From contig NZ_JAJTHI010000005.1 in the NCBI RefSeq assembly GCF_021298855.1, positions 108,375 to 172,374 on the forward strand: a stretch of 64,000 bases of DNA, written 5' to 3'. The DNA is from Gemmatimonas sp. Its GTDB lineage: Bacteria > Gemmatimonadota > Gemmatimonadetes > Gemmatimonadales > Gemmatimonadaceae. Below the pieces are notes generated by a model. That model saw nothing but the letters and a program-made list of their open reading frames with translations. It was not told where the DNA came from and ran no database searches. How positions within the stretch are numbered: the first letter of the stretch is position 1; every line of letters starts with the position of its first letter. Position numbers and translations under genes: made by a program. Positions 1 through 64,000 of the stretch are shown piece by piece.

Positions 1-87
1 TATCGCGTCATCCGGGAATTCGCGCCCGATGACACCGGCGAAGGCATCACGGCCGCGGCCGACGCCTTCACCTCCGCCGCGTCCTGA
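1..87 (+). CDS. C-terminal end of an unidentified protein
   Basis: Frame 1 is open from the window edge to a TGA, giving 28 residues that end in a low-complexity Ala/Ser tail (...TAAADAFTSAAS). It stops 2 bases before the mqnA start, so it is probably the previous gene of the same operon. Too little is present to name a family. Its position next to mqnA suggests a menaquinone or lipid-related role, but this is only context. Confidence 0.5.
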   Translation, partial: YRVIREFAPDDTGEGITAAADAFTSAAS

Positions 88-89
88 CC

Positions 90-956
90 ATGAACAGCGG
101 GCGGGAGGCCCTGCGGGTCGGGCGCATCCGGTACATCAACTGCTACCCGGTGTACGGGGCCATCGAACGTGGCATCGTGCCGCTCGCCGGTGAGTTGGTG
201 GACGGCGTGCCCACGCAGCTCAATCGCCTCATGGCGACCGGCGACATCGACATCAGTGTGGTGTCGGCGGTGGAGTACGCAAAGGATGCGCACCAGTTCC
301 TGCTGCTCCCGGAATTGGGGATCACCAGTGACGGCCCGGTGCGCAGCGTGATGCTGTTCAGCAAGCGTGATGCGCGCGACCTCGGTGGGCGCCGCGTCGT
401 CGTGAGCCGCAGCAGCATGACGAGCGTGCATCTGCTCGAACTGCTCTTCGAACACGTGTGGAAGTGCCGCCCCGAGTTCGTGCCCGGCGATGCCGAGATG
501 GGGGACATTGCACGTTTTCAGGAGGAGCCGCACGATGCGCGGCTCGTGATCGGTGATGCGGCACTCACGTTGTTCGATGCCGCCAATCGCGGTGGCCTGT
601 GGGCCGAGCGATACCCGTACATCGAAGATCTCGGCGCAGCGTGGAAGCACTGGACCGGGCTGCCGTTCGTTTTCGCCGTGTGGGTGGCGCAGCGCCGCAC
701 CCCGGTGCACGCCGCGCTCGGTGCGCATGCGTCCCTCATCGCCTCCCGCGACTGGGGGCTGGCGCATCTCGACCTGCTCTCGGCGCAGGCCGCACTCGCC
801 AGTGGCGTTCCGGTGGAGACCTGTCGCGACTACTTCGCGGGACTCGATTACCGGCTGTCGTACCCGCATCTCGCGGGGCTCACCGAGTTCTTCCGTCGGC
901 TCGTGCTGGCAGGACGCGTACCGGATGGTACGTTGGCCTTCCTCCCCGCCGCGTGA
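90..956 (+). CDS. mqnA: Chorismate dehydratase MqnA (futalosine menaquinone pathway)
   Basis: 288 aa, the usual length for the MqnA/MqnD periplasmic-binding-like fold. The N-terminus (VGRIRYINCYPVYGAIE) and the block around residues 50-95 (DISVVSAVEYA, SDGPVRSVMLFSK) are typical of MqnA. The enzyme dehydrates chorismate to 3-[(1-carboxyvinyl)oxy]benzoate, the first committed step of the futalosine route. MqnC lies just downstream, which separates MqnA from its paralogue MqnD by context. Cytosolic. The ATG is 2 bases after the stop of the upstream reading frame, implying co-transcription. The other pathway enzymes (MqnE, MqnB, MqnD) are not in this window. Confidence 0.92.
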   Translation: MNSGREALRVGRIRYINCYPVYGAIERGIVPLAGELVDGVPTQLNRLMATGDIDISVVSAVEYAKDAHQFLLLPELGITSDGPVRSVMLFSKRDARDLGGRRVVVSRSSMTSVHLLELLFEHVWKCRPEFVPGDAEMGDIARFQEEPHDARLVIGDAALTLFDAANRGGLWAERYPYIEDLGAAWKHWTGLPFVFAVWVAQRRTPVHAALGAHASLIASRDWGLAHLDLLSAQAALASGVPVETCRDYFAGLDYRLSYPHLAGLTEFFRRLVLAGRVPDGTLAFLPAA

Positions 957-977
957 CCGCCATTCTGCTCAATACCC

Positions 978-2054
978 GTGACCGTCATGCGTGACCTTCT
1001 CGATTTCTACACCAACGCGCCGCTGCTCGAACTGGGCCTCGAGGCGGATCGCATTCGCGAGCAGAAGCATCCGCATGGTGTCGTCACCTACATCGTCGAT
1101 CGGAACATCAACTATACGAACGTGTGCGTCGCCGATTGCGGCTTCTGCGCCTTCTACCGGCGCCCGAAGCACGGCGAGGGATACACCCTCTCCTATGAGC
1201 AGATCGGCGAGAAGATCGAGGAAACGAAGGCGCTCGGCGGTGTGCAGATCCTGATTCAGGGCGGCCACAATCCGTACATCCCATTCGAGTGGTACCTCGA
1301 CCTGCTGCGCTACATCAAGACGCATCACCCGATCCACATTCATGGCTTCTCCCCGAGCGAGGTGGATTTCTTTTCCACGCGCTTCCGCATGGATGCCACC
1401 GAGGTCATTCGCGAACTCAAGGCAGCGGGACTCGATTCCATTCCCGGGGGCGGCGGTGAGATTCTCGTGCAGCGGGTGCGGGACATTGCGGCGCCCAAGA
1501 AGGCGGGCGCCGATCGCTGGCTGGAGATCATGGAGCTGGCGCACAATGCCGGCATGAAGACGTCGGTCACCATGATGTACGGCATCGGCGAAACGCTCGC
1601 CGAGCGCCTCGAGCATCTGCAGCGCGTGCGGGACCTGCAGGCCCGCACCAACGGCTTCACCGCGTTCATCACGTGGCCGCTGCAGCCGGAGAACACGCCC
1701 ACGATGTCGCACATGCCGAAGACCGATGCCACCACGTATCTGCGTACGGTGGCCATCTCGCGCATCGTGCTCGACAATGTGCCCAACCTGCAGTCGAGTT
1801 GGGTCACGATGGGCATGAAGGTGGGGCAGATGGCCCTCAAGTTCGGGTGCAACGACTTCGGCTCGCTCATGATCGAGGAGAACGTGGTGTCGGCCGCGAA
1901 CACCACGCACCGTACCACCACCGACGAACTCGATCGGCTCATCGTCGATGCCGGCTTCACGCCGGCGCGGCGGCGGCAGGATTACACCATCATCAGCAGC
2001 AACGACGGGATGTCGATCGCCGCTCCCGCTGTGTCGGCCACGGCGGCGGCGTGA
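978..2054 (+). CDS. mqnC: Cyclic dehypoxanthinyl futalosine synthase MqnC, radical SAM
   Basis: 358 aa. A radical-SAM cluster motif CVADCGFC (CxxxCxxC) sits near residue 51 and is followed by the family signature FYRRPKHGEGYTLS. A glycine-rich SAM-binding segment (PGGGGEILV) lies mid-protein. MqnC cyclises dehypoxanthinyl futalosine, the third step after MqnA. It starts 21 bases after mqnA and its TGA abuts ispF, so it is part of the same operon. A second in-frame ATG lies three codons in (MTVMRDLL), so the exact start is uncertain by nine bases. Confidence 0.94.
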   Translation: MTVMRDLLDFYTNAPLLELGLEADRIREQKHPHGVVTYIVDRNINYTNVCVADCGFCAFYRRPKHGEGYTLSYEQIGEKIEETKALGGVQILIQGGHNPYIPFEWYLDLLRYIKTHHPIHIHGFSPSEVDFFSTRFRMDATEVIRELKAAGLDSIPGGGGEILVQRVRDIAAPKKAGADRWLEIMELAHNAGMKTSVTMMYGIGETLAERLEHLQRVRDLQARTNGFTAFITWPLQPENTPTMSHMPKTDATTYLRTVAISRIVLDNVPNLQSSWVTMGMKVGQMALKFGCNDFGSLMIEENVVSAANTTHRTTTDELDRLIVDAGFTPARRRQDYTIISSNDGMSIAAPAVSATAAA

Positions 2055-2056
2055 CG

Positions 2057-2545
2057 ATGGCGATGGGAGTGCGCGTGGGGATCGGCTACGACTCCCATCG
2101 GTTCGGTGAGGGGGGGCCCATGCGCCTGGGCGGCATCGACGTTCCAGCGTCCATGCACTGTGCGGGACACTCCGACGGCGATGCCGTGTGCCATGCCATC
2201 ACCGATGCCGTGCTGGGCGCCGCCGGGCTCGGTGATATTGGCGAGATGTTCCCCGACACCGACGCGGCCAACCGGGGGAAGGATTCCGTCGTGATGCTCG
2301 CCGCGGCCGTCGCGCGCCTTCACCAGGCGGGATGGCGGGTGGGCAACGTGGATGTCACCGTAATCACGCAACAGCCCAAGATCGGCCCGCATCGGGCGGC
2401 GATGCGGGAACGGCTGGCGGCGGTGCTCGAGGTGGCGGTGGAGGAGGTGTTCGTGAAGGGCAAGACCAACGAGGGCCTGGGCTGGATCGGCCGTGGTGAG
2501 GGATTGGCCGTGATCGCGACGGCATCCGTCATCCGACGCGACTGA
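2057..2545 (+). CDS. ispF: 2-C-methyl-D-erythritol 2,4-cyclodiphosphate synthase IspF
   Basis: 162 aa, normal for IspF. The metal-binding start GIGYDSHRF and the later GHSDGDAVCHAITDA (Asp/His metal ligands) are present, as are the conserved DIGEMFPDTD and TTNEGLG-like (KTNEGLGWIG) segments. It converts CDP-ME-2-phosphate to MEcPP in the MEP isoprenoid pathway. Menaquinone side chains need this pathway, which suits its place after mqnC. An in-frame GTG at 2051 overlaps the mqnC stop as GTGA, an arrangement repeated across this window, so the true start may be 2051. ATGs at 2057 and 2063 are also possible. Confidence 0.95.
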   Translation: MAMGVRVGIGYDSHRFGEGGPMRLGGIDVPASMHCAGHSDGDAVCHAITDAVLGAAGLGDIGEMFPDTDAANRGKDSVVMLAAAVARLHQAGWRVGNVDVTVITQQPKIGPHRAAMRERLAAVLEVAVEEVFVKGKTNEGLGWIGRGEGLAVIATASVIRRD

Positions 2546-2614
2546 CGATGGGCGGCGATCCCGCGCCGAGCACGCGCCGATCGCCCAGCCATCCCTTCGG
2601 CACCGGGCGGCGAC

Positions 2615-3241
2615 ATGACTGAGTTGCTGGCGTGGTTGACGTCGCTTCCGGAGGCCCTGTTGTACGGGGCCATCATCGTGGCGGCCTTTCTCGAGAATGT
2701 GTTTCCGCCGCTCCCTGCCGACACGGTGATCGCGCTCGGCGCGTTCGTGGCCGCGCGCGGCACCGGGACCGAATGGGGCGTGTGGCTGGCGACCATGGTC
2801 GGCAACGTGGGAGGCGCCATGCTGATGTACGGGTTGGGCCACCGCTACGGTCTCCCGTGGCTCATGCGGCGCTTTCCGGCCGTGGTATCCCCCTCCGCCG
2901 CCGACCGCTTTGCGGAACGCTTCAAGACGCAGGGACTGTTCGCGGTAATGGCGAGTCGATTCCTGCCGGGTGTGCGTGCGCTGGTGCCGCCCATGGCAGG
3001 CGCGCTCGGCATCGGCGCGGTGCGCGCGGCTGTGGCCATGACGCTGGCCTCCGGCCTGTGGTACGGGATCGTGTGTGTCCTGGCGTTTCGAGCCGGCGCG
3101 AACGCCGAGCAATTGCTGGCGCACATTGCGGAGCAGCAACGTCTGCTGGCGATCGGCGCCGGCGTACTCGTCATGATGGCGGTGGCGATTGTCGTGTGGC
3201 GCATGCGCTCGTCGCGTGCGGGTGGCGGGCAGGGCCAGTGA
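2615..3241 (+). CDS. DedA/SNARE-associated family membrane protein
   Basis: 208 aa, hydrophobic, with about five membrane stretches. The DedA hallmarks are visible: an acidic FLENVFPPLPAD loop near residues 25-35 and SRFLPGVRALVPPMAG near 115-130. DedA proteins are inner-membrane transporters or scramblases linked to undecaprenyl-phosphate or phospholipid recycling and membrane energisation. The substrate here cannot be read from sequence. Its TGA overlaps the GTG of the recombinase gene that follows. Confidence 0.85.
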   Translation: MTELLAWLTSLPEALLYGAIIVAAFLENVFPPLPADTVIALGAFVAARGTGTEWGVWLATMVGNVGGAMLMYGLGHRYGLPWLMRRFPAVVSPSAADRFAERFKTQGLFAVMASRFLPGVRALVPPMAGALGIGAVRAAVAMTLASGLWYGIVCVLAFRAGANAEQLLAHIAEQQRLLAIGAGVLVMMAVAIVVWRMRSSRAGGGQGQ

Positions 3242-4176
3242 CGGCCCCGGCGTTGCCCGACCGGGGAGACGACTGGCGCCATCTGCAGCAGGGGTTCGCC
3301 CTGCAACTGTTCGAAGATGCGTTGGCGCTCGAGGCGGGAGCCTCGCCCCGGACCATCGACGCGTATCGACGCGATGTGCTGCGCTGTGCGGTGTTCATGC
3401 GCACGCAGGGGATCACGACGGTCGGGGCCATTACCGCGGCGGCGCTTCGGGAGTTCATCTACCACCTCAAGGACCTCGGCCTTGCCGGGAGCTCGATCCG
3501 TCGCAACATCTCGGCGCTCCGCACATGGTATCGGATCCTGCTGGCGGAAGGGGTGGTCACGACCGATCCCACGGAGCGACTCGACTCCCCGCAACGATGG
3601 CGGACCTTGCCCGAGGTCCTGAGCGTCGACGAGGTGACGCGACTGCTCGCGGCGCCACAGCTCGACGAGCGCCTCGCGTTTCGTGATCGCGCCATGCTGG
3701 AACTGGCCTATGGCGCGGGACTCCGGGTGTCGGAGTGGATCGGCCTGGCGGTCAAGGACGTGCTGCTCGAGGAAGGGCTCGTGCGCGTGATCGGCAAGGG
3801 CAGCAAGGAGCGCCTCGTGCCGATCGGACGATCGGCGATCGGCGCCGTGGCGGTCTATGTGCGCGAACTCCGTCCGGTGCTGGAGCGGGGGCAGGGGAAG
3901 GGGCTGCTGTTTCTCAACGGCCGCGGCGCGCCGTTGACGCGCATGGGGGCCTGGAAGATCCTGCGCAAATACGTGGAACAGGCGGGACTCGAGAAAGCCG
4001 TGTCCCCGCACACGCTGCGCCACTCCTTTGCCACCCACCTGCTGGAGGGAGGCGCGGACCTCCGTGCCGTCCAGGAAATGCTGGGGCACGCCGACATCGC
4101 CACCACACAGATCTACACGCACGTGGACCGCGACTATCTTCGCAGTGTGCACCGACAGTTCCATCCACGCTCCTGA
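3238..4176 (+). CDS. xerD: Tyrosine recombinase XerD/XerC
   Basis: 312 aa, the standard Xer length. It has an N-terminal SAM-like core-binding domain (about 15-105) and a C-terminal catalytic domain with the full set of active-site residues: Arg163 (GAGLRVSEW), Lys190 (GKGSKERLVP), His258-x-x-Arg261 (PHTLRHSFATHLL), His284 and nucleophile Tyr293 (QIYTHVD). Xer recombinases resolve chromosome dimers at dif. The GTG start overlaps the dedA stop (GTGA). A dif-like site lies about 17 kb away in this window. Only one Xer gene is visible here; whether a second partner exists elsewhere decides XerC versus XerD naming. Confidence 0.92.
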   Translation: MTAPALPDRGDDWRHLQQGFALQLFEDALALEAGASPRTIDAYRRDVLRCAVFMRTQGITTVGAITAAALREFIYHLKDLGLAGSSIRRNISALRTWYRILLAEGVVTTDPTERLDSPQRWRTLPEVLSVDEVTRLLAAPQLDERLAFRDRAMLELAYGAGLRVSEWIGLAVKDVLLEEGLVRVIGKGSKERLVPIGRSAIGAVAVYVRELRPVLERGQGKGLLFLNGRGAPLTRMGAWKILRKYVEQAGLEKAVSPHTLRHSFATHLLEGGADLRAVQEMLGHADIATTQIYTHVDRDYLRSVHRQFHPRS

Positions 4177-4190
4177 CCTCGAGCGTCACC

Positions 4191-4793
<603 letters not shown>

Positions 4794-4794
4794 C

Positions 4795-4835
4795 CGTGCC
4801 GCCCGGACGCCCGGACGCCCCCGCACGGGCGGCAT
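4795..4835. terminator. Hairpin between convergent trpG and terC
   Basis: A GC-rich inverted repeat, TGCCGCCCG (4797-4805) with CGGGCGGCA (4826-4834), fills the short gap between two convergent genes. The loop holds a tandem CGCCCGGA repeat. There is no clear U-tract on either side, so it is a plausible bidirectional terminator rather than a certain one. Confidence 0.4.
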
Positions 4836-4851
4836 CCGGGACGGGGGAGCG

Positions 4852-5829
4852 TCACGTCGTGGCGTCGCGGTCCGGGCGCGGCGGAATGACGAGGGAGAGC
4901 AGGACGCTGCCCACGAGCACCCCGGCGACGATGCCCAGTGACACCCCGATGCCGATGGGGCGCCACTCGCTGAGCAGCATCTTCACTCCCACGAACGCCA
5001 GCACGACCGACAAGCCGTACTTGAGCAGGTGGAACCTGCCGATGATGTTGGCGAGCACGAAGTAGAGCGAGCGGAGCCCGAGGATGGCGAACACGTTCGA
5101 CGTGTACACGAGGAACGGGTTGCGCGTCACGCCGAAGATGGCAGGGATGGAGTCCACGGCGAACACCACGTCGGTCGTCTCCACGAGCACGAGCACCACA
5201 AAAAGGGGCGTGGCGACACGGCGCAGCGCTCCCCCAGGCTCGATCGCCTCTCGTACGAAGAACCTCTCGCCGTGAAACCTGGTGGTGAGGGGCACGAACC
5301 GGCGCACCAGGCGAATGACGGGGTTCTGCTCCGGCGCGATGTCGCTCCCACCACCGAAGGCCATCTTGAAGCCGGTGTAGACGAGAAAGGCGCCAAAGAC
5401 GTAGATGATCCAGTGGAATTGCGCCAGCAGGATGGCGCCCGCACCGATCATGGCCCCGCGCATGAGCAGCGCGCCAAGAATGCCCCAGAAGAGCACCCGA
5501 TGCTGGAGCTCCTGGGGAACGCGGAAGTATCCGAAGATCAGGATGAAGACGAACAGGTTGTCGACCGACAACGCCTGTTCCACCAGATAGCCGGCATAGA
5601 ACTCGAGCATGGCCTGGCGTCCCATGGCCTGCCCGATCCAGAGGCCAAACCCGACCGCCAGCGACACCCAGAGGGCGCTCCAGCCGAGCGCTTCCTTGAC
5701 CGAAACCGCGTGCGCCTTCCGGTTGAACACCCCGAGATCGAGGGCCAACAGGAACAGCACCATGACGTTGAAGCCGATCCACCAAGACGTGGGCATGCCG
5801 GAAAGCTGGAGACGCAAAAGGTGACGCAT
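4852..5829 (-). CDS. TerC/Alx family integral membrane metal exporter
   Basis: 325 aa with about eight or nine membrane helices. The family's conserved acidic membrane motifs are present: LALDLGVFN, QALSVDNLFVF and ETTDVVFAVDSIPAIFG. TerC/Alx relatives export manganese (Alx/MeeY) and were first noted for tellurite resistance, sometimes acting during metalation of secreted proteins. The substrate is inferred from family only. It is the only gene on the - strand left of about 21 kb. It is divergent from kdsB and convergent with trpG, so it is probably monocistronic. Confidence 0.85.
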   Translation of the reverse strand: MRHLLRLQLSGMPTSWWIGFNVMVLFLLALDLGVFNRKAHAVSVKEALGWSALWVSLAVGFGLWIGQAMGRQAMLEFYAGYLVEQALSVDNLFVFILIFGYFRVPQELQHRVLFWGILGALLMRGAMIGAGAILLAQFHWIIYVFGAFLVYTGFKMAFGGGSDIAPEQNPVIRLVRRFVPLTTRFHGERFFVREAIEPGGALRRVATPLFVVLVLVETTDVVFAVDSIPAIFGVTRNPFLVYTSNVFAILGLRSLYFVLANIIGRFHLLKYGLSVVLAFVGVKMLLSEWRPIGIGVSLGIVAGVLVGSVLLSLVIPPRPDRDATT

Positions 5830-5847
5830 CCGACCGGCAGGGCACGT

Positions 5848-5876
5848 TTGCCTTGCCGTGTCGAACCGGGTATCTT
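5848..5876 (+). promoter_or_regulatory. Possible sigma-70-type promoter of the kdsB-rpoN operon
   Basis: In the terC/kdsB divergent gap, TTGCCT (5848-5853) and TATCTT (5871-5876) are 17 bases apart, each matching four of six consensus positions. A transcript would start near 5882, about 40 bases before the kdsB ATG. Seen by eye only. Confidence 0.35.
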
Positions 5877-5921
5877 AACTGGCGTGAATTTTGCTGCAAC
5901 CACGCCCCAGCGCACTGGACC

Positions 5922-6683
5922 ATGGCTGTCCTCGCGGTGATTCCAGCGCGCCTTGGCGCGACCCGGCTCCCCCGCAAACCGCTTCGCCTCCTGGGAGGCG
6001 AACCCCTCGTCGTCCGGGTGCACCAGCGCGTCGAAGCCTTGCAGGTGGCAGACCGCGTGGTGGTGGCAACCGACCACCCCGACATCGCCGCCGTCTGCGC
6101 CGCTCACGGCATCCCCGCGGTGATGACGCGAGCGGATCACCCCAGCGGCACGGATCGCGTGGCCGAGGTGGCGGCGCGGCCCGAGTTCTCAGCGTGGCCG
6201 ATCATCCTCAATGTACAAGGGGACGAGCCCTTTGTGTCACGCGAGGCGCTGGAAGGCGCCGTCGGCATCGTCGCCAACGGCCGCGCGCCCATCGGAACGG
6301 CCGCGGTCCCCGTGGCGGTATCCGCACAGCAGCGAGCCGACGTGGTAAAGGTCGTGTGCACCGAGAGCGGTCGGGCCCTCTATTTTTCGCGGGCGCCCAT
6401 TCCGTTTCTGCGTGACGCGATGGACGCGCCGATCCTGGCGCCGCTCGTGCGCCAGCACGTGGGGGTGTACGCCTATACCCGTGACGCCCTGCATCAGTGG
6501 GTGACGCTGGCACCGCATCCGCTCGAGCGCGTCGAGCGGTTGGAGCAACTGCGGCCACTCGCACACGATATCCCGATCGGCGTCGCGCACGTGCCCTTCG
6601 CCGAGGGCGGAATCGACACCGAAGACGATCTGCGCCATGCGAATCGGCGCTGGTCTGAGCTCACGCTCCCTGTCGCGCCGTAG
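5922..6683 (+). CDS. kdsB: 3-deoxy-manno-octulosonate cytidylyltransferase (CMP-Kdo synthetase)
   Basis: 253 aa, typical for KdsB. It opens with the nucleotide-binding motif VIPARLGATRLPRKPL and has VVATDHPDI, HPSGTDRVAEV and NVQGDEPFV, the classic KdsB blocks, with GIDTEDDL near the C-terminus. It activates Kdo with CTP for transfer to lipid A. It is the first gene of a Kdo/LPS-export operon, and CTP synthase, which provides its substrate, follows directly. ATG 5922 was chosen because the protein motif begins four residues later; upstream in-frame codons are non-conserved. Confidence 0.95.
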   Translation: MAVLAVIPARLGATRLPRKPLRLLGGEPLVVRVHQRVEALQVADRVVVATDHPDIAAVCAAHGIPAVMTRADHPSGTDRVAEVAARPEFSAWPIILNVQGDEPFVSREALEGAVGIVANGRAPIGTAAVPVAVSAQQRADVVKVVCTESGRALYFSRAPIPFLRDAMDAPILAPLVRQHVGVYAYTRDALHQWVTLAPHPLERVERLEQLRPLAHDIPIGVAHVPFAEGGIDTEDDLRHANRRWSELTLPVAP

Positions 6684-9243
<2,560 letters not shown>

Positions 9244-9247
<4 letters not shown>

Positions 9248-9897
9248 CCAGCCACGGTTCCCCGCTCCCGCCACTCGTGATCCAGGCGCCGCGCATCGAG
9301 GCGGCGCTGGCCCGTCGCGTGCGCCTGGTGGCGTTCGATGTGGATGGAGTCCTCACCGACGGCGGACTCTACTTGGGAAGCGCGCTCCACGACGGCGCGC
9401 CGACCCCGTGCGAATTCAAGCGGTACGACGTGCAGGATGGGCTGGGCATGGCCATGCTGCGGGAGTGCGGCCTCAAGGTGGCCCTCGTGACCGGACGCGT
9501 CTCGGAAAGCGTGGCCATGCGCGCGCGCGAGTTGCGGGTTGACGCCTGCATTCAGGACCCGCAGGCCAGAAAACTCCCGGCGCTCACCGATCTGTGCCGC
9601 TCGCTGGGGATCAGCCTCGACGAGGTGGCCTTCGTGGGTGACGACCTTCCCGATCTTGCTGTGCTGCGGGTTGTGGGGCTGCCGGTCGCCGTGGCGAATG
9701 CCACCACGGAAGCACGTCGGGCCGCCGTGCTGCAGTTGCAGGCGCGCGGCGGACATGGTGCCGTGCGCGAATTCGCCGAGGCCCTGCTGCAGGCGCGCGG
9801 CGAATGGAGCGACGCGGTAGAGCGGTATGTGGCCTCCCGCAGCGAACTGGCGGTCGGCGCACCAGGCCGTCCGTCCGCAACCGAGGTGACGCAGTGA
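9244..9897 (+). CDS. kdsC: Kdo-8-phosphate phosphatase (HAD family)
   Basis: 217 aa. HAD motif I is VAFDVDGVLTDGG near residue 24, with motif II VALVTGR and motif III/IV VAFVGDDLPDLAVL, all as in KdsC. There is no cap domain, as expected for the tetrameric C0 subfamily. It dephosphorylates Kdo-8-P to Kdo. It carries a longer N-terminal leader and a C-terminal tail of about 45 residues beyond the core. The GTG start overlaps the kdsA stop and its TGA overlaps the GTG of kdsD. Confidence 0.93.
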
Positions 9898-10886
9898 CCC
9901 GCACGCAGACGACAGAGGCCCCGCTCGATTCGACGACGATCATCGAGCGCGGACGACGCGTGCTGGCCCTCGAAGCCGAGGCGCTTCACCTGAGCGAGCA
10001 GGCGTTGGGGGAACCCTTCGCCGACGCGGTGCGCCTGCTGGCGTCGTGCACCGGTCGCATCATCGTGGCGGGCGTCGGCAAGTCGGGGTTGGTGGGGCGG
10101 AAGATCGCGGCCACCTTCACGAGCACCGGCACCCCGGCCACCTTTCTCCATCCCGTCGAGAGTGTGCATGGCGACCTGGGAATCGTCGGCCCCGACGATG
10201 TCGCCATTCTCATCTCCAAAAGTGGGGAAAGCGATGAACTGCTCGGGCTGATCGAGGCGCTGGCGCGCCTTGGGGTGAAGCGCATCGCCATGACCGCTGC
10301 GGCCGGGTCACGCCTCGGGCGCCTCTGCGATGTCACGCTCGACCTGCTGGTGAAGGAGGAAGCGTGCCCGCACGATCTCGCCCCGACCACCAGTACGACG
10401 GTCACTCTGGCGCTGGGTGACGCGCTGGCCGTGGCCTTGCTGCAAGCCAAGGGGTTCCGCGCCGAGGATTTCGCCAAACTGCATCCGGGCGGCGCGCTTG
10501 GTCGGCGCCTGCTCACCCGCGTGGGCGACGTCATGGAACGGGAGCAGCTCCCCACGCTGCCACTCGGCGCCACGATGCGCGAGGCGGTGGTTCTGCTCGC
10601 CGCGCGACGCGGGATCGCCATCGTGGTGGAACAGGACCGGGTGTCCGGGGTCGTCACCGCAGGAGATCTCACCCGCCTGCTCGAGCGGCAGGACGATGTG
10701 CTGACCGTTCCCGTCGCTGCGGTGATGACGACGGCGCCACGGATGGCGGAGGATACTGAACTGGGGAGTGCAGTCGTGCACCGTATGGAAACGCATGGCA
10801 TCATGGCCATGCCTGTCGTCGATGGCGCGCAACGCCTGGTGGGTGTCGTGCACCTGCACGATCTCATGCGGGCGGGGGCGGTTTGA
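9894..10886 (+). CDS. kdsD: Arabinose-5-phosphate isomerase (SIS plus two CBS domains)
   Basis: 330 aa. A SIS domain (about 45-185) has GRIIVAGVGKSGLVGRKIA and ILISKSGESDEL; two CBS repeats follow (about 215-330, VGDVMEREQLPTL and AAVMTTAPRMAED). The CPHDLAPTTSTT and FAKLHPGGALGRRL segments are typical of KdsD. It isomerises ribulose-5-P to arabinose-5-P, the KdsA substrate. The GTG start overlaps kdsC (GTGA) and its TGA overlaps the lptC ATG (TGATG). Confidence 0.95.
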   Translation: MTRTQTTEAPLDSTTIIERGRRVLALEAEALHLSEQALGEPFADAVRLLASCTGRIIVAGVGKSGLVGRKIAATFTSTGTPATFLHPVESVHGDLGIVGPDDVAILISKSGESDELLGLIEALARLGVKRIAMTAAAGSRLGRLCDVTLDLLVKEEACPHDLAPTTSTTVTLALGDALAVALLQAKGFRAEDFAKLHPGGALGRRLLTRVGDVMEREQLPTLPLGATMREAVVLLAARRGIAIVVEQDRVSGVVTAGDLTRLLERQDDVLTVPVAAVMTTAPRMAEDTELGSAVVHRMETHGIMAMPVVDGAQRLVGVVHLHDLMRAGAV

Positions 10887-11347
10887 TGCGGCCGTGGCGT
10901 GCGGCCGCACCGCGCACCGGGCGGCTGGTGGTGGCGGCGATCGCCGCGTGGAGCCTGTTGACCGGCGCGGGATGCCCGAAGAAGCCGGCCGCCCCGGCCG
11001 TGAAGCGGTCCCAGACATCGACGATGCCTGATTCGGCGGATCAGATGGCCTTCGGTACCCGGCAGGTGCTCACCAACAAGGGGGTAAGCAACGGCGAGCT
11101 GCTGTCGGACACGACCTACTTCTACGACGACGGCACACGTATCGAGATGCGGCGGGTGAGCGGCACGTTCTATACGACGCAGGGACTGAAGGACGGCGTC
11201 CTCACGGCCAAGGCCGCGACCTACAACACGCGTCTCCAGCGTCTGGAGGCCCGCGGCGACGTGGTGGTGGTGCGTGAGGACGGGAAGCGGTTCTCGTCGC
11301 AGCAGCTGGTGTTCGATCAGGTCCGCAACCAGTTCTTCTCCGACTAG
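10886..11347 (+). CDS. lptC: LPS export protein LptC, reading frame cut by an in-frame amber codon
   Basis: 153 codons to a TAG at 11345-11347. An N-terminal hydrophobic segment ends in a weak lipobox (SLLTGAGC) and is followed by a beta-rich LptC/OstA-like domain (GVSNGELLSDTTYFYDDGT, LEARGDVVVV). LptC bridges the LptBFG transporter to LptA in the periplasm. The frame resumes directly after the TAG and stays coding-like to 11476, where the stop overlaps lptA. The full frame of 196 codons would match normal LptC length, so the protein as written is truncated. The ATG overlaps the kdsD stop; a TTG one codon upstream is the ORF-track start. Confidence 0.82.
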   Translation: MRPWRAAAPRTGRLVVAAIAAWSLLTGAGCPKKPAAPAVKRSQTSTMPDSADQMAFGTRQVLTNKGVSNGELLSDTTYFYDDGTRIEMRRVSGTFYTTQGLKDGVLTAKAATYNTRLQRLEARGDVVVVREDGKRFSSQQLVFDQVRNQFFSD

Positions 11348-11476
11348 GCATTCGTGCTGAACGAGCCCAAGCGCGAGCACTCGGGAATCGGCTTCGAGTC
11401 CGATCCCAAGCTGAACAACTTCCGATGCTTGCGCAGCTGCAAGATCATCGCAACGGTTCAGGTGCCCACGCGGTGA
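11348..11476 (+). other. Continuation of the lptC frame beyond the amber codon
   Basis: 42 codons after the TAG stay open in the same frame (AFVLNEPKREHSGIGFESDP...), ending at TGA 11474-11476. The composition matches LptC-family C-termini, with no other obvious product. That TGA overlaps the GTG of lptA as GTGA, exactly the junction seen at kdsA/kdsC, kdsC/kdsD and others here. This makes it the likely original lptC end. Confidence 0.7.
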
Positions 11477-13236
11477 CCACGCCTGCCGGCCGCCGTTGGT
11501 GCGTGCCCCCCGCCCGTTCCCTCTTCCTGCTGGCGGTGGGATCGACCGTCCTGATTGCGGGATGCCGCGGCGCTGGACGGGCGGCATCCACACCGGCGGT
11601 CGTGCCCTCCGACTCGGCCGGGCGCCCGGTGACGCCCGACAGCGTCGCCACGCGCGCGCCCGTCACGGTTGCCCCTACGGACAGCACGCCGCGCCCCGGT
11701 CGTGACTCGGCCAAGGTGCCGGCGGCAACCGACAGTACGGGGGCCCGTCCCCCGAAGACCGACAGTGTGCCCAAGAAGCCCGCCAAGAAGGCGCCACCGC
11801 CGTCGCGCCCCTGCGTGCTCGACATGACCGAGTCGCCGCCGGAGACCCGACTCCTGTACAGCCGCATGAGCGAGACGGTATCCAACACCTTCATTGGCGG
11901 CGGGTTCGTGGGACGGTGCCAGGGCGAGAACAACCGGCTGCGGGCCGACAGCGCCGAACAGTTTCAGGCGGCGGGGATCGTGAACCTGTATGGCAACGTG
12001 GTCTACGAAGAGCCCAACAAGGTGCAGATCACGGCCATGCACGCCACGTATTTCACCCGCGAAGGGCGGTTGTATGCCGATGGCAACGTCGTGGCAACGC
12101 AGTTGGCCACCGGCAGCACCTTTGCCGGGCCAAGCATCGAGTACTTCCGGGCCACCCCGGAACGCCCCGCCTCTCGCCTCATTGCGCCCAGCCGTTCCAC
12201 GGCCCGGTTGATCGAAAAGGACAGTACCGGCCGGCTGCAGCCCCCCACCACGGTCATCGCGAATCGCTTCGAGGATGCCGGCGACTCGCTGCTCATGGCA
12301 TGGGGGGACGTACGAATCGATCGCGAGCAACTGCAGGCCCAGGCGGACTCCGCCTCCTTCGACAAGATCACCGAGCAGTCGCGACTCGTGCGCGGCGCAC
12401 GCATCGTGAACCGGGACACCGCCCAGCAGTTCACGTTGGTGGGCGACACGATCGACATGTACAGTACCGCGCGCAAACTCGACCGCGTCGTGGCCCGCCA
12501 CAAGTCCACGGCCACCAGCGATGACCTCGTGCTCAATGCCGAGATCATCGACGTGCGGCTGAAGGACCAGCAGCTCGAGGAGGCGTTCGCCTTCGGGTCG
12601 GGGCGGGCCAAGGCCACCACGCCGCAGCAGGACGTCATTGCCGATTCGCTTCGCATTCGCCTGGTGGACAAACAGGTGCGCGAGGTGCGCGCGGTCGGCA
12701 GTGCCGTGGCTGTGGGCACGCCGGATACACTCAAGATCCGGACAACCGACAAGGATCTGCTGCGCGGCGACAGCATCTTCGCCTTTTTCGACAGCATCGC
12801 CGTTCGCCCGCCGGTCGCCGCACCGGCTCCCGGCGCGACGACGCCGCGCGATACCGGCAACCGGGTGAGCATCAAGGAGATCCGCGCCATGGGGAACGCC
12901 AGTTCGCTCTTTCACATGGCCACGTCCAAGGGGCCCACGGCACCGCCCGCCATCAATTACGTGCGCGGGCTGCGCATCTTCGTGAACTTCGACACGGGGA
13001 CCGTGCGCGACGTCCGGGTGGACTCGGCGGCCTCGGGGGTGTATCTCGAACCGGCGTCGGACAGTCTAGCAGACACGGCCGCGGCCCCGGGCCCCCGCCG
13101 TCGCAGGCCCCCAGGGCGACCTGGTGGTGCTCCGGTGCCGACGGGATCGCCGGCTCGCCGTCCCCCCGGGGAGGACGACGTCACCGCTCCCGCCGCGTTG
13201 CCCCCCCTTGCTTCCGCTACCCGCCGCCGTCCATGA
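11473..13236 (+). CDS. Large LptA/OstA-like lipoprotein of LPS transport
   Basis: 587 aa from the GTG at 11473. A lipoprotein signal peptide ends in LIAGC (Cys31). Residues about 35-130 are Pro/Ser/Thr/Lys-rich and probably disordered. A long OstA-like region follows, with repeated beta-strand units such as [21 protein letters not shown] and [11 protein letters not shown]. The C-terminal 50 residues are Pro/Arg-rich. E. coli LptA is only about 185 aa, so this is a much enlarged, membrane-tethered version. Context (lptC before, lptB after) supports a role as the periplasmic LPS bridge; it could alternatively be a membrane-anchored OstA paralogue. Its stop overlaps the lptB ATG. Confidence 0.8.
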
Positions 13237-14435
13237 GCGATTCCTCACGTCCCCAGACACCATCCTCCGCGGCCGACATTCTGTCGGTCGTCGAGCGTGC
13301 CGTGCACGGAGACCGGTCCCTGGGAATGGTACTCGGCGCGATCGTCGACGGCGCCGACATGACGGGCCGGGTGCCGCTGCACGCCATCACACGACGGTAC
13401 ATCGAGGAGCACCGGGAGGGCCGTGCCCTTGCCCCCGACGAAGTCCGCAGCCACCTGGCGGCGGCGCTGCTGCCCCGACTGGCTGCCAGTGGTGTCATCG
13501 AATCGTTCGCCAGTGGGGTGGCCGAGCCGAATGCCGAGGTGCGCGTCGCGCCGGCGCTCTGGGAGGCGGTGCAGGCGCATCGTGCCGAACTGGCACGTGT
13601 GCTGGGCGCCACCGGCGAGTATCGCGCTGCCGTGGGGACGACACCGGCGGCAACGGAAGCGGCCAACGCATCGGTGCTGTCGGCGGATGGACTGGTCAAG
13701 GTCTATCGCGGTCGGCGGGTCGTGAACGACGTGTCGGTGCGTGTGTCCCAGGGGGAGATCGTCGGGCTGCTGGGCCCCAACGGCGCCGGCAAGACGACCA
13801 CGTTCTACATGCTGGTGGGGCTGATCGCCCCGCAAACGGGCATCATCCGACTTGACGGTACGGACATCACGCGCATGCCCATGTACGAGCGGGCGCGCCA
13901 GGGGATCGGTTATCTTTCGCAAGAGCCTTCCATCTTTCGAAAGCTCACCGTGGAGCAGAACATTCTGGCCATCCTGGAAACGCTCGATCTCTCCGCCGGC
14001 GAACGGAAGGAACGATTGGAAATGCTGCTCGATGAGTTGAGCATCAAGCATTTGCGGAACAGCCGCGCCTTTCAGCTCTCCGGCGGGGAACGGCGGCGGT
14101 TGGAGATCACGCGTGCGCTCGTGACCCAGCCGAAGTTCATGATGCTCGATGAACCCTTTGCCGGCGTGGACCCGATCGCGGTGCACGACATTCAGCAGAT
14201 CGTGGCGGGACTCCGCCATCGTGGCATAGGCGTACTCATCAGTGACCACAACGTCGAGCAGACCCTCGACATCGTCGATCGCGCTTACATCATGTACGAC
14301 GGCGTGGTCAAGGTCTCCGGTACAGTTCGTGAACTCGTGTTCGATGACACGGTGGCGGAGATCTACCTCGGCCCGACGCTGTCGGCCCGACTCCGTGCAC
14401 GCTTCGCCGAAGCCGATGAAGGAGTGCGGGCTTGA
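13233..14435 (+). CDS. lptB: LPS export ABC ATPase LptB with a 147-residue N-terminal extension
   Basis: 400 aa, while LptB is normally about 240. Residues 148-400 are a complete LptB: Walker [11 protein letters not shown] (181-190), Q-loop [17 protein letters not shown], signature QLSGGERRR, Walker [13 protein letters not shown] and the H-loop SDHNV. It powers LPS extraction with LptFG, which are not in this window. Residues 1-147 are mostly helical and charged ([20 protein letters not shown]...) and match no family I recognise. The ATG 13233 overlaps the lptA stop (ATGA), so the extension is in frame with the operon rather than a start-site artefact. An internal start near residue 148 cannot be excluded. 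Confidence 0.92.
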
Positions 14436-15931
14436 TGAAAACGGGACTGCAACAGAACGCCGGACTCCGGCAGGAACTCAAGGTCAATCCCCGCCTCTAC
14501 CAGGCGATGGATCTGCTGTACATGCCGCTGCTCGATCTGCAGCAGCATCTCAAGCAGGAGTTGCTCACGAACCCCTTCCTCGAGCTCGTTGAGCCCGAAG
14601 AGGAAGATGACGAGGCGCCCGATGCCGACGATCCGGCCGCCGAGGCGCAGGATCTCACCGAACCGGAAGCGTCGGCCGAACCGGAACCGGAGAAGACCGG
14701 TGACGATGATGTCGACTGGGAAGCGGTACTGCTCGACGGATTCGAGACCGGGGGCCAGCGCGAGGAGCACGAGCAGCGGGAATGGTACGAACCGGTCACG
14801 GTCGACACGCGGGACCTGGCGGATCACCTGACGGAACAGCTGTCGCTGCTGGAGCTCACACCGCGGCAGGCAATTCTCGCGGAAGAATTCGTCGGCAACA
14901 TCAACGACGATGGATGGCTGGCGTGTCCGCTGGAGGAAATCCAGCGCGGCGTCAACGAATGGCTGCTGAAGGAAGCCGAAGAGCGCGACATCGAGAGCGA
15001 GGTGCCGGTCTTCACCGACACCGAGATGCTGCAGATGCTGCAGATCATCCAGGATCTCGATCCCCCGGGAGTTGGCGCCCGCGACCTGCGCGAGTGTCTG
15101 CTGTTGCAGCTGCGCGCCGCCGGCATGCGGGAGGCGCTCGCCTACCGTCTGGTCGAGGAGTCGTTCGAGGAGCTCATCGCGCACCGGTGGAGCGAACTGT
15201 CGAAGCGACTCGGCATCAGCGCGCAGGATGTGCAGGGGGCCGCTGATGAAATCGCCAAGCTGGACCCCAAGCCGGGGCTCCGGTTCAGTGCGGGCAACGA
15301 CAACTACATCATTCCCGACCTGGTGGTCGAGAAGATCGACGGGCATTACCACATCTTCCTGAATGACGGCAACCTGCCGCGGCTCAAGCTGTCGCGCACG
15401 TACCAGGAGATCGCGCGCGACAAGAAGCGCTTCGACACCGAGAGCAAGGACTTCATTGCCAGCAAGCTCAATTCGGCGAACTGGATGATTCAGGCCATCG
15501 AGCAACGCCGTCAGACGATGCTCAAGGTCATGCACTACATCGTCGACCGGCAGCGGGACTTTTTCGAGCGTGGCGTGCAAGCGCTCAAGCCGCTCACCCT
15601 GCGCGAGGTGGCCGAGGCGGTGGGCATGCACGAATCGACGGTCAGCCGGGTGACGAACGAGAAGTTCGTGCAAACCCCTCGCGGTGTGCTCCCGCTGAAG
15701 TTCTTCTTCTCGTCGGGGTTGGCCACGGCCGACGGCGACGACGTCTCGGCGCGCGGGATCAAGGACCAGATCGAAAAACTGGTGGGGGGGGAAGATCCCA
15801 AGAATCCCCTGACCGACCAGGCCATCGTGGAAATCCTGCAGCAGACCGGGGTGCAGATTGCGCGACGCACGGTGGCCAAGTACCGTGACCAGCTGGGCGT
15901 GCTCCCCGCCCGCATGCGCAAGCGCGTCTAG
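14435..15931 (+). CDS. rpoN: RNA polymerase sigma-54 factor
   Basis: 498 aa. Region I is QELKVNPRLYQAMDLLYMPL with further Gln/Leu-rich helices. Region II is an acidic stretch (about 50-85, Glu/Asp/Pro-rich). The core-binding and HTH regions include REVAEAVGMHESTVSRVTNEKF, and the RpoN box ARRTVAKYRDQLGV is near the C-terminus. It directs transcription from -24/-12 promoters with AAA+ activators. The lptB-rpoN pairing is a widely conserved Gram-negative gene order. The ATG overlaps the lptB stop (TGATG). It ends in TAG, showing that amber is an ordinary stop codon in this genome. Confidence 0.97.
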   Translation: MKTGLQQNAGLRQELKVNPRLYQAMDLLYMPLLDLQQHLKQELLTNPFLELVEPEEEDDEAPDADDPAAEAQDLTEPEASAEPEPEKTGDDDVDWEAVLLDGFETGGQREEHEQREWYEPVTVDTRDLADHLTEQLSLLELTPRQAILAEEFVGNINDDGWLACPLEEIQRGVNEWLLKEAEERDIESEVPVFTDTEMLQMLQIIQDLDPPGVGARDLRECLLLQLRAAGMREALAYRLVEESFEELIAHRWSELSKRLGISAQDVQGAADEIAKLDPKPGLRFSAGNDNYIIPDLVVEKIDGHYHIFLNDGNLPRLKLSRTYQEIARDKKRFDTESKDFIASKLNSANWMIQAIEQRRQTMLKVMHYIVDRQRDFFERGVQALKPLTLREVAEAVGMHESTVSRVTNEKFVQTPRGVLPLKFFFSSGLATADGDDVSARGIKDQIEKLVGGEDPKNPLTDQAIVEILQQTGVQIARRTVAKYRDQLGVLPARMRKRV

Positions 15932-15989
15932 CACGCGCCGCCGTCCCCGCCCCTCTGCCGTCAGTGGTGTTGCCCCTTCCTCCTCTCGC

Positions 15990-17021
15990 ATGGCCGTGAG
16001 TCTTCGCCCCCTTCCCACGATACCGCAGCCGGCCACCCGGTCTGAGGTGGACGTGAGCGTGCTCGTGCCGGCCAAGGACGAAGCCGGGAACCTGCCCCTG
16101 TTCCTGGAGCTCTGCGACGCGATGATCCGCGGCCAGGAGGCGCGGTATGAGGTCATCGTGGTGGATGATGGGTCGACCGACGGCAGCTGGTCGCTGCTGC
16201 AGGAGCTGCGCGAACAGCACGCCTTCCTCCATCCGGTGCGCCATCGCGCCCAGCGCGGGATCGCCGAAGCCCTGCGCACGGGGGCACTGCATGCGCGGGG
16301 GCAGGTGCTGGTGTTCTATCCGGCCGATCTCCAGTTCAAGCCCGAGGACATCCCGAGCCTGGTGGGGCCCATTCTCGCCAACGAAAGCGACATGGTGACG
16401 GGCTTCAAGCAGGGGAAGTACGAAAAGGCGTTCGTGTCGGGGATCTACAACAAGTTGAGCCGCACGCTGTTTCATGTCCCCGTGCGCGATCTCAACAACG
16501 TGAAGGCGTATCGGCGCGAGATCATGGCGGCGCTGCCCATGCGCCCCGACTTCCATCGGTACATGATCGTGATGGCAGCGGCGCAGGGCTTCACGGTCAC
16601 CGAAGTGCCCATCCCGCTCTACCCCCGGCACGCGGGGCGCTCCAAGTTCGGCCTGTCCCGCATTCCCGTGGGCGTGCTCGACATGCTGGCGGTGTGGTTC
16701 GAACTCCGCTTCGGCCAGAAACCGCTGCTCGCCTTCGGCATGCTGGGCGCCGCGCTCTTTGCGCTGGGGGTGCTGGCCGGTTGTGCCGCGCTGGTCTGGC
16801 TGCTGGTCACGGGGCAGGGGCAGCGCTGGGCATGGACCGTCATCCAGACCTGCCTGGTGCTGGGTTCTGTCTTCTTCGCCACCGGCCTGCTGGGTGAGCA
16901 GATCGCCCAACAGCGCAGCGAAGTGCGAGAGATGCGGCGGGAGCTCAGCGAGTTGGCGGCCAACCAATTCGAGCAGGACGATTCGGGCGCCGTGCGCGAC
17001 GCCGCACGCGACGCCCGCTGA
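15990..17021 (+). CDS. Family 2 glycosyltransferase, polyprenyl-phosphate sugar type
   Basis: 343 aa. A GT-A domain (about 15-240) has VSVLVPAKDEAGNLP, the nucleotide-binding VVDDGSTDGSW, FYPADLQFKPEDI and LYPRHAGRSKFGLSR. Two membrane helices follow (about 245-305), then a short coiled, charged tail. This layout resembles ArnC/DPM-like enzymes that move a sugar onto undecaprenyl phosphate. Donor and acceptor cannot be read. It begins 58 bases after rpoN and heads a four-gene glycolipid cassette. The ATG at 15990 was chosen because upstream in-frame sequence is non-conserved. Confidence 0.85.
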   Translation: MAVSLRPLPTIPQPATRSEVDVSVLVPAKDEAGNLPLFLELCDAMIRGQEARYEVIVVDDGSTDGSWSLLQELREQHAFLHPVRHRAQRGIAEALRTGALHARGQVLVFYPADLQFKPEDIPSLVGPILANESDMVTGFKQGKYEKAFVSGIYNKLSRTLFHVPVRDLNNVKAYRREIMAALPMRPDFHRYMIVMAAAQGFTVTEVPIPLYPRHAGRSKFGLSRIPVGVLDMLAVWFELRFGQKPLLAFGMLGAALFALGVLAGCAALVWLLVTGQGQRWAWTVIQTCLVLGSVFFATGLLGEQIAQQRSEVREMRRELSELAANQFEQDDSGAVRDAARDAR

Positions 17022-17043
17022 AGGCGTCCCGCAGGCCGCTCCC

Positions 17044-18294
17044 GTGACTGGCCCCCGCCGGGTGCTCTTCGTCACGCACAATGCGCCGCGCTTTGCCGGT
17101 GACGCGGCCGGATCGTTCGTGCTCCGCCTGGCGACGGCCCTGCAGGCGCAGGGGACTCGCGTGCATATCGTGGCGCCCGGAGCGGCGGGCCTTCCCCCCA
17201 CGACCACCCTTGAGGGTGTGGCCATCGATCGGGTACGCTACGCCAGCGATGCGCGCATGACGTTGGCCTACACCGGGACGATGGCGGAAACGGTGCGCGG
17301 CTCCTGGGGAGGCAAGGTGGCCCTGCTGCAGTTGCTTGCCAGCATGCGCCGGCACGTGCAGCGCTGCCTCGACGCGGCCCGACAGGCTGGCGATCCGTTC
17401 GAACTCGTGCATGCACACTGGTGGTTTCCCGCAGGACTCGCGCTCTGGCGGGCGCTCGGTCCTGAGGACCCGCCCTTACTGGTCACCATGCACGGCTCGG
17501 ATGTGCGCCTCGCCACCCAGAAGCCGGCGGTTCACCCCGTCATGCGCGCCGTCCTTGGACAGGCGGTGGTATGCACGGCCGTCTCCTCCTGGCTGGCCAG
17601 CGAGGCCCGCGCGATCGCGCCCTCCGCGAACATCACGGTGGCCCCGATGCCCGTGGATACCCGCCGATTTTCGCTGGAGGGCGCGGCACCGGTGCGACGT
17701 GGCGTGCTCTTCGTGGGTCGGCTCAACGCGCAGAAAGGGCTGCGGGACCTGCTCGAGGCGCTGGCGCTGCCCGCGTTGGCCGGCACATCGCTGCGTGTCC
17801 TGGGGGACGGGCCGGATCGTGCGGCGCTGGCGGCGCATGCCGTGGCGCTCGGGATATCCGACCGAGTCGTCTGGGTGGGCACGGTCTCCCAGGACGTGCT
17901 GGCGTCATACTATGCCTCGGCGCAGGCGGTGGCCGTTCCATCCCGCGGCGAAGGGCTGGGGCTGGTCGCGGTCGAGGCCCAATTGTGCGGCACGCCTGTC
18001 ATCGCCTATGCGGATGGCGGTCTGGTCGATGCGGTCCGCCCTGAGCACGGCGGGACCCTGGTGCCTGTTGGCAACGTGCAGGCCCTCGCCAATAGCCTGG
18101 CCCGCGTGATTGGCTCCGACGAGACCCGACAGCAGTTGGGGCAGTTGGCCCGGGCCGACATGCTCGCGCGATTCTCTCCAGAGGCCGTGGCGTCCACCTA
18201 TCAGGCACTGTATCGGCAGGCTGGCGGAAACGTACGGGCGAGTGCGTTGGCGGCACCGCCGACTGCCGGCGGAGCCCGAGGCCCGTCCGCGTGA
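17044..18294 (+). CDS. Family 4 glycosyltransferase
   Basis: 416 aa GT-B fold. The N-terminal domain shows the family loop FVTHNAPRFAGDAAGSFV and VHAHWWFPAG. The C-terminal domain has VLFVGRLNAQKGLRDLL and the EX7E-type motif PSRGEGLGLVAVEAQLCGTPVIA. It is a retaining GDP/UDP-sugar transferase, likely cytoplasmic-face. The GTG at 17044 lies 22 bases after the preceding glycosyltransferase; its TGA overlaps the GTG of the membrane protein that follows. Sugar specificity is not visible. Confidence 0.9.
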   Translation: MTGPRRVLFVTHNAPRFAGDAAGSFVLRLATALQAQGTRVHIVAPGAAGLPPTTTLEGVAIDRVRYASDARMTLAYTGTMAETVRGSWGGKVALLQLLASMRRHVQRCLDAARQAGDPFELVHAHWWFPAGLALWRALGPEDPPLLVTMHGSDVRLATQKPAVHPVMRAVLGQAVVCTAVSSWLASEARAIAPSANITVAPMPVDTRRFSLEGAAPVRRGVLFVGRLNAQKGLRDLLEALALPALAGTSLRVLGDGPDRAALAAHAVALGISDRVVWVGTVSQDVLASYYASAQAVAVPSRGEGLGLVAVEAQLCGTPVIAYADGGLVDAVRPEHGGTLVPVGNVQALANSLARVIGSDETRQQLGQLARADMLARFSPEAVASTYQALYRQAGGNVRASALAAPPTAGGARGPSA

Positions 18295-19268
18295 CCATCA
18301 CCCAGCGCCTGCGATCGCCGCAGCTGCAATGGCTGCTGCTGCTCGTCACCTTCGGGTGCATCGCCTGGGTGCTGTCCGGGCAGTGGGCGGAGGTCGAGCG
18401 CGCTGCCCGCAGTATCGAGGTGCGGTGGGGGTGGATCATGGCGGCCAGTGTGCTCGTGCTGCTCACCTATGCCATGCTCATCCAGAGCTGGCGCATGCTC
18501 CTGCATGGATGGGGGGGCTCGCTGCCGTACGCCAAGGCGGCGCAGATCTGGACCGTGGCCAATCTGGGTCGCTACATCCCCGGCAAGCTCTGGTCGGTAG
18601 GCGCACTTGGGGTGCTCGCGGCCCGCGAAGGCGTTTCGGGGGTGGCCGCGGCAGGCGCTGCCGTGCTGGGCACCGTGCTCAATCTGGGCGCCGGCTTCGG
18701 CGTGGCGGCCATTTTCGGTGCCGATCTGCTCGACGCCATTTCCCCTGGCCTCAGCCGCGTGTCCATCGTGGCGGGCATCCTGTTCGTATTGGCGGTCGCG
18801 CTGTTGCCGGCGGTGCTGCCGCTCCTCCTCCATCGGGTTGCACGCTGGCGAGGGGTGGCCGCCGCCGAACGGCAGCTTTCCGCGCGCGAACTCTGGACGG
18901 CGGCGGTGATCAATACTGGCTCATGGCTTGGGTACGGGCTTGCCTTTGCCTGTTTCTCCAGGGGGGTCACCCCGGTCATTTCCGCCTCGCCGCCACTCTT
19001 CATTGCCGTTTTCGCCGCGTCTTATCTGGTGGGATTCCTGGTGCTTTTTGCGCCGGGCGGGATAGGCTTTCGCGAGGTCGCGTTGAGTGCCCTGCTCGTG
19101 GCGGGGGGGGCGGCGGGGCAGGGGGATGCGGCGCTGCTTGGCGCAACGTCGCGCGTCTGGCTGACCGTGCTCGAGATCCTGCCGGGGATCATCGGCCTCT
19201 TCTGCATGTCGCCGCAGGATCGAGGCACATTGCGGTCGCCACAGGCCAGTTCGCCTCCGCTCCACTAG
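18291..19268 (+). CDS. UPF0104/AglD-MprF-like integral membrane protein
   Basis: 325 aa with about eight membrane helices. It resembles the lysylphosphatidylglycerol synthase transmembrane (UPF0104) family: a TVANLGRYIPGKLWSVG block near residue 85 and FAPGGIGFREVALS near 250-265. Such proteins occur in glycosylation clusters as putative flippases or accessory factors for lipid-linked sugars, or as the flippase half of MprF. No synthetase domain is present. The GTG start overlaps the GT4 stop. It ends in TAG. Confidence 0.8.
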   Translation: MTITQRLRSPQLQWLLLLVTFGCIAWVLSGQWAEVERAARSIEVRWGWIMAASVLVLLTYAMLIQSWRMLLHGWGGSLPYAKAAQIWTVANLGRYIPGKLWSVGALGVLAAREGVSGVAAAGAAVLGTVLNLGAGFGVAAIFGADLLDAISPGLSRVSIVAGILFVLAVALLPAVLPLLLHRVARWRGVAAAERQLSARELWTAAVINTGSWLGYGLAFACFSRGVTPVISASPPLFIAVFAASYLVGFLVLFAPGGIGFREVALSALLVAGGAAGQGDAALLGATSRVWLTVLEILPGIIGLFCMSPQDRGTLRSPQASSPPLH

Positions 19269-19417
19269 TTTTGCTCCAGCACCCACGGTGCATGCGCGGC
19301 TGCCCTGCCGGCGCCTGCCCGTGCCTTTCTTCCCATTCTCGGAGTTGAACGGACACCACGCGAGTCGCCATGCCTGCCTGGCGCATCGCCACCGGTCTGT
19401 CTCACCTCTGCCGCAAG
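19269..19417. other. Short gap with no recognised feature
   Basis: About 150 bases between the membrane protein and the next glycosyltransferase. I see no convincing hairpin or promoter. It contains an in-frame alternative ATG for the next gene at 19370. Confidence 0.4.
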
Positions 19418-20179
19418 ATGACCCGTATCAAGACTCCGGCCCGTGGCGCGCTCAGCATCGATGAGCGGGGCGTCGTGATCGTGCCGACCTACAACGAAAG
19501 TGAGAACGTCACGCGCATCGTCCCGCAGATCCTCGAACAGGATCCGCGGCTCGATGTACTGATCGTCGATGACAACTCCCCGGATGGTACCGGTCGACTT
19601 GCCGATGAACTGGCCGCAGCGGACCCTCGGGTCCATGTGCTGCACCGGCCGGGGAAGGAGGGGCTGGGTCGGGCGTATCTGGCCGGGTTCCGCTGGGCGC
19701 TGGCTCGAGACTACGGCTACATCTTCGAAATGGACGCCGATTTCTCGCATGACCCGGCGCACCTCCCCGAGTTCCTTGCCACCGTCCGCGATGCCGATCT
19801 CGTGCTTGGCTCCCGGTACCGGGACGGCAAGGTCACGGTGGTCAACTGGCCGATCACGCGCCTCATGTTGTCTTATGGCGCCAACATCTATGCGCGTGCC
19901 ATTACTGGGCTTCGGCTCGGTGACGCGACAGGTGGCTTCAAGTGCTTTCGCCGCGAGGTCCTGGAGGCCATCCCACTCGACGCCGTGCGGTCGAACGGGT
20001 ATGCCTTCCAGATCGAGATGAGCTTCCGTGCCTGGAAGCGGGGCTTCCGCATTGCCGAAATCCCCATCGTGTTCCACGACCGCACCGAAGGGGAATCCAA
20101 GATGTCCAAGCGGATCGTACGTGAAGCCATCTGGATGGTGTGGCGCCTCCGTTGGTGGGGCATGACCGGCAAGTACTGA
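19418..20179 (+). CDS. Polyprenol-monophosphomannose synthase-like GT2
   Basis: 253 aa, Dpm1-type: VVIVPTYNESENVTRIVP, VLIVDDNSPDGTGRLADEL, the metal-binding FEMDADFSHDP and the DATGGFKCFRREVLEAI block. There is no C-terminal membrane segment, as in the soluble Dpm1 class. It makes polyprenyl-phosphate-mannose or a similar carrier-linked sugar for periplasmic glycosylation, working with the cassette upstream. The ATG at 19418 was preferred over 19370 because the extra 16 residues look non-conserved. Its TGA overlaps the dapF ATG (TGATG). Confidence 0.88.
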   Translation: MTRIKTPARGALSIDERGVVIVPTYNESENVTRIVPQILEQDPRLDVLIVDDNSPDGTGRLADELAAADPRVHVLHRPGKEGLGRAYLAGFRWALARDYGYIFEMDADFSHDPAHLPEFLATVRDADLVLGSRYRDGKVTVVNWPITRLMLSYGANIYARAITGLRLGDATGGFKCFRREVLEAIPLDAVRSNGYAFQIEMSFRAWKRGFRIAEIPIVFHDRTEGESKMSKRIVREAIWMVWRLRWWGMTGKY

Positions 20180-21090
20180 TGCGTGATCCCGCGGTAGTGC
20201 CAGCGCCCCCTGTTCCACCGGTCGATTTCACGGCGCTGGCCGGCCTTCCGTTCACCAAGATGACCGGGTCGGGGAACGACTTCGTCTTCTTTGACGGTCG
20301 CCTTACCCCCTTGGATCGTGTCACATCACCTGAGGTGATACGTCGCATCTGCAACAGGAACAATGGGATAGGTGCTGACGGGCTTGTCGTGCTCGAACCG
20401 ACGGGCGATGGCGCCGATGTCACGATCCATTACTTCAACAGCGATGGGTCGCCGGCGGATCTATGCGGCAATGCGACGTTGTGCTCAACGACGCTGGCGG
20501 CGCAGCTGGAGATGGCCTCGCCCGTGGGCATGCGCCTGGCCACTGGCGCGGGAGTCATCTCGAGCCGCCTCACGGGACACGGCCCCGGTCAACTGCCGGA
20601 GATCGACCTGCAACCGGTCACCGACGTACGCCCAACGTTGGACATCAAGCGGGCTCCTGGTGAACAGGCCATCGGCTTGGCTGTGGCCGGCATTCCGCAT
20701 CTCGTGGTGCTCTGCGACGACGCCGAAGCGGTACCTCTTCGCGAGCGGGGGCCGGTTCTCCGCCATCATCCGAGTCTGGGTCCCGCCGGCGCCAATGTGA
20801 ACTGGGTCTCCCGGCAACCCGACGGCCGATGGCGCTATCGCACCTTCGAGCGCGGGGTGGAAGGCGAGACGCTGGCGTGCGGCACGGGCGCCGTGGCCAC
20901 GGCCGTTCTGCTGGGGGCCTGGGGGCTGGCCGTTGGCCCTGTGGTAACCATTGTGTCCAGTTCCGGCCGACCATTGCAGGTCCGGCTTCCAGCCTCGGAT
21001 GGCGCCAACGCCGAGGAACAGGGACGCGGCCAGCCGTCGCTACGCGGCGAGGGGCGTGTGGTATTCCGAGGCGTTATCGCCGCGCTCTAA
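20179..21090 (+). CDS. dapF: Diaminopimelate epimerase
   Basis: 303 aa. Both catalytic cysteines are present in context, NSDGSPADLCGNATLC (first half) and GVEGETLACGTGAVA (second half), and the N-terminal KMTGSGNDFVFFDG is typical. It converts LL- to meso-diaminopimelate for lysine and peptidoglycan. About 15 residues of proline-rich leader precede the conserved start. It is the last + strand gene before the dif region, so its transcript runs into the gap. Confidence 0.95.
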   Translation: MRDPAVVPAPPVPPVDFTALAGLPFTKMTGSGNDFVFFDGRLTPLDRVTSPEVIRRICNRNNGIGADGLVVLEPTGDGADVTIHYFNSDGSPADLCGNATLCSTTLAAQLEMASPVGMRLATGAGVISSRLTGHGPGQLPEIDLQPVTDVRPTLDIKRAPGEQAIGLAVAGIPHLVVLCDDAEAVPLRERGPVLRHHPSLGPAGANVNWVSRQPDGRWRYRTFERGVEGETLACGTGAVATAVLLGAWGLAVGPVVTIVSSSGRPLQVRLPASDGANAEEQGRGQPSLRGEGRVVFRGVIAAL

Positions 21091-21117
21091 GCGATTGTTG
21101 ATCGTACGGTTCCACGA

Positions 21118-21268
21118 TGTGGACAGGTGGACAGTTCGTGTGTTCGTGACACGAGCCGCATGGATGAACGCCGGCACGGTCCGTCATCTATTTGCGCGGC
21201 AATACGTTACGCGATCTTCCCACAAAGCGGGGGATTTCCACGTGGGGAATTTCCCACAGTTATCCACC
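21118..21268. repeat. Cluster of DnaA-box-like nonamers
   Basis: Nonamers close to TTATCCACA: TGTGGACAG (21118-21126, reverse complement CTGTCCACA), CTTCCCACA (21216-21224), TTTCCCACA (21250-21258) and TTATCCACC (21260-21268, eight of nine). Spacing is irregular. They may be chance, given the repeated CCCACA motif. Confidence 0.3.
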
Positions 21269-21274
21269 GGCTCT

Positions 21275-21302
21275 AGTTTACATAACATGTATTATACGCA
21301 TA
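21275..21302 (-). other. Probable chromosomal dif site
   Basis: On the - strand the 28 bp read as an 11-base XerC-like arm (TATGCGTATAA), a 6-base spacer (TACATG) and an 11-base XerD-like arm (TTATGTAAACT). From memory of the published sites, the XerD arm matches E. coli dif at nine of 11 positions and B. subtilis dif at all 11. The XerC arm matches E. coli dif at eight of 11. The site sits in the gap where both gene arms converge, and a Xer recombinase gene is in the same window. The consensus comparison is recalled, not searched. Confidence 0.75.
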
Positions 21303-21309
21303 AAACACC

Positions 21310-21347
21310 ACAAAAGAACAAGGCGGGCGACCGTCCCGTCGCCCGCC
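21310..21347 (-). terminator. Rho-independent terminator of the TPR gene
   Basis: A perfect 10-bp stem GGCGGGCGAC/GTCGCCCGCC (21322-21331 and 21338-21347) with a 6-base loop. On the - strand it is followed by TTGTTCTTTTG, a U-rich tract, about 40 bases after the stop of the TPR membrane protein gene. It may also block dapF read-through from the other side. Confidence 0.75.
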
Positions 21348-21386
21348 TGACTCCCTTGCCGCGTGCCCGGGAAACGTGGAGTGGGC

Positions 21387-22061
21387 TCAGCTCTTCGCCG
21401 CCAACTCGCCGAGGCGGACCGTCGCCTCCTGCTGCACCGGCTCCCCCTCCAGCTTCGCCAACTCCTCCCAGATCTTCTTGGCGTCGGCGTTCTTTCCGGC
21501 GGCCATGAGACTGCGGGCCTGGCTGGCCTGGTGGTTGTACTTCTCCGACTTGTATGGGGCCAGCGACGCGGCCTTTCCGTAATGCTCGGCGGCCTTGACC
21601 ATATCCTTCTTCTGCTCGTAGCCCGCCGCGATCAGGGCCTCGATGTTCGACTTGAACTCGGGCGACGCGCCGCCAAGCGCCTTCTCCAGCGACTTGATCC
21701 CTTCATCCACCTTGTTCTGCCCGAACAGCGCCTGCCCAAGCAGGATCGCCGCCTGCTGACCAGAGGCCGTATTGGCGAACCGCGTGGCCACCTTCTCGAG
21801 TTCGCGCTGCGCCTCGGGCAACTTGCCCTGAACGAACGGGGCCTGCGCCTCGTACAGCGCGACCGACGCCTTCTCGCGTGTCGCCGCCATATTGCTGCGG
21901 TAAATCATGACCGCGGCGGCGGCAACGGCTGCCCCGCCCACCACCAGCAGGATCGGCTTGCTGTTGAGCTGCAGCCAGGTGGTCGCCGACTCGATCGGAT
22001 CGTCGCTCAACGGAGCCGATGCACCGGGCGAGGTGCGTGGATTGCGGGTCGCCTGCGCCAT
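21387..22061 (-). CDS. TPR-containing single-pass membrane protein (YfgM-like)
   Basis: 224 aa. A cytoplasmic N-terminus of about 35 residues, one membrane helix (about 36-53, ILLVVGGAAVAAAAVMIY), then helical TPR-like repeats to the end (AQRELEKVATRFANTASGQQAA, AAEHYGKAASLAPYKSEKY). The topology resembles YfgM, a SecYEG-associated periplasmic chaperone partner, but no functional residue confirms this. It follows tRNA-Arg and is the gene nearest dif on the right arm. Confidence 0.65.
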   Translation of the reverse strand: MAQATRNPRTSPGASAPLSDDPIESATTWLQLNSKPILLVVGGAAVAAAAVMIYRSNMAATREKASVALYEAQAPFVQGKLPEAQRELEKVATRFANTASGQQAAILLGQALFGQNKVDEGIKSLEKALGGASPEFKSNIEALIAAGYEQKKDMVKAAEHYGKAASLAPYKSEKYNHQASQARSLMAAGKNADAKKIWEELAKLEGEPVQQEATVRLGELAAKS

Positions 22062-22200
22062 GCGAGTATGCCAACGGTAAGAGGATGGGGCCCGGAATCA
22101 GCCGCCGGGGATCAGCCCCGTAACATAGTGCATTTGCGCTCGGCAAGGCACCCGCCAACGCGCACCCAGCGCAGGCCAGACCAGCCCGCCCTACCCCACA

Positions 22201-22275
<75 letters not shown>

Positions 22276-22329
22276 GGTACGCGCGGCGTCCGTTGCGACG
22301 GCGCGCTTCCTAATGATAATCCGGGCTGT

Positions 22330-22902
22330 TCAGAACGTCAGCACACTATACACGGGTCGCGCCGCGAGGCGCTCGCGGCCTCCAAGGAACGCGAGCTCGA
22401 CCAGAACCGACACGCCGACCACCGTTCCGCCCAATCGTTCGACAAGGCGACTCGCCGCAGCAGCGGTACCGCCCGTGGCCAGAACGTCGTCGACGACCAG
22501 CACCCGGGGAGTCGGTGGTGTGGCTCCCCCCGCCCCACCGACAGCCAGCGCATCATCGTGCATTTCGAGAACATCACTCCGGTACTCCAGCACGTACTCC
22601 TCGCGCGTTGTCCGCCACGGGAGCTTGCCGGGCTTACGGGCCGGCGCGAACGCCGCGCCCAGGTGCAGGGCCATGGGCATGCCGAAAAGGAATCCGCGGC
22701 TCTCGACCGCCACGACATGCGTGATGCCAGCCGCGGCATGGGGCGCACACATGGCCGCCACGGCCTCCTGCATCAGCAGCGGATCAGCGAGCAGCGGGGT
22801 GATGTCTTTGAACAGGATGCCCGGCTTCGGGAAGTCGGGCACATCGCGCAGCGCTCGTTTCAGCCGAGCGCGCAGTTCGGGAAGGTCGAGGGTGGTCGGC
22901 AT
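22330..22902 (-). CDS. apt: Adenine phosphoribosyltransferase
   Basis: 190 aa. The N-terminal RDVPDFPKPGILFKDITPLL and the PRPP-binding loop VLVVDDVLATGGTAAAA are diagnostic; VAVESRGFLFG is also typical. It salvages adenine to AMP. Compared with the usual 170-180 aa, there is a short Gly/Pro-rich insertion (GGAGGATPPTP) just before the PRPP loop. It stands between a tRNA gene and an unrelated acidic protein. Confidence 0.95.
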   Translation of the reverse strand: MPTTLDLPELRARLKRALRDVPDFPKPGILFKDITPLLADPLLMQEAVAAMCAPHAAAGITHVVAVESRGFLFGMPMALHLGAAFAPARKPGKLPWRTTREEYVLEYRSDVLEMHDDALAVGGAGGATPPTPRVLVVDDVLATGGTAAAASRLVERLGGTVVGVSVLVELAFLGGRERLAARPVYSVLTF

Positions 22903-22948
22903 GCTGCCAAGTTATCGTCCCTGGCCGCAATCGCTCACCCCGCGGCGT

Positions 22949-24280
22949 TCAGCGAAGACGGACCCCGAGCAGTGCGGCCAGCGCCGCCACCAGAGCCGCC
23001 GGTTCACCCATGCGCGGATCGTATCCAGGGAGCAGCAGTTCGCCAGCTCTCACCCGCTGGGCGAGCAGTTCGAGGGCGTGCGCCGCCTGCTCGGCCGTGG
23101 CAACTTCGGCGGGCGGCATCTCCTCACGCTCGGCCCCCGGGAGCTCAGCGGCCAGGGATGCGCCGAACGAAAGAGCATCCTCCTGCGCCTTGAACGCCCG
23201 CTCGGCCCACAGTTCGCCGTCGGCAGGCAGGGCGGCACCGGAGAGCGGCGTGCGCCCGGAATGACGGATGGGCATGATGTCGAGCAGGTCGTCATCGCTC
23301 CACGCGGACATGGGCGGTGACATCGGTGAGGCGTCTGCGTCGAGGTTGCCAGCCGTCACGTTCTGGTCGCCAAACGCCGTGCCGTCCGTGTCGTCGGTGA
23401 CCGGCGGCGGCAACGGCTCCAGCCGCGCTCCAAGACTACGGAATTCCGCCACCGCTTCGTCCAGCGGCCATCCGTCTTCGCCCTGCGCCGCGTCTGGCGC
23501 AGTGGCCTCCTCCGGCTCGAGGCTCACCTCGTCCGCACCGAACGCGGTAGTCGCGTCGTCTGCGGAGACGGCGAGCGCGTCCGCAAGCAACTCCTCCGCC
23601 GTGGCGGACTCCATGCCCCAGGCTTCCTCCACGGGAGCCGGCACCTCAATGGCAGCCATAGGGGACGATGGGGTCGCCGCAAGAAACGCGTCGATCCACG
23701 GCAGCGGCACCTCATCCCTGCCAGCCGGCTCCTCGACGTTGGCGGCGGTGCCCGCCTGCGGCGCCACGGCCGGTGTGTCCAGCGGCGTCAGTGACTGCCA
23801 CGTTCCCGAGGGAACGGGGAACTCCGCCGTGTCCTCCAACATCGGGTCGATGCCCCCTTCGTCCTGTACCGCCGTCTCGGCGGAGGGGGTGGGAATGGGC
23901 GGGATGTACAATGGCGTGCGAATTGCCGCCGAGATGATCGGCGTGAGGCGCAGCGGTCGATACGGCGGAATGCCCGCCGGAGCGGCCGGGGCTGCAAGCG
24001 CAGGCGATTCAGCGCTCGTTGAGCCAGCCGTCGCCGTTGCCGTGGCGATCCCCTGCTCCACCGGGGACACCTGATGCACGGCCGCGATGGCCTCCGGTGC
24101 CGATGCGGCCACCACGCCCTTCTTCACCTCATTTCGCCACCCGGCCGGCACAAAGGGGCCAACCCGGCCAACATGCCCCGGTTCGCCGGCGGTCGCCGCG
24201 GGCGCCGCATACGGGGGCACGGGTGTGCGAGGCCGGTCCTGCCCAGCCGACGGGGTGTGAGGCGAGACGAATGCGGACAT
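22949..24280 (-). CDS. Acidic, Ala/Pro-rich protein of unknown function
   Basis: 443 aa with no domain I recognise. Residues about 1-150 are Pro/Ala-rich with dispersed IPPYRPLRLTP and TPLYIPPIPTP motifs. Residues about 150-340 are strongly acidic (EDTAEF, EEPAGRDE, SLEPEEATAPD). The C-terminal 100 residues look folded and helical (AERAFKAQEDALSFGASLAAEL..., AHALELLAQRVRAGELLLPGYDP). No signal peptide or membrane segment. Codon use and long open frame support a real gene. The helical end could be a protein-interaction module tethered by a disordered acidic arm; that is inference. Confidence 0.7.
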   Translation of the reverse strand: MSAFVSPHTPSAGQDRPRTPVPPYAAPAATAGEPGHVGRVGPFVPAGWRNEVKKGVVAASAPEAIAAVHQVSPVEQGIATATATAGSTSAESPALAAPAAPAGIPPYRPLRLTPIISAAIRTPLYIPPIPTPSAETAVQDEGGIDPMLEDTAEFPVPSGTWQSLTPLDTPAVAPQAGTAANVEEPAGRDEVPLPWIDAFLAATPSSPMAAIEVPAPVEEAWGMESATAEELLADALAVSADDATTAFGADEVSLEPEEATAPDAAQGEDGWPLDEAVAEFRSLGARLEPLPPPVTDDTDGTAFGDQNVTAGNLDADASPMSPPMSAWSDDDLLDIMPIRHSGRTPLSGAALPADGELWAERAFKAQEDALSFGASLAAELPGAEREEMPPAEVATAEQAAHALELLAQRVRAGELLLPGYDPRMGEPAALVAALAALLGVRLR

Positions 24281-24382
24281 TGTGGTTGGGACGGTGTGCG
24301 CGGGGCGTCGCCCGAGGCAGCCGTGCCTCGACGAGCGAAATTGAACGACCGCCAGACGGAAGGCAAACCCGGCCGGTGGAAA

Positions 24383-25039
24383 TCAGCTCGGCCAGCCCTG
24401 CGCTCCAATCAAGGGGACGAAGCGGACCGGGGTGATGTCACGGCGCTCGAGTCGCCCCCCCCGCTTGATGAACAGCGTGAGCATCTGTTCGTCCTTGTCC
24501 CCGACCGGTATGAGCAACCGCCCTCCCTCGGCCAGTTGCTCCTCCAAGGCGGCCGGGACATCCGGTGCCCCCGCGCTCACCACGATGCCGTCGTACGGGG
24601 CATACTCTCGCCACCCCAGCGAGCCATCCCCAAGCGAGAGCGACACATTGCGCACCCCCGCCTGCTGCAGTACGCCGCGGGCGCGATCGAGCAGTTCGCG
24701 GTATCGCTCTACGGAGAAGACCTGGGCCGCCAGCTCGGAGAGCAGCGCCGTCTGATAGGCCGAGCCCGTGCCGATCTCCAGCACGCGCTCCTTCCCCGTG
24801 AGCATCAACTGCTCGACTGCCCGGGCATGGACGTAGGGTTGGGAGATCGTCTGCCCGTTGCCGATGGGCAAGGCCGAGTCTTCGTAGGCCCGATGCCGCA
24901 CCGTGGGCGGGACGAAGAGGTGGCGCGGCACGGTATCGATGGCGCGCAGCAGGGCGAGATCCTTGATGCCCTTGTCCTGCAACGCTTCGACCAGCCGCCG
25001 GCGTGCGCCGCGGAACTCCGGCTCTATGGCGCCTGCCAC
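24383..25039 (-). CDS. pcm: Protein-L-isoaspartate O-methyltransferase
   Basis: 218 aa. It has the PIMT N-terminus (RHLFVPPTVRHRAYEDSALPIGNGQTIS) and SAM motif I VLEIGTGSAYQTALL, followed by IPVGDKDEQML. It repairs isoaspartyl residues in aged proteins. It overlaps surE by 16 bases; the surE-pcm pair is a widespread stress-survival arrangement. Cytosolic. Confidence 0.95.
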   Translation of the reverse strand: MAGAIEPEFRGARRRLVEALQDKGIKDLALLRAIDTVPRHLFVPPTVRHRAYEDSALPIGNGQTISQPYVHARAVEQLMLTGKERVLEIGTGSAYQTALLSELAAQVFSVERYRELLDRARGVLQQAGVRNVSLSLGDGSLGWREYAPYDGIVVSAGAPDVPAALEEQLAEGGRLLIPVGDKDEQMLTLFIKRGGRLERRDITPVRFVPLIGAQGWPS

Positions 25040-25782
25040 CAGTCCGTCGCCGTCTCGAGGATATCCCGGTGCGTGAGGTCGAGGTGCAGCGGGGTGACCG
25101 AGATGAACCCGTCGTGCACGGCCCGGAAGTCCGAATCGTCAGGACCGCTCCATTCCACGCTGCCGCCGCCGATCCAAAGGATCTCGCGTCCCCACGGATC
25201 CTTCATGCGCGTGATGGAGTCGCTGAACACCCGCCTCCCCAGCCGTGTCAACCGCACCCCCTTGATCGCGTCGCCGGCTACGGCGGGCAGGTTCACGTTG
25301 AGCAGGGTGTGCGGAGGGAAACTCGGCAGGCGCATGAGGTGGTCGATGAGCGACCGGATCTGCGCGATCTGCGTGTCAAGCAGCGCATCGGCGCGCAGGA
25401 CACTGCCGGCGAACGACAGCGCAATGGCGGGGATGCCCAGTGCGAGGCCCTCCATGGCTGCAGCCACGGTGCCACTGTAGAGCACATCCTCGCCCATGTT
25501 CGGCCCGTGATTGATGCCGCTCAGCACGAAGTCGGGGCGCGCATCGAGCAGCGCCTCGCATGCCAGCATCACGCAATCGGTGGGCGTTCCGTCGACCTGC
25601 CACCGATGCTCGCCCAACCGCACGGGACGCAGCGGGTGATGCAACGTGAGTGAGTGGCTGGTGGCACTCTGTTCACGATCGGGAGCGACGACGTGAATGT
25701 CGCCGAGCGGTGCCACCGCCCGCTCGAGTACGCCAAGTCCCTTGGCGAGAATGCCGTCGTCGTTGCTGAGGAGAATGCGCAT
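25024..25782 (-). CDS. surE: 5'/3'-nucleotidase SurE
   Basis: 252 aa. It starts MRILLSNDDG (metal-binding Asp-Asp), has VVAPDREQSATSHSLTL and the conserved SGINHGPNMGEDVLYSGTV. SurE dephosphorylates nucleoside monophosphates and exopolyphosphate. It is co-transcribed with pcm, which starts within its last codons. Confidence 0.96.
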   Translation of the reverse strand: MRILLSNDDGILAKGLGVLERAVAPLGDIHVVAPDREQSATSHSLTLHHPLRPVRLGEHRWQVDGTPTDCVMLACEALLDARPDFVLSGINHGPNMGEDVLYSGTVAAAMEGLALGIPAIALSFAGSVLRADALLDTQIAQIRSLIDHLMRLPSFPPHTLLNVNLPAVAGDAIKGVRLTRLGRRVFSDSITRMKDPWGREILWIGGGSVEWSGPDDSDFRAVHDGFISVTPLHLDLTHRDILETATDWWQAP

Positions 25783-25796
25783 GGCGTGAGTTGAAG

Positions 25797-26162
25797 TCAG
25801 CGCGGGCCGTCATCGAGCAGGGCCTGCAATTCGGCGAGTTCGCGTTCGATGCTTTCCAGCGCCTCCACCTCGAGGGCCGCCCGGGCGGCCAGACGCAGCG
25901 AGCCGCCCTTGCGATGCTCCTCGAGCTTCTGGCGTGCCCCATCGATGGTGTACTTCTCGGTGTACAACAGATGCTTCACGAGCAGGATCAGTTCCACCTC
26001 GCGCCGCGAGTACACCCGATTGCCACTCCGGTTCTTGGCCGGGTTGAGCAGCTTGAACTGGCTCTCCCAGTAGCGCAGCACGTGTGGCTTGAGCTCGGTG
26101 AGCGTACACACGTCGCCAATGGAGTAGAACTCCTGCACGAGTTCGCCGCGTGGCGCCGCCAT
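25797..26162 (-). CDS. MerR-family transcriptional regulator
   Basis: 121 aa. A winged-helix MerR domain (about 11-80: FYSIGDVCTLTELKPHVLRYWESQF, SGNRVYSRREVELIL) is followed by a short predicted coiled coil (ESIERELAELQAL). There is no C-terminal cysteine or ligand domain, so it resembles the small MerR proteins found beside central lipid genes rather than a metal sensor. It starts 2 bases after gpsA ends, so it is translated from the der-plsY-gpsA transcript. Targets are unknown. Confidence 0.88.
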   Translation of the reverse strand: MAAPRGELVQEFYSIGDVCTLTELKPHVLRYWESQFKLLNPAKNRSGNRVYSRREVELILLVKHLLYTEKYTIDGARQKLEEHRKGGSLRLAARAALEVEALESIERELAELQALLDDGPR

Positions 26163-26164
26163 GG

Positions 26165-27223
26165 TCAGTCGCGCTCCGGGCGCAGTTCGCGCGCCATGAG
26201 TTCGGCGACCGCGTCGCGCGGCGCGCACCCTTCGAAGAGGATCCGATGGGTGGCCTCGACGATGGGCATCTCCACCCCGGTTTTCGCGGCGAGCGCACGT
26301 GCGCTCTGCGTATTGAGCACCCCTTCGGCCACGCTGTCCTTGCCGGCCAGCGCTTGCTCGAGCGACTGCCCCTGTCCAATGGCGACACCGACGGCCCGAT
26401 TCCGCGACAACGCGCCCGTACAGGTGAGCACGAGATCGCCAAGACCGGCCAAGCCGGCAAACGTGTCCGGCTGTGCGCCCAACGCTACGCCCAGGCGGGT
26501 CATTTCGGCGAGGCCGCGCGTCAAGAGCGCCGCGCGCGGATTGAACCCCAACCCCAGCCCGTCGAGGATACCGGTCGCCACGGCCATGACGTTCTTGAGG
26601 GCGCCCCCCAACTCGACCCCCACCACGTCGTCGCTCGTGTACACCCGGAACGCAGCGGCGCTCAGCGCCCCCTGCACCAGCGTCGCCGCCGTGTGGTCGA
26701 CGCTCGCGGCCACCACCGCCGTTGGCTGCCCCATGGCCACCTCGGCAGCGAAGCTCGGACCGCTCACCGCCACCACCGGATGCCCCGGCGACGCCTCGGC
26801 GACCACATCGGTCATGAGGGCGAGCGTTTCCCGCTCGATCCCCTTGGTGGCCACCGAGAGTACCGCATGGCGTGGTGTATGCGCCGCACAATTCGCCACC
26901 ACCACCCGCAGCACATGCGAGGGGGCCGCATAGACCACGAGGTCCGCGTCACGCAGCGCCTCGTTGATGGCTCCGCGCGCCTCGAGTGACGGGGCCAGCG
27001 GAATGCCGGCCAGAAAGCGCGGGTTCTCGTGCGTGGTGTTCACGGCGGTCACGACGTCGTCCTCGCGCGCCCACAGCACGGTGTGATGTCCATTGCGGGC
27101 GAGTCGGTCGGCGATCGCGGTGCCCCAGGCGCCGCCCCCAATGACCGCACAGCGGCGTGGCGTGACCTCTCGTGCGCCAGACGCCGGCATGGGCACTGGC
27201 GTGCGTGATACAGCGTCAGGCAT
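26165..27223 (-). CDS. gpsA: Glycerol-3-phosphate dehydrogenase [NAD(P)+]
   Basis: 352 aa. The nucleotide-binding start is AVIGGGAWGTAIADRLA (after a leader of about 25 residues), with SVATKGIERETL and the catalytic-lysine region GVELGGALKNVMAVATGILDGL. It reduces dihydroxyacetone phosphate to sn-glycerol-3-phosphate, the acyl acceptor used by PlsY, whose gene ends at the gpsA start (TAATG overlap). A second possible start is MPASGAREVTP, 12 codons in. Confidence 0.95.
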   Translation of the reverse strand: MPDAVSRTPVPMPASGAREVTPRRCAVIGGGAWGTAIADRLARNGHHTVLWAREDDVVTAVNTTHENPRFLAGIPLAPSLEARGAINEALRDADLVVYAAPSHVLRVVVANCAAHTPRHAVLSVATKGIERETLALMTDVVAEASPGHPVVAVSGPSFAAEVAMGQPTAVVAASVDHTAATLVQGALSAAAFRVYTSDDVVGVELGGALKNVMAVATGILDGLGLGFNPRAALLTRGLAEMTRLGVALGAQPDTFAGLAGLGDLVLTCTGALSRNRAVGVAIGQGQSLEQALAGKDSVAEGVLNTQSARALAAKTGVEMPIVEATHRILFEGCAPRDAVAELMARELRPERD

Positions 27224-27846
27224 TACGCCGATCCTCCCGCCGTAGCGGCCTTGCCATTGCCCAGGCGCCGCTCCTCTCCCCGCAGGAGCCGGCGGATGTT
27301 GTCGCGGTGGGTCCAGAAGACGAACGCGCCAATGGCCACCGCCACCATGGCCAGCGGCGTTACCGCGCGCGCCTGCAGCAGCATGGTGACCGGGAGAACG
27401 ACGGCACCGACCAGTGAGCCGAGGGACACGTACCGCGTGAGTGCCACCGTGATCACGAACGCGCCCAGCGCCCACGCGCCGGCTGCGGGGGCCAGCGCGA
27501 AGAAGACGCCGCTCGCCGTCGCCACCCCCTTCCCGCCCCCGCGCCCCAGCAGGAAGATCGGTTTCACATGCCCCGCGATGGTGAGCACGCCAATGAGCAC
27601 GCCCCACGGCCACCCCGCAGCCACCCCGACTGCCGCGGGCAACAGCCACGTGGGCAGCAGTCCCTTCAAGCCATCGACCACGTAGACCAGGGCCCCCCAC
27701 TTCCAGCCAAGCGTACGAAACACGTTGGTCGCCCCGAGGTTGCCGGAGCCGACGGTTCGCAAATCCACACCGTTGGCCTTTCCCACGAGGTACGCGGTGG
27801 GAAACGATCCGGCGAGATACGCCGCACCGAGCGCCCAGAGCGGCAT
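27223..27846 (-). CDS. plsY: Acyl-phosphate:glycerol-3-phosphate acyltransferase PlsY
   Basis: 207 aa with five or six membrane helices. The three PlsY motifs are visible: GSFPTAYLVGK, RTVGSGNLGATNVFRTLG and the Gly-rich LLGRGGGKGVATASG. It starts phospholipid synthesis with GpsA-made glycerol-3-phosphate. The ATG at 27846 was chosen at the conserved first helix; the ORF-track start adds 22 non-conserved residues. It lies between der and gpsA. Confidence 0.94.
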   Translation of the reverse strand: MPLWALGAAYLAGSFPTAYLVGKANGVDLRTVGSGNLGATNVFRTLGWKWGALVYVVDGLKGLLPTWLLPAAVGVAAGWPWGVLIGVLTIAGHVKPIFLLGRGGGKGVATASGVFFALAPAAGAWALGAFVITVALTRYVSLGSLVGAVVLPVTMLLQARAVTPLAMVAVAIGAFVFWTHRDNIRRLLRGEERRLGNGKAATAGGSA

Positions 27847-27857
27847 GGCGACACCGG

Positions 27858-29168
27858 TCAACTGTTCTTTCTCCGCATGATGATGCGCAGCGGTGAGCCC
27901 GTGAATCCCCACTTCTCACGGAAGCCGTTGTGCAGAAACCGGATGTAATGCTCGGGGATCAGCTCGGGATGATTGCCGAAGACGGCGATGGTGGGCGGTT
28001 CCACTTCCACCTGCGTCGCGTAGTTCAGCTTGACTTCGCGGCCTGCCGCCTGCGGCGGCTGCCGCCGTGCGATCATCTCGCCGAGCGCATCGTTGACCTG
28101 CGAGGTGCTGATGCGGCGCGTGCGCTGCGCCTGCACCTCGAGTACCAGATCGAGCGCCTTGGTGACGCGTTGTCCGGTAAGGGCACTGGTGAAGAGGAAC
28201 GGCACGAACCCCAGGTAGGGCGCCTTCTCGATGCACTCCTTGCGGAACTTGTCGGCGCTCTTGTCGGTCTTGTCCTCGTAGAGGTCCCACTTGTTGAGCA
28301 CCAGGATGAGGCCACGCCCCGCCTCCCACGCCATGGTGGCGATCTTGAGATCCTGGTTCTGCAACCCCTCGGTGCTGTCGATCATCAGCACGCACACGTC
28401 GGCGGAGTCGATGGCCCGGCGTGTGCGCAACGACGAATAGAATTCCACGCCATCGTCGATCCGCGCCTGACGGCGCAGGCCGGCCGTGTCCACGAAGATG
28501 AGATCGGTCTCCTTGTAGCGCATGGGCGCGTCGATGGCATCGCGCGTCGTCCCGGACTCATCGCTCACGACCAGCCGTTCTTCACCAAGGAGGCGGTTCA
28601 CGAAACTCGACTTCCCGACATTCGGCCGTCCGATGACCGCCACACGAATGGCCTCGGGGCGTTCTTCGTTGGTTTCGGGAATGGCGTTCACCACGGCGTC
28701 GAGCAGATCGCCCGAGCCCTTGCCGTTCGAGGCGGAGACCGGGTAGACGTCGGGCACCCCGAGTCGGTAGAACTCGTAGAAGTCGGTGCTGTCGGGGTTG
28801 TCGACCTTGTTGGCCACCAGGAGCCACGGCTTCTGCGCATTCCGCAGCAGGTCCATGATGCGGGCATCGCTGGGGTGCACCCCCACCTTGGCGTCGCACA
28901 CGAAGAGCATGAGATCCGCCTCTTCAATCGCCTCCATGACCTGGTGACGAATGGCGAGGTCCATGGGCAGATCGGAATCTTCGACGAGACCGCCGGTATC
29001 GACGAGCCAGAAGCGATGCCCTGCCCACTCGGCCTCGCCGAAGTGACGATCGCGGGTGGTGCCCGCCTCGTCACTGACGATGGCCGTGGCCTCGCCGATG
29101 ATGCGGTTGAAGAGATGCGACTTGCCCACGTTGGGGCGACCGACGATGGCAACGACGGGGAGACTCAT
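27858..29168 (-). CDS. der: Ribosome biogenesis GTPase Der (EngA)
   Basis: 436 aa with two tandem G domains: first P-loop IVGRPNVGKSHLFN with NKVDN, second VIGRPNVGKSSFVN with NKWDL, and DTAGL/DTGGL switch motifs. A C-terminal KH-like domain follows. Der assembles the 50S subunit. The first P-loop carries His where Ser/Thr is more usual after GKS, a mild variation. It begins next to a DUF512 gene and leads into plsY. Confidence 0.97.
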   Translation of the reverse strand: MSLPVVAIVGRPNVGKSHLFNRIIGEATAIVSDEAGTTRDRHFGEAEWAGHRFWLVDTGGLVEDSDLPMDLAIRHQVMEAIEEADLMLFVCDAKVGVHPSDARIMDLLRNAQKPWLLVANKVDNPDSTDFYEFYRLGVPDVYPVSASNGKGSGDLLDAVVNAIPETNEERPEAIRVAVIGRPNVGKSSFVNRLLGEERLVVSDESGTTRDAIDAPMRYKETDLIFVDTAGLRRQARIDDGVEFYSSLRTRRAIDSADVCVLMIDSTEGLQNQDLKIATMAWEAGRGLILVLNKWDLYEDKTDKSADKFRKECIEKAPYLGFVPFLFTSALTGQRVTKALDLVLEVQAQRTRRISTSQVNDALGEMIARRQPPQAAGREVKLNYATQVEVEPPTIAVFGNHPELIPEHYIRFLHNGFREKWGFTGSPLRIIMRRKNS

Positions 29169-29176
29169 GCGTGAAA

Positions 29177-30472
29177 TCAGGCAGCGGGAACGACCGCCGC
29201 ATCCCCTTCGGGCACGAGCGCGTCAATGAAGTCGTACGAGGGAAACACCGGCATGGGCAACGACTCGCGCACGGCAATGAACTGCTCCTCGTCGAGAAAC
29301 AGGCCGTTGTCGTTGATGCACTCGGCGGGAATGAGGGCCAGGTCGAGATCGGTCCGGTCGGCAAGCGCCCGGCGGATATCGGCCCCCACGAGGAGTCCGG
29401 CCGTGGTCGTGGTGGGCCCGAACAGCGAATTCTCGGTGGGGATGAGGACGAACGCCGCCCCCGTGGCGTCGGCAAGCTGCGCGAGCAGTTCCGGCATGAG
29501 CGGTGCCATGGACGTGCCCGTCACCACGCCGATGCGCTTGCCGTCGAGACGGGGCAGCTGCGACAAGCCGTCGCGGAGCCGCGCACGCAGCGACGTCACG
29601 GCACCCACGCCGTTTTCGATCTGCGAGAACTCGCCGTAGTGCTCGACTCCCGGCAGCTCCACCCCCGCCAACAGATACAGCTCGTCGGAGCCGAACACCC
29701 AGCGATCGTCGCGTTCCGCCAACGCCCGTTCTTCCCACCGATGTACGGCGTCGAGCAGCACGCCGGCCTGGTGTGCATCCATGGACTTGCCGGTGTACAG
29801 ATGCGAGAACTGGGTGACCCCCACCGGCACCAGCGCCACGGAGAGCACGGCCTCCTCAAGCGCCCAGAGATCGGCCAGCGACTGCTCGAGCACGTCCCCG
29901 TCATTCAGCCCCGGCACGATGACCATCTGGCAATGGAACTGAATGCCCCCTTCTGCCAGTCGCGTCAGCTGGTCGAGAATGTTGGGCACGCGCGGGTTGT
30001 TGAGCAGCACCTTGCGGGCGTCCCAGGGGGTCGCGTGCACCGACACGTACAAGGGGGAGAGGCGGTACTCCAGAATGCGCGCGATGTCGCGCTCCTTCAC
30101 GTTGGAAAGCGTCGCGAAGTTGCCGTACGCGAAGGACAACCGGTAATCGTCGTCGCGAATGTAGAGCCCCTTGCGGAGTCCCTTGGGAAGCCCTTCGATG
30201 AAGCAGAACTCGCACCGGTTCGCGCAGCGACGCACGGTGGGGGGCGCCAGCTCCACCCCCATCGAGTCACCATCTTCCCGCTCGATCTCGTACTCGACCT
30301 GGGCCCCATCCGGGAGACGAGCCGACACCACGAACGCCTCGTCGGCCGTCAGGAACTCCCAATCGAGGAAGTCCTCCAGCGGCCGTTCGTTGATGGCGAG
30401 GAGTTCAGTGCCGGGAACGATGCCGACCTGGTCGGCAATACTCCCCGGCTCGACGTGCGTAACGCGAACCAT
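29177..30472 (-). CDS. DUF512 protein with PDZ and radical-SAM-like cysteine motif
   Basis: 431 aa. A PDZ-like N-terminus (VTHVEPGSIADQVGIVPGTELLAING-like) precedes CANRCEFCFIEGLPKGLRKG, a CxxxCxxC cluster in radical-SAM spacing. A DUF512 C-terminal half follows (GVEHYGEFSQIENGVG, VVTGTSMAPLM). The family is common but functionally undefined. The gene order DUF512-der-plsY-gpsA is recalled from Clostridia too, so a link to ribosome or envelope biogenesis is a reasonable guess. The ATG 30472 was chosen at the PDZ start; the longer ORF adds 39 unlikely residues. Confidence 0.85.
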   Translation of the reverse strand: MVRVTHVEPGSIADQVGIVPGTELLAINERPLEDFLDWEFLTADEAFVVSARLPDGAQVEYEIEREDGDSMGVELAPPTVRRCANRCEFCFIEGLPKGLRKGLYIRDDDYRLSFAYGNFATLSNVKERDIARILEYRLSPLYVSVHATPWDARKVLLNNPRVPNILDQLTRLAEGGIQFHCQMVIVPGLNDGDVLEQSLADLWALEEAVLSVALVPVGVTQFSHLYTGKSMDAHQAGVLLDAVHRWEERALAERDDRWVFGSDELYLLAGVELPGVEHYGEFSQIENGVGAVTSLRARLRDGLSQLPRLDGKRIGVVTGTSMAPLMPELLAQLADATGAAFVLIPTENSLFGPTTTTAGLLVGADIRRALADRTDLDLALIPAECINDNGLFLDEEQFIAVRESLPMPVFPSYDFIDALVPEGDAAVVPAA

Positions 30473-30520
30473 AGCCCGGGACAAAACGGGGAAGCAGCCC
30501 GATGGCCCTCCCCCGGAAAT

Positions 30521-30608
30521 CAGGCCGGCGGCAACGGATGCGCTGCCGCCGACCTGAGAAATACTACGAGGCGTGAGGTCCGAAGTCAATCAATTTCATG
30601 GACTTCGG
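30521..30608 (-). terminator. Two hairpins in the thrC to DUF512 gap
   Basis: Within 169 bases without a gene, CAGG-C-CGGCGGCA pairs with TGCCGCCG-A-CCTG (30521-30556), and CCGAAGTC (30580-30587) pairs with GACTTCGG (30601-30608). Neither has a strong U-tract on the - strand, so they may be a Rho-type or weak terminator after thrC, or a structured leader for the DUF512-der operon. Confidence 0.4.
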
Positions 30609-30641
30609 CCGCCCGAAGAGCGACGAACCTCAGACTGCAGC

Positions 30642-31787
30642 TCAGGCCCGGTAGGAGGCTCCGCTCCCCGTATTGAACACCACGACCTCGGCATCGTGCC
30701 GAATCCGGCCGGAGTTGACGCCGTCACGCAGGACCGACAGGGCGCATCCATCTTCCGGTGCCGCGTCGATGCCCGTGGCCACGGCAAGGGCCCGCGTCCA
30801 CTCGCGGATCGCCTCTTCGGTGGCCGTGGCGGCAAACCCGCCGGTTTCCCGCATGATCCGGAGCACCAGCCGATCGCCGAGGGGCGACGGGACACGCAAA
30901 CCGCTGGCGTGGGTTACCGGGTCGACCCACGGTTCCGCTTTGTCGGCACCGGCGTCGAATGCCCGCGCGATGGGGGCACACCCGGCGGCCTGCGCCACCA
31001 CGTACTGCGGCTGCACGCGATCGGCGGCGATCCAGCCACCGGCGGCCAACTCCTGCAGCGCCTTCCAGATTCCCACTGTACCTTCACCGCCACCGGTCGG
31101 ATACACCACCACGTCGGGCACGCGCCAGCCCAACTGTTCGGCCAGCTCGAACCCCATCGTCTTCATGCCTTCCACGCGATACGGTTCACGCAGCGTGGAA
31201 ATGGCGAAGTAGCCGGTCTCGGCGGCATAGGCCAGCGCCATCTTGCCGGCGTCACCGATATGCCCATCGATGCGAATGAGCTCGGCGCCCATGGCGTCGA
31301 TGGTATCGAGAATGGGCCGAGGCGTGGTGCGTGGGGCAATCACCCGCACCTTCATCCCGGCCGCAGCGGCATAGGCGGCGAGAGCGGCGCCCGCGTTTCC
31401 GGCAGTAGGCACCACCAACCCCGGCACCCCGGCCGCACGAGCGCGGGTGACCGCGGCGCTCATGCCGCGCGCCTTGAACGATCCGGTGGGGTTCTGGGCC
31501 TCGTCCTTGATCCACAGCTTCCGGACGCCTACGGCCTGGGCGAGCGCCGGCGCGTCGATCAGGGGGGTGAGCCCCTCACCGAGCGTGACCGGTGATTCCC
31601 CAGCCAGCAAGGGCATGAACGGGGCGTACCGCCACATGTCCCAGCGATCAGCCAGTGTCGTGTGGCGGCCCACCGGGGCATACCGGGCGAAGAGCGGCTG
31701 TCCGCAGCTGCCACACAGGGAGGCGCGCTCGAGCGGCGCGGGCGTGTCACAGGCCGAACAGCGCAGTGTCCAGGAGGCGGTGGTCAT
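30642..31787 (-). CDS. thrC: Threonine synthase
   Basis: 381 aa, fold-type II PLP enzyme. The PLP lysine lies in NPTGSFKARGMSAA, the Gly-rich phosphate loop in YPTGGGEGTVG, and AGNAGAALAAYAAAAGM is typical. An N-terminal zinc-ribbon-like segment has two CxxC pairs (CSACDTP, CGSCGQP), as in many bacterial ThrC. It converts phosphohomoserine to threonine. It overlaps uvrC by a TGATG-like junction; hom and thrB are not nearby. Confidence 0.93.
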   Translation of the reverse strand: MTTASWTLRCSACDTPAPLERASLCGSCGQPLFARYAPVGRHTTLADRWDMWRYAPFMPLLAGESPVTLGEGLTPLIDAPALAQAVGVRKLWIKDEAQNPTGSFKARGMSAAVTRARAAGVPGLVVPTAGNAGAALAAYAAAAGMKVRVIAPRTTPRPILDTIDAMGAELIRIDGHIGDAGKMALAYAAETGYFAISTLREPYRVEGMKTMGFELAEQLGWRVPDVVVYPTGGGEGTVGIWKALQELAAGGWIAADRVQPQYVVAQAAGCAPIARAFDAGADKAEPWVDPVTHASGLRVPSPLGDRLVLRIMRETGGFAATATEEAIREWTRALAVATGIDAAPEDGCALSVLRDGVNSGRIRHDAEVVVFNTGSGASYRA

Positions 31788-33808
31788 GCAGGAGGGGGTG
31801 GAGGGGAGAAGTCGGGTGGCGCATCATCGGGATCACCCGCAGGAGGGGCGGGCTCCGGCACTGCCGAACCGTCGGCGGTGAGGTTGGAAGGCCCCTCAAC
31901 GGGAAGCGGCACGCCCAACGCCTGCAACACCTTGCGCGCCGACGCGAGGCCGAACCCGGGGAGTCGGGCAATGTCCTCCACCGCCGCGTCCTTCACGCCC
32001 TGCACGCTGCCGAAGACGTGAAGCAAGGCGCGCCGCCTGGTGGGGCCGATGCCGGGAATCCTGAGGAGCTCCGATGTGAGCGTACGCGCCGCCCGCTTCT
32101 GACGCTGGAAGGTTACCGCAAACCGGTGCGCCTCGTCGCGAGCCTGCTGCAGCATGCGCAGCGCCGGCGAGCGACGCGGCAGGCGCACCGAATCGCTGCG
32201 GCCAGGAAGGAAGATTTCCTCGTCCTTCTTGGCCAGGCTGATGAGCCCCGTCGGCTGCACACCGAGCGCGTCGAGCGCCTCCCTGGCGGCGCCCAGCTGC
32301 CCCTTGCCGCCGTCAATGACCACGAGGTCGGGCAACGGCTTCGCTTCGTCGATGCGTCGACGGAAGAACCGCGTCACCACTTCATGCATCGAGCGGAAGT
32401 CATCGTTGCCTTCAAAGCCCTGGATCTTGAACTTGCGATATTCGCTGCGCTTCGCGCGGGCATTCTCGAACCAGACCGCACTGGCCACCACGTCGGTCCC
32501 CTGCGCATGTGAAATGTCGAAACAGACGAGCGAGCGCGGCAGCCGCGCCAGCCCGAGCTCCCGCTGCAGTTCGTAAACCGGGTCGGCGGCACGCTCCTCG
32601 GCTTCGAGTGCGGCCAGCTTGAACTCCTCGAGCAGGTGCTGCGCATTCTTGTCGGCGAGGTCGACGAGTGCGCGCCGGGGCCCGCGCTGCGGAATGCGGA
32701 TGCGGGTGCCGTCCAGCGAGGCCTCGAGTGTCTCCCGATCGTCGAAATCGAACGGCACGAGAAGGTCGGCGGCACGGGCATCGGCCGTGCGGTACCACTG
32801 GGCGAGCGAGGCGCCCAGTACGGCGCCGTCCTCCTCGCCCTCGGCCTGCTCGAGCAGGCGGTGGTCACGCGCCAGCAACTTGCCACCGCGTATGCGCATG
32901 ATCACCACGCAGGCGTCCTCGCCATCGCGCGCATACCCCACCACATCCCGATCGCCGCCCTCCACCTCGAGCACGACCGTGGGCTCTTCCATCTTCTCGA
33001 GATGTCGCAGCGCATCGCGCAGCTCTCCGGCCCGTTCGAAGTCGAGCCGTTCCGAGGCCTCGAGCATGCGCTCGCGCACGTGACGTACCACGTCGCTGGT
33101 GCGCCCCTCGAGAAACCAGACGACTTCGTCGATCATCGCGCGGTACTCCGCGGAATCCTGATAGCCGACGCACGGCGCCTTGCAGCGCTTGATGAAGTAA
33201 TCGAGGCAGGGTCGCTCCGGCGCCTCGCGTGGCAGCGCGTAATGGCACGACCGCACGGTGAAGAGGCGTTTCACGACGTTCAACGCCCGGCGCATCGATC
33301 CGACGTCGGTGTACGGTCCGAAGTAGCGCGCCCCGTCGTCCTGCACCCGCCGGGTGACGATGACCCGGGGAAACGGCTCCTGCACCGTGACCTTGATGTA
33401 CGGATAGGACTTGTCGTCGCGCAGGGCGATGTTGAAACGCGGGCGATACTCCTTGATCAGCGTGGCTTCGAGGATGAGCGAGTGCGCCTCGCTCGGCACC
33501 ACGATCGTGTCCAGGTCGCGCACCTTGCGCAGCAGCCCGCGGGTCTTGGGACTCGCCTCGTGCTCCTGCGCCCAATAGCTGCGCACTCGGGACCGGAGCC
33601 GTTTGGCCTTCCCCACATACAACACGCCGCCCTGTTCGTCCTTCCACAGATACACCCCCGGTGACTCGGGCAGATGCGGCAACCGGCGCGCCACCGCCAG
33701 CGGCATGCCGCGGGCGAGTGCCGCCTTCGTCCACTCGTCTTCGGGAACGGGCAGCTGTTCCAACGAGGATCCGGTGCGATCGTCGTCCTGCGTACCAGAT
33801 GGGCTCAT
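31784..33808 (-). CDS. uvrC: Excinuclease ABC subunit C
   Basis: 674 aa. A GIY-YIG nuclease start (SPGVYLWKDEQGGVLYVGKAKRLR), a UVR motif (ASERLDFERAGELRDAL) for UvrB contact, the UvrC RNase H-like domain (VCFDISHAQGTDVVASAVWF, VVIDGGKGQLGAA) and C-terminal HhH repeats (RIPGIGPTRRRALLHVFGS). It makes both incisions in nucleotide excision repair. A Pro/Asp-rich tail of about 40 residues extends beyond the HhH domain. The ATG at 33808 overlaps the murJ stop (ATGA). Confidence 0.97.
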   Translation of the reverse strand: MSPSGTQDDDRTGSSLEQLPVPEDEWTKAALARGMPLAVARRLPHLPESPGVYLWKDEQGGVLYVGKAKRLRSRVRSYWAQEHEASPKTRGLLRKVRDLDTIVVPSEAHSLILEATLIKEYRPRFNIALRDDKSYPYIKVTVQEPFPRVIVTRRVQDDGARYFGPYTDVGSMRRALNVVKRLFTVRSCHYALPREAPERPCLDYFIKRCKAPCVGYQDSAEYRAMIDEVVWFLEGRTSDVVRHVRERMLEASERLDFERAGELRDALRHLEKMEEPTVVLEVEGGDRDVVGYARDGEDACVVIMRIRGGKLLARDHRLLEQAEGEEDGAVLGASLAQWYRTADARAADLLVPFDFDDRETLEASLDGTRIRIPQRGPRRALVDLADKNAQHLLEEFKLAALEAEERAADPVYELQRELGLARLPRSLVCFDISHAQGTDVVASAVWFENARAKRSEYRKFKIQGFEGNDDFRSMHEVVTRFFRRRIDEAKPLPDLVVIDGGKGQLGAAREALDALGVQPTGLISLAKKDEEIFLPGRSDSVRLPRRSPALRMLQQARDEAHRFAVTFQRQKRAARTLTSELLRIPGIGPTRRRALLHVFGSVQGVKDAAVEDIARLPGFGLASARKVLQALGVPLPVEGPSNLTADGSAVPEPAPPAGDPDDAPPDFSPPPPPA

Positions 33809-35394
33809 GCCCCCCCCGAGGGCGAGCCCGCCTGCCGCGGGCGACGGCGCAACCAGCGCGCCGCTTCGGCCGACCCCATCCACCACGCGGCGATGAGATA
33901 CGTCGCGCCGAACACACCGAGTACCGGGAACGCGGCCACGCGCACATGCCACTCGGGCGCGACCTGCTGATGCAGCAGCCGCGCCCCACTGCCGGCGATG
34001 GCTGCCACGAGCGAAGCCAGCAGGATGCGCTGCGTGCCCCTCCACATGGCCGGGGTGTAGAGCGGTCCCAGGCGGCGTTGCAACCCGCGCGCCAGCAGCC
34101 CGAGGTTCACGTACGATCCGAGCGCCGATCCCACGGCAATGCCAGCCGCGGCGAACGACGAACTCCGCAACGGAAGCGTCATGCTGATGGCGGCCATCGC
34201 CGACACGACAATGCTGATCACCGACGCCCGCAACGGCGTCCGATAGTCCTGCAGCGCATGGTACGCCGAGCCGAACAGCTTCACGGAGCCAGAGCTCACC
34301 AGCCCCAGCGCGTAGCCAGCGAGCACGGCATACACGGCCTGCTGTTCCGCCGCACCGAAGCGCCCGGCGCGGTACAGCACCCCCACGCAGTAGTCACCCA
34401 GAGCAAGAAACAGCGCGGCGCTGGGGACCACGTAGAACAGGATGCGCTGCCACCCAGCCCGGAGTCGTTCGCGGAGTGCCTCATGTGCCACGCCCGCGCT
34501 GTCGCGGGAGAACTCCGGCAAGGAAGCAGCGGCCACGGACACGCCGAAGAGGGAGACGGGCAACAGGGCGAGCGTGTTGGCGTAAGTGATGGTGGTCGTG
34601 GCGCCGGTTGGCAGGAAGGAGGCGATCTGCAGGTCGACGAACCCCGAGATCTGCACCACGCCCAGCGCCGTGACCACGGGCACCAGATTGCGCAGGACCT
34701 GTCGGACGCCCGTGCTGGTCGCATCGAGCGACGGACGCACGGCTCCCATCAGACGCAGCACTTCGGGCATCTGCACCGCTACCTGCAGCAGCGCACCGGC
34801 GAGGGTTGCCCACGCCAACCACACCGCCAGTTGGGCAGCATCAGCCGCCCGCGGCCCTCCCACGAGCAGCAGCGCGATCTGTGCCACGGACCACATGGCC
34901 GCACTGGCATAGCTCCAGAAGAAGCGCCGGTGGGAATTCTGGATACCGAGGCACCATCCGCTGAGCACCATGACGCCGGTCATGGGGAACAACACGCGGG
35001 TCAGCTGGGTGGCGAGTTGCTGGGTGGGCTCGTCGAAACCCGCGGCCAGCGCCGCGGTGAGCCATGGCGCTGCGGCCACGCCGATGAGCGTGAGGGCACT
35101 GACGGCGACGAACAGCAGACCCAGAACGGCGTTGGCCAGGGCGCGCGCGCCCGCCTCATCGCCGGAGCCGAGCAGCCGGCTGTAGACCGGGACGAAGGCC
35201 GCCGAGAGGGTGCCTTCGCCCAGCAGATTGCGCACCGCATTCGGAATGCGGAACGCAGCGTTGTAGGCGTCCGAGGCGGCGCCCGCACCGAAGAAGTACG
35301 CAAACGCCGTGTTGCGCAGGAGACCGACGACGCGGCTGATGAGGATGCCGGCCCCGACGACGAACGCTGCGCGTCCGCCCGTGCCCTCGCTCAT
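33805..35394 (-). CDS. murJ: Lipid II flippase MurJ
   Basis: 529 aa with about 14 membrane helices, the MurJ/MviN size. N-terminal ISRVVGLLRNTAFAYFFGAGAASDAY and IPNAVRNLLGEGTLSAAFVPV are family hallmarks. It flips lipid-linked peptidoglycan precursor. The ATG at 35394 gives the standard N-terminus; the ORF track adds 35 unlikely residues. Its stop overlaps uvrC. Confidence 0.94.
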   Translation of the reverse strand: MSEGTGGRAAFVVGAGILISRVVGLLRNTAFAYFFGAGAASDAYNAAFRIPNAVRNLLGEGTLSAAFVPVYSRLLGSGDEAGARALANAVLGLLFVAVSALTLIGVAAAPWLTAALAAGFDEPTQQLATQLTRVLFPMTGVMVLSGWCLGIQNSHRRFFWSYASAAMWSVAQIALLLVGGPRAADAAQLAVWLAWATLAGALLQVAVQMPEVLRLMGAVRPSLDATSTGVRQVLRNLVPVVTALGVVQISGFVDLQIASFLPTGATTTITYANTLALLPVSLFGVSVAAASLPEFSRDSAGVAHEALRERLRAGWQRILFYVVPSAALFLALGDYCVGVLYRAGRFGAAEQQAVYAVLAGYALGLVSSGSVKLFGSAYHALQDYRTPLRASVISIVVSAMAAISMTLPLRSSSFAAAGIAVGSALGSYVNLGLLARGLQRRLGPLYTPAMWRGTQRILLASLVAAIAGSGARLLHQQVAPEWHVRVAAFPVLGVFGATYLIAAWWMGSAEAARWLRRRPRQAGSPSGGA

Positions 35395-35404
35395 GCCCGC
35401 GTGC

Positions 35405-37060
35405 TCACGACGACGTGGGGGCGCCCGTGACGAGCGAGCGGGCGTACGGGCGCGCCGCGTCGGCAATGCGAGCCAGGAGCGCCGGACCGTACCGGGCAAG
35501 CATCGGCATCAGGTTGAGCACCCGTTCGGGGGACCGGCCCTGCGGTCGCAAGGCAGCACGAAGCGCCGCGACCTCCAACTGCGCGTCCTGCTCCACGCGT
35601 TTCATGCCGGCAAGAACGCGACGCTCGAAACGGTCGATCCGGTGCGTGACGTCGCGCGCCAGTCCTTGCACCACCTCGTCAGCCACGGGCCCGCCCTGCC
35701 CGGCCAGCGTCTCCTGCAGGCCACGCACCTGCGTTTCCAGCGCCAGTCGCAACCGCTCCATGGAGTCGGCGAGCGCCTCGGACAGCTGCGCGCGCGCGCG
35801 ATGCGTTTCTGCCGCATGCGGATCGCGCAGCATGGCATCATCGATGCCCAGCGCCTCCTGTCGCGCCAACCGTTCGCGTTCGACAAGCTCGCAGGCGAAC
35901 CGCGGTGTCACCACCGGGACCTCTGCCTCCAGCGCGGCCGCGACCGGCGCCACCTGCGCGAAATACGCGTACTCCCCGGGCCCCGCCAGATAGGTGAGCG
36001 TGGGAAGCAGGGCCCGTTCCAATACCGGACGCAGCAGGACATTGGCCCCCAGCGTCCCCGGTTCGGCCTCGCGTGCCACGGTGGGGGCGTGCGCCAGCGG
36101 CACGCGTTCACGCACCGAACGCACCTGGCCTCCATGCTCTTCGAGACGCGAGCGAAAGACCAGCGACAGGCCGTCCACCACCTCGACCTGCGCGCGATAG
36201 CCGAGCGATTCGATCTCCTGCGTGCGGCGCTGCAGCGCTTGCTGCACGGGCGCTGCCTGCTTGAGCGCGAGGCGCAGGAAGGGGTCGGCTGCCGCGCGCA
36301 GTGCGGGGTGGGCCGCATCCAGCACGGCAATGCCCAGCGGTTCGAGCAGCGCGCGCAGCAGCTGGACGTACGCCGCGCCAATGGTGGCGTGGGGCACATA
36401 GGCCGCATCGAGCGTGTCGAGCACCGACTGGTGCGCCGCCGACCCCGCGGCGGCGGCGAGCGCCTGTCGGGCCTCGCGGAGTTCGCCCAGCGGGACATCG
36501 GCCATGGCGACCCCCTCGGTGGCCGGTCCGGAAAGCGACACCGACAGCAAACCGCGGGCGGTCGCAAAGTGGGTGACGGCCGCTTCCGTCCAGTCGGCGT
36601 CATCACTGGCGGCCCAGAAGACCGGTGCCACGGGCATCCCCGTCGCTGCCTCCAACTCATCGGCGAGGGCGAGCGCCCCGAGCGCCTTGGTCCACGTGTA
36701 CGTGGGTCCGCCAAAGAGTCCCGGCTGCTGCCCTGTCGTGATCACGACGCCCGATGCCGCCGCGCGGCTGAGGCGCTCCCCTGCCGCCCCCGTGGCGGCA
36801 AAGGCGGGAGCCAGCGGTGCCAACCAATCCCGTCCCTGGACACTGGCGCGCACGGCGTGCGCGCGGGCGCGCCAACCGTCGGCGCTCTCCGGGCGAGCCG
36901 CCAGCCACTCGCGGCCCGTTTCGGCGCGCTGCAGCGCCTGCGACAGCGCACTTCCGCCGAGCGGCACGGGCCGAATGAGCACGGCAGCGGTCTCGGCCGC
37001 AAGGGCCGTTTCGGAAGCCACGGGGCTGCTGGTCACGGACAGCTCATCGCGAGGGGGCAC
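35405..37060 (-). CDS. bshC: Putative bacillithiol biosynthesis cysteine ligase BshC
   Basis: 551 aa, near the roughly 540 of BshC. The conserved core GVVITTGQQPGLFGGPTYTW and PVFWAASDDADWTEA are BshC-like; a coiled-coil region follows (about 400-500). BshC adds cysteine to GlcN-malate in bacillithiol synthesis. It starts with GTG; no ATG is available upstream. bshA and bshB are not in the window, so the thiol product is unconfirmed. Confidence 0.85.
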   Translation of the reverse strand: MPPRDELSVTSSPVASETALAAETAAVLIRPVPLGGSALSQALQRAETGREWLAARPESADGWRARAHAVRASVQGRDWLAPLAPAFAATGAAGERLSRAAASGVVITTGQQPGLFGGPTYTWTKALGALALADELEAATGMPVAPVFWAASDDADWTEAAVTHFATARGLLSVSLSGPATEGVAMADVPLGELREARQALAAAAGSAAHQSVLDTLDAAYVPHATIGAAYVQLLRALLEPLGIAVLDAAHPALRAAADPFLRLALKQAAPVQQALQRRTQEIESLGYRAQVEVVDGLSLVFRSRLEEHGGQVRSVRERVPLAHAPTVAREAEPGTLGANVLLRPVLERALLPTLTYLAGPGEYAYFAQVAPVAAALEAEVPVVTPRFACELVERERLARQEALGIDDAMLRDPHAAETHRARAQLSEALADSMERLRLALETQVRGLQETLAGQGGPVADEVVQGLARDVTHRIDRFERRVLAGMKRVEQDAQLEVAALRAALRPQGRSPERVLNLMPMLARYGPALLARIADAARPYARSLVTGAPTSS

Positions 37061-37081
37061 AGGGTGTGAACAACAGGGCCA

Positions 37082-37546
37082 TCATTTGTGATATGGCTCG
37101 CCGCGCGCAATGGTGCCAGCACGATAGAGCTGCTCGGCCAGCACCAGGCGTGCAACCTCATGCGGAAGCGTCCACGGCGCCAGTGAGAGCCGCCGATTGG
37201 CCCGGCGACGCACGGCCTCGCCCAGTCCATGGGCCCCGCCTACCACGAAGCAGACGCGGCGGGCCGCGTCGCGCTGCTCCTGCAGCCAGCGGGCAAAGGG
37301 CTCGGACTCCATGGCCGCTCCCCCGGGATCGCAGGCGACCACGATGGCGTCACCGGGGAGGCGCTCCGCCTGACGCTCCCCTTCGCGGTCGCGAACCTGC
37401 TCGGCGGACAGACCGCGCCCTGGCTCCTCCTTGACCTCGACCACCTCGAGGGGCCAGTAGCGGGCGGCCCGCGTCTCGTAGTCACGAATGGCATCGGCCA
37501 GCCCCGCATGACGAGGCCGGCCGATGACCACCACCGACACGCGCAC
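37082..37546 (-). CDS. rlmH: 23S rRNA (pseudouridine1915-N3)-methyltransferase RlmH
   Basis: 154 aa, the SPOUT-family RlmH length. The family features VACDPGGAAMESEPFARWL, VCFVVGGAHGLG and the C-terminal LPHEVARLVLAEQLYRAGTIARGEPYHK are clear. It methylates pseudouridine 1915 in helix 69 of 23S rRNA. It starts with GTG. Confidence 0.95.
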   Translation of the reverse strand: MRVSVVVIGRPRHAGLADAIRDYETRAARYWPLEVVEVKEEPGRGLSAEQVRDREGERQAERLPGDAIVVACDPGGAAMESEPFARWLQEQRDAARRVCFVVGGAHGLGEAVRRRANRRLSLAPWTLPHEVARLVLAEQLYRAGTIARGEPYHK

Positions 37547-37558
37547 GGCGCGGGCCGG

Positions 37559-38869
<1,311 letters not shown>

Positions 38870-38895
38870 TTCGCGGGGAGTTTGGTGTGCCGGCG

Positions 38896-39972
38896 TCAGC
38901 CGACGGTGGGAACCGTGGCGTCGCGCGCCGCCAGAACCCGGTCGCATTCGCGCTCCAGGACCTCGGCGCCTCGATCCACCACCAGTGTCTGGGAAACATA
39001 CCAAAGCGGCGGCGCTTCGCGAGGCCAACGCGGCCCCAGCTTCACCGCGTCCTTGAGTGTGCAGAGCACCCCGTCGCCCCGGCGCGCCTCGTCCACCAGC
39101 CGCGCGATCTCGGCGTCACTGAACGCGTGATGATCCGGAAAGCGCACGTGTCGGACGAGCTGCATCCCGGTGGCGATGAGTTGGCGCTCGAACGCGTCCG
39201 GATCGGCAATGGCCGACGTGAGCAGCAGACGGCGATGGCGCAGCCAGCCGAGCGGCTCCGCGGTCTCCGCGTTTTCAGAAACGGGGATTGCGTCCGCGCC
39301 GGCAGATGGCACGCGCTGCACCGCCTGCGGCAGCAGGCGGACGATGGCGACGGCTGCCTGAGGCGCCTCCTCGCGAATCACCGCCTCAGCACGCGCCACG
39401 GCCTCATCAGCGGCCGCCTTCCGCGTCAGCACCACGGCGGTGGCGCGGCGCAGCGCCGACAGCCGCTCGCGATACGGTCCCGCCGGCAGCAGCCGCGCGG
39501 GCATACGGAAGCGATCCACGTTGACGAGGACGACATCAGCCACCCGATGCGCGCGGCGATGCTGGAACGCATCGTCCAGCACCGCGCAATCGGCGCCCTG
39601 CCGCTGCGCCTGGACCATGGCGTGTACCCGGTCCGCACCCACCACGACCGGTACGCGAGGCGTGAGCAGCTGGTGTACGCGCCACTCGTCGTCCCCGTAC
39701 CCGCGCAGGATGATCACCGGTCGCGCGCCACGGGCCGCCAGCTGCCTCGCAAACCACGAGGCCACCGGCGTCTTGCCGGTTCCTCCCACCGTGACATTCC
39801 CGACCGACAGCGCCGGGAGTACGGCAGCGGCCGGCACGCCGTCGAACATCCGATTCCGCCGGGCAACGGCCGCTCCGAAGAGCGCGGACGCCGGAGCCAG
39901 CGTCGCGCGGGCGAGCGCCGCCAGAGTACTGGTGTCGTACCACACCCACTCCGCCACGGTGCGCCCATTCAC
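38896..39972 (-). CDS. lpxK: Tetraacyldisaccharide 4'-kinase LpxK
   Basis: 358 aa. A P-loop in [18 protein letters not shown] and the membrane-associated [10 protein letters not shown] plus DDAFQHRR segments identify LpxK. It phosphorylates the 4' position of lipid A. It is the last gene of the bamA-lpxK operon and overlaps the acyltransferase-like gene by 4 bases. Inner-membrane face. Confidence 0.93.
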
Positions 39973-40697
39973 GGCGCCGGCGCCTCGCCGCGCGGTGGTG
40001 CCGAGTTGACCTCGCCGCGGGCCAGGGCCTCGACCAAGGCGAGATCCTGCCGCATGTACTCGGCAAACTCCGACGCCCGCTCGGCAACGGCGCGGATGTC
40101 TTCGCCCTCAACGGCGCGGGGCGTCCCGTAGCGCACGGTCACCCGCGCAAACGGTTTGGGAATCTCGAAGCCATCCCAGCTGCCGAGTTGCCACTTGCGA
40201 TCGACATATCCGGTAATCGTGACGAGCGGCACCTGTGCCCGACTCGCCAGCATCAGCGCCCCGGGGGCAAACGAATGCCGCGGCCCACGCGGACCGTCGG
40301 GAGTGAACGCCATGTCGGTACCACGGCGCACCACCTGCACGGACTCGAGCAGCGCGCGCGTCCCGCCACGGGAGCTGGAGCCGCGCACGCCGAACAGGCC
40401 GAAGAGCGCGATGATGCGCGCAATGATCTCGCCGTCGCGATGCTCACTCACGATCACCCCGGTGGGCGCCTTGTGCGCCCACAGGAGTGGCAGCAGCTGT
40501 CCGTGCCAGAGGACATACACCACGGGTGCCTCTCCGGCTGCGCGGGCGAGGAGCCACTCGCGTCCGTGTACCCGAACGCGCCACGTGGCGCCGAGCAGAC
40601 GCAGCAGCCATCCGCCCAGTACAATGGCAGCGCGCGTACGCCAGTCGAGTGCGGCAGCGCGACGTTCGGCAGCCGGCGCCGCCGGTGGGGTGCTCAT
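39969..40697 (-). CDS. DUF374 lysophospholipid acyltransferase-like protein
   Basis: 242 aa. The DUF374/LPLAT motifs are VVYVLWHGQLLPLLW, VSEHRDGEIIARI and FTPDGPRGPRHSF. In lpx clusters such proteins may acylate lipid A or Kdo-lipid A in place of LpxL, but this is not proven. There is one hydrophobic N-terminal segment. Overlaps of 4 bases on both sides (lpxB, lpxK) mark tight coupling. Confidence 0.85.
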   Translation of the reverse strand: MSTPPAAPAAERRAAALDWRTRAAIVLGGWLLRLLGATWRVRVHGREWLLARAAGEAPVVYVLWHGQLLPLLWAHKAPTGVIVSEHRDGEIIARIIALFGLFGVRGSSSRGGTRALLESVQVVRRGTDMAFTPDGPRGPRHSFAPGALMLASRAQVPLVTITGYVDRKWQLGSWDGFEIPKPFARVTVRYGTPRAVEGEDIRAVAERASEFAEYMRQDLALVEALARGEVNSAPPRGEAPAP

Positions 40698-41824
40698 GCG
40701 GCCAGCAGCTGCGCGATCATCTCGGCTACCCGGCGCGAGGCCCCCGGCGTTCCCAATCGCGCACGGACTTCGGCGAGTCCTGCCAGCGCCGCAGTGCGTG
40801 CGGGCGATTCCTCCTCGAGCAGCGGCAGCAGGGCGGCGGCAACACGCTCCGGAACGAATCGCTCCTGAACGAACTCGGGCGAGACCTCCCGCTCGGCCAC
40901 GACGTTCACCAGGCCGATATGGGGAATCTTCACCACCCGTTTCGCAATCGCGTAGGTGATTCCGCTCGTGCGATACCCGATCACGTGCGGCAGCCCGGCC
41001 ACGGCGGCTTCCAGCGTGTTGGTGCCACTCTTGAGCAGCCCTGCGGTGGCCGCGCGCTGCACCACGAACGAGGCGCCCTGCACCAGCGGAAACGGACAGT
41101 CGGCGGCATTGATCGACACCGTGGGGGCCACCCCCACGACCACCTGCACCTCAGGTCGGCGACGCTGTACGGCCCGCGCGGCGGCCACGAAGAGATCGAG
41201 GTGCCGCGCGATCTCCGCGCGACGGCTCCCCGGGAACAGGGCAAGCACCGGCCGGTCTCCATCGAGCCCAAGCTCGGCCCGCGCGTCCATCATGGACGGC
41301 AGGGCCTGCGCACGATCGAGGAGTGGGTGCCCCACGAACGTGGCGTCCACCCCATGCTGCTGCAGCAGCGCTTCCTCGAAGGGAAGGATCGACGCGGCCT
41401 TGGTCACCAGTCGCGCGATCTTCGGCAGGCGGTTGGCCCCCCACGCCCACACCTGTGGCGTGATGTAGTAGAGCACCGGAATTCCCGCCGCGCGGGCCGC
41501 CTCGGCCACCTTGAGATTGAACCCGGGATAATCGAGCAGCACCACCAGCCCGACCCGTCCGCTTGCCATGCGCGCGCGCAGCCGCCGCAGGAGGGCCCAG
41601 TGCCGCGGGATATGCTGCAGCACTTCCACGAACCCCATCACGGCGAGCTGCTCGACGTCCTCGATGATCTCCACCCCGGCGCGTCGCATGTGCCCGCCCC
41701 CCACGCCAACGAGTGGCACGGCCGGTGCCACCTGGCGCAGCACCTCGGCCACCTTGCCTGCGTGCAGATCGCCGGACGCTTCGCCGACGACGAACAGCAC
41801 CTCACGCACGCGCTGCCCCTTCAT
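40694..41824 (-). CDS. lpxB: Lipid-A-disaccharide synthase
   Basis: 376 aa GT19 enzyme. GEASGDLHAGKVAEVL, LLDYPGFNLKVAEAA, YYITPQVWAWGANR and LALFPGSRRAEI are the LpxB signature. It joins UDP-diacylglucosamine and lipid X. The ATG at 41824 overlaps the preceding oxidoreductase gene by 23 bases; a GTG at 41809 is the alternative start. Confidence 0.95.
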   Translation of the reverse strand: MKGQRVREVLFVVGEASGDLHAGKVAEVLRQVAPAVPLVGVGGGHMRRAGVEIIEDVEQLAVMGFVEVLQHIPRHWALLRRLRARMASGRVGLVVLLDYPGFNLKVAEAARAAGIPVLYYITPQVWAWGANRLPKIARLVTKAASILPFEEALLQQHGVDATFVGHPLLDRAQALPSMMDARAELGLDGDRPVLALFPGSRRAEIARHLDLFVAAARAVQRRRPEVQVVVGVAPTVSINAADCPFPLVQGASFVVQRAATAGLLKSGTNTLEAAVAGLPHVIGYRTSGITYAIAKRVVKIPHIGLVNVVAEREVSPEFVQERFVPERVAAALLPLLEEESPARTAALAGLAEVRARLGTPGASRRVAEMIAQLLAA

Positions 41825-42869
41825 GGGCCGCAGCGGCGGAAACCGCCGCCTCGTCGGCCCGCATTTTCGCGTGGGCCTGTTCGATGGCCGACACGATACG
41901 GAGCGCCGCTTCGAGTGCCTCGCGCCCTTCCGCGCCGGTGACCGCCACCGGATTGCGTCCCGCAATGGCGCCGAGAAACTGTGACAGCTCCAGCACCAGC
42001 GGTTCCCCCTCAGGCGCCTCCAGCACCACACGTTCGACGAATTCCTCCAGCGCGCGCGGAGCACGGGCAAGCTGCATGGGATCGAAGTCGCCCCGAAGAC
42101 GGAAGAACTCGCCTGTCCCGGCCGCCAGGTCGAGCGACAGATAGCCGCTTCGCTGGAAGATGCGCAGCTTGCGCAGCCGCTCCCGCGACACGCGACTGGC
42201 GGTGATGTTCGCCACCGCGCCGTTGGCGAAGGTAAGCCGCGCATTGGCGATGTCGAGCTGCGGTGTCAGCACCGGAACGCCCATGGCCTGCACATCGGTT
42301 ACCGGCGATCCGACCAGCGTATGCACAAGATCCAGGTCGTGGATCATGAGATCCAGCACCACCGCCACATCCGACCCGCGCGGGTTGAACGGGGCGAGAC
42401 GGTCGCTCTCGATGAAGCGCGGGCCGTCGATGAAGGGCATGGCCGCGCGCACCGCCCGATTGAAGCGCTCGACGTGACCGACCTGCAGCATGACCCCCGC
42501 GCGCTCCGCCTGCTGCAGGAGGTCGTCGGCTTCAGCCAGGGTGACCGTGAACGGCTTCTCCACGAACACATGCTTGCCACGGGACAGCGCGACCGATGCC
42601 ACGGCGTGATGCGCCGTGGTGGGCACGACGATGGAGACGGCCTCGACGTCGTCGAGCAGCCGGTCGAGCGACGGATACGCCGTGACGTGATACTGCGCGG
42701 CCACCTGCGCGGCCCGTGCGGGATTCTCGTCGACAAAGCCGGCGAACCGATCGCCACACAGGTCACGCAGGATGCGAACATGATGCACTCCCAGTCCGCC
42801 CGCCCCGACCACGCCTACGCGCGGTGCGCTGGCACGGCTGAACCACTGCTGGTCGGCAAGCCCCGTCAT
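41802..42869 (-). CDS. Gfo/Idh/MocA family oxidoreductase in the lpx operon
   Basis: 355 aa. A Rossmann N-terminus (RVGVVGAGGLGVHHVRIL) with EKPFTVTLAEADDL (the EKP motif) and a C-terminal Gfo/Idh domain (ESDRLAPFNPRGSDVAVVLDLMIHDLD). It lies between lpxA and lpxB. In some bacteria GnnA, a relative, sits in this place and, with the aminotransferase GnnB, makes UDP-GlcNAc3N for a tetra-amide lipid A. No gnnB-like gene is next to it here, so the role is a suggestion from context only. Confidence 0.85.
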   Translation of the reverse strand: MTGLADQQWFSRASAPRVGVVGAGGLGVHHVRILRDLCGDRFAGFVDENPARAAQVAAQYHVTAYPSLDRLLDDVEAVSIVVPTTAHHAVASVALSRGKHVFVEKPFTVTLAEADDLLQQAERAGVMLQVGHVERFNRAVRAAMPFIDGPRFIESDRLAPFNPRGSDVAVVLDLMIHDLDLVHTLVGSPVTDVQAMGVPVLTPQLDIANARLTFANGAVANITASRVSRERLRKLRIFQRSGYLSLDLAAGTGEFFRLRGDFDPMQLARAPRALEEFVERVVLEAPEGEPLVLELSQFLGAIAGRNPVAVTGAEGREALEAALRIVSAIEQAHAKMRADEAAVSAAAAHEGAARA

Positions 42870-42893
42870 GCGATGCTCCGGAAGGTCACGAAC

Positions 42894-43694
42894 TCAGAAG
42901 CCGACGCCACGCTGGCTCGCTTCGATGAATTCGAGGAAGTGCTGCACCTCGGGAATGAGATCCAGCTCGCCGCGGGCCTTCTCCACTCCCTGCGACAGGT
43001 TGAGGTCGGAACGGAAGCAATGGCGATAGGCCTTCTTGAGCTCGCGCACCACCGGTTCGTCAAAACCGCTGCGCTGCAGACCCACCGAGTTGAGACCGAA
43101 CAGCTTGATGGGGTTGCCGACGGCGCGCACGTAGGGCGGGACGTCCTGCGCGACGCGGGAGCAGCCGCCGATGAACGCGTGTCGCCCGATGCGCGCAAAC
43201 TGATGCACCGCGCACAAGCCGGAAATGATCGCGCGATCCTCGACCTGCACATGGCCCGCGAGCTGCGTGCCATTCGAGATGATGATGTGATCGCCCAGCT
43301 GGCAGTCATGCGCCAGATGGACGTAGCTCATGAGAAAGCAGTGCTTCCCCACGCGGGTGGTGATGGAGTGCGCGGTGCCGCGGTTGATCGTGGCATACTC
43401 GCGCACGGTGGTGTCGTCACCGATCTCGACCCACGTTTCTTCTCCGCGGAACTTGAGGTCCTGGGGATCTCCGCCCAGCACGGCGCCCACGCCGATCACG
43501 ACGCGTTCGCCCAGTGTCACATTGCGTTCGAGCGTGGCGCGCGCGCCCACGCGCGACCCGGTGCCAATGGTGCAATGCGGCCCCACGATGGCCCACGGGC
43601 CGATCTCGACATCCACGCCGATCTGCGCCGTCGGATCGATGAGCGCACTCGGATGGATGCGGGTCCCTCCGATCGTCTCCGGTACGGTGCTCAT
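42894..43694 (-). CDS. lpxA: Acyl-ACP--UDP-GlcNAc O-acyltransferase LpxA
   Basis: 266 aa, a left-handed beta-helix of hexapeptide repeats ([20 protein letters not shown]...) with the catalytic-His segment [14 protein letters not shown] and the C-terminal helical domain after [15 protein letters not shown]. It starts lipid A synthesis. The ATG at 43694 overlaps the LpxC-FabZ stop (ATGA). Acyl-chain or GlcNAc/GlcNAc3N selectivity cannot be read by eye. Confidence 0.96.
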
Positions 43695-45064
43695 CGATCG
43701 CGAACCATGGCCGCCATATCCGCTTCGGTCACGACCTGCCCATCGACGTAGGCCGTGCCCTTCATCTTGCACATCGTGCCACGCATCTGCATGACCTCGA
43801 GCTCGAGGCGCAGCTGATCCCCGGGCTTCACGGGGCGACGGAACTTCACGTTGTCGAGCGACAGGAAGTACACCACCTTCGACGAGGGGTCCTCGATGGT
43901 GCGCATGAGCAGCATGCCTCCCACCTGGGCCATCGCCTCGATGATGAGGACACCCGGCATGATGGGATGCCCCGGAAAGTGCCCCTGAAAGAACGGCTCG
44001 TTGATGGTGACGTTCTTGAGGCCCACGATGCGCTTGCCTTCTTCCAGCTCGAGGATGCGATCGACGAGCAGGAACGGGTAGCGATGCGGCAGGACCTGCA
44101 AAATGTCTTCGACGGTGTACACGGACGGTTCCCGGGTGGCGTGTTGAACGAGCGCTCGCACCAACGCCACCGTGCCGCGGTGGCTGGGCTTGTGAGCAAC
44201 GATGCGGGCGCGCACGCGCGCGCCCGCCAGGACGAGGTCCCCGACACAGTCGAGGGCCTTGTGCCGAACGAATTCGTCCGGCCAGCGCAGGGCCGTGTCC
44301 ACCAGCCCGTTGGCGTCCAGCACGATCGCATTGGCCGTGGACGCCCCCTGAATGAGTCCCTTCGCCCGCAACGCCTCGACTTCGTGCATGAAGCCGAAGG
44401 TGCGCGCCCCCGACAGCGCTTCGCGAAAGGTGGCCGGCGTGACCATGTACGTGCCCCGCTGCGCACCGATGAGCGGATGCGGGAAGTCGATGGAGACATC
44501 GAGCGACAACCCGAAGCAGGGATGCGCCTCGTACACGCTCTCCCCGTCGACCACGCGAATGCTCTTGCGCAGCACGAGCCAATCCGGGCGCCCCTCGGTG
44601 AGGACCAGCCCGGCGCCAGTGAGAGCCTCAAGGAACGGCGTGGCGCTGCCGTCCATGATGGGAGGCTCCGGGCCATCCATCTCGATGATCAGATCATCAA
44701 TGGCCAGACCGCCGACGGCGGCCAGCACGTGTTCCACGGTGTGCAGCGCCGCCTCTCCCTCACCCAGCTGGGTCCGGCGTTCCGCTTCCACGGCCATATC
44801 GACGCGCGCCGGAATGGGGGCACTCCCCGGCAGGTCGGCACGGTGGAACACGATTCCCGCGCCAGACGCGGCCGGCCTGAACACCAGCCGGCACGGCCGG
44901 CCAAGGTGCAGCCCCACGCCCTCCACGCTGGCCTCCGCGCCGATCGTGCGACGCCCGAGACGTCCGGCGTTCACCCCGCCTGTGGCACCGCTCGCGGCAC
45001 CCAACGGCGCGACCGGCGATGCCGCATCCGCCACCGGGGCGTTCGATCCAGCGCGCGCAATCAT
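43691..45064 (-). CDS. lpxC: LpxC-FabZ bifunctional fusion (UDP-acyl-GlcNAc deacetylase / 3-hydroxyacyl-ACP dehydratase)
   Basis: 457 aa. Residues about 40-305 are LpxC: zinc site [13 protein letters not shown], the metal-binding [10 protein letters not shown] and a later HKPSHRG. Residues about 315-457 are Fab[18 protein letters not shown], and catalytic [19 protein letters not shown]. The fusion is known from Bacteroidota and relatives. It links the committed lipid A step and fatty acid dehydration, which share 3-hydroxyacyl-ACP. The ATG overlaps the lpxD stop (ATGA). Each half seems complete. Confidence 0.93.
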
Positions 45065-46149
45065 GGGCCCGCTCCTTCAACCGAGGCGTCCGTGCGACCG
45101 AGCAACCGCTCGAGCGGCTTCACGAGGCGCGCCAGGCGCACCAGTGCCGCCTGCGTCCGCAGCTGTTCCTTGTGCGGACGCGCCGGATAGCCCGACCAGA
45201 CCTCCCCAGCGGGCACATCCCCGAACACCCCCGACTGCGCCGCAACGGAGGCCTTGACGCCGACCGTCAGATGTCCGCCAAGCCCCGCCTGCCCGCCAAC
45301 CTGCGCACCATCTTCAATGCGCGTCGACCCGGCGAGACCGGCCTGCGACGCAATGAAGCAGAAGCGTCCGATGCGCACGTTGTGCCCGATCTGGACCAGG
45401 TTGTCGATCTTCGTACCGGCGCCGATGACCGTATCGTCGACGCTCCCGCGGTCGACACAGCTGTTGGCCCCCACCTCGACGTCGTGCTCGAGCACGCAGC
45501 GTCCCACGTGGGGAATGCGCACCACGCCGGTGGGTCGCGGTACGAAACCGAATCCTTCGCGACCCACCTGCGCACCGGCATGCAGTACCACGCGGTCGCC
45601 AAGCTCGGTGAAGGGATAGACCACGGCGTGCGGATGCAAGCGCACGTCGGCGCCCAGCGAACTCCCCGCCCCCACCGTGGCCCCCGCGCCAATCCAGCAC
45701 CGATCGCCAAGCACCACGCCGTCGCCAACGACGGCATGGGCATCGACGGTCACCCCTGCTCCCATGCGCACCGTGGGCGCAATGACCGCGGTCGGGTGCA
45801 CCCCGGCGGCACGCGGTTCGGTTCGCTGGAAGTGCCCGAGCAGCCCGAGCAGCGCATCCATGGGGCGCTCCACGACGATGCGAGTGGCAGGGCGACCAGG
45901 CTGGTCAGCCATCTCGAGTGCCACCAGTACCACGCCCGCGCGCGACTCCGCGAACCAGCCGCCGTACCGGCGATGCGACAGGATGCTCAGATCGTGCGGA
46001 CCGGCCCGGTCGAGCGGCGCGACGCCGCGCACGAGCACGGTCGGGTCGCCGACGAGGCGTCCACCCACCTGTGCCGCAACGTCAGCGGCGGTGATGGGCG
46101 TCTGCCCATCACCGCCGCCAGTCTGCGGAGCGTGCGTCTCGCCGCTCAC
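45061..46149 (-). CDS. lpxD: UDP-3-O-acylglucosamine N-acyltransferase LpxD
   Basis: 362 aa. An N-terminal substrate-binding lobe (about 15-105) precedes a hexapeptide beta-helix ([20 protein letters not shown]..., [40 protein letters not shown] with the catalytic His). It adds the second 3-hydroxyacyl chain. The GTG 46149 was chosen; it is seven bases after the skp stop, and the ORF track start is inside skp. Confidence 0.93.
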
Positions 46150-46156
46150 GCGGCGC

Positions 46157-46762
46157 TTACTCCGTGGGCGGCTTCTTCGTGATGCCAGCCGGGGCCGACG
46201 TCGGGCCGGCCGCTGGCGCCGGCTTGGCCGGTGCGGCGCGGGGGGCCGCCAACCGCATCTTGGCGAGCACGCGGTCGGTGATGTCCAGATTCTTGTCCGC
46301 CGACACGATGAACGCACCGGCCGCCACGTCGAAAATGAAGGCGTAGCCGCCGTCCATGCGCACGTCGTCGAGCACCTTGCGCAAGTTTTCCATGATGGGC
46401 TGCATCAGCTCTTCCTGACGCTCCTGCGCCTGCGACTGGAGCTTCTGGGCCTCGGCGCCCCACTTCTGCTCCTTCTCACGCAGCGTCTTGAGGCGCGCCT
46501 CCTTGGCCGCCCCCTGCAGCGTCGGCTCTTCCTTGGCCCACGCTTCGTTCATCGCGGAAAGCGAGTCCTGCAGCTTGGCCAGCTGCGTACGGACGCCCGT
46601 CATTTCCTTTTCGAACGACGCCTCGGCTTCGGCACGCCCCGGGGCATTCTGGAGCAGCGCCTGCGAGTTGACGAACGCAAACTTCTGAGCCGCCTGCGCC
46701 GTGGCCAGCGAAGGCACGGCAGCAACGAGAGCAATGGCACCGACAAACGAGAGCACGCGCAT
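46157..46762 (-). CDS. skp: OmpH/Skp family periplasmic chaperone
   Basis: 201 aa. A cleavable signal peptide (MRVLSFVGAIALVAAVPSLATAQA), then KFAFVNSQALLQNAPGRAEAE and a long charged coiled coil (about 45-135), and a Pro/Ala-rich tail (about 170-201). It escorts unfolded outer-membrane proteins to the BamA complex, whose gene lies 14 bases upstream in the operon. Confidence 0.9.
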   Translation of the reverse strand: MRVLSFVGAIALVAAVPSLATAQAAQKFAFVNSQALLQNAPGRAEAEASFEKEMTGVRTQLAKLQDSLSAMNEAWAKEEPTLQGAAKEARLKTLREKEQKWGAEAQKLQSQAQERQEELMQPIMENLRKVLDDVRMDGGYAFIFDVAAGAFIVSADKNLDITDRVLAKMRLAAPRAAPAKPAPAAGPTSAPAGITKKPPTE

Positions 46763-46776
46763 GGTGATGTCCTGTG

Positions 46777-49308
46777 TTAGAAGAGCTGACCGAGACGGAA
46801 GTGGAACTGCCACCGCGGATCCGGCCGGAGCCGCTGCGTGACGACGTCCACCGCCTGCCGGTCAAAGCCGTACGCCAAATCCAGCCCGAGTGGACCGAGT
46901 GGCGTAACAGTAGATACCCCAAATCCAGCTGAACGGTAGAGGCGGGTCGGGTTGATCTGTCGGGCGGAGGCCCAGTTGTTCCCGGCGTCCGCGAAGACGT
47001 TGAAGTAGAACATCTGGTTGAACCGGAGCCCGATTTCTCCGGTCAGGGTCATGAACGCGTTACCGAACGAGGCCGGGTCCGACCGGAACTGGTCGGTGCC
47101 CGGATTGAAGCCCTGCGGCGTGATGGAGAATTCGGGGTACCCGCGGAGCGATTGCCCGAACATCACGCCCCCCACGGCGAATTGCTGCTGGAAGAAGAAC
47201 GGGCCCGAGTTGCCGAAGAGCGCGCCGCTGCGCGCGGTGAGCCCCATCGTCAGCTTGATCGGCTGCGACCCCGGGTTGCTGCCGCCGAACTGCCCCAGCA
47301 GGGCATACCCCCGCATTTCCGTGGTGAGCCGCTGGAAGTTGACGGTCCCGCCAAAGGGTCCGCCGCTCAGGTCCAGTTGCAACGAGCGCAGCGACCCCTG
47401 GGTGGCGAAGGGCATGTCCACGCGGGTGTCGTACTGATACTCGAGTCCCACGTTGGAGCGCAGGCAGTTCCGTGAGCAACTGCCCACCAGGGTGCCCGAC
47501 GTGAACGTCGCATTCTCGACGTTGTACGACACCGCGACCGTGGAGAAGTACGACCACGGCGTGGGGAGGCCGAGCCGGAACTGGGAGCCGGTCCGGATGT
47601 TCTGGCCGAGATTGCCGACAATGAAGCGCGACTGGGTCCGGTAGGCGCTGAGGGCGCCCGACAGACGCGTGCCCTTGAGGGCCGGGTCGGTGTAAGTGGC
47701 GGTGAAGTCGTTGAAGAATCGTCCGTACTGCCAGTTGAGGCGCCCCGACTTGCACAGGCCGAAGAGATTGGGCTGCTCAAGGCCGATGAAGCCACCGAAC
47801 CCCACGCCCCCCTGGCCCATGGAGGCGCCGAAGTTCACCGACCCGGTGCGCTTCTCCTTCACGCGGAACACGATGTCCACGTCCCCCTGCTCGTTGATCG
47901 GACGATAGTCCGGAAACGGCATGGGCTGCTCGAAGAAGTTCATGTTGCCGATGCTCTGGTAGCTCCGAATCAGCGCCTGCTGATTGAACGGCCCGCCGGG
48001 CACCAGGAAGATCTGTCGGCGGATGCAGTCATCGGCGGTGAAGTCGTTGCCGACGATCTCGATGCGATTGACGATGGCCGGATTCTTTTCGTCGATTTCC
48101 CAGCGCAGGTTGGCGGTGGGCACCGAATCGTTGCCTTCGTAGCGACGCTCCACGACGGGGCGGACACTGGCGTACAGGTAGCCGTTGTCGCGGTACGCGC
48201 TGTTCACCTTCTCGAGCGCCGCGTCCCACTTGGCCTGATCGAACACCCCGCGCGGGGCTTCCGGCTGACGGAAGATGAGTCCCATGGCGCGCTGCGTGAG
48301 CGTCTTGGTCTCGTTGCCGTCGAAGGGGTAGAACTTGCGCAAATCCTCGGTGTTGAAGCGCCGGTTGCCGGCAATCTCGAAACTGCCGACCCGGAACTGC
48401 GGCCCCTCGTCGACGGTGATCTGGACGAGCCCCTTCCCCCTGTCGCGGTCCACCACCAGCGTGTCCTTGGTGATGCGCGCGTCCACATGCCCGAGCCGGG
48501 CATAGAGCGCAGGAATGCGCTCGCCCAGGTCGCCGACGTACTTGTCGTCGTCGTACTCGCCCTTCTTGAAGAAGAAGAATCCTTCGGGCTTGGTCTTCAT
48601 CGCCCCCACGATCGTCTTCTCGCGCACCGAGCGGTTGCCGAGGATGTCGATGGCCGAGATGGCCAGCCGACGCCCTTCGTCGATGGTGTAGGCAATGGCA
48701 ATGCGCCCATCGCTCATGGCGGTGGAATCGATCGTGACCTGCGCGAGATAGTAGCCGGCATTCTCGTACACCGAGTCGATCTTGGCCTTCGCGCGCGCCA
48801 CCTGCAGCGGGTCGATGGGCCGGCCGATGAGCAGGTCGACCTTGTCCCTGATGGATCGCTCCGAGATGGCCTTGGGCCCGGTCACCGTAATGTCCCCGAG
48901 AATGAGCCGCTCCCGCACCTGCACCACCGTCAGCACCTGTCCCGGCACCGACTCCAGATCGCAGAGGATCTGCACGTCGTCGAACTCGCCCATGGCGTAG
49001 AGGGCCTTGAGCGTGCGCTGCAGCGTGGGGAAGTTGAGCGTCGCCCCCTTCGCGATCCCCGCCTCCGTGCGAATACGCGCCTCGCTCACGCGCGCATGGC
49101 CCCGCACCGCGAGCGAATCGGTGGTCGTGCAGCGCCCGGCCACCTCCTGCGCCGACAGCGACGCGGGCGCCGCCGCCGTGAGCATGGCGGCAGCCAGCAC
49201 GCCGACGCGCAGGGGCATCGCACCGGCGGCACGCACGAACGCCCCCAGGCGCGCAGCCAGTGGGCGCGCTGCCGTAGGGACGGGAAACAGGGAAACGCGT
49301 TTCAGCAT
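46777..49308 (-). CDS. bamA: Outer-membrane assembly factor BamA
   Basis: 843 aa. A signal peptide is followed by about five POTRA domains (about 55-430, e.g. VRGHARVSEARIRTEAG, ISAIDILGNRSVREKTI, FRVGSFEIAGNRRFNTEDL) and a 16-strand Bac_surface_Ag barrel (about 460-843) ending in the C-terminal Phe of RLGQLF, typical of OMPs. It inserts beta-barrels. The ATG at 49308 was chosen at the signal peptide; the ORF track adds about 108 non-coding residues. Confidence 0.95.
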   Translation of the reverse strand: MLKRVSLFPVPTAARPLAARLGAFVRAAGAMPLRVGVLAAAMLTAAAPASLSAQEVAGRCTTTDSLAVRGHARVSEARIRTEAGIAKGATLNFPTLQRTLKALYAMGEFDDVQILCDLESVPGQVLTVVQVRERLILGDITVTGPKAISERSIRDKVDLLIGRPIDPLQVARAKAKIDSVYENAGYYLAQVTIDSTAMSDGRIAIAYTIDEGRRLAISAIDILGNRSVREKTIVGAMKTKPEGFFFFKKGEYDDDKYVGDLGERIPALYARLGHVDARITKDTLVVDRDRGKGLVQITVDEGPQFRVGSFEIAGNRRFNTEDLRKFYPFDGNETKTLTQRAMGLIFRQPEAPRGVFDQAKWDAALEKVNSAYRDNGYLYASVRPVVERRYEGNDSVPTANLRWEIDEKNPAIVNRIEIVGNDFTADDCIRRQIFLVPGGPFNQQALIRSYQSIGNMNFFEQPMPFPDYRPINEQGDVDIVFRVKEKRTGSVNFGASMGQGGVGFGGFIGLEQPNLFGLCKSGRLNWQYGRFFNDFTATYTDPALKGTRLSGALSAYRTQSRFIVGNLGQNIRTGSQFRLGLPTPWSYFSTVAVSYNVENATFTSGTLVGSCSRNCLRSNVGLEYQYDTRVDMPFATQGSLRSLQLDLSGGPFGGTVNFQRLTTEMRGYALLGQFGGSNPGSQPIKLTMGLTARSGALFGNSGPFFFQQQFAVGGVMFGQSLRGYPEFSITPQGFNPGTDQFRSDPASFGNAFMTLTGEIGLRFNQMFYFNVFADAGNNWASARQINPTRLYRSAGFGVSTVTPLGPLGLDLAYGFDRQAVDVVTQRLRPDPRWQFHFRLGQLF

Positions 49309-49316
49309 AGCCTCGA

Positions 49317-49322
49317 AATATA
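49317..49322 (-). promoter_or_regulatory. Possible -10 element just before bamA
   Basis: On the - strand TATATT lies 9 to 14 bases before the bamA ATG. If used, the transcript would be leaderless or nearly so. No good -35 is seen. Confidence 0.25.
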
Positions 49323-49374
49323 CACGGGTGCGCGGGAAGGGCCGAGTCCTCGGGCGCGGATTCTCCCCCCCGGC

Positions 49375-49410
49375 AAAAACGGCCGGATCCCGCAGGGGAC
49401 CCGGCCGTTT
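49375..49410 (-). terminator. Rho-independent terminator after clpC
   Basis: AAACGGCCGG (49377-49386) pairs with CCGGCCGTTT (49401-49410). On the - strand the stem is followed by TTTTTGCC. It ends the mcsA-mcsB-clpC transcript before the separate bamA operon. Confidence 0.8.
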
Positions 49411-49450
49411 GACACGCGCGGTACGACCAACCGTTGCCCGCAGCCGCCGA

Positions 49451-51961
49451 TCAGCTGGCCTGCGGGGTGGCCGAGAGCACGCGGAACTCGAGCTTCTCCT
49501 TCTCGGTGGTCGAAACGGCCACCTCGATCTCGTCGCCACGGGAGAACTCGCCCATGAGCAGCTTCTCAGAGAGCGGGTCCTCGACATAGCGCTGGATGGC
49601 CCGCTTGAGCGGCCGGGCGCCAAAGTGCTCATCGTGCCCGTGGTTCACCAGGAACTCGGTGGCTTCCGACGTGAGCTTGATGGTGATTTCCTCTTCCGAC
49701 AGCCGCTTCTGGACGTCGGCGAAGAGGATGGACACGATCTGCGAGATGTGCTCCTTGCCCAGCGGATGGAACACGATCACGTCGTCGAGACGGTTGAGGA
49801 ACTCGGGGTTGAACACGCGCCCCATCTCCTCCTTCACCTTGTCGGCGATGCGCTCGAAATCCCCGCGCGCATCGTTCGTGGCAAAGCCCAGCGACTTGCC
49901 GCGCGTGATGTCCTTGGCGCCCACGTTGGACGTCATGATCACCACGGTGTTCTTGAAGTCGATGACCCGTCCGTAGTTGTCGGTAAGGTGCCCTTCATCG
50001 AGCACCTGCAGCAGGATGTTGAACACGTCCGGGTGCGCCTTCTCGATCTCGTCGAGCAGGATGACGCTGTACGGCTTGCGGCGCACCGCCTTGGTGAGTG
50101 TGCCCGAATCCTCGTACCCGACGTAGCCCGGCGGCGCACCGATGAGGCGCGACACGGAGAACTTCTCCATGTACTCGCTCATGTCGACGCGAATGAGGGC
50201 CGACGCATCGGCAAACATGAACTTGGCCAGCGAGCGGGCGAGCTCGGTCTTGCCGACGCCGGTGGGACCGGAGAAGATGAACGAGCCGATGGGGCGACGC
50301 GGATCCTTGAGCCCGGCACGGCTGCGCCGGATGGAGCGGGCCAGCGCCTTGATGGCTTCGTCCTGCCCCACGACGCTGGTGTGCAACTCGTCTTCCATGC
50401 GCAGCAGGCGCGACGTTTCGGCCTCCTGCAGCCTGGTCACCGGAATGCCGGTCCACCGGCTCACGATGAACGAGATCTCCTCTTCGCCCAGCGTGGGACG
50501 GAACGACTGGCGCCGCTGCTCCCACTCTTCCTGCTTGCGCCGGATCTCGCCCTGCAGCTCGCGCTCGTTGTCGCGCAGCGAGGCCGCCCGTTCGAAGTTC
50601 TGGTCGCGGACCGCCGCTTCCTTCTCGAGGTTGATCTTTTCGAGCTGTTCCTTGAGGTCGGCCACCTCCGCCGGCGGCACCTGGGCCGCCAGACGGGCGC
50701 GGGCACCGGCTTCGTCGATCACGTCGATCGCCTTGTCCGGGAGGAAGCGGTCCGTGATGTAGCGCTCCGAGAGCTTCGCGGCCGCCAGCAGCGTCTCGTC
50801 GGGGATGTTCACCCGGTGGTGATCCTCGTACTTCTTGCGGAGCCCCTGCAGGATCTGCACGGTCTCGTCGATCGACGGCGGGTCGACCACCACCGTCTGG
50901 AAGCGACGCTCGAGGGCCCCGTCCTTCTCGATGTACTTGCGGTACTCGTTCAGGGTGGACGCTCCCACGCACTGCAGCTCACCGCGCGCGAGCGCCGGCT
51001 TGAGCATGTTGCTGGCATCGATCGCGCCTTCGGCCGCGCCTGCCCCCACGAGCGTGTGCAGCTCGTCGATGAACAGAATGACCTGCTTGTTCTGCGCGAT
51101 TTCGTTCATGACCGCCTTGAGGCGCTCTTCGAACTGCCCACGGTACTTCGTGCCGGCAATCACGGCCGCCATGTCGAGCGACAGCACGCGGTTCTCGCGC
51201 AGGTTCTCCGGGCACTCGCCATTGGCGATCAGCTGGGCCAGCCCTTCAACGATCGCGGTCTTGCCCACACCGGGTTCGCCGATGAGCACGGGATTGTTCT
51301 TCTTGCGACGCGACAGCACTTCCATGACGCGCTCGATCTCCTTGGCGCGCCCGATGGTGGGGTCGAGCTGTCCTTCGGCCGCGAGCTGCGTGAGATCGCG
51401 GCAGAAATGATCCAGCGCCGGGGTCTTGGACTTCTTTTCCCCCTTCGCCTGGCCCGCCGACGGCGGCGCGCCCGTACTGGCCTTCTCCGGCGCCGCCTGC
51501 TGCCCGCCCGGTGGCAACTCCGTCCCCAGCAGGCGCAGCGTTTCCGCGCGCGCCGCCTCGAGGTTGACCCCCGCATCGGTCAGCACCTGGGCGGCGATCC
51601 CCTTTTCTTCCCGAAGCAGCCCCAACAGCAGATGCTCCGTCCCGACATAGCTGTGGTTGAGGTCGCGCGCTTCGGCCATGGCCAGTTCCAGCACCTTCTT
51701 GGCGCGCGACGTGTACGGCAGGTCGGGGCCGGTGGCCTGTGCCGCCTTCCCCTTCTTGACCGTGTCCTCAATCTTCTGGGTCACGTCGTCGAGGTCGACG
51801 TTGAGGTTTTGCAGCACCGCCGCCGCAACGCCCTCACCCTCACGGATGAGCCCGAGCAGAATGTGCTCCGTGCCCACATACTCGTGGTGCAGGCGTGCTG
51901 CCTCCTCGCGTGCCATCGCAAGGACCTTCCGCACCCGCTCGGTGAAGTTGTAGCCGTTCAT
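49451..51961 (-). CDS. clpC: ClpC-type AAA+ unfoldase
   Basis: 836 aa. Two N-terminal Clp-N repeats ([33 protein letters not shown] and a second copy), NBD1 with GEPGVGKTA, a UVR-containing middle domain ([20 protein letters not shown]), and NBD2 with [19 protein letters not shown]. ClpC unfolds substrates for ClpP, and in Firmicutes takes arginine-phosphorylated proteins made by McsB, whose gene is directly upstream in the operon. ClpP is not in the window. Confidence 0.96.
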
Positions 51962-51989
51962 CGCACCCTCAGGGTCGTTGAGAAGCGGA

Positions 51990-53090
51990 TCATTCGACGC
52001 CGCCGCCTTCGCTCACCAATACCTGACGCACGTATCGCGCGCGCGCCACGTTGGTCTCGCTATCCGTCAGCCCCCGTCCCTCGAGATGAGCGAGGTGAGC
52101 CGACTGGGCAAAGATCAGGAGCTTGTTGAGTGTGTATACACTGAGCCCGGTGATCAGTTTCAGGCCGACCGCCAGACGAACGCCACTCAGGTAGTTCATC
52201 GCCTCGTCGAACGTGAGGCTGCGCGCGTACCGCAACGTCCCGTACGCCCGCCACAGCTTGTCCTCGATAATATAGCCCGCGTCCCGAACCAGCACACGCC
52301 GCGCCTCTTCCTCGCGCTCGATCACATGCCGGACCACGCGGACCAACAGATCCTGCAACTCCTCCTCGGACCGGCCAAGCGTCGTCTGGTTCGACAACTG
52401 GAAGAAATTGCCGACGACTTCGCTCCCTTCGCCATACAGGCCACGGTAGGTGAGTCCCATCTGCTGAAGACCGGCCAGCACCTTGCCGATCTCCTTCGTG
52501 AGCACCAACCCCGGCAGATGGATCAACACCGATGCCCGCAAGCCGGTGCCCGCATTCGTGGGACAGGCGGTCAGGAAGCCGAACTCCCGATGGAAGGCGT
52601 AGGGCACCTGCGCGCCCAGCTCCCGGTCGAGACGACTGACCCCCTCGAACGCCTGGGGCACGGCGAAGCCGCTGCGCAGGGCCTGCAGCCGCAGATGGTC
52701 TTCCTCGTTCACGAGCAGGCCGACCGACTCCCCAACGAAGACCGCCGCCCCGCCCCGCACCGGATGCTGGGCGTCGAGTCCCGCCAGCTCCTTGCTGACC
52801 AGGTGCCGCTCGTGCAGCAGTTGCCGGTCCACCAGCGGCAGGTCGTCGAGCCGCAGCAGGAGGCTCCCACTGAGCGCCGGTACCGCACCCAGGGCGTCGC
52901 GGACCTGCGCCAGCATGCGCAGACGCTCCCCCTCCCGTGCCCGCCCGGTGAACGCATACCCCGACACGTTGCGCGCCAGCCGGATGCGGGTGGAGATCAC
53001 CACGTCGCTGTGCGGTCCCGACGCGTCGAGCCAGCGCACGCCACCGTCCGGCAGCAGCGACAGATCGAGTCCCGGCCGGGGCGCCGTCAT
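51990..53090 (-). CDS. mcsB: Protein arginine kinase McsB
   Basis: 366 aa phosphagen-kinase fold. [15 protein letters not shown] and the catalytic-Cys loop [20 protein letters not shown] are present, with the [19 protein letters not shown]-terminal block. It phosphorylates arginines to mark proteins for ClpCP. It sits between mcsA and clpC. The ATG at 53090 was chosen at the conserved [14 protein letters not shown] start. Confidence 0.95.
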
Positions 53091-53100
53091 GTCGTGGTCC

Positions 53101-53598
53101 TCATACCGACTCCGTGTCGAGCGCCTTGATGCGATCACGCAACTCGGCCGCCACCTCGAACTGCTCGTTCGCGATGGCGCGCCGCAAACGGTCGCGCAGA
53201 TCGTGCAGCGTATCGGGCTTGTCGACCATATGGGCCACTGGCGTTTCGTAGCGCTGCCCCACATGCCGCGAGCTGCCGTGCAGGCGCCGCAACAGCTCGC
53301 GCAGGCTGCGCTCCATGGCGTCGTAGCAGTGGGGGCACCCCAGACGCCCGGTCGCGCGAAAGTCCCGCGCCGTTGCCCCACAGAACGCGCAGGCGGCCGC
53401 GTCTTCGCTCGTGCTCGCCGCCTGCTGCTGGACCGCCTGCAGAATGTCCCCCAGCGGATGCTGCGGAACGGAGAGGGTCGTTTCCACCCCCTTGGCTGCC
53501 GCGCACTTCTCGCACAGGTGCAGCTGCGTGACCGCGTTGTCCACGATCCGTGTCAGGTGCACGACCGCATCCCGTTCCTTGCAGTTGTCGCACAGCAT
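53101..53598 (-). CDS. mcsA: UVR-domain zinc-finger protein McsA
   Basis: 165 aa. An N-terminal zinc finger (MLCDNCKERDA, LCEKCAAAKG), a second CxxC pair set (CAFCG, CPHCYDAM) and a C-terminal UVR motif (RRAIANEQFEVAAELRDRIKAL). McsA activates McsB in Firmicutes. Its ATG overlaps the lolD stop (TGATG), so the Lol and Mcs genes may share a transcript. Confidence 0.93.
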   Translation of the reverse strand: MLCDNCKERDAVVHLTRIVDNAVTQLHLCEKCAAAKGVETTLSVPQHPLGDILQAVQQQAASTSEDAAACAFCGATARDFRATGRLGCPHCYDAMERSLRELLRRLHGSSRHVGQRYETPVAHMVDKPDTLHDLRDRLRRAIANEQFEVAAELRDRIKALDTESV

Positions 53599-54377
53599 CA
53601 GCCACCCCCGTGAACGTCCGACTGCACCAACCGACCTCCTCCCAACGATAGAACCCGGTCGGCCCGCGATGCCAGGGACTGGTTGTGGGTGACGACCACC
53701 AACCCCAGCGACTGATCACGGGCCAGCTCGGCGAACAGATCGTGCAGCGCCTCCGCGTTGTACCGATCCAGATTGCCACTCGGCTCGTCGGCCAGCAGGA
53801 CCGACGGCCGTGCCGCAAGGGCCCGCGCCACGGCCGTACGTTGCTGCTCGCCGCCGGACAGCGCGCCCGGACGATGATGCAGCCGCGACGCCAGGCCGAC
53901 GCGCTCGAGCAGGACGCCCGCCCGCTCGCGGGCCGATGCCAGCGTCTCGCCGGCGATACGCAGCGGCATCATGACGTTCTCGAGCGCCGAGAACTCCCGC
54001 AGCAGGTGATGGAACTGAAACACGAACCCGACGGTGCGGTTCCTGAGCGCATCCAGCGTTCCCTCCGTCAGCCCCTCCACCGCCTGCCCCGCCAACCGGA
54101 TGCGTCCCGCCGAGGGCCGTTCCAGCGCCCCCAGGACGTGCAGGAGGGTGCTCTTGCCGGCGCCGCTCTCCCCCACAATGGCCACCATTTCCCCGCGCCG
54201 CACGGCGATGGAGACGTGGTCGAGCACGCGGATGATGCCGCCGTCCCCGCCCCGATACTCCTTGACCAGCCCCTCCCCCTCGAGAACCGGCTCGCCGGGC
54301 CGGGGCGCCGGCGCGGTCACGGGCGTGACGCCCGCCGCCTGCAGCGTTGCACCGCCCCCCTCGACCGTGTCATTCAT
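53598..54377 (-). CDS. lolD: Lipoprotein-releasing ABC ATPase LolD
   Basis: 259 aa. Walker A GESGAGKST, signature ALSGGEQQRTAVARAL and Walker B VLLADEPSGNLD, with a family N-terminal leader of about 30 residues. It powers lipoprotein release from the inner membrane together with the following permease. It overlaps lolC/E by 8 bases. Confidence 0.92.
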   Translation of the reverse strand: MNDTVEGGGATLQAAGVTPVTAPAPRPGEPVLEGEGLVKEYRGGDGGIIRVLDHVSIAVRRGEMVAIVGESGAGKSTLLHVLGALERPSAGRIRLAGQAVEGLTEGTLDALRNRTVGFVFQFHHLLREFSALENVMMPLRIAGETLASARERAGVLLERVGLASRLHHRPGALSGGEQQRTAVARALAARPSVLLADEPSGNLDRYNAEALHDLFAELARDQSLGLVVVTHNQSLASRADRVLSLGGGRLVQSDVHGGG

Positions 54378-55620
54378 GCCGGATTGCCTCGACCGGGTAG
54401 AGATTCGCCGCCTGCTTCGCCGGATACAACGTGGCGAGCGCAGCGATGGCGACGCTGGCCACCACGATCATCACCACGTCGAGCGGCTGGATGGCCACCG
54501 GCAGGTGATCGATGAAGTACACGCTCGGGTCGAGCGCGATGAGGCGATACCTCTCGAGGAGCACGGCCACCACGAGACCAAGCACCAGCCCGCCAAGCGT
54601 GCCGACGGCGCCCACGACGGTGCCCTGATAGAGAAAGATGCGCCGGATGGAGGCGGCCGGCATCCCCATGGCGCGCAGAATGCCGATTTCCCGCGTCTTG
54701 TCGGCCACGACCATGGTGAGCGTGCTCACGATGTTGAACGCGGCCACCACCACGATGAGCAGCAGGATCACCCCCATGCCAAGCTTCTCGAGCTTGAGCG
54801 CCTGAAAGAGCGAGCGGTTCTGCTCCTGCCAATCCATGGTGCGCACGGACGACTCGAGCTGGCTCCGGAGCGAATCGGCCACCAGGGGCGCCTGCCACCG
54901 GTCCCTGGCCCGCACCTCGAGCCCCGTGACGTCGGTGCCGTATCCCGCGAAGCGCTGGGCCGCCTCGAGTGACAGATACAGATACGCGTCATCGTACTCG
55001 TACATCCCCGTCTCGAAGACGCCGGAGACGACGACGCTGTCCGCCCGGGGGACGAGCGCTCCGGTGGCGGCGTTCATGTCGAGGCCGGCGGCCCCGAGCA
55101 ACACCACCGTATCGCCGGGAAAGGCGTTCAACTTGGAAGCCAGCAACTTGCCCAGCACCGCCCCGGGAAGTGCCACGCTGTCGCGGGCGAACGTGAAGTC
55201 GCCAAGAATGGCGTGCTGGCGAATGGTGGTCACCCGGTCACCGGCGCGCCCCGTGGGTACGATCCCCACCACCTGGGTGCCCACCATGTAGCCACCCAGG
55301 TTGCGCACCAATCCCTGTGTCTGGACGAAAGGCGCCGCTTCCATCACCCCCGGCACGCGCTGCACGCGCGTGAGGATCTCCGCCCAGTTCGGCATGCGCA
55401 TGTCCGACCCGTACGGCAACACGCGCACGTCGGGGCTGCCCACGAGGATCTTCTCGCGCAAGTCACGCTGCAGTCCGTTCATGACGCCCATGATGACGAT
55501 GAGCGCGCTCACGCCCACCAGCACGCCGCCAATGGCGATCACGCTGATGAGCGACAGCAGCCGGGAGCCACGGCGGCTCCGCAGATACCGCCAGGCGATG
55601 GCGAGTTCGAGCTCCTTCAC
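54370..55620 (-). CDS. lolC: Lipoprotein-releasing ABC permease (LolC/LolE/LolF type)
   Basis: 416 aa. An N-terminal helix (SLISVIAIGGVLVGVSALIVIMGVMNGL), a large periplasmic domain, and three C-terminal helices (VILLLIVVVAAFNIVSTLTM, GTVVGAVGTLGGLVLGLVVAV). Only one permease gene is seen with lolD, which suggests a LolF-like homodimer, but a second one may lie elsewhere. Confidence 0.9.
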   Translation of the reverse strand: MKELELAIAWRYLRSRRGSRLLSLISVIAIGGVLVGVSALIVIMGVMNGLQRDLREKILVGSPDVRVLPYGSDMRMPNWAEILTRVQRVPGVMEAAPFVQTQGLVRNLGGYMVGTQVVGIVPTGRAGDRVTTIRQHAILGDFTFARDSVALPGAVLGKLLASKLNAFPGDTVVLLGAAGLDMNAATGALVPRADSVVVSGVFETGMYEYDDAYLYLSLEAAQRFAGYGTDVTGLEVRARDRWQAPLVADSLRSQLESSVRTMDWQEQNRSLFQALKLEKLGMGVILLLIVVVAAFNIVSTLTMVVADKTREIGILRAMGMPAASIRRIFLYQGTVVGAVGTLGGLVLGLVVAVLLERYRLIALDPSVYFIDHLPVAIQPLDVVMIVVASVAIAALATLYPAKQAANLYPVEAIRHE

Positions 55621-55628
55621 GGGGCCGA

Positions 55629-57176
55629 CTACTCTGGGCGCATCGTGGGAAACAGGATCACGTCGCGGATGTTCGGCGTGTCCGTGAGGTACATGAACAA
55701 CCGGTCGATGCCGATCCCCACGCCGCCGGTGGGTGGCATGCCGTACTCCATGGCACGCAGGTAATCCTCGTCCACCCCGCTCGCTTCGTCGTCACCGGCC
55801 GCACGTAGTGCCGCCTGAGCCTCGAAGCGCTCGCGCTGGTCGATGGGATCGTTGAGCTCGGAGAAGGCGTTGGCCAGTTCCTTGCCGCGCGCGAACAGCT
55901 CGAAACGCTCGGTAATGCCGGCAGGCCCCCCGCGCTTCGGCTTGGCCAGCGGCGAGAGCTCCTTGGGATAGTCCACCACGAAGGTGGGGACCTGAATCTT
56001 CGATTCCACGAGTTCCTGGAACATCTCGTCGAGCACCTTCGGCCGGCTCAGCGTGGCCACCTTCGGCACGCCGATGCGTTCGGCCAGCGTGCGGAGCTCG
56101 GCATCGCTGACCGCCATCACCTCGACGCCCGCCGCCTGCGACAGGCTGGGCACCCACTCGATCCGCGGGAACGGCGTGACCAGCGTGGGGACCTTCTCCC
56201 CCACCAGCGGGATGGCGCGCACCGCGTCGGCTGCATTCACCAGCAGCGATTCCACCCGCGACATCATCGTGCGGTAATCGGCAAATGCCTCGTAGAACTC
56301 CAGCATCGTGAATTCCGGATTGTGTGTCCGGTCGATGCCTTCGTTGCGGAAGTCATGGCCGATCTCGTACACCCGCTCGAAGCCGCCCACGATGAGGCGC
56401 TTGAGATACAACTCGTCGGCGATGCGCAGATACAGCGGCATGTCGAGCGTGTTGTGGTGCGTGATGAACGGCCGGGCGGCGGCGCCGCCGTACAGCGGCT
56501 GCAGTACCGGCGTTTCGACTTCGAGATACCCGAGCCCGTCGAGGTGGGATCGAATGGCCCGCGTCAACACCGAGCGCGCGCGAAAGAGCGCCCGGACCTC
56601 CGGATGCACCGCGAGGTCGGCGTAGCGCTGACGCGCCCGCTGTTCGGTGTCGCTGAAGGCCGAATAGCGGACAAGCGTGCCGTCCACCATCTGCTCCTTG
56701 CCAAGCGGCAAGGGACGGAGCGACTTCGCGAGCAACTCGACGTGGCTCACCTTCACGGTGGCCTCCCCCGTCCGCGTGCGCATCATGGCCCCGCGCACCC
56801 CGACCCAGTCACCAAGATCGTACTCGGCCAGCTGGGCGAACACCTCGTCGCCGATCTCGTCGCGGCGGAAGTACAGCTGCACGCGTCCGTCCATGTCGGC
56901 CAGATGCGCAAACGCCGTCTTCCCCTGGCTGCGCCAGGAGACCAGCCGGCCGGCGACGGTGACCGTCGGCCCCTCATCGGCGTCACCGAGCGCCGCTACC
57001 GCTTCGGTGGCCGTATGTGAGCGATCGAAGGAGTAGCCGAACGGTTCCACCCCGGCGGCACGCAACCGCTCGAGCTTCTCGCGGCGCGCCTGCATGAGAA
57101 AGTTGAGCTCCTGCCGCGGCTCCGCCGCCCCGTCGGCCTGCGACTCGGCGCTCCCCGGTGTCGAGTCCGCACTCAT
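55629..57176 (-). CDS. lysS: Lysyl-tRNA synthetase (class II)
   Basis: 515 aa. An OB-fold anticodon domain (about 75-170), then class II motifs: RFRARSVLTRAIRS-like motif 1, FRNEGIDRTHNPEFTMLEFYEA (motif 2) and GVGIGIDRLFMYLTD (motif 3). An acidic/polar N-terminal leader of about 30 residues. The ATG at 57176 overlaps the prfB stop (ATGA). Confidence 0.96.
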   Translation of the reverse strand: MSADSTPGSAESQADGAAEPRQELNFLMQARREKLERLRAAGVEPFGYSFDRSHTATEAVAALGDADEGPTVTVAGRLVSWRSQGKTAFAHLADMDGRVQLYFRRDEIGDEVFAQLAEYDLGDWVGVRGAMMRTRTGEATVKVSHVELLAKSLRPLPLGKEQMVDGTLVRYSAFSDTEQRARQRYADLAVHPEVRALFRARSVLTRAIRSHLDGLGYLEVETPVLQPLYGGAAARPFITHHNTLDMPLYLRIADELYLKRLIVGGFERVYEIGHDFRNEGIDRTHNPEFTMLEFYEAFADYRTMMSRVESLLVNAADAVRAIPLVGEKVPTLVTPFPRIEWVPSLSQAAGVEVMAVSDAELRTLAERIGVPKVATLSRPKVLDEMFQELVESKIQVPTFVVDYPKELSPLAKPKRGGPAGITERFELFARGKELANAFSELNDPIDQRERFEAQAALRAAGDDEASGVDEDYLRAMEYGMPPTGGVGIGIDRLFMYLTDTPNIRDVILFPTMRPE

Positions 57177-58298
57177 GACACACCGCCCTGGGCGCCACTT
57201 TCGCTCTCGGCCTTCAGATACGCCTGTATGAACGGGTCGATGTCGCCGTCCATCACCTTCTGCACGTCGGCGATCTTGAGTTCGGTGCGGTGGTCGTTGA
57301 CCATCGTGTAGGGCTGGAAGACATAGCTGCGAATCTGACTGCCGAACGTCACATCCTGCTTGTTCGCATCGAACGCCGCCTTGACCGCCGCCTGCTTGTC
57401 CGCTTCGAGCTGGTACAGGCGGTTCTTGAGCTGCTTCATGGCCGTGGCCTTGTTCTTGAACTGTGACCGCTCCTGCTGGGATGCGCACACGATGCCCGTG
57501 GGCACGTGGGTGATGCGCACGGCCGACGAGGTCTTGTTGACGTGCTGACCGCCGGCCCCCGAGGCCCGGTACACGTCGATCCGCAGGTCTTCCTCACGGA
57601 TCTCGATGTTGATCTCCTCGTTCACCACCGGGTACACGAAGACCGAGGCAAAACTGGTATGCCGGCGAGCCTGCGAGTCGAATGGCGAGATGCGCACGAG
57701 CCGATGCACCCCGGATTCGGGGCGCAGGAATCCGTAGGCGTACTGCCCCTTGATCTCGAGCACCGCCCCCTTGATGCCGGCTTCTTCTCCCTCGGAGAGA
57801 TCGAGCATTTCGATCTCGAATCCCTTGCGTTCCGCCCAGCGCGTATAGAGGCGCAGCAGCATGCTGGCCCAGTCCTGCGCCTCCGTCCCGCCGGCACCCG
57901 CCGAGATCTCCACCTGCGCGTCGCGAAAGTCGTCTTTGCCACGCAACAGCGACTTGAGCTCGAACGCCTCGAGATCGGCGAGGATGCGCTGCACCTCCTG
58001 ATCGAGGTCCTTGTACATGCTCTCATCGGGTTCCAGCGCCAACAGCTCGTCGAGCTCGCGCGCACTCTCGATGCGGGCGGTGAGCGAATCCATCGGCTCC
58101 ACCCAGCCCTTGAGCACCTTCACCTGCTGCACGATGTCACGCGCGTGGTCCTGATCATTCCAGAACGCCGCGTCCGCCATCTCCTCTTCGTAGGCGTTCA
58201 GCGTCGATCGCTTCGATTCGACGTCAAAGATACCTCCGCATGTCCGCAAGGCGCTCTTCCGACCGCGCCAGCACCTTCAGCCGTTCCCCGTCCTGCAT
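57173..58298 (-). CDS. prfB: Peptide chain release factor 2, made through a programmed +1 frameshift
   Basis: Two frames joined at 58226. The 24 codons from ATG 58298 (MQDGERLKVLARSEERLADM...RRYL) end at TGA 58224-58226. The downstream frame carries the RF2 body: SPF anticodon-mimic in RISPFDSQARRHTSF and the GGQ of GAGGQHVNKTSS. The slip site CTT-TGA-C with GGAGG just before it is as in E. coli prfB. The total is about 374 aa. A GGAG six bases before 58298 supports that start; 58310 is possible. The ORF track start at 58249 would lose the first 24 residues. Low RF2 favours shifting, so the gene autoregulates. Confidence 0.94.
58222..58238 (-). promoter_or_regulatory. prfB +1 frameshift signal
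   Basis: On the - strand CGGAGGTATCTTTGAC: a Shine-Dalgarno-like GGAGG three bases before the slippery CTT, an in-frame TGA, then C. The arrangement is nearly identical to the E. coli RF2 site. Confidence 0.92.
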
Positions 58299-58318
58299 GC
58301 CGTTCTCCATGTACGACG

Positions 58319-58350
58319 CGGGCCGCCTTCCGCAGGGGGAAAGCGGCCCG
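58319..58350. promoter_or_regulatory. Hairpin before prfB
   Basis: CGGGCCGC (58319-58326) pairs with GCGGCCCG (58343-58350), and there are extra TTCC/GGAA pairs inside. No U-tract follows on the - strand. It could be a weak terminator after the zinc-ribbon gene or a leader structure of prfB. Confidence 0.35.
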
Positions 58351-58469
58351 AGATGTGCCCGTTGCGTGACCCACGCTGTATGGCGGAAAGCTATCGGGTC
58401 CCGCAGTCCCGGAACAGTGCGGTGCGGCCGCATCGTCGCCGTGCCGCCCCGGCACGCCATGCCTGCCGC

Positions 58470-59501
58470 TCAGAACAGGCGGCGACCACCGGCGAGAATG
58501 TCGTTGAGCGCGTCCTGGAAGTGCGGAGCGGCTTCCGCCTGCTCACGCCCCACCTGTTCGACGTACTCCTCGTAGCTCTTCTTGATCTCTTCGCGAAAGA
58601 GCTGGCGAAGTGTGCCGTCCCGCAATCCTTCCTCCCGCTTCTGCGGATGGTACGCCACGAGGTCGGAGACGAGGGCCCGGGCAAGCCGACGTGCTCGCTG
58701 GGACGGATCGGCTCGCAGGAACGGATTGATGGGTGCGCGGCCGCCTGCCGGGGTGGGCGCGGCGACACTCGGCGCCTGCCACGCCGGCGTCGGCGCGGCC
58801 GTGGACACCCGCGGCGCCGCCCCTGCCACCGTCCCTGTCCCTGCGCCCACGGACACCGGCGTGGGGACGGAAGCGGGGGTCGGGATGGCCCCGGGGAAAG
58901 CTGGCGCGGGAACCGCTGCCGCCGATCGCACGGGAGTGGCAGACGCGGCCGGCGTGCGAATGCCAGCCAGTGGGAAACTCACCGGCACGGCGTCGGGGCT
59001 TGGGGCCATCGACGCGTGCGGAGTGGGGGTACGGGGGACTGCCGCTGGCTGCCCCACGCCGGGGGTAGGCACCACAGCCCGCGCCGCGACCGGTGTGCGG
59101 GAGGCAACGGGGGTGAGCCGAGCAGCGGCCGCGTACCGTGGCGTCGGCGCAGCCGGCGCTTCAGTCGGCGCATCCGCCGGGGTGTCAGTGGACGGCGCCA
59201 GACCGGGAGCAACCGCAGGCGCCGCGCTCAGCGGCGTTCCCGCCGGTACAGGCTGCGCGGAGGCTGCACCGGATACGGCAGCAGACACCGTCACCGCGGC
59301 CGGAGTGGCCCGCGATACGCCGCCGCTCAAGGCCGGCCCCCCGGAACTGCCGCCCAAGGGCGTCACCGCCACGGGCAGCGTGCCACCGGCGATCGCCATG
59401 ACGCCGCCGCACACCGAGCACCGGGCGCGCACGCCCGTCGCCGGCACTTTGGCCGGGTCCACGCGAAAAACCGACCGGCACTCCGGACATGAGACTGTCA
59501 T
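58470..59501 (-). CDS. MJ0042-type zinc-ribbon protein with long disordered linker
   Basis: 343 aa. An N-terminal zinc ribbon (CPECRSVF...CSVCGG, two CxxC pairs), a linker of about 210 residues rich in Ala/Pro/Thr/Val (e.g. TPVASRTPVAARAVVPTPG), and a helical C-terminal domain of about 80 residues (FREEIKKSYEEYVEQVGREQAEAA). The last module resembles helical ends of delta-proteobacterial zinc-ribbon proteins; its function is unknown. ATG 59501 overlaps the stop of a GGDEF gene, so the two are translationally coupled. Confidence 0.75.
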   Translation of the reverse strand: MTVSCPECRSVFRVDPAKVPATGVRARCSVCGGVMAIAGGTLPVAVTPLGGSSGGPALSGGVSRATPAAVTVSAAVSGAASAQPVPAGTPLSAAPAVAPGLAPSTDTPADAPTEAPAAPTPRYAAAARLTPVASRTPVAARAVVPTPGVGQPAAVPRTPTPHASMAPSPDAVPVSFPLAGIRTPAASATPVRSAAAVPAPAFPGAIPTPASVPTPVSVGAGTGTVAGAAPRVSTAAPTPAWQAPSVAAPTPAGGRAPINPFLRADPSQRARRLARALVSDLVAYHPQKREEGLRDGTLRQLFREEIKKSYEEYVEQVGREQAEAAPHFQDALNDILAGGRRLF

Positions 59502-60520
59502 GACGCGCCTCCCGCCGAACGCTGGTCCACCTGCTCACGCCCGAGCCCACCGCCGGTTGCCGAGACCGTTGCCGGCTCATCCCGTCGGCGGTCCACGGCC
59601 CACACGGAGCCGGGCAACGTCTTCGCATAACTCTTCATTTCCGTCGCCAACTCGCTGACCTCGATACCGCGCGTGAAGTGACGCCGCTGGTTCGTGACCA
59701 CTCCCACCGAGAGCGTCATCAACGGCACCCGGTGCAACTGCCCACGCCGATCCTTGCCGAAGAAATATCCTACACGACGGTCCTGGTCGGAATACTGCCA
59801 TGGAATCAATTCGTCAAACACGTGCACCACTTCGTCACAAACCCGGGGGACGGCCGGCAGCGGGATGGTGTACAGGAAGTCGTCCCCCCCGATGTGCCCG
59901 ACGAAGCCGTCCTCGCCACAGAGCCCCTTGACCACGTCGTGGAGAATACGGGCCACCAGGCGGATGACCTGGTCGCCATGGTGGTACCCGTACCGGTCGT
60001 TGAACTCCTTGAAGTGATCGAGGTCGGCGTAACAGGCCGCGAACTTGTCCCCGCTCCGCACCCGCCGCTCCAGTTCGGCCTCGATTTCACGGGCCCCGGG
60101 AAGCCGGGTTGACGGGTGCACATCGGTATCGCGGTCGCTGCGCCGCAGCATGGCCCCCAGTCGCGCCAGCGCCTCGTCCGACTCCACGTCGTCACGCACG
60201 ACCTCGTCGGCACCAGCCACGAAGGCCGCCGCGAACGCCTCGGATGGCACGATCACGAACACGGGGACGATACCCGTGAACCCATCGCGCTTCAGCCGGC
60301 GGCAGACGTCGAGCACCTCCGTCGTCCACGCCGGCACGCCGCAGCCATCGAGCACGATCAGGCGTGGGCGGGTCTTGAGGGCCATGTCCATGACGTCGCC
60401 TGCGTCATGCGTCGTGCGGCAGGCGCCAGCGTAGGTCGACCACCACGACGTGAGCCATGCCGGCAAAACGGGGCGCACCGACAGCTGAACAGCGCTCTGA
60501 TCGTTGATGGTGAGCGTCAT
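59498..60520 (-). CDS. Receiver-like plus GGDEF-domain protein with altered signature
   Basis: 340 aa. A divergent receiver-like N-terminus (about 15-125, RPRLIVLDGCG..., VPVFVIVPSEAF) precedes a GGDEF domain (about 150-300: ACYADLDHFKEFNDRYGYHHGDQV, HIGGDDF). The active-site loop reads GGDDF instead of GGDEF/GGEEF, and no RxxD I-site is visible at the usual distance. Diguanylate cyclase activity is therefore uncertain; it may be a weak cyclase or a GTP/c-di-GMP sensor. The ATG 60520 was chosen; upstream frame is non-conserved. Confidence 0.8.
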   Translation of the reverse strand: MTLTINDQSAVQLSVRPVLPAWLTSWWSTYAGACRTTHDAGDVMDMALKTRPRLIVLDGCGVPAWTTEVLDVCRRLKRDGFTGIVPVFVIVPSEAFAAAFVAGADEVVRDDVESDEALARLGAMLRRSDRDTDVHPSTRLPGAREIEAELERRVRSGDKFAACYADLDHFKEFNDRYGYHHGDQVIRLVARILHDVVKGLCGEDGFVGHIGGDDFLYTIPLPAVPRVCDEVVHVFDELIPWQYSDQDRRVGYFFGKDRRGQLHRVPLMTLSVGVVTNQRRHFTRGIEVSELATEMKSYAKTLPGSVWAVDRRRDEPATVSATGGGLGREQVDQRSAGGAS

Positions 60521-60750
60521 CGTCGAGGGGCTGGGGCCACATCGCCCGTTTGCATGCCGAGAGCAGGACGGACGGTGGAGGCACGGTGCGGTCACTGGCG
60601 GGTACCGCGGCCGGACTCGTGCGCACTCCACTGACGATCATGCGCCGCGCTTCGGCACGACGTGACCACCGTCACAAAGTGCGTCGTTTCCTGCCCATTC
60701 GACCGGCGGCATGCCTCCGGGTGCCCACGGCGGAACGGTCCCCGTGCGTC
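60521..60750. other. Gap between a hypothetical gene and the GGDEF gene
   Basis: About 230 bases. I see no convincing ORF, hairpin or promoter in it beyond shadow frames. Confidence 0.4.
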
Positions 60751-61860
60751 TCAGCGCGTGAAGCGCAGCCCGGTTTGCATACTCCCCGCGGGCGCGCCGA
60801 GCGCCGGCTGGTAGGTCACCTGCAGGCCATCGAGGGTGAACCCGGCCACCTGCACGCCCCCGTAGCGACGGATGCGCACGCTCACGTAGCCGTCGATGAG
60901 ACTGGCCAGGTGGTTCATGGCCACCGCGCCCAGCACGTTTACCGCGCGCTGATAGCTGCGGTTCGCGCTGCGAATGGTCTGGACATAGACGTCCTGCTCG
61001 AGCGTCGCATCGAACCAGCTCCAGCGGAACGCCTCACCCACCGCCGTCCGCCGGTAGAAATCGAGGGCGCGCTGATACTCGGCGCTGGAGACCGCCGGTG
61101 CGACGTCGGGGTTGCGCCAGAAGGTCTCGCGGGCCAGGCGCCAGCGTGCGCCGTTGAATGTGCTCGCGTCGAGCTCCGGATCGAGCCCCCCGCCCGGTAT
61201 GCGATCATACGCCCCACTCTCGAGGAATTGCTCGAGACGCTCATAGTAGTCCCACGTCCCGGGCTGGGTGCCCCCGAATGGCTTGCGGGCCACGTTCTTC
61301 GCGAGTTCCCGATACGCAGTCCGTTCCCGATCGCCGTCGCGCTGTGCCGAGACGTACTGCACGAGCAGGAACACTTCGGCGACCAGATACGCCACACTCC
61401 GCTGCTGACGCAAGGCGAACTGTCCGGATCCCGGGATGGCCAGGGACGCAACCGGAGCCCACCAGGGGGCCGGTCCCCTGGAAGGGTCGGCACGCAGTAG
61501 TGCGGGTGCGCCCAAACTCCCCGCTGGACTCCCGATGACGCGGCCAACGCCTGCGACGACACCAGCGGCCACCCCAGCGGTATCGACGCCCTGGTCGCTT
61601 CGGGGCGCGAGAAGGGCCAACGGGGTCACGGGGCGCCGGAGCGCCACCATGCCCTGCCCCTCGGTGCCATATGCCACCGGCGTCACCGGCGTCACCGGGG
61701 GCGCCGATTGGGCGGATTGCGCCCACAGGTTGCCTGCCTTCAGGAGCACCGCGAACAGGCCGGCCAGGGTGCGCTGTCGCAGGCTGGACCGACCGGGACC
61801 GTACACCATGCCGGATGGTCGTGCGCCGGGGGCGCCGCAGGATCCGCGCACACGTTGCAT
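60751..61860 (-). CDS. Secreted or envelope protein of unknown function
   Basis: 369 aa from ATG 61860 (TGATG overlap with the preceding gene) or 352 aa from ATG 61809, which fits a signal peptide better (LRQRTLAGLFAVLLKAGNLWAQS). After a Pro/Val-rich stretch there is a hydrophobic PVASLAIPGSGQFALRQQRSVAYLVAEVFLLVQYVS, then a helical region and a beta-rich end. The PGxGQ start of the hydrophobic part recalls DUF5683-like envelope proteins. It is coupled to the PorV-like gene. Function not known. Confidence 0.65.
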   Translation of the reverse strand: MQRVRGSCGAPGARPSGMVYGPGRSSLRQRTLAGLFAVLLKAGNLWAQSAQSAPPVTPVTPVAYGTEGQGMVALRRPVTPLALLAPRSDQGVDTAGVAAGVVAGVGRVIGSPAGSLGAPALLRADPSRGPAPWWAPVASLAIPGSGQFALRQQRSVAYLVAEVFLLVQYVSAQRDGDRERTAYRELAKNVARKPFGGTQPGTWDYYERLEQFLESGAYDRIPGGGLDPELDASTFNGARWRLARETFWRNPDVAPAVSSAEYQRALDFYRRTAVGEAFRWSWFDATLEQDVYVQTIRSANRSYQRAVNVLGAVAMNHLASLIDGYVSVRIRRYGGVQVAGFTLDGLQVTYQPALGAPAGSMQTGLRFTR

Positions 61861-62897
61861 CAGAAGCGCGCCCGGATCGACACGTAGGTCGGTGGCTCGC
61901 CGAGCTGCGCCGACAGGGCGTCGAAGCGGCGGGCGATGTCCACGCCGAATCCGCCGCGCTGAAAGCCGAGGCCAACCGACGGCCCCGATCCCTGCCCCTG
62001 CTGCACCTTGTACCCGGCGCGCACGAATGCCTGCTCCCGGTACCCCAACGCCACACCGATACCGCCGGCACCGCCCCCGAGCGCCGGCGCGCTGATCAGG
62101 TCGGTGGTCGCATCGAGGGTGGCCTTGGAGCGTTCGAGCGCCTTGATGGGCACGCGCACTCGTGCGCCCACCTGAATGACGCGCGGGAGGGGGTCGGCCT
62201 GCTCCGCGTCCCTGACCTGCAGGGCCGGACCGAGGTTGCGCACCGAGGCGGCGACCGTGACCGGGAGGCGGGTGGGCAATACGTATTGTGCGCCAAGATC
62301 GAGCGCGCTGGTGGAGCCACTGATGATGGGGATGGCGCCACAGACGCCGCTGCACTGGAAGCGCAGCATGACGAACTTGTACGTCAGTCCGGCATTGAAG
62401 CGCGCCCCGACGGGGGTCGCGTAAGAAAGCGCCAGCTGGTAGTTGCGGTTGGTAATGGTGCCAATGGGCGTGCCCGTTTGCGCATCGGTCGCCTGCTGGT
62501 CGCCATAGTTCACGAGGAAGGCCGAGGCAGCAAGCGTGCCGAGGACCTTCGACGGAAAGGCGAACGTGAGCATGTCACTGGTGGCGATCACCGTTTGGGA
62601 ATGGTGAATGGCCACCTCCTTCTTCTTGAGACGCGCCAGCGCCGCGGCATTCCACCACATGCCTTCGGTCCCCAGGGTGGTATCGGCAACCACGGCCTCG
62701 CCCTGCCCCACGGCACGGGCGCCGAAGGGCACCAGCAGAAACAGCCCGCCGTTCTGGGCCGCGGCCTCGGTGCCGGCCATGCCCAGCAGGAGCACGGTCG
62801 CCATGGCGCAGCGGAGGATCCCCCCGAGTAGCGACCAGGATGGGGACTCCGCCGCTGGTGCGCCGCGGACGCCACGACGCGTTCGGGATCGCCGCAT
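61860..62897 (-). CDS. PorV/PorQ-family outer-membrane beta-barrel protein
   Basis: 345 aa. A signal peptide after a basic leader (MATVLLLGMAGTEAAAQ) leads to the UPF0164/PorV start FGARAVGQGEAVVADTTLGTEGMWWNAAAL and a barrel of alternating strands ending in VSIRARF. In Bacteroidota, PorV relatives are part of type IX secretion and attachment; in Gemmatimonadota members are often stand-alone. The ATG 62897 overlaps the era stop (TGATG); a GTG at 62900 is also possible. Confidence 0.8.
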   Translation of the reverse strand: MRRSRTRRGVRGAPAAESPSWSLLGGILRCAMATVLLLGMAGTEAAAQNGGLFLLVPFGARAVGQGEAVVADTTLGTEGMWWNAAALARLKKKEVAIHHSQTVIATSDMLTFAFPSKVLGTLAASAFLVNYGDQQATDAQTGTPIGTITNRNYQLALSYATPVGARFNAGLTYKFVMLRFQCSGVCGAIPIISGSTSALDLGAQYVLPTRLPVTVAASVRNLGPALQVRDAEQADPLPRVIQVGARVRVPIKALERSKATLDATTDLISAPALGGGAGGIGVALGYREQAFVRAGYKVQQGQGSGPSVGLGFQRGGFGVDIARRFDALSAQLGEPPTYVSIRARF

Positions 62898-63775
62898 CAC
62901 CCGCGCGTGTTCGGTTCGCCGTAGCCGAGGCGGAGCACCGCGCTCCGGTTCTTGCGCCAGTTCGGCAGCACTTTCACCCAGAGATCGAGATAGACGGGTT
63001 CGCCGACGAAGCGCTCGATCTTCTCTCGCGCGCTGCGTCCCAGCTTCTTGATTTGCTGACCGTTTGCTCCGATCACGATGCGCTTTTGGCTGTCACGTTC
63101 GACATGCAGGACCGCACGAATGTACAGTGGTGACGAACCTTCGCGGAACTCCTCGATTTCGCAGGCGAGCGCGTGGGGCAGTTCGTCGCCAAGCTGCTCG
63201 AGCGCGGTCTCGCGCACGAACTCCGCGCAGAAGAAGCGCACGGGCTGTGTGGAGATGTCGTCGTCGGGGTAGAGGTACGGACTGACGGGCAGCGCGGCGG
63301 TGACCGCAGCCACGAGTGCGTCGAGCCCCTCTCCCGTAGCGGCGCTGAGGAAGATCGCGTCGGGGTGCGCGGCGGCGAGTTGTTCGCGTTGTGGGCGGGA
63401 GAGCTGATCGAGCTTGTTGAGCGCCAGCACGACGTGGGCGCGCGGCGGGTGCTCGAGTTGTGCGGCGGCCTGAAAGGACTCGGGCACGCGGGCGGTGGCA
63501 TCGACGACGTGGACGAGGACATCGGCATCGCGCACGGCGGCGAGGGCCGCGTTGCGCATGGCGCTGTGGAGGGTGTCCTTGGGCTCGAGGAGGCCCGGGG
63601 TATCGAGGATGACCATTTGGGCTTCGCCCTCGGTTCTGATGCCGACGATGCGGTGCCTGGTGCTTTGTGGTTTGCTCGAGGTGATGGCGAGTTTTTCGCC
63701 GACGAGGCGGTTGAGGAGCGTGGACTTACCGGCGTTGGGGAAACCGGCGACAGTGACGATCCCAGCTCTGGTCAT
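62897..63775 (-). CDS. era: GTPase Era
   Basis: 292 aa. P-loop VAGFPNAGKSTLLN, switch QSTRHRIVGI, DTPG, NKLD and a C-terminal KH domain (IVIGANGQQIKKLGRSAREKIE). It matures 16S rRNA and the 30S subunit. The ATG 63775 was chosen at MTRAGIVTV; the ORF track adds 19 unlikely residues. It lies just after the rRNA operon. Confidence 0.96.
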   Translation of the reverse strand: MTRAGIVTVAGFPNAGKSTLLNRLVGEKLAITSSKPQSTRHRIVGIRTEGEAQMVILDTPGLLEPKDTLHSAMRNAALAAVRDADVLVHVVDATARVPESFQAAAQLEHPPRAHVVLALNKLDQLSRPQREQLAAAHPDAIFLSAATGEGLDALVAAVTAALPVSPYLYPDDDISTQPVRFFCAEFVRETALEQLGDELPHALACEIEEFREGSSPLYIRAVLHVERDSQKRIVIGANGQQIKKLGRSAREKIERFVGEPVYLDLWVKVLPNWRKNRSAVLRLGYGEPNTRG

Positions 63776-63826
63776 GCGGATGGGCGCGGGAGGAGGAGTG
63801 GCGCGGTGGAAGGCTAGCGGAAACAC

Positions 63827-63863
63827 GAACACCCCGCCACTGGTGGACAGTGACGGGGTGTTC
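63827..63863 (-). terminator. Hairpin after the rRNA operon
   Basis: GAACACCCCGCCACTG pairs with CAGTGACGGGGTGTTC (16 bp with one mismatch, 63827-63842 and 63848-63863), about ten bases after the 5S gene in transcription order. Only a short U-stretch follows. Confidence 0.7.
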
Positions 63864-63871
63864 GAAAGGGT

Positions 63872-63987
<116 letters not shown>

Positions 63988-64000
63988 GAATGGGGGGCCC

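Follow-up and report, generated by a model that had tools for sequence, protein, structure and literature searches.

A tandem-box element beside the XerD arm of chromosomal dif in Gemmatimonadota: a candidate accessory site at the replication terminus

Judged from aligned sequences, the chromosomal dif site of Gemmatimonadota, chiefly of the Gemmatimonas order, is composite: beyond the XerD arm, and separated from it by 6–7 bp, lie two direct GTGGNNAA boxes placed 10 bp apart. We propose that an accessory site is built into this chromosomal dif, a known kind of site that thereby carries a newly seen addition. With the identity of the binder left open, we favour, with some confidence, the full statement that the composite dif is occupied at its boxes by a protein that would act at XerD. 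The tandem-box element is the new part and is apparently undescribed; a literature search whose coverage of subscription papers was thin returned nothing on DnaA-like boxes, or on an accessory element of this sort, at a chromosomal dif.

The window analysed here is a stretch of 64,000 nucleotides (G000:C22:108375-172374) from a Gemmatimonas draft genome of 4.085 Mb in 91 contigs. At 21275-21302 on the minus strand it carries a 28-mer that, read on that strand, consists of a XerC arm, TATGCGTATAA (21302-21292), a 6-bp central region, TACATG (21291-21286), and a XerD arm, TTATGTAAACT (21285-21275), with the letters and at the position given in a preliminary description of this DNA. It agrees with E. 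coli dif in 20/28 letters; the runner-up 28-mer in the window reaches 16/28. The site is conserved across the genus Gemmatimonas, nearly always as one copy per genome. The assignment to dif made in the preliminary description held when the whole draft was searched for a better match: none was found, the core ATAATNNNNNTTATGTAAA occurring once without mismatch in the 4.09-Mb genome, at 21275-21302, and all of its remaining matches genome-wide having three mismatches and being as frequent as those of a reversed control. We identify 21275-21302, from its sequence, as the chromosomal dif of a Gemmatimonas-type genome, the point where both replichores converge. It combines the arm/6-bp centre/arm layout, a single conserved copy, a position at the skew shift point, an accompanying Xer pair with FtsK-gamma, and convergence of KOPS, and it is almost certainly functional. 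With the dif sites of E. coli and B. subtilis it shares the length of 28 bp, the 6-bp centre and its occurrence once, at the skew shift point. Kono et al. 2011 (PMC3025954) had predicted a dif for the one genome of the phylum (Gemmatimonadetes); the dif itself is therefore ordinary and not new.

That the site marks the replication terminus, as had also been proposed, is borne out by nucleotide skew and by gene polarity. Windowed GC skew is mostly positive to the left of ~21 kb and mostly negative to its right, and cumulative skew climbs to a maximum at 19–21 kb and then falls, so that the sign change anticipated near 21.3 kb is present. Genes identified through Pfam all lie on the plus strand to the left of dif, with the exception of TerC (4852-5829, minus) that had already been singled out, and all on the minus strand to the right. 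In G020, a complete relative, dif is located at 1.9303 Mb and dnaA at 0.4 kb, the arm from dnaA to dif making up 0.42 of the chromosome; integrated GC skew, sampled over sixty 20-kb stretches of this 4,636,964-bp chromosome, peaks at ~1.942 Mb, ~12 kb off dif, and the orientation of KOPS flips at dif. A reading of the locus as oriC instead of terminus, which DnaA-like boxes beside an AT-rich 28-mer might suggest, was rejected on the sign of the skew and the polarity of both genes and KOPS, and is also countered by the location of dnaA 1.93 Mb away in G020.

Ribosomal RNA genes are found near the terminus in this genus: the sole 16S gene of G020 lies ~47 kb from dif (rRNA genes at G020:C1:1882858-1887928), and G028 and G029 have two 16S copies each, within ~50 and ~300–320 kb of dif. 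The 5S gene of the window (63871-63987, minus), 42.6 kb from dif and at the point where the contig ends, fits this pattern. A tRNA-Met called by ARAGORN at 48681-48767 (plus), inside a bamA-like gene, has no Rfam support and is probably false.

The recombination machinery that serves dif is encoded as well. The Xer recombinase gene noticed earlier in the window proved to be xerD (TIGR02225; 350 bits, cut-off 330); its Xer domain occupies 3298-4176 (plus) within an ORF at 2632-4176, 17 kb from dif. The distance between xerD and dif is 17–21 kb in all four genomes examined (G000, G020, G028 and G029). A second Xer gene, on contig C47 next to trmFO-like and topA-like ORFs, scores best as XerC (333.4, just under the cut-off of 335.15), and FtsK_gamma is encoded in 4/4 genomes tested. 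KOPS steer FtsK to dif, where FtsK contacts XerD and starts the XerC/XerD strand exchange that turns chromosome dimers into monomers. An octamer polarity screen of the G020 sample, in which no motif was named beforehand, returned GGGCAGGG as the most polarised octamer, with 71 occurrences toward dif versus 8 away, in both arms; it is an E. coli-type KOPS. The corresponding counts for GGGNAGGG were 113 versus 28. Within the window, all five copies of GGGCAGGG on the plus strand lie to the left of dif and all five on the minus strand to the right, so that 10/10 flip at dif. With dif, XerC/XerD, FtsK-gamma and polarised KOPS all found, the full XerCD/FtsK/KOPS/dif system is therefore present, and it has in common with known systems of this type both recombinases, FtsK-gamma and the polarity of GGGNAGGG-type KOPS.

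Aligning the dif loci revealed, on the XerD side, a feature absent from the preliminary description: a tandem pair, GGTGGATAA-C-TGTGGGAAA, whose fixed place beside the XerD arm sets the Gemmatimonas dif apart from the chromosomal dif sites described in the papers found. On the dif strand, the layout in the genus is XerD arm, 7 bp, GTGGATAA-N-TGTGGGAAA. The gap between the XerD arm and GTGGATAA (21268-21274, 7 bp) is constant in length across the genus and little conserved in sequence, except for the base adjoining the box. Box 1 (21260-21268, minus) reads GGTGGATAA on the minus strand (TTATCCACC on the plus strand) and is DnaA-box-like, with one mismatch to TTATCCACA; box 2 (21250-21258, minus) reads TGTGGGAAA on the minus strand and lies 10 bp, or one helical turn, from box 1, and its position is taken by TGTGGAGAA/TGTGGACAA in many other genera. 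In 27/27 congeners, GTGGATAA is invariant and its distance to the XerD arm is 7 bp without exception. Across these 27 genus loci, information content amounts to ~2 bits per box position and ends abruptly, with no conservation beyond; the XerC flank has ~0.3 bits, and both this flank and most of the gap are near random. By inspection, weaker box-like words were seen on the minus strand within 21216-21242, namely TTTCCAC at 21235-21241 and CTTCCCACA at 21216-21224; several congeners have words like these at variable spacing.

In each of the four Gemmatimonas genomes tested, the pair occurred at dif and nowhere else. In near-exact form it was found in 21/23 genus genomes searched, always at dif and once each except in G010, where two copies lie on two short contigs, and it also occurs at one family-2 dif. 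A looser pair, GTGGRNAANYGTGGRNAA, matched once, at dif, in each of G000, G020, G028, G029, G073 and G239; there was none in G270, and G112 has one, away from dif. We consider it very probable that the boxes are a protein site under selection that works together with dif. A place on the XerD side, which FtsK contacts, and G-rich words could also fit a KOPS-like motif at which FtsK loads or stops. KOPS in these genomes is GGGCAGGG, however, and the boxes point away from dif; in the G020 sample their words are barely polarised, with 3 copies of GTGGATAA toward dif versus 2 away and 412 versus 341 of GTGGNNAA. We rejected the boxes as KOPS because they lack clear polarity toward dif in that sample, while GGGCAGGG is strongly polarised, and we hold a KOPS-like role to be very unlikely.

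The element extends well outside the genus. A pattern of dif followed by GTGGANAA at 5–20 bp matched 137/298 genomes of the phylum, and its reversed control matched 0. A follow-up search used dif alone with open flanks, so that the boxes were not selected for. Among the matches listed, GTGG stood at offset 8/9 and/or 18/19 after TTATGTNAA in 70/73 sites of the family outside the genus and at the same offsets in 53/53 dif sites from two other families of the order; the order-level total outside the genus, again among the matches listed, is 123/126 dif sites, versus 4–5% of shuffled flanks. The genomes are related, and these counts are therefore not independent events. The two GTGG registers are 10 bp apart, equal to one helical turn, and the gap from the XerD arm to the boxes is 6–7 bp throughout the order. 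Among the matches listed, in which other orders are thinly represented, 0/8 dif sites from those orders had GTGG at these offsets. Families 4 and 6 of the class carry the element at dif. It was lacking at 7/7 dif sites that were inspected from families 5, 8 and 10, and is thus not essential to Xer recombination. An inverted third box was seen ~10–20 bp past the tandem pair in family 6 and in Longimicrobium-type sites (L310, L249, L293).

A scan of 85,462 species, each represented by one genome, yielded 93 matches with a box at the exact offset. Both boxes were present in 53 of these, which belong to Gemmatimonadota by title, are unlabelled or, in one case, are labelled Kuenenia, apparently by mistake, the contig having the same length as G009:C30 from a member of the genus; single-box matches in other phyla were few and looked like chance. 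Viral contigs yielded no Xer-exploiting virus with the composite dif-box site. Relatedness of the genomes might be taken to mean that there is an ordinary dif only, with a flank kept by shared ancestry and not by function. Against this, the 18-bp pair has sharp limits of conservation at either edge, the XerC side and the greater part of the gap being near random, and the element is kept across families in which dapF is only ~45% identical. An explanation by ancestry, which we rate as exceedingly unlikely, is already contradicted by the order-wide GTGG counts and these sharp edges.

Over 20140-22061 the gene order is dapF, the boxes with dif, and a gene for a TPR-repeat protein. dapF (diaminopimelate epimerase; 20140-21090, plus) has its 3' end facing the boxes and is the XerD-side neighbour throughout the sampled order. 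The TPR gene (21387-22061, minus) lies on the XerC side, with its 3' end toward dif, and is a kept neighbour in the genus, also found in many members outside it. Both genes end toward dif, so the boxes are not their promoter, and a role as promoter or operator of the neighbours was rejected. We likewise rejected the boxes as part of the dapF 3' region: in families 4 and 6 dif still carries them although dapF does not adjoin it, and an element that stays with dif when dapF is elsewhere is not part of dapF.

As to the protein that may bind the boxes, DnaA is the single most likely candidate, with a likelihood that we place a little below even. In reverse complement, the box words are TTATCCAC(C) and TTTCCCACA in Gemmatimonas and TTNTCCACA more widely. 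Compared with the DnaA-box consensus TTATNCACA, box 1 has one mismatch and box 2 two, and the fit is exact in some other genera: exact TTATCCACA is found at dif in some of them, and exact TGTGGATAA for example in G073 and G043. Box 2 of Gemmatimonas, TTTCCCACA, is off the classical DnaA box at two positions; elsewhere position 3 is often G or C. The DnaA of the genus keeps the recognition helix GGRDHSTV, and TTATCCACA, a rare word with 4–10 occurrences per genome, is found upstream of dnaA in four genomes. No DnaA-box cluster turned up near dnaA in the sampled stretches, and origin boxes of the clade therefore cannot serve as a yardstick. Just upstream of dnaA in G020, G028, G029 and G000, TTATCCACA is conserved in a TTGACTTATCCACA context (L065-L070), and CAACGAGTTG-like words are likewise conserved there.

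Another DnaA-related protein, which carries two ATPase domains of the DnaA type, is encoded at G020:C1:1693232-1695010 (L320:2233-4011) and G000:C64:142120-143700, where DUF4388 proteins and a small GTPase-like ORF belong to the same cluster; double matches to PF00308 occur in all four Gemmatimonas genomes tested. This paralogue was rejected as the binder, Pfam finding no DnaA DNA-binding domain (domain IV) in it.

The likeness to DnaA boxes may instead be incidental, the binder being a clade-specific protein other than DnaA, either a dedicated Xer accessory or a terminus organiser, that would work like ArgR/PepA at cer or MatP at matS. DnaA sites usually occur at several loci, whereas within the genus the pair occurs only at dif; box 2 strays from the DnaA consensus, and the geometry to XerD is fixed. 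Yet the DnaA box has the GTGGATAA core at its heart, exact TGTGGATAA occurs in some genomes, and the variation among the boxes falls within the known range of DnaA boxes in other phyla; we see a clade-specific binder as a serious possibility, if an improbable one on balance. DnaA-like boxes at the latest-replicating point could also form a titration or nucleotide-switch site akin to datA/DARS, timed by replication of the terminus, with dif a mere neighbour. Such a site does not need rigid spacing, yet the gap measures 7 bp in 27/27 congeners and 6–7 bp through the order, and there are two boxes only; we think it quite unlikely. Given binding, the binder probably regulates Xer/FtsK rather than DnaA supply. 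The specific proposal that Gemmatimonadota DnaA binds a dedicated two-box site at the XerD arm and directly controls XerCD/FtsK recombination is tentative, and rather unlikely to hold in full.

The fixed geometry to XerD points to a protein acting with the Xer complex on the FtsK-contact side. The mechanism that we favour builds on the established pathway, in which FtsK is guided to dif by GGGCAGGG-type KOPS, contacts XerD and triggers XerC/XerD exchange. A protein docked on the two boxes, on one helical face and in cis beside XerD, would touch or screen XerD at the side where FtsK enters, and may thereby decide at what time or in which direction dimer resolution is licensed. If that protein is DnaA, the likeliest candidate, dimer resolution would be linked to the replication state.

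Plasmid cer and psi, with ArgR–PepA, also pair a Xer core with adjacent accessory protein sites in cis, and the accessory sequences of cer, ~180 bp in length, govern plasmid dimer resolution (PMC5357621). Unlike those of cer, the Gemmatimonas element is a candidate accessory site of ~20 bp that lies on the XerD side of a chromosomal site, with KOPS and FtsK present. With datA and DARS of E. coli it has in common a cluster of DnaA-box-like sites outside oriC (PMC4585315). It differs from them in having two direct boxes 10 bp apart at a fixed distance from XerD. datA and DARS are not known to be linked to a dif site, and they differ in their number of boxes and in their partners.

dif is usually seen as a free-standing 28-bp site with FtsK as its main regulator. 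A strictly placed accessory element, order-wide in one phylum and missing from the other species genomes of the scan, would mean an extra layer of control on dimer resolution in that group. The composite dif-box signature is also a better guide to dif and the terminus when Gemmatimonadota genomes are in draft form. With DnaA as the binder, there would be a direct molecular link between the control of replication initiation and resolution at the terminus, and coupling of the two, which is hard to approach, would become testable with 20 bp of DNA and purified proteins. Should DnaA gate dif, the protein that starts replication would also gate the last step of chromosome separation.
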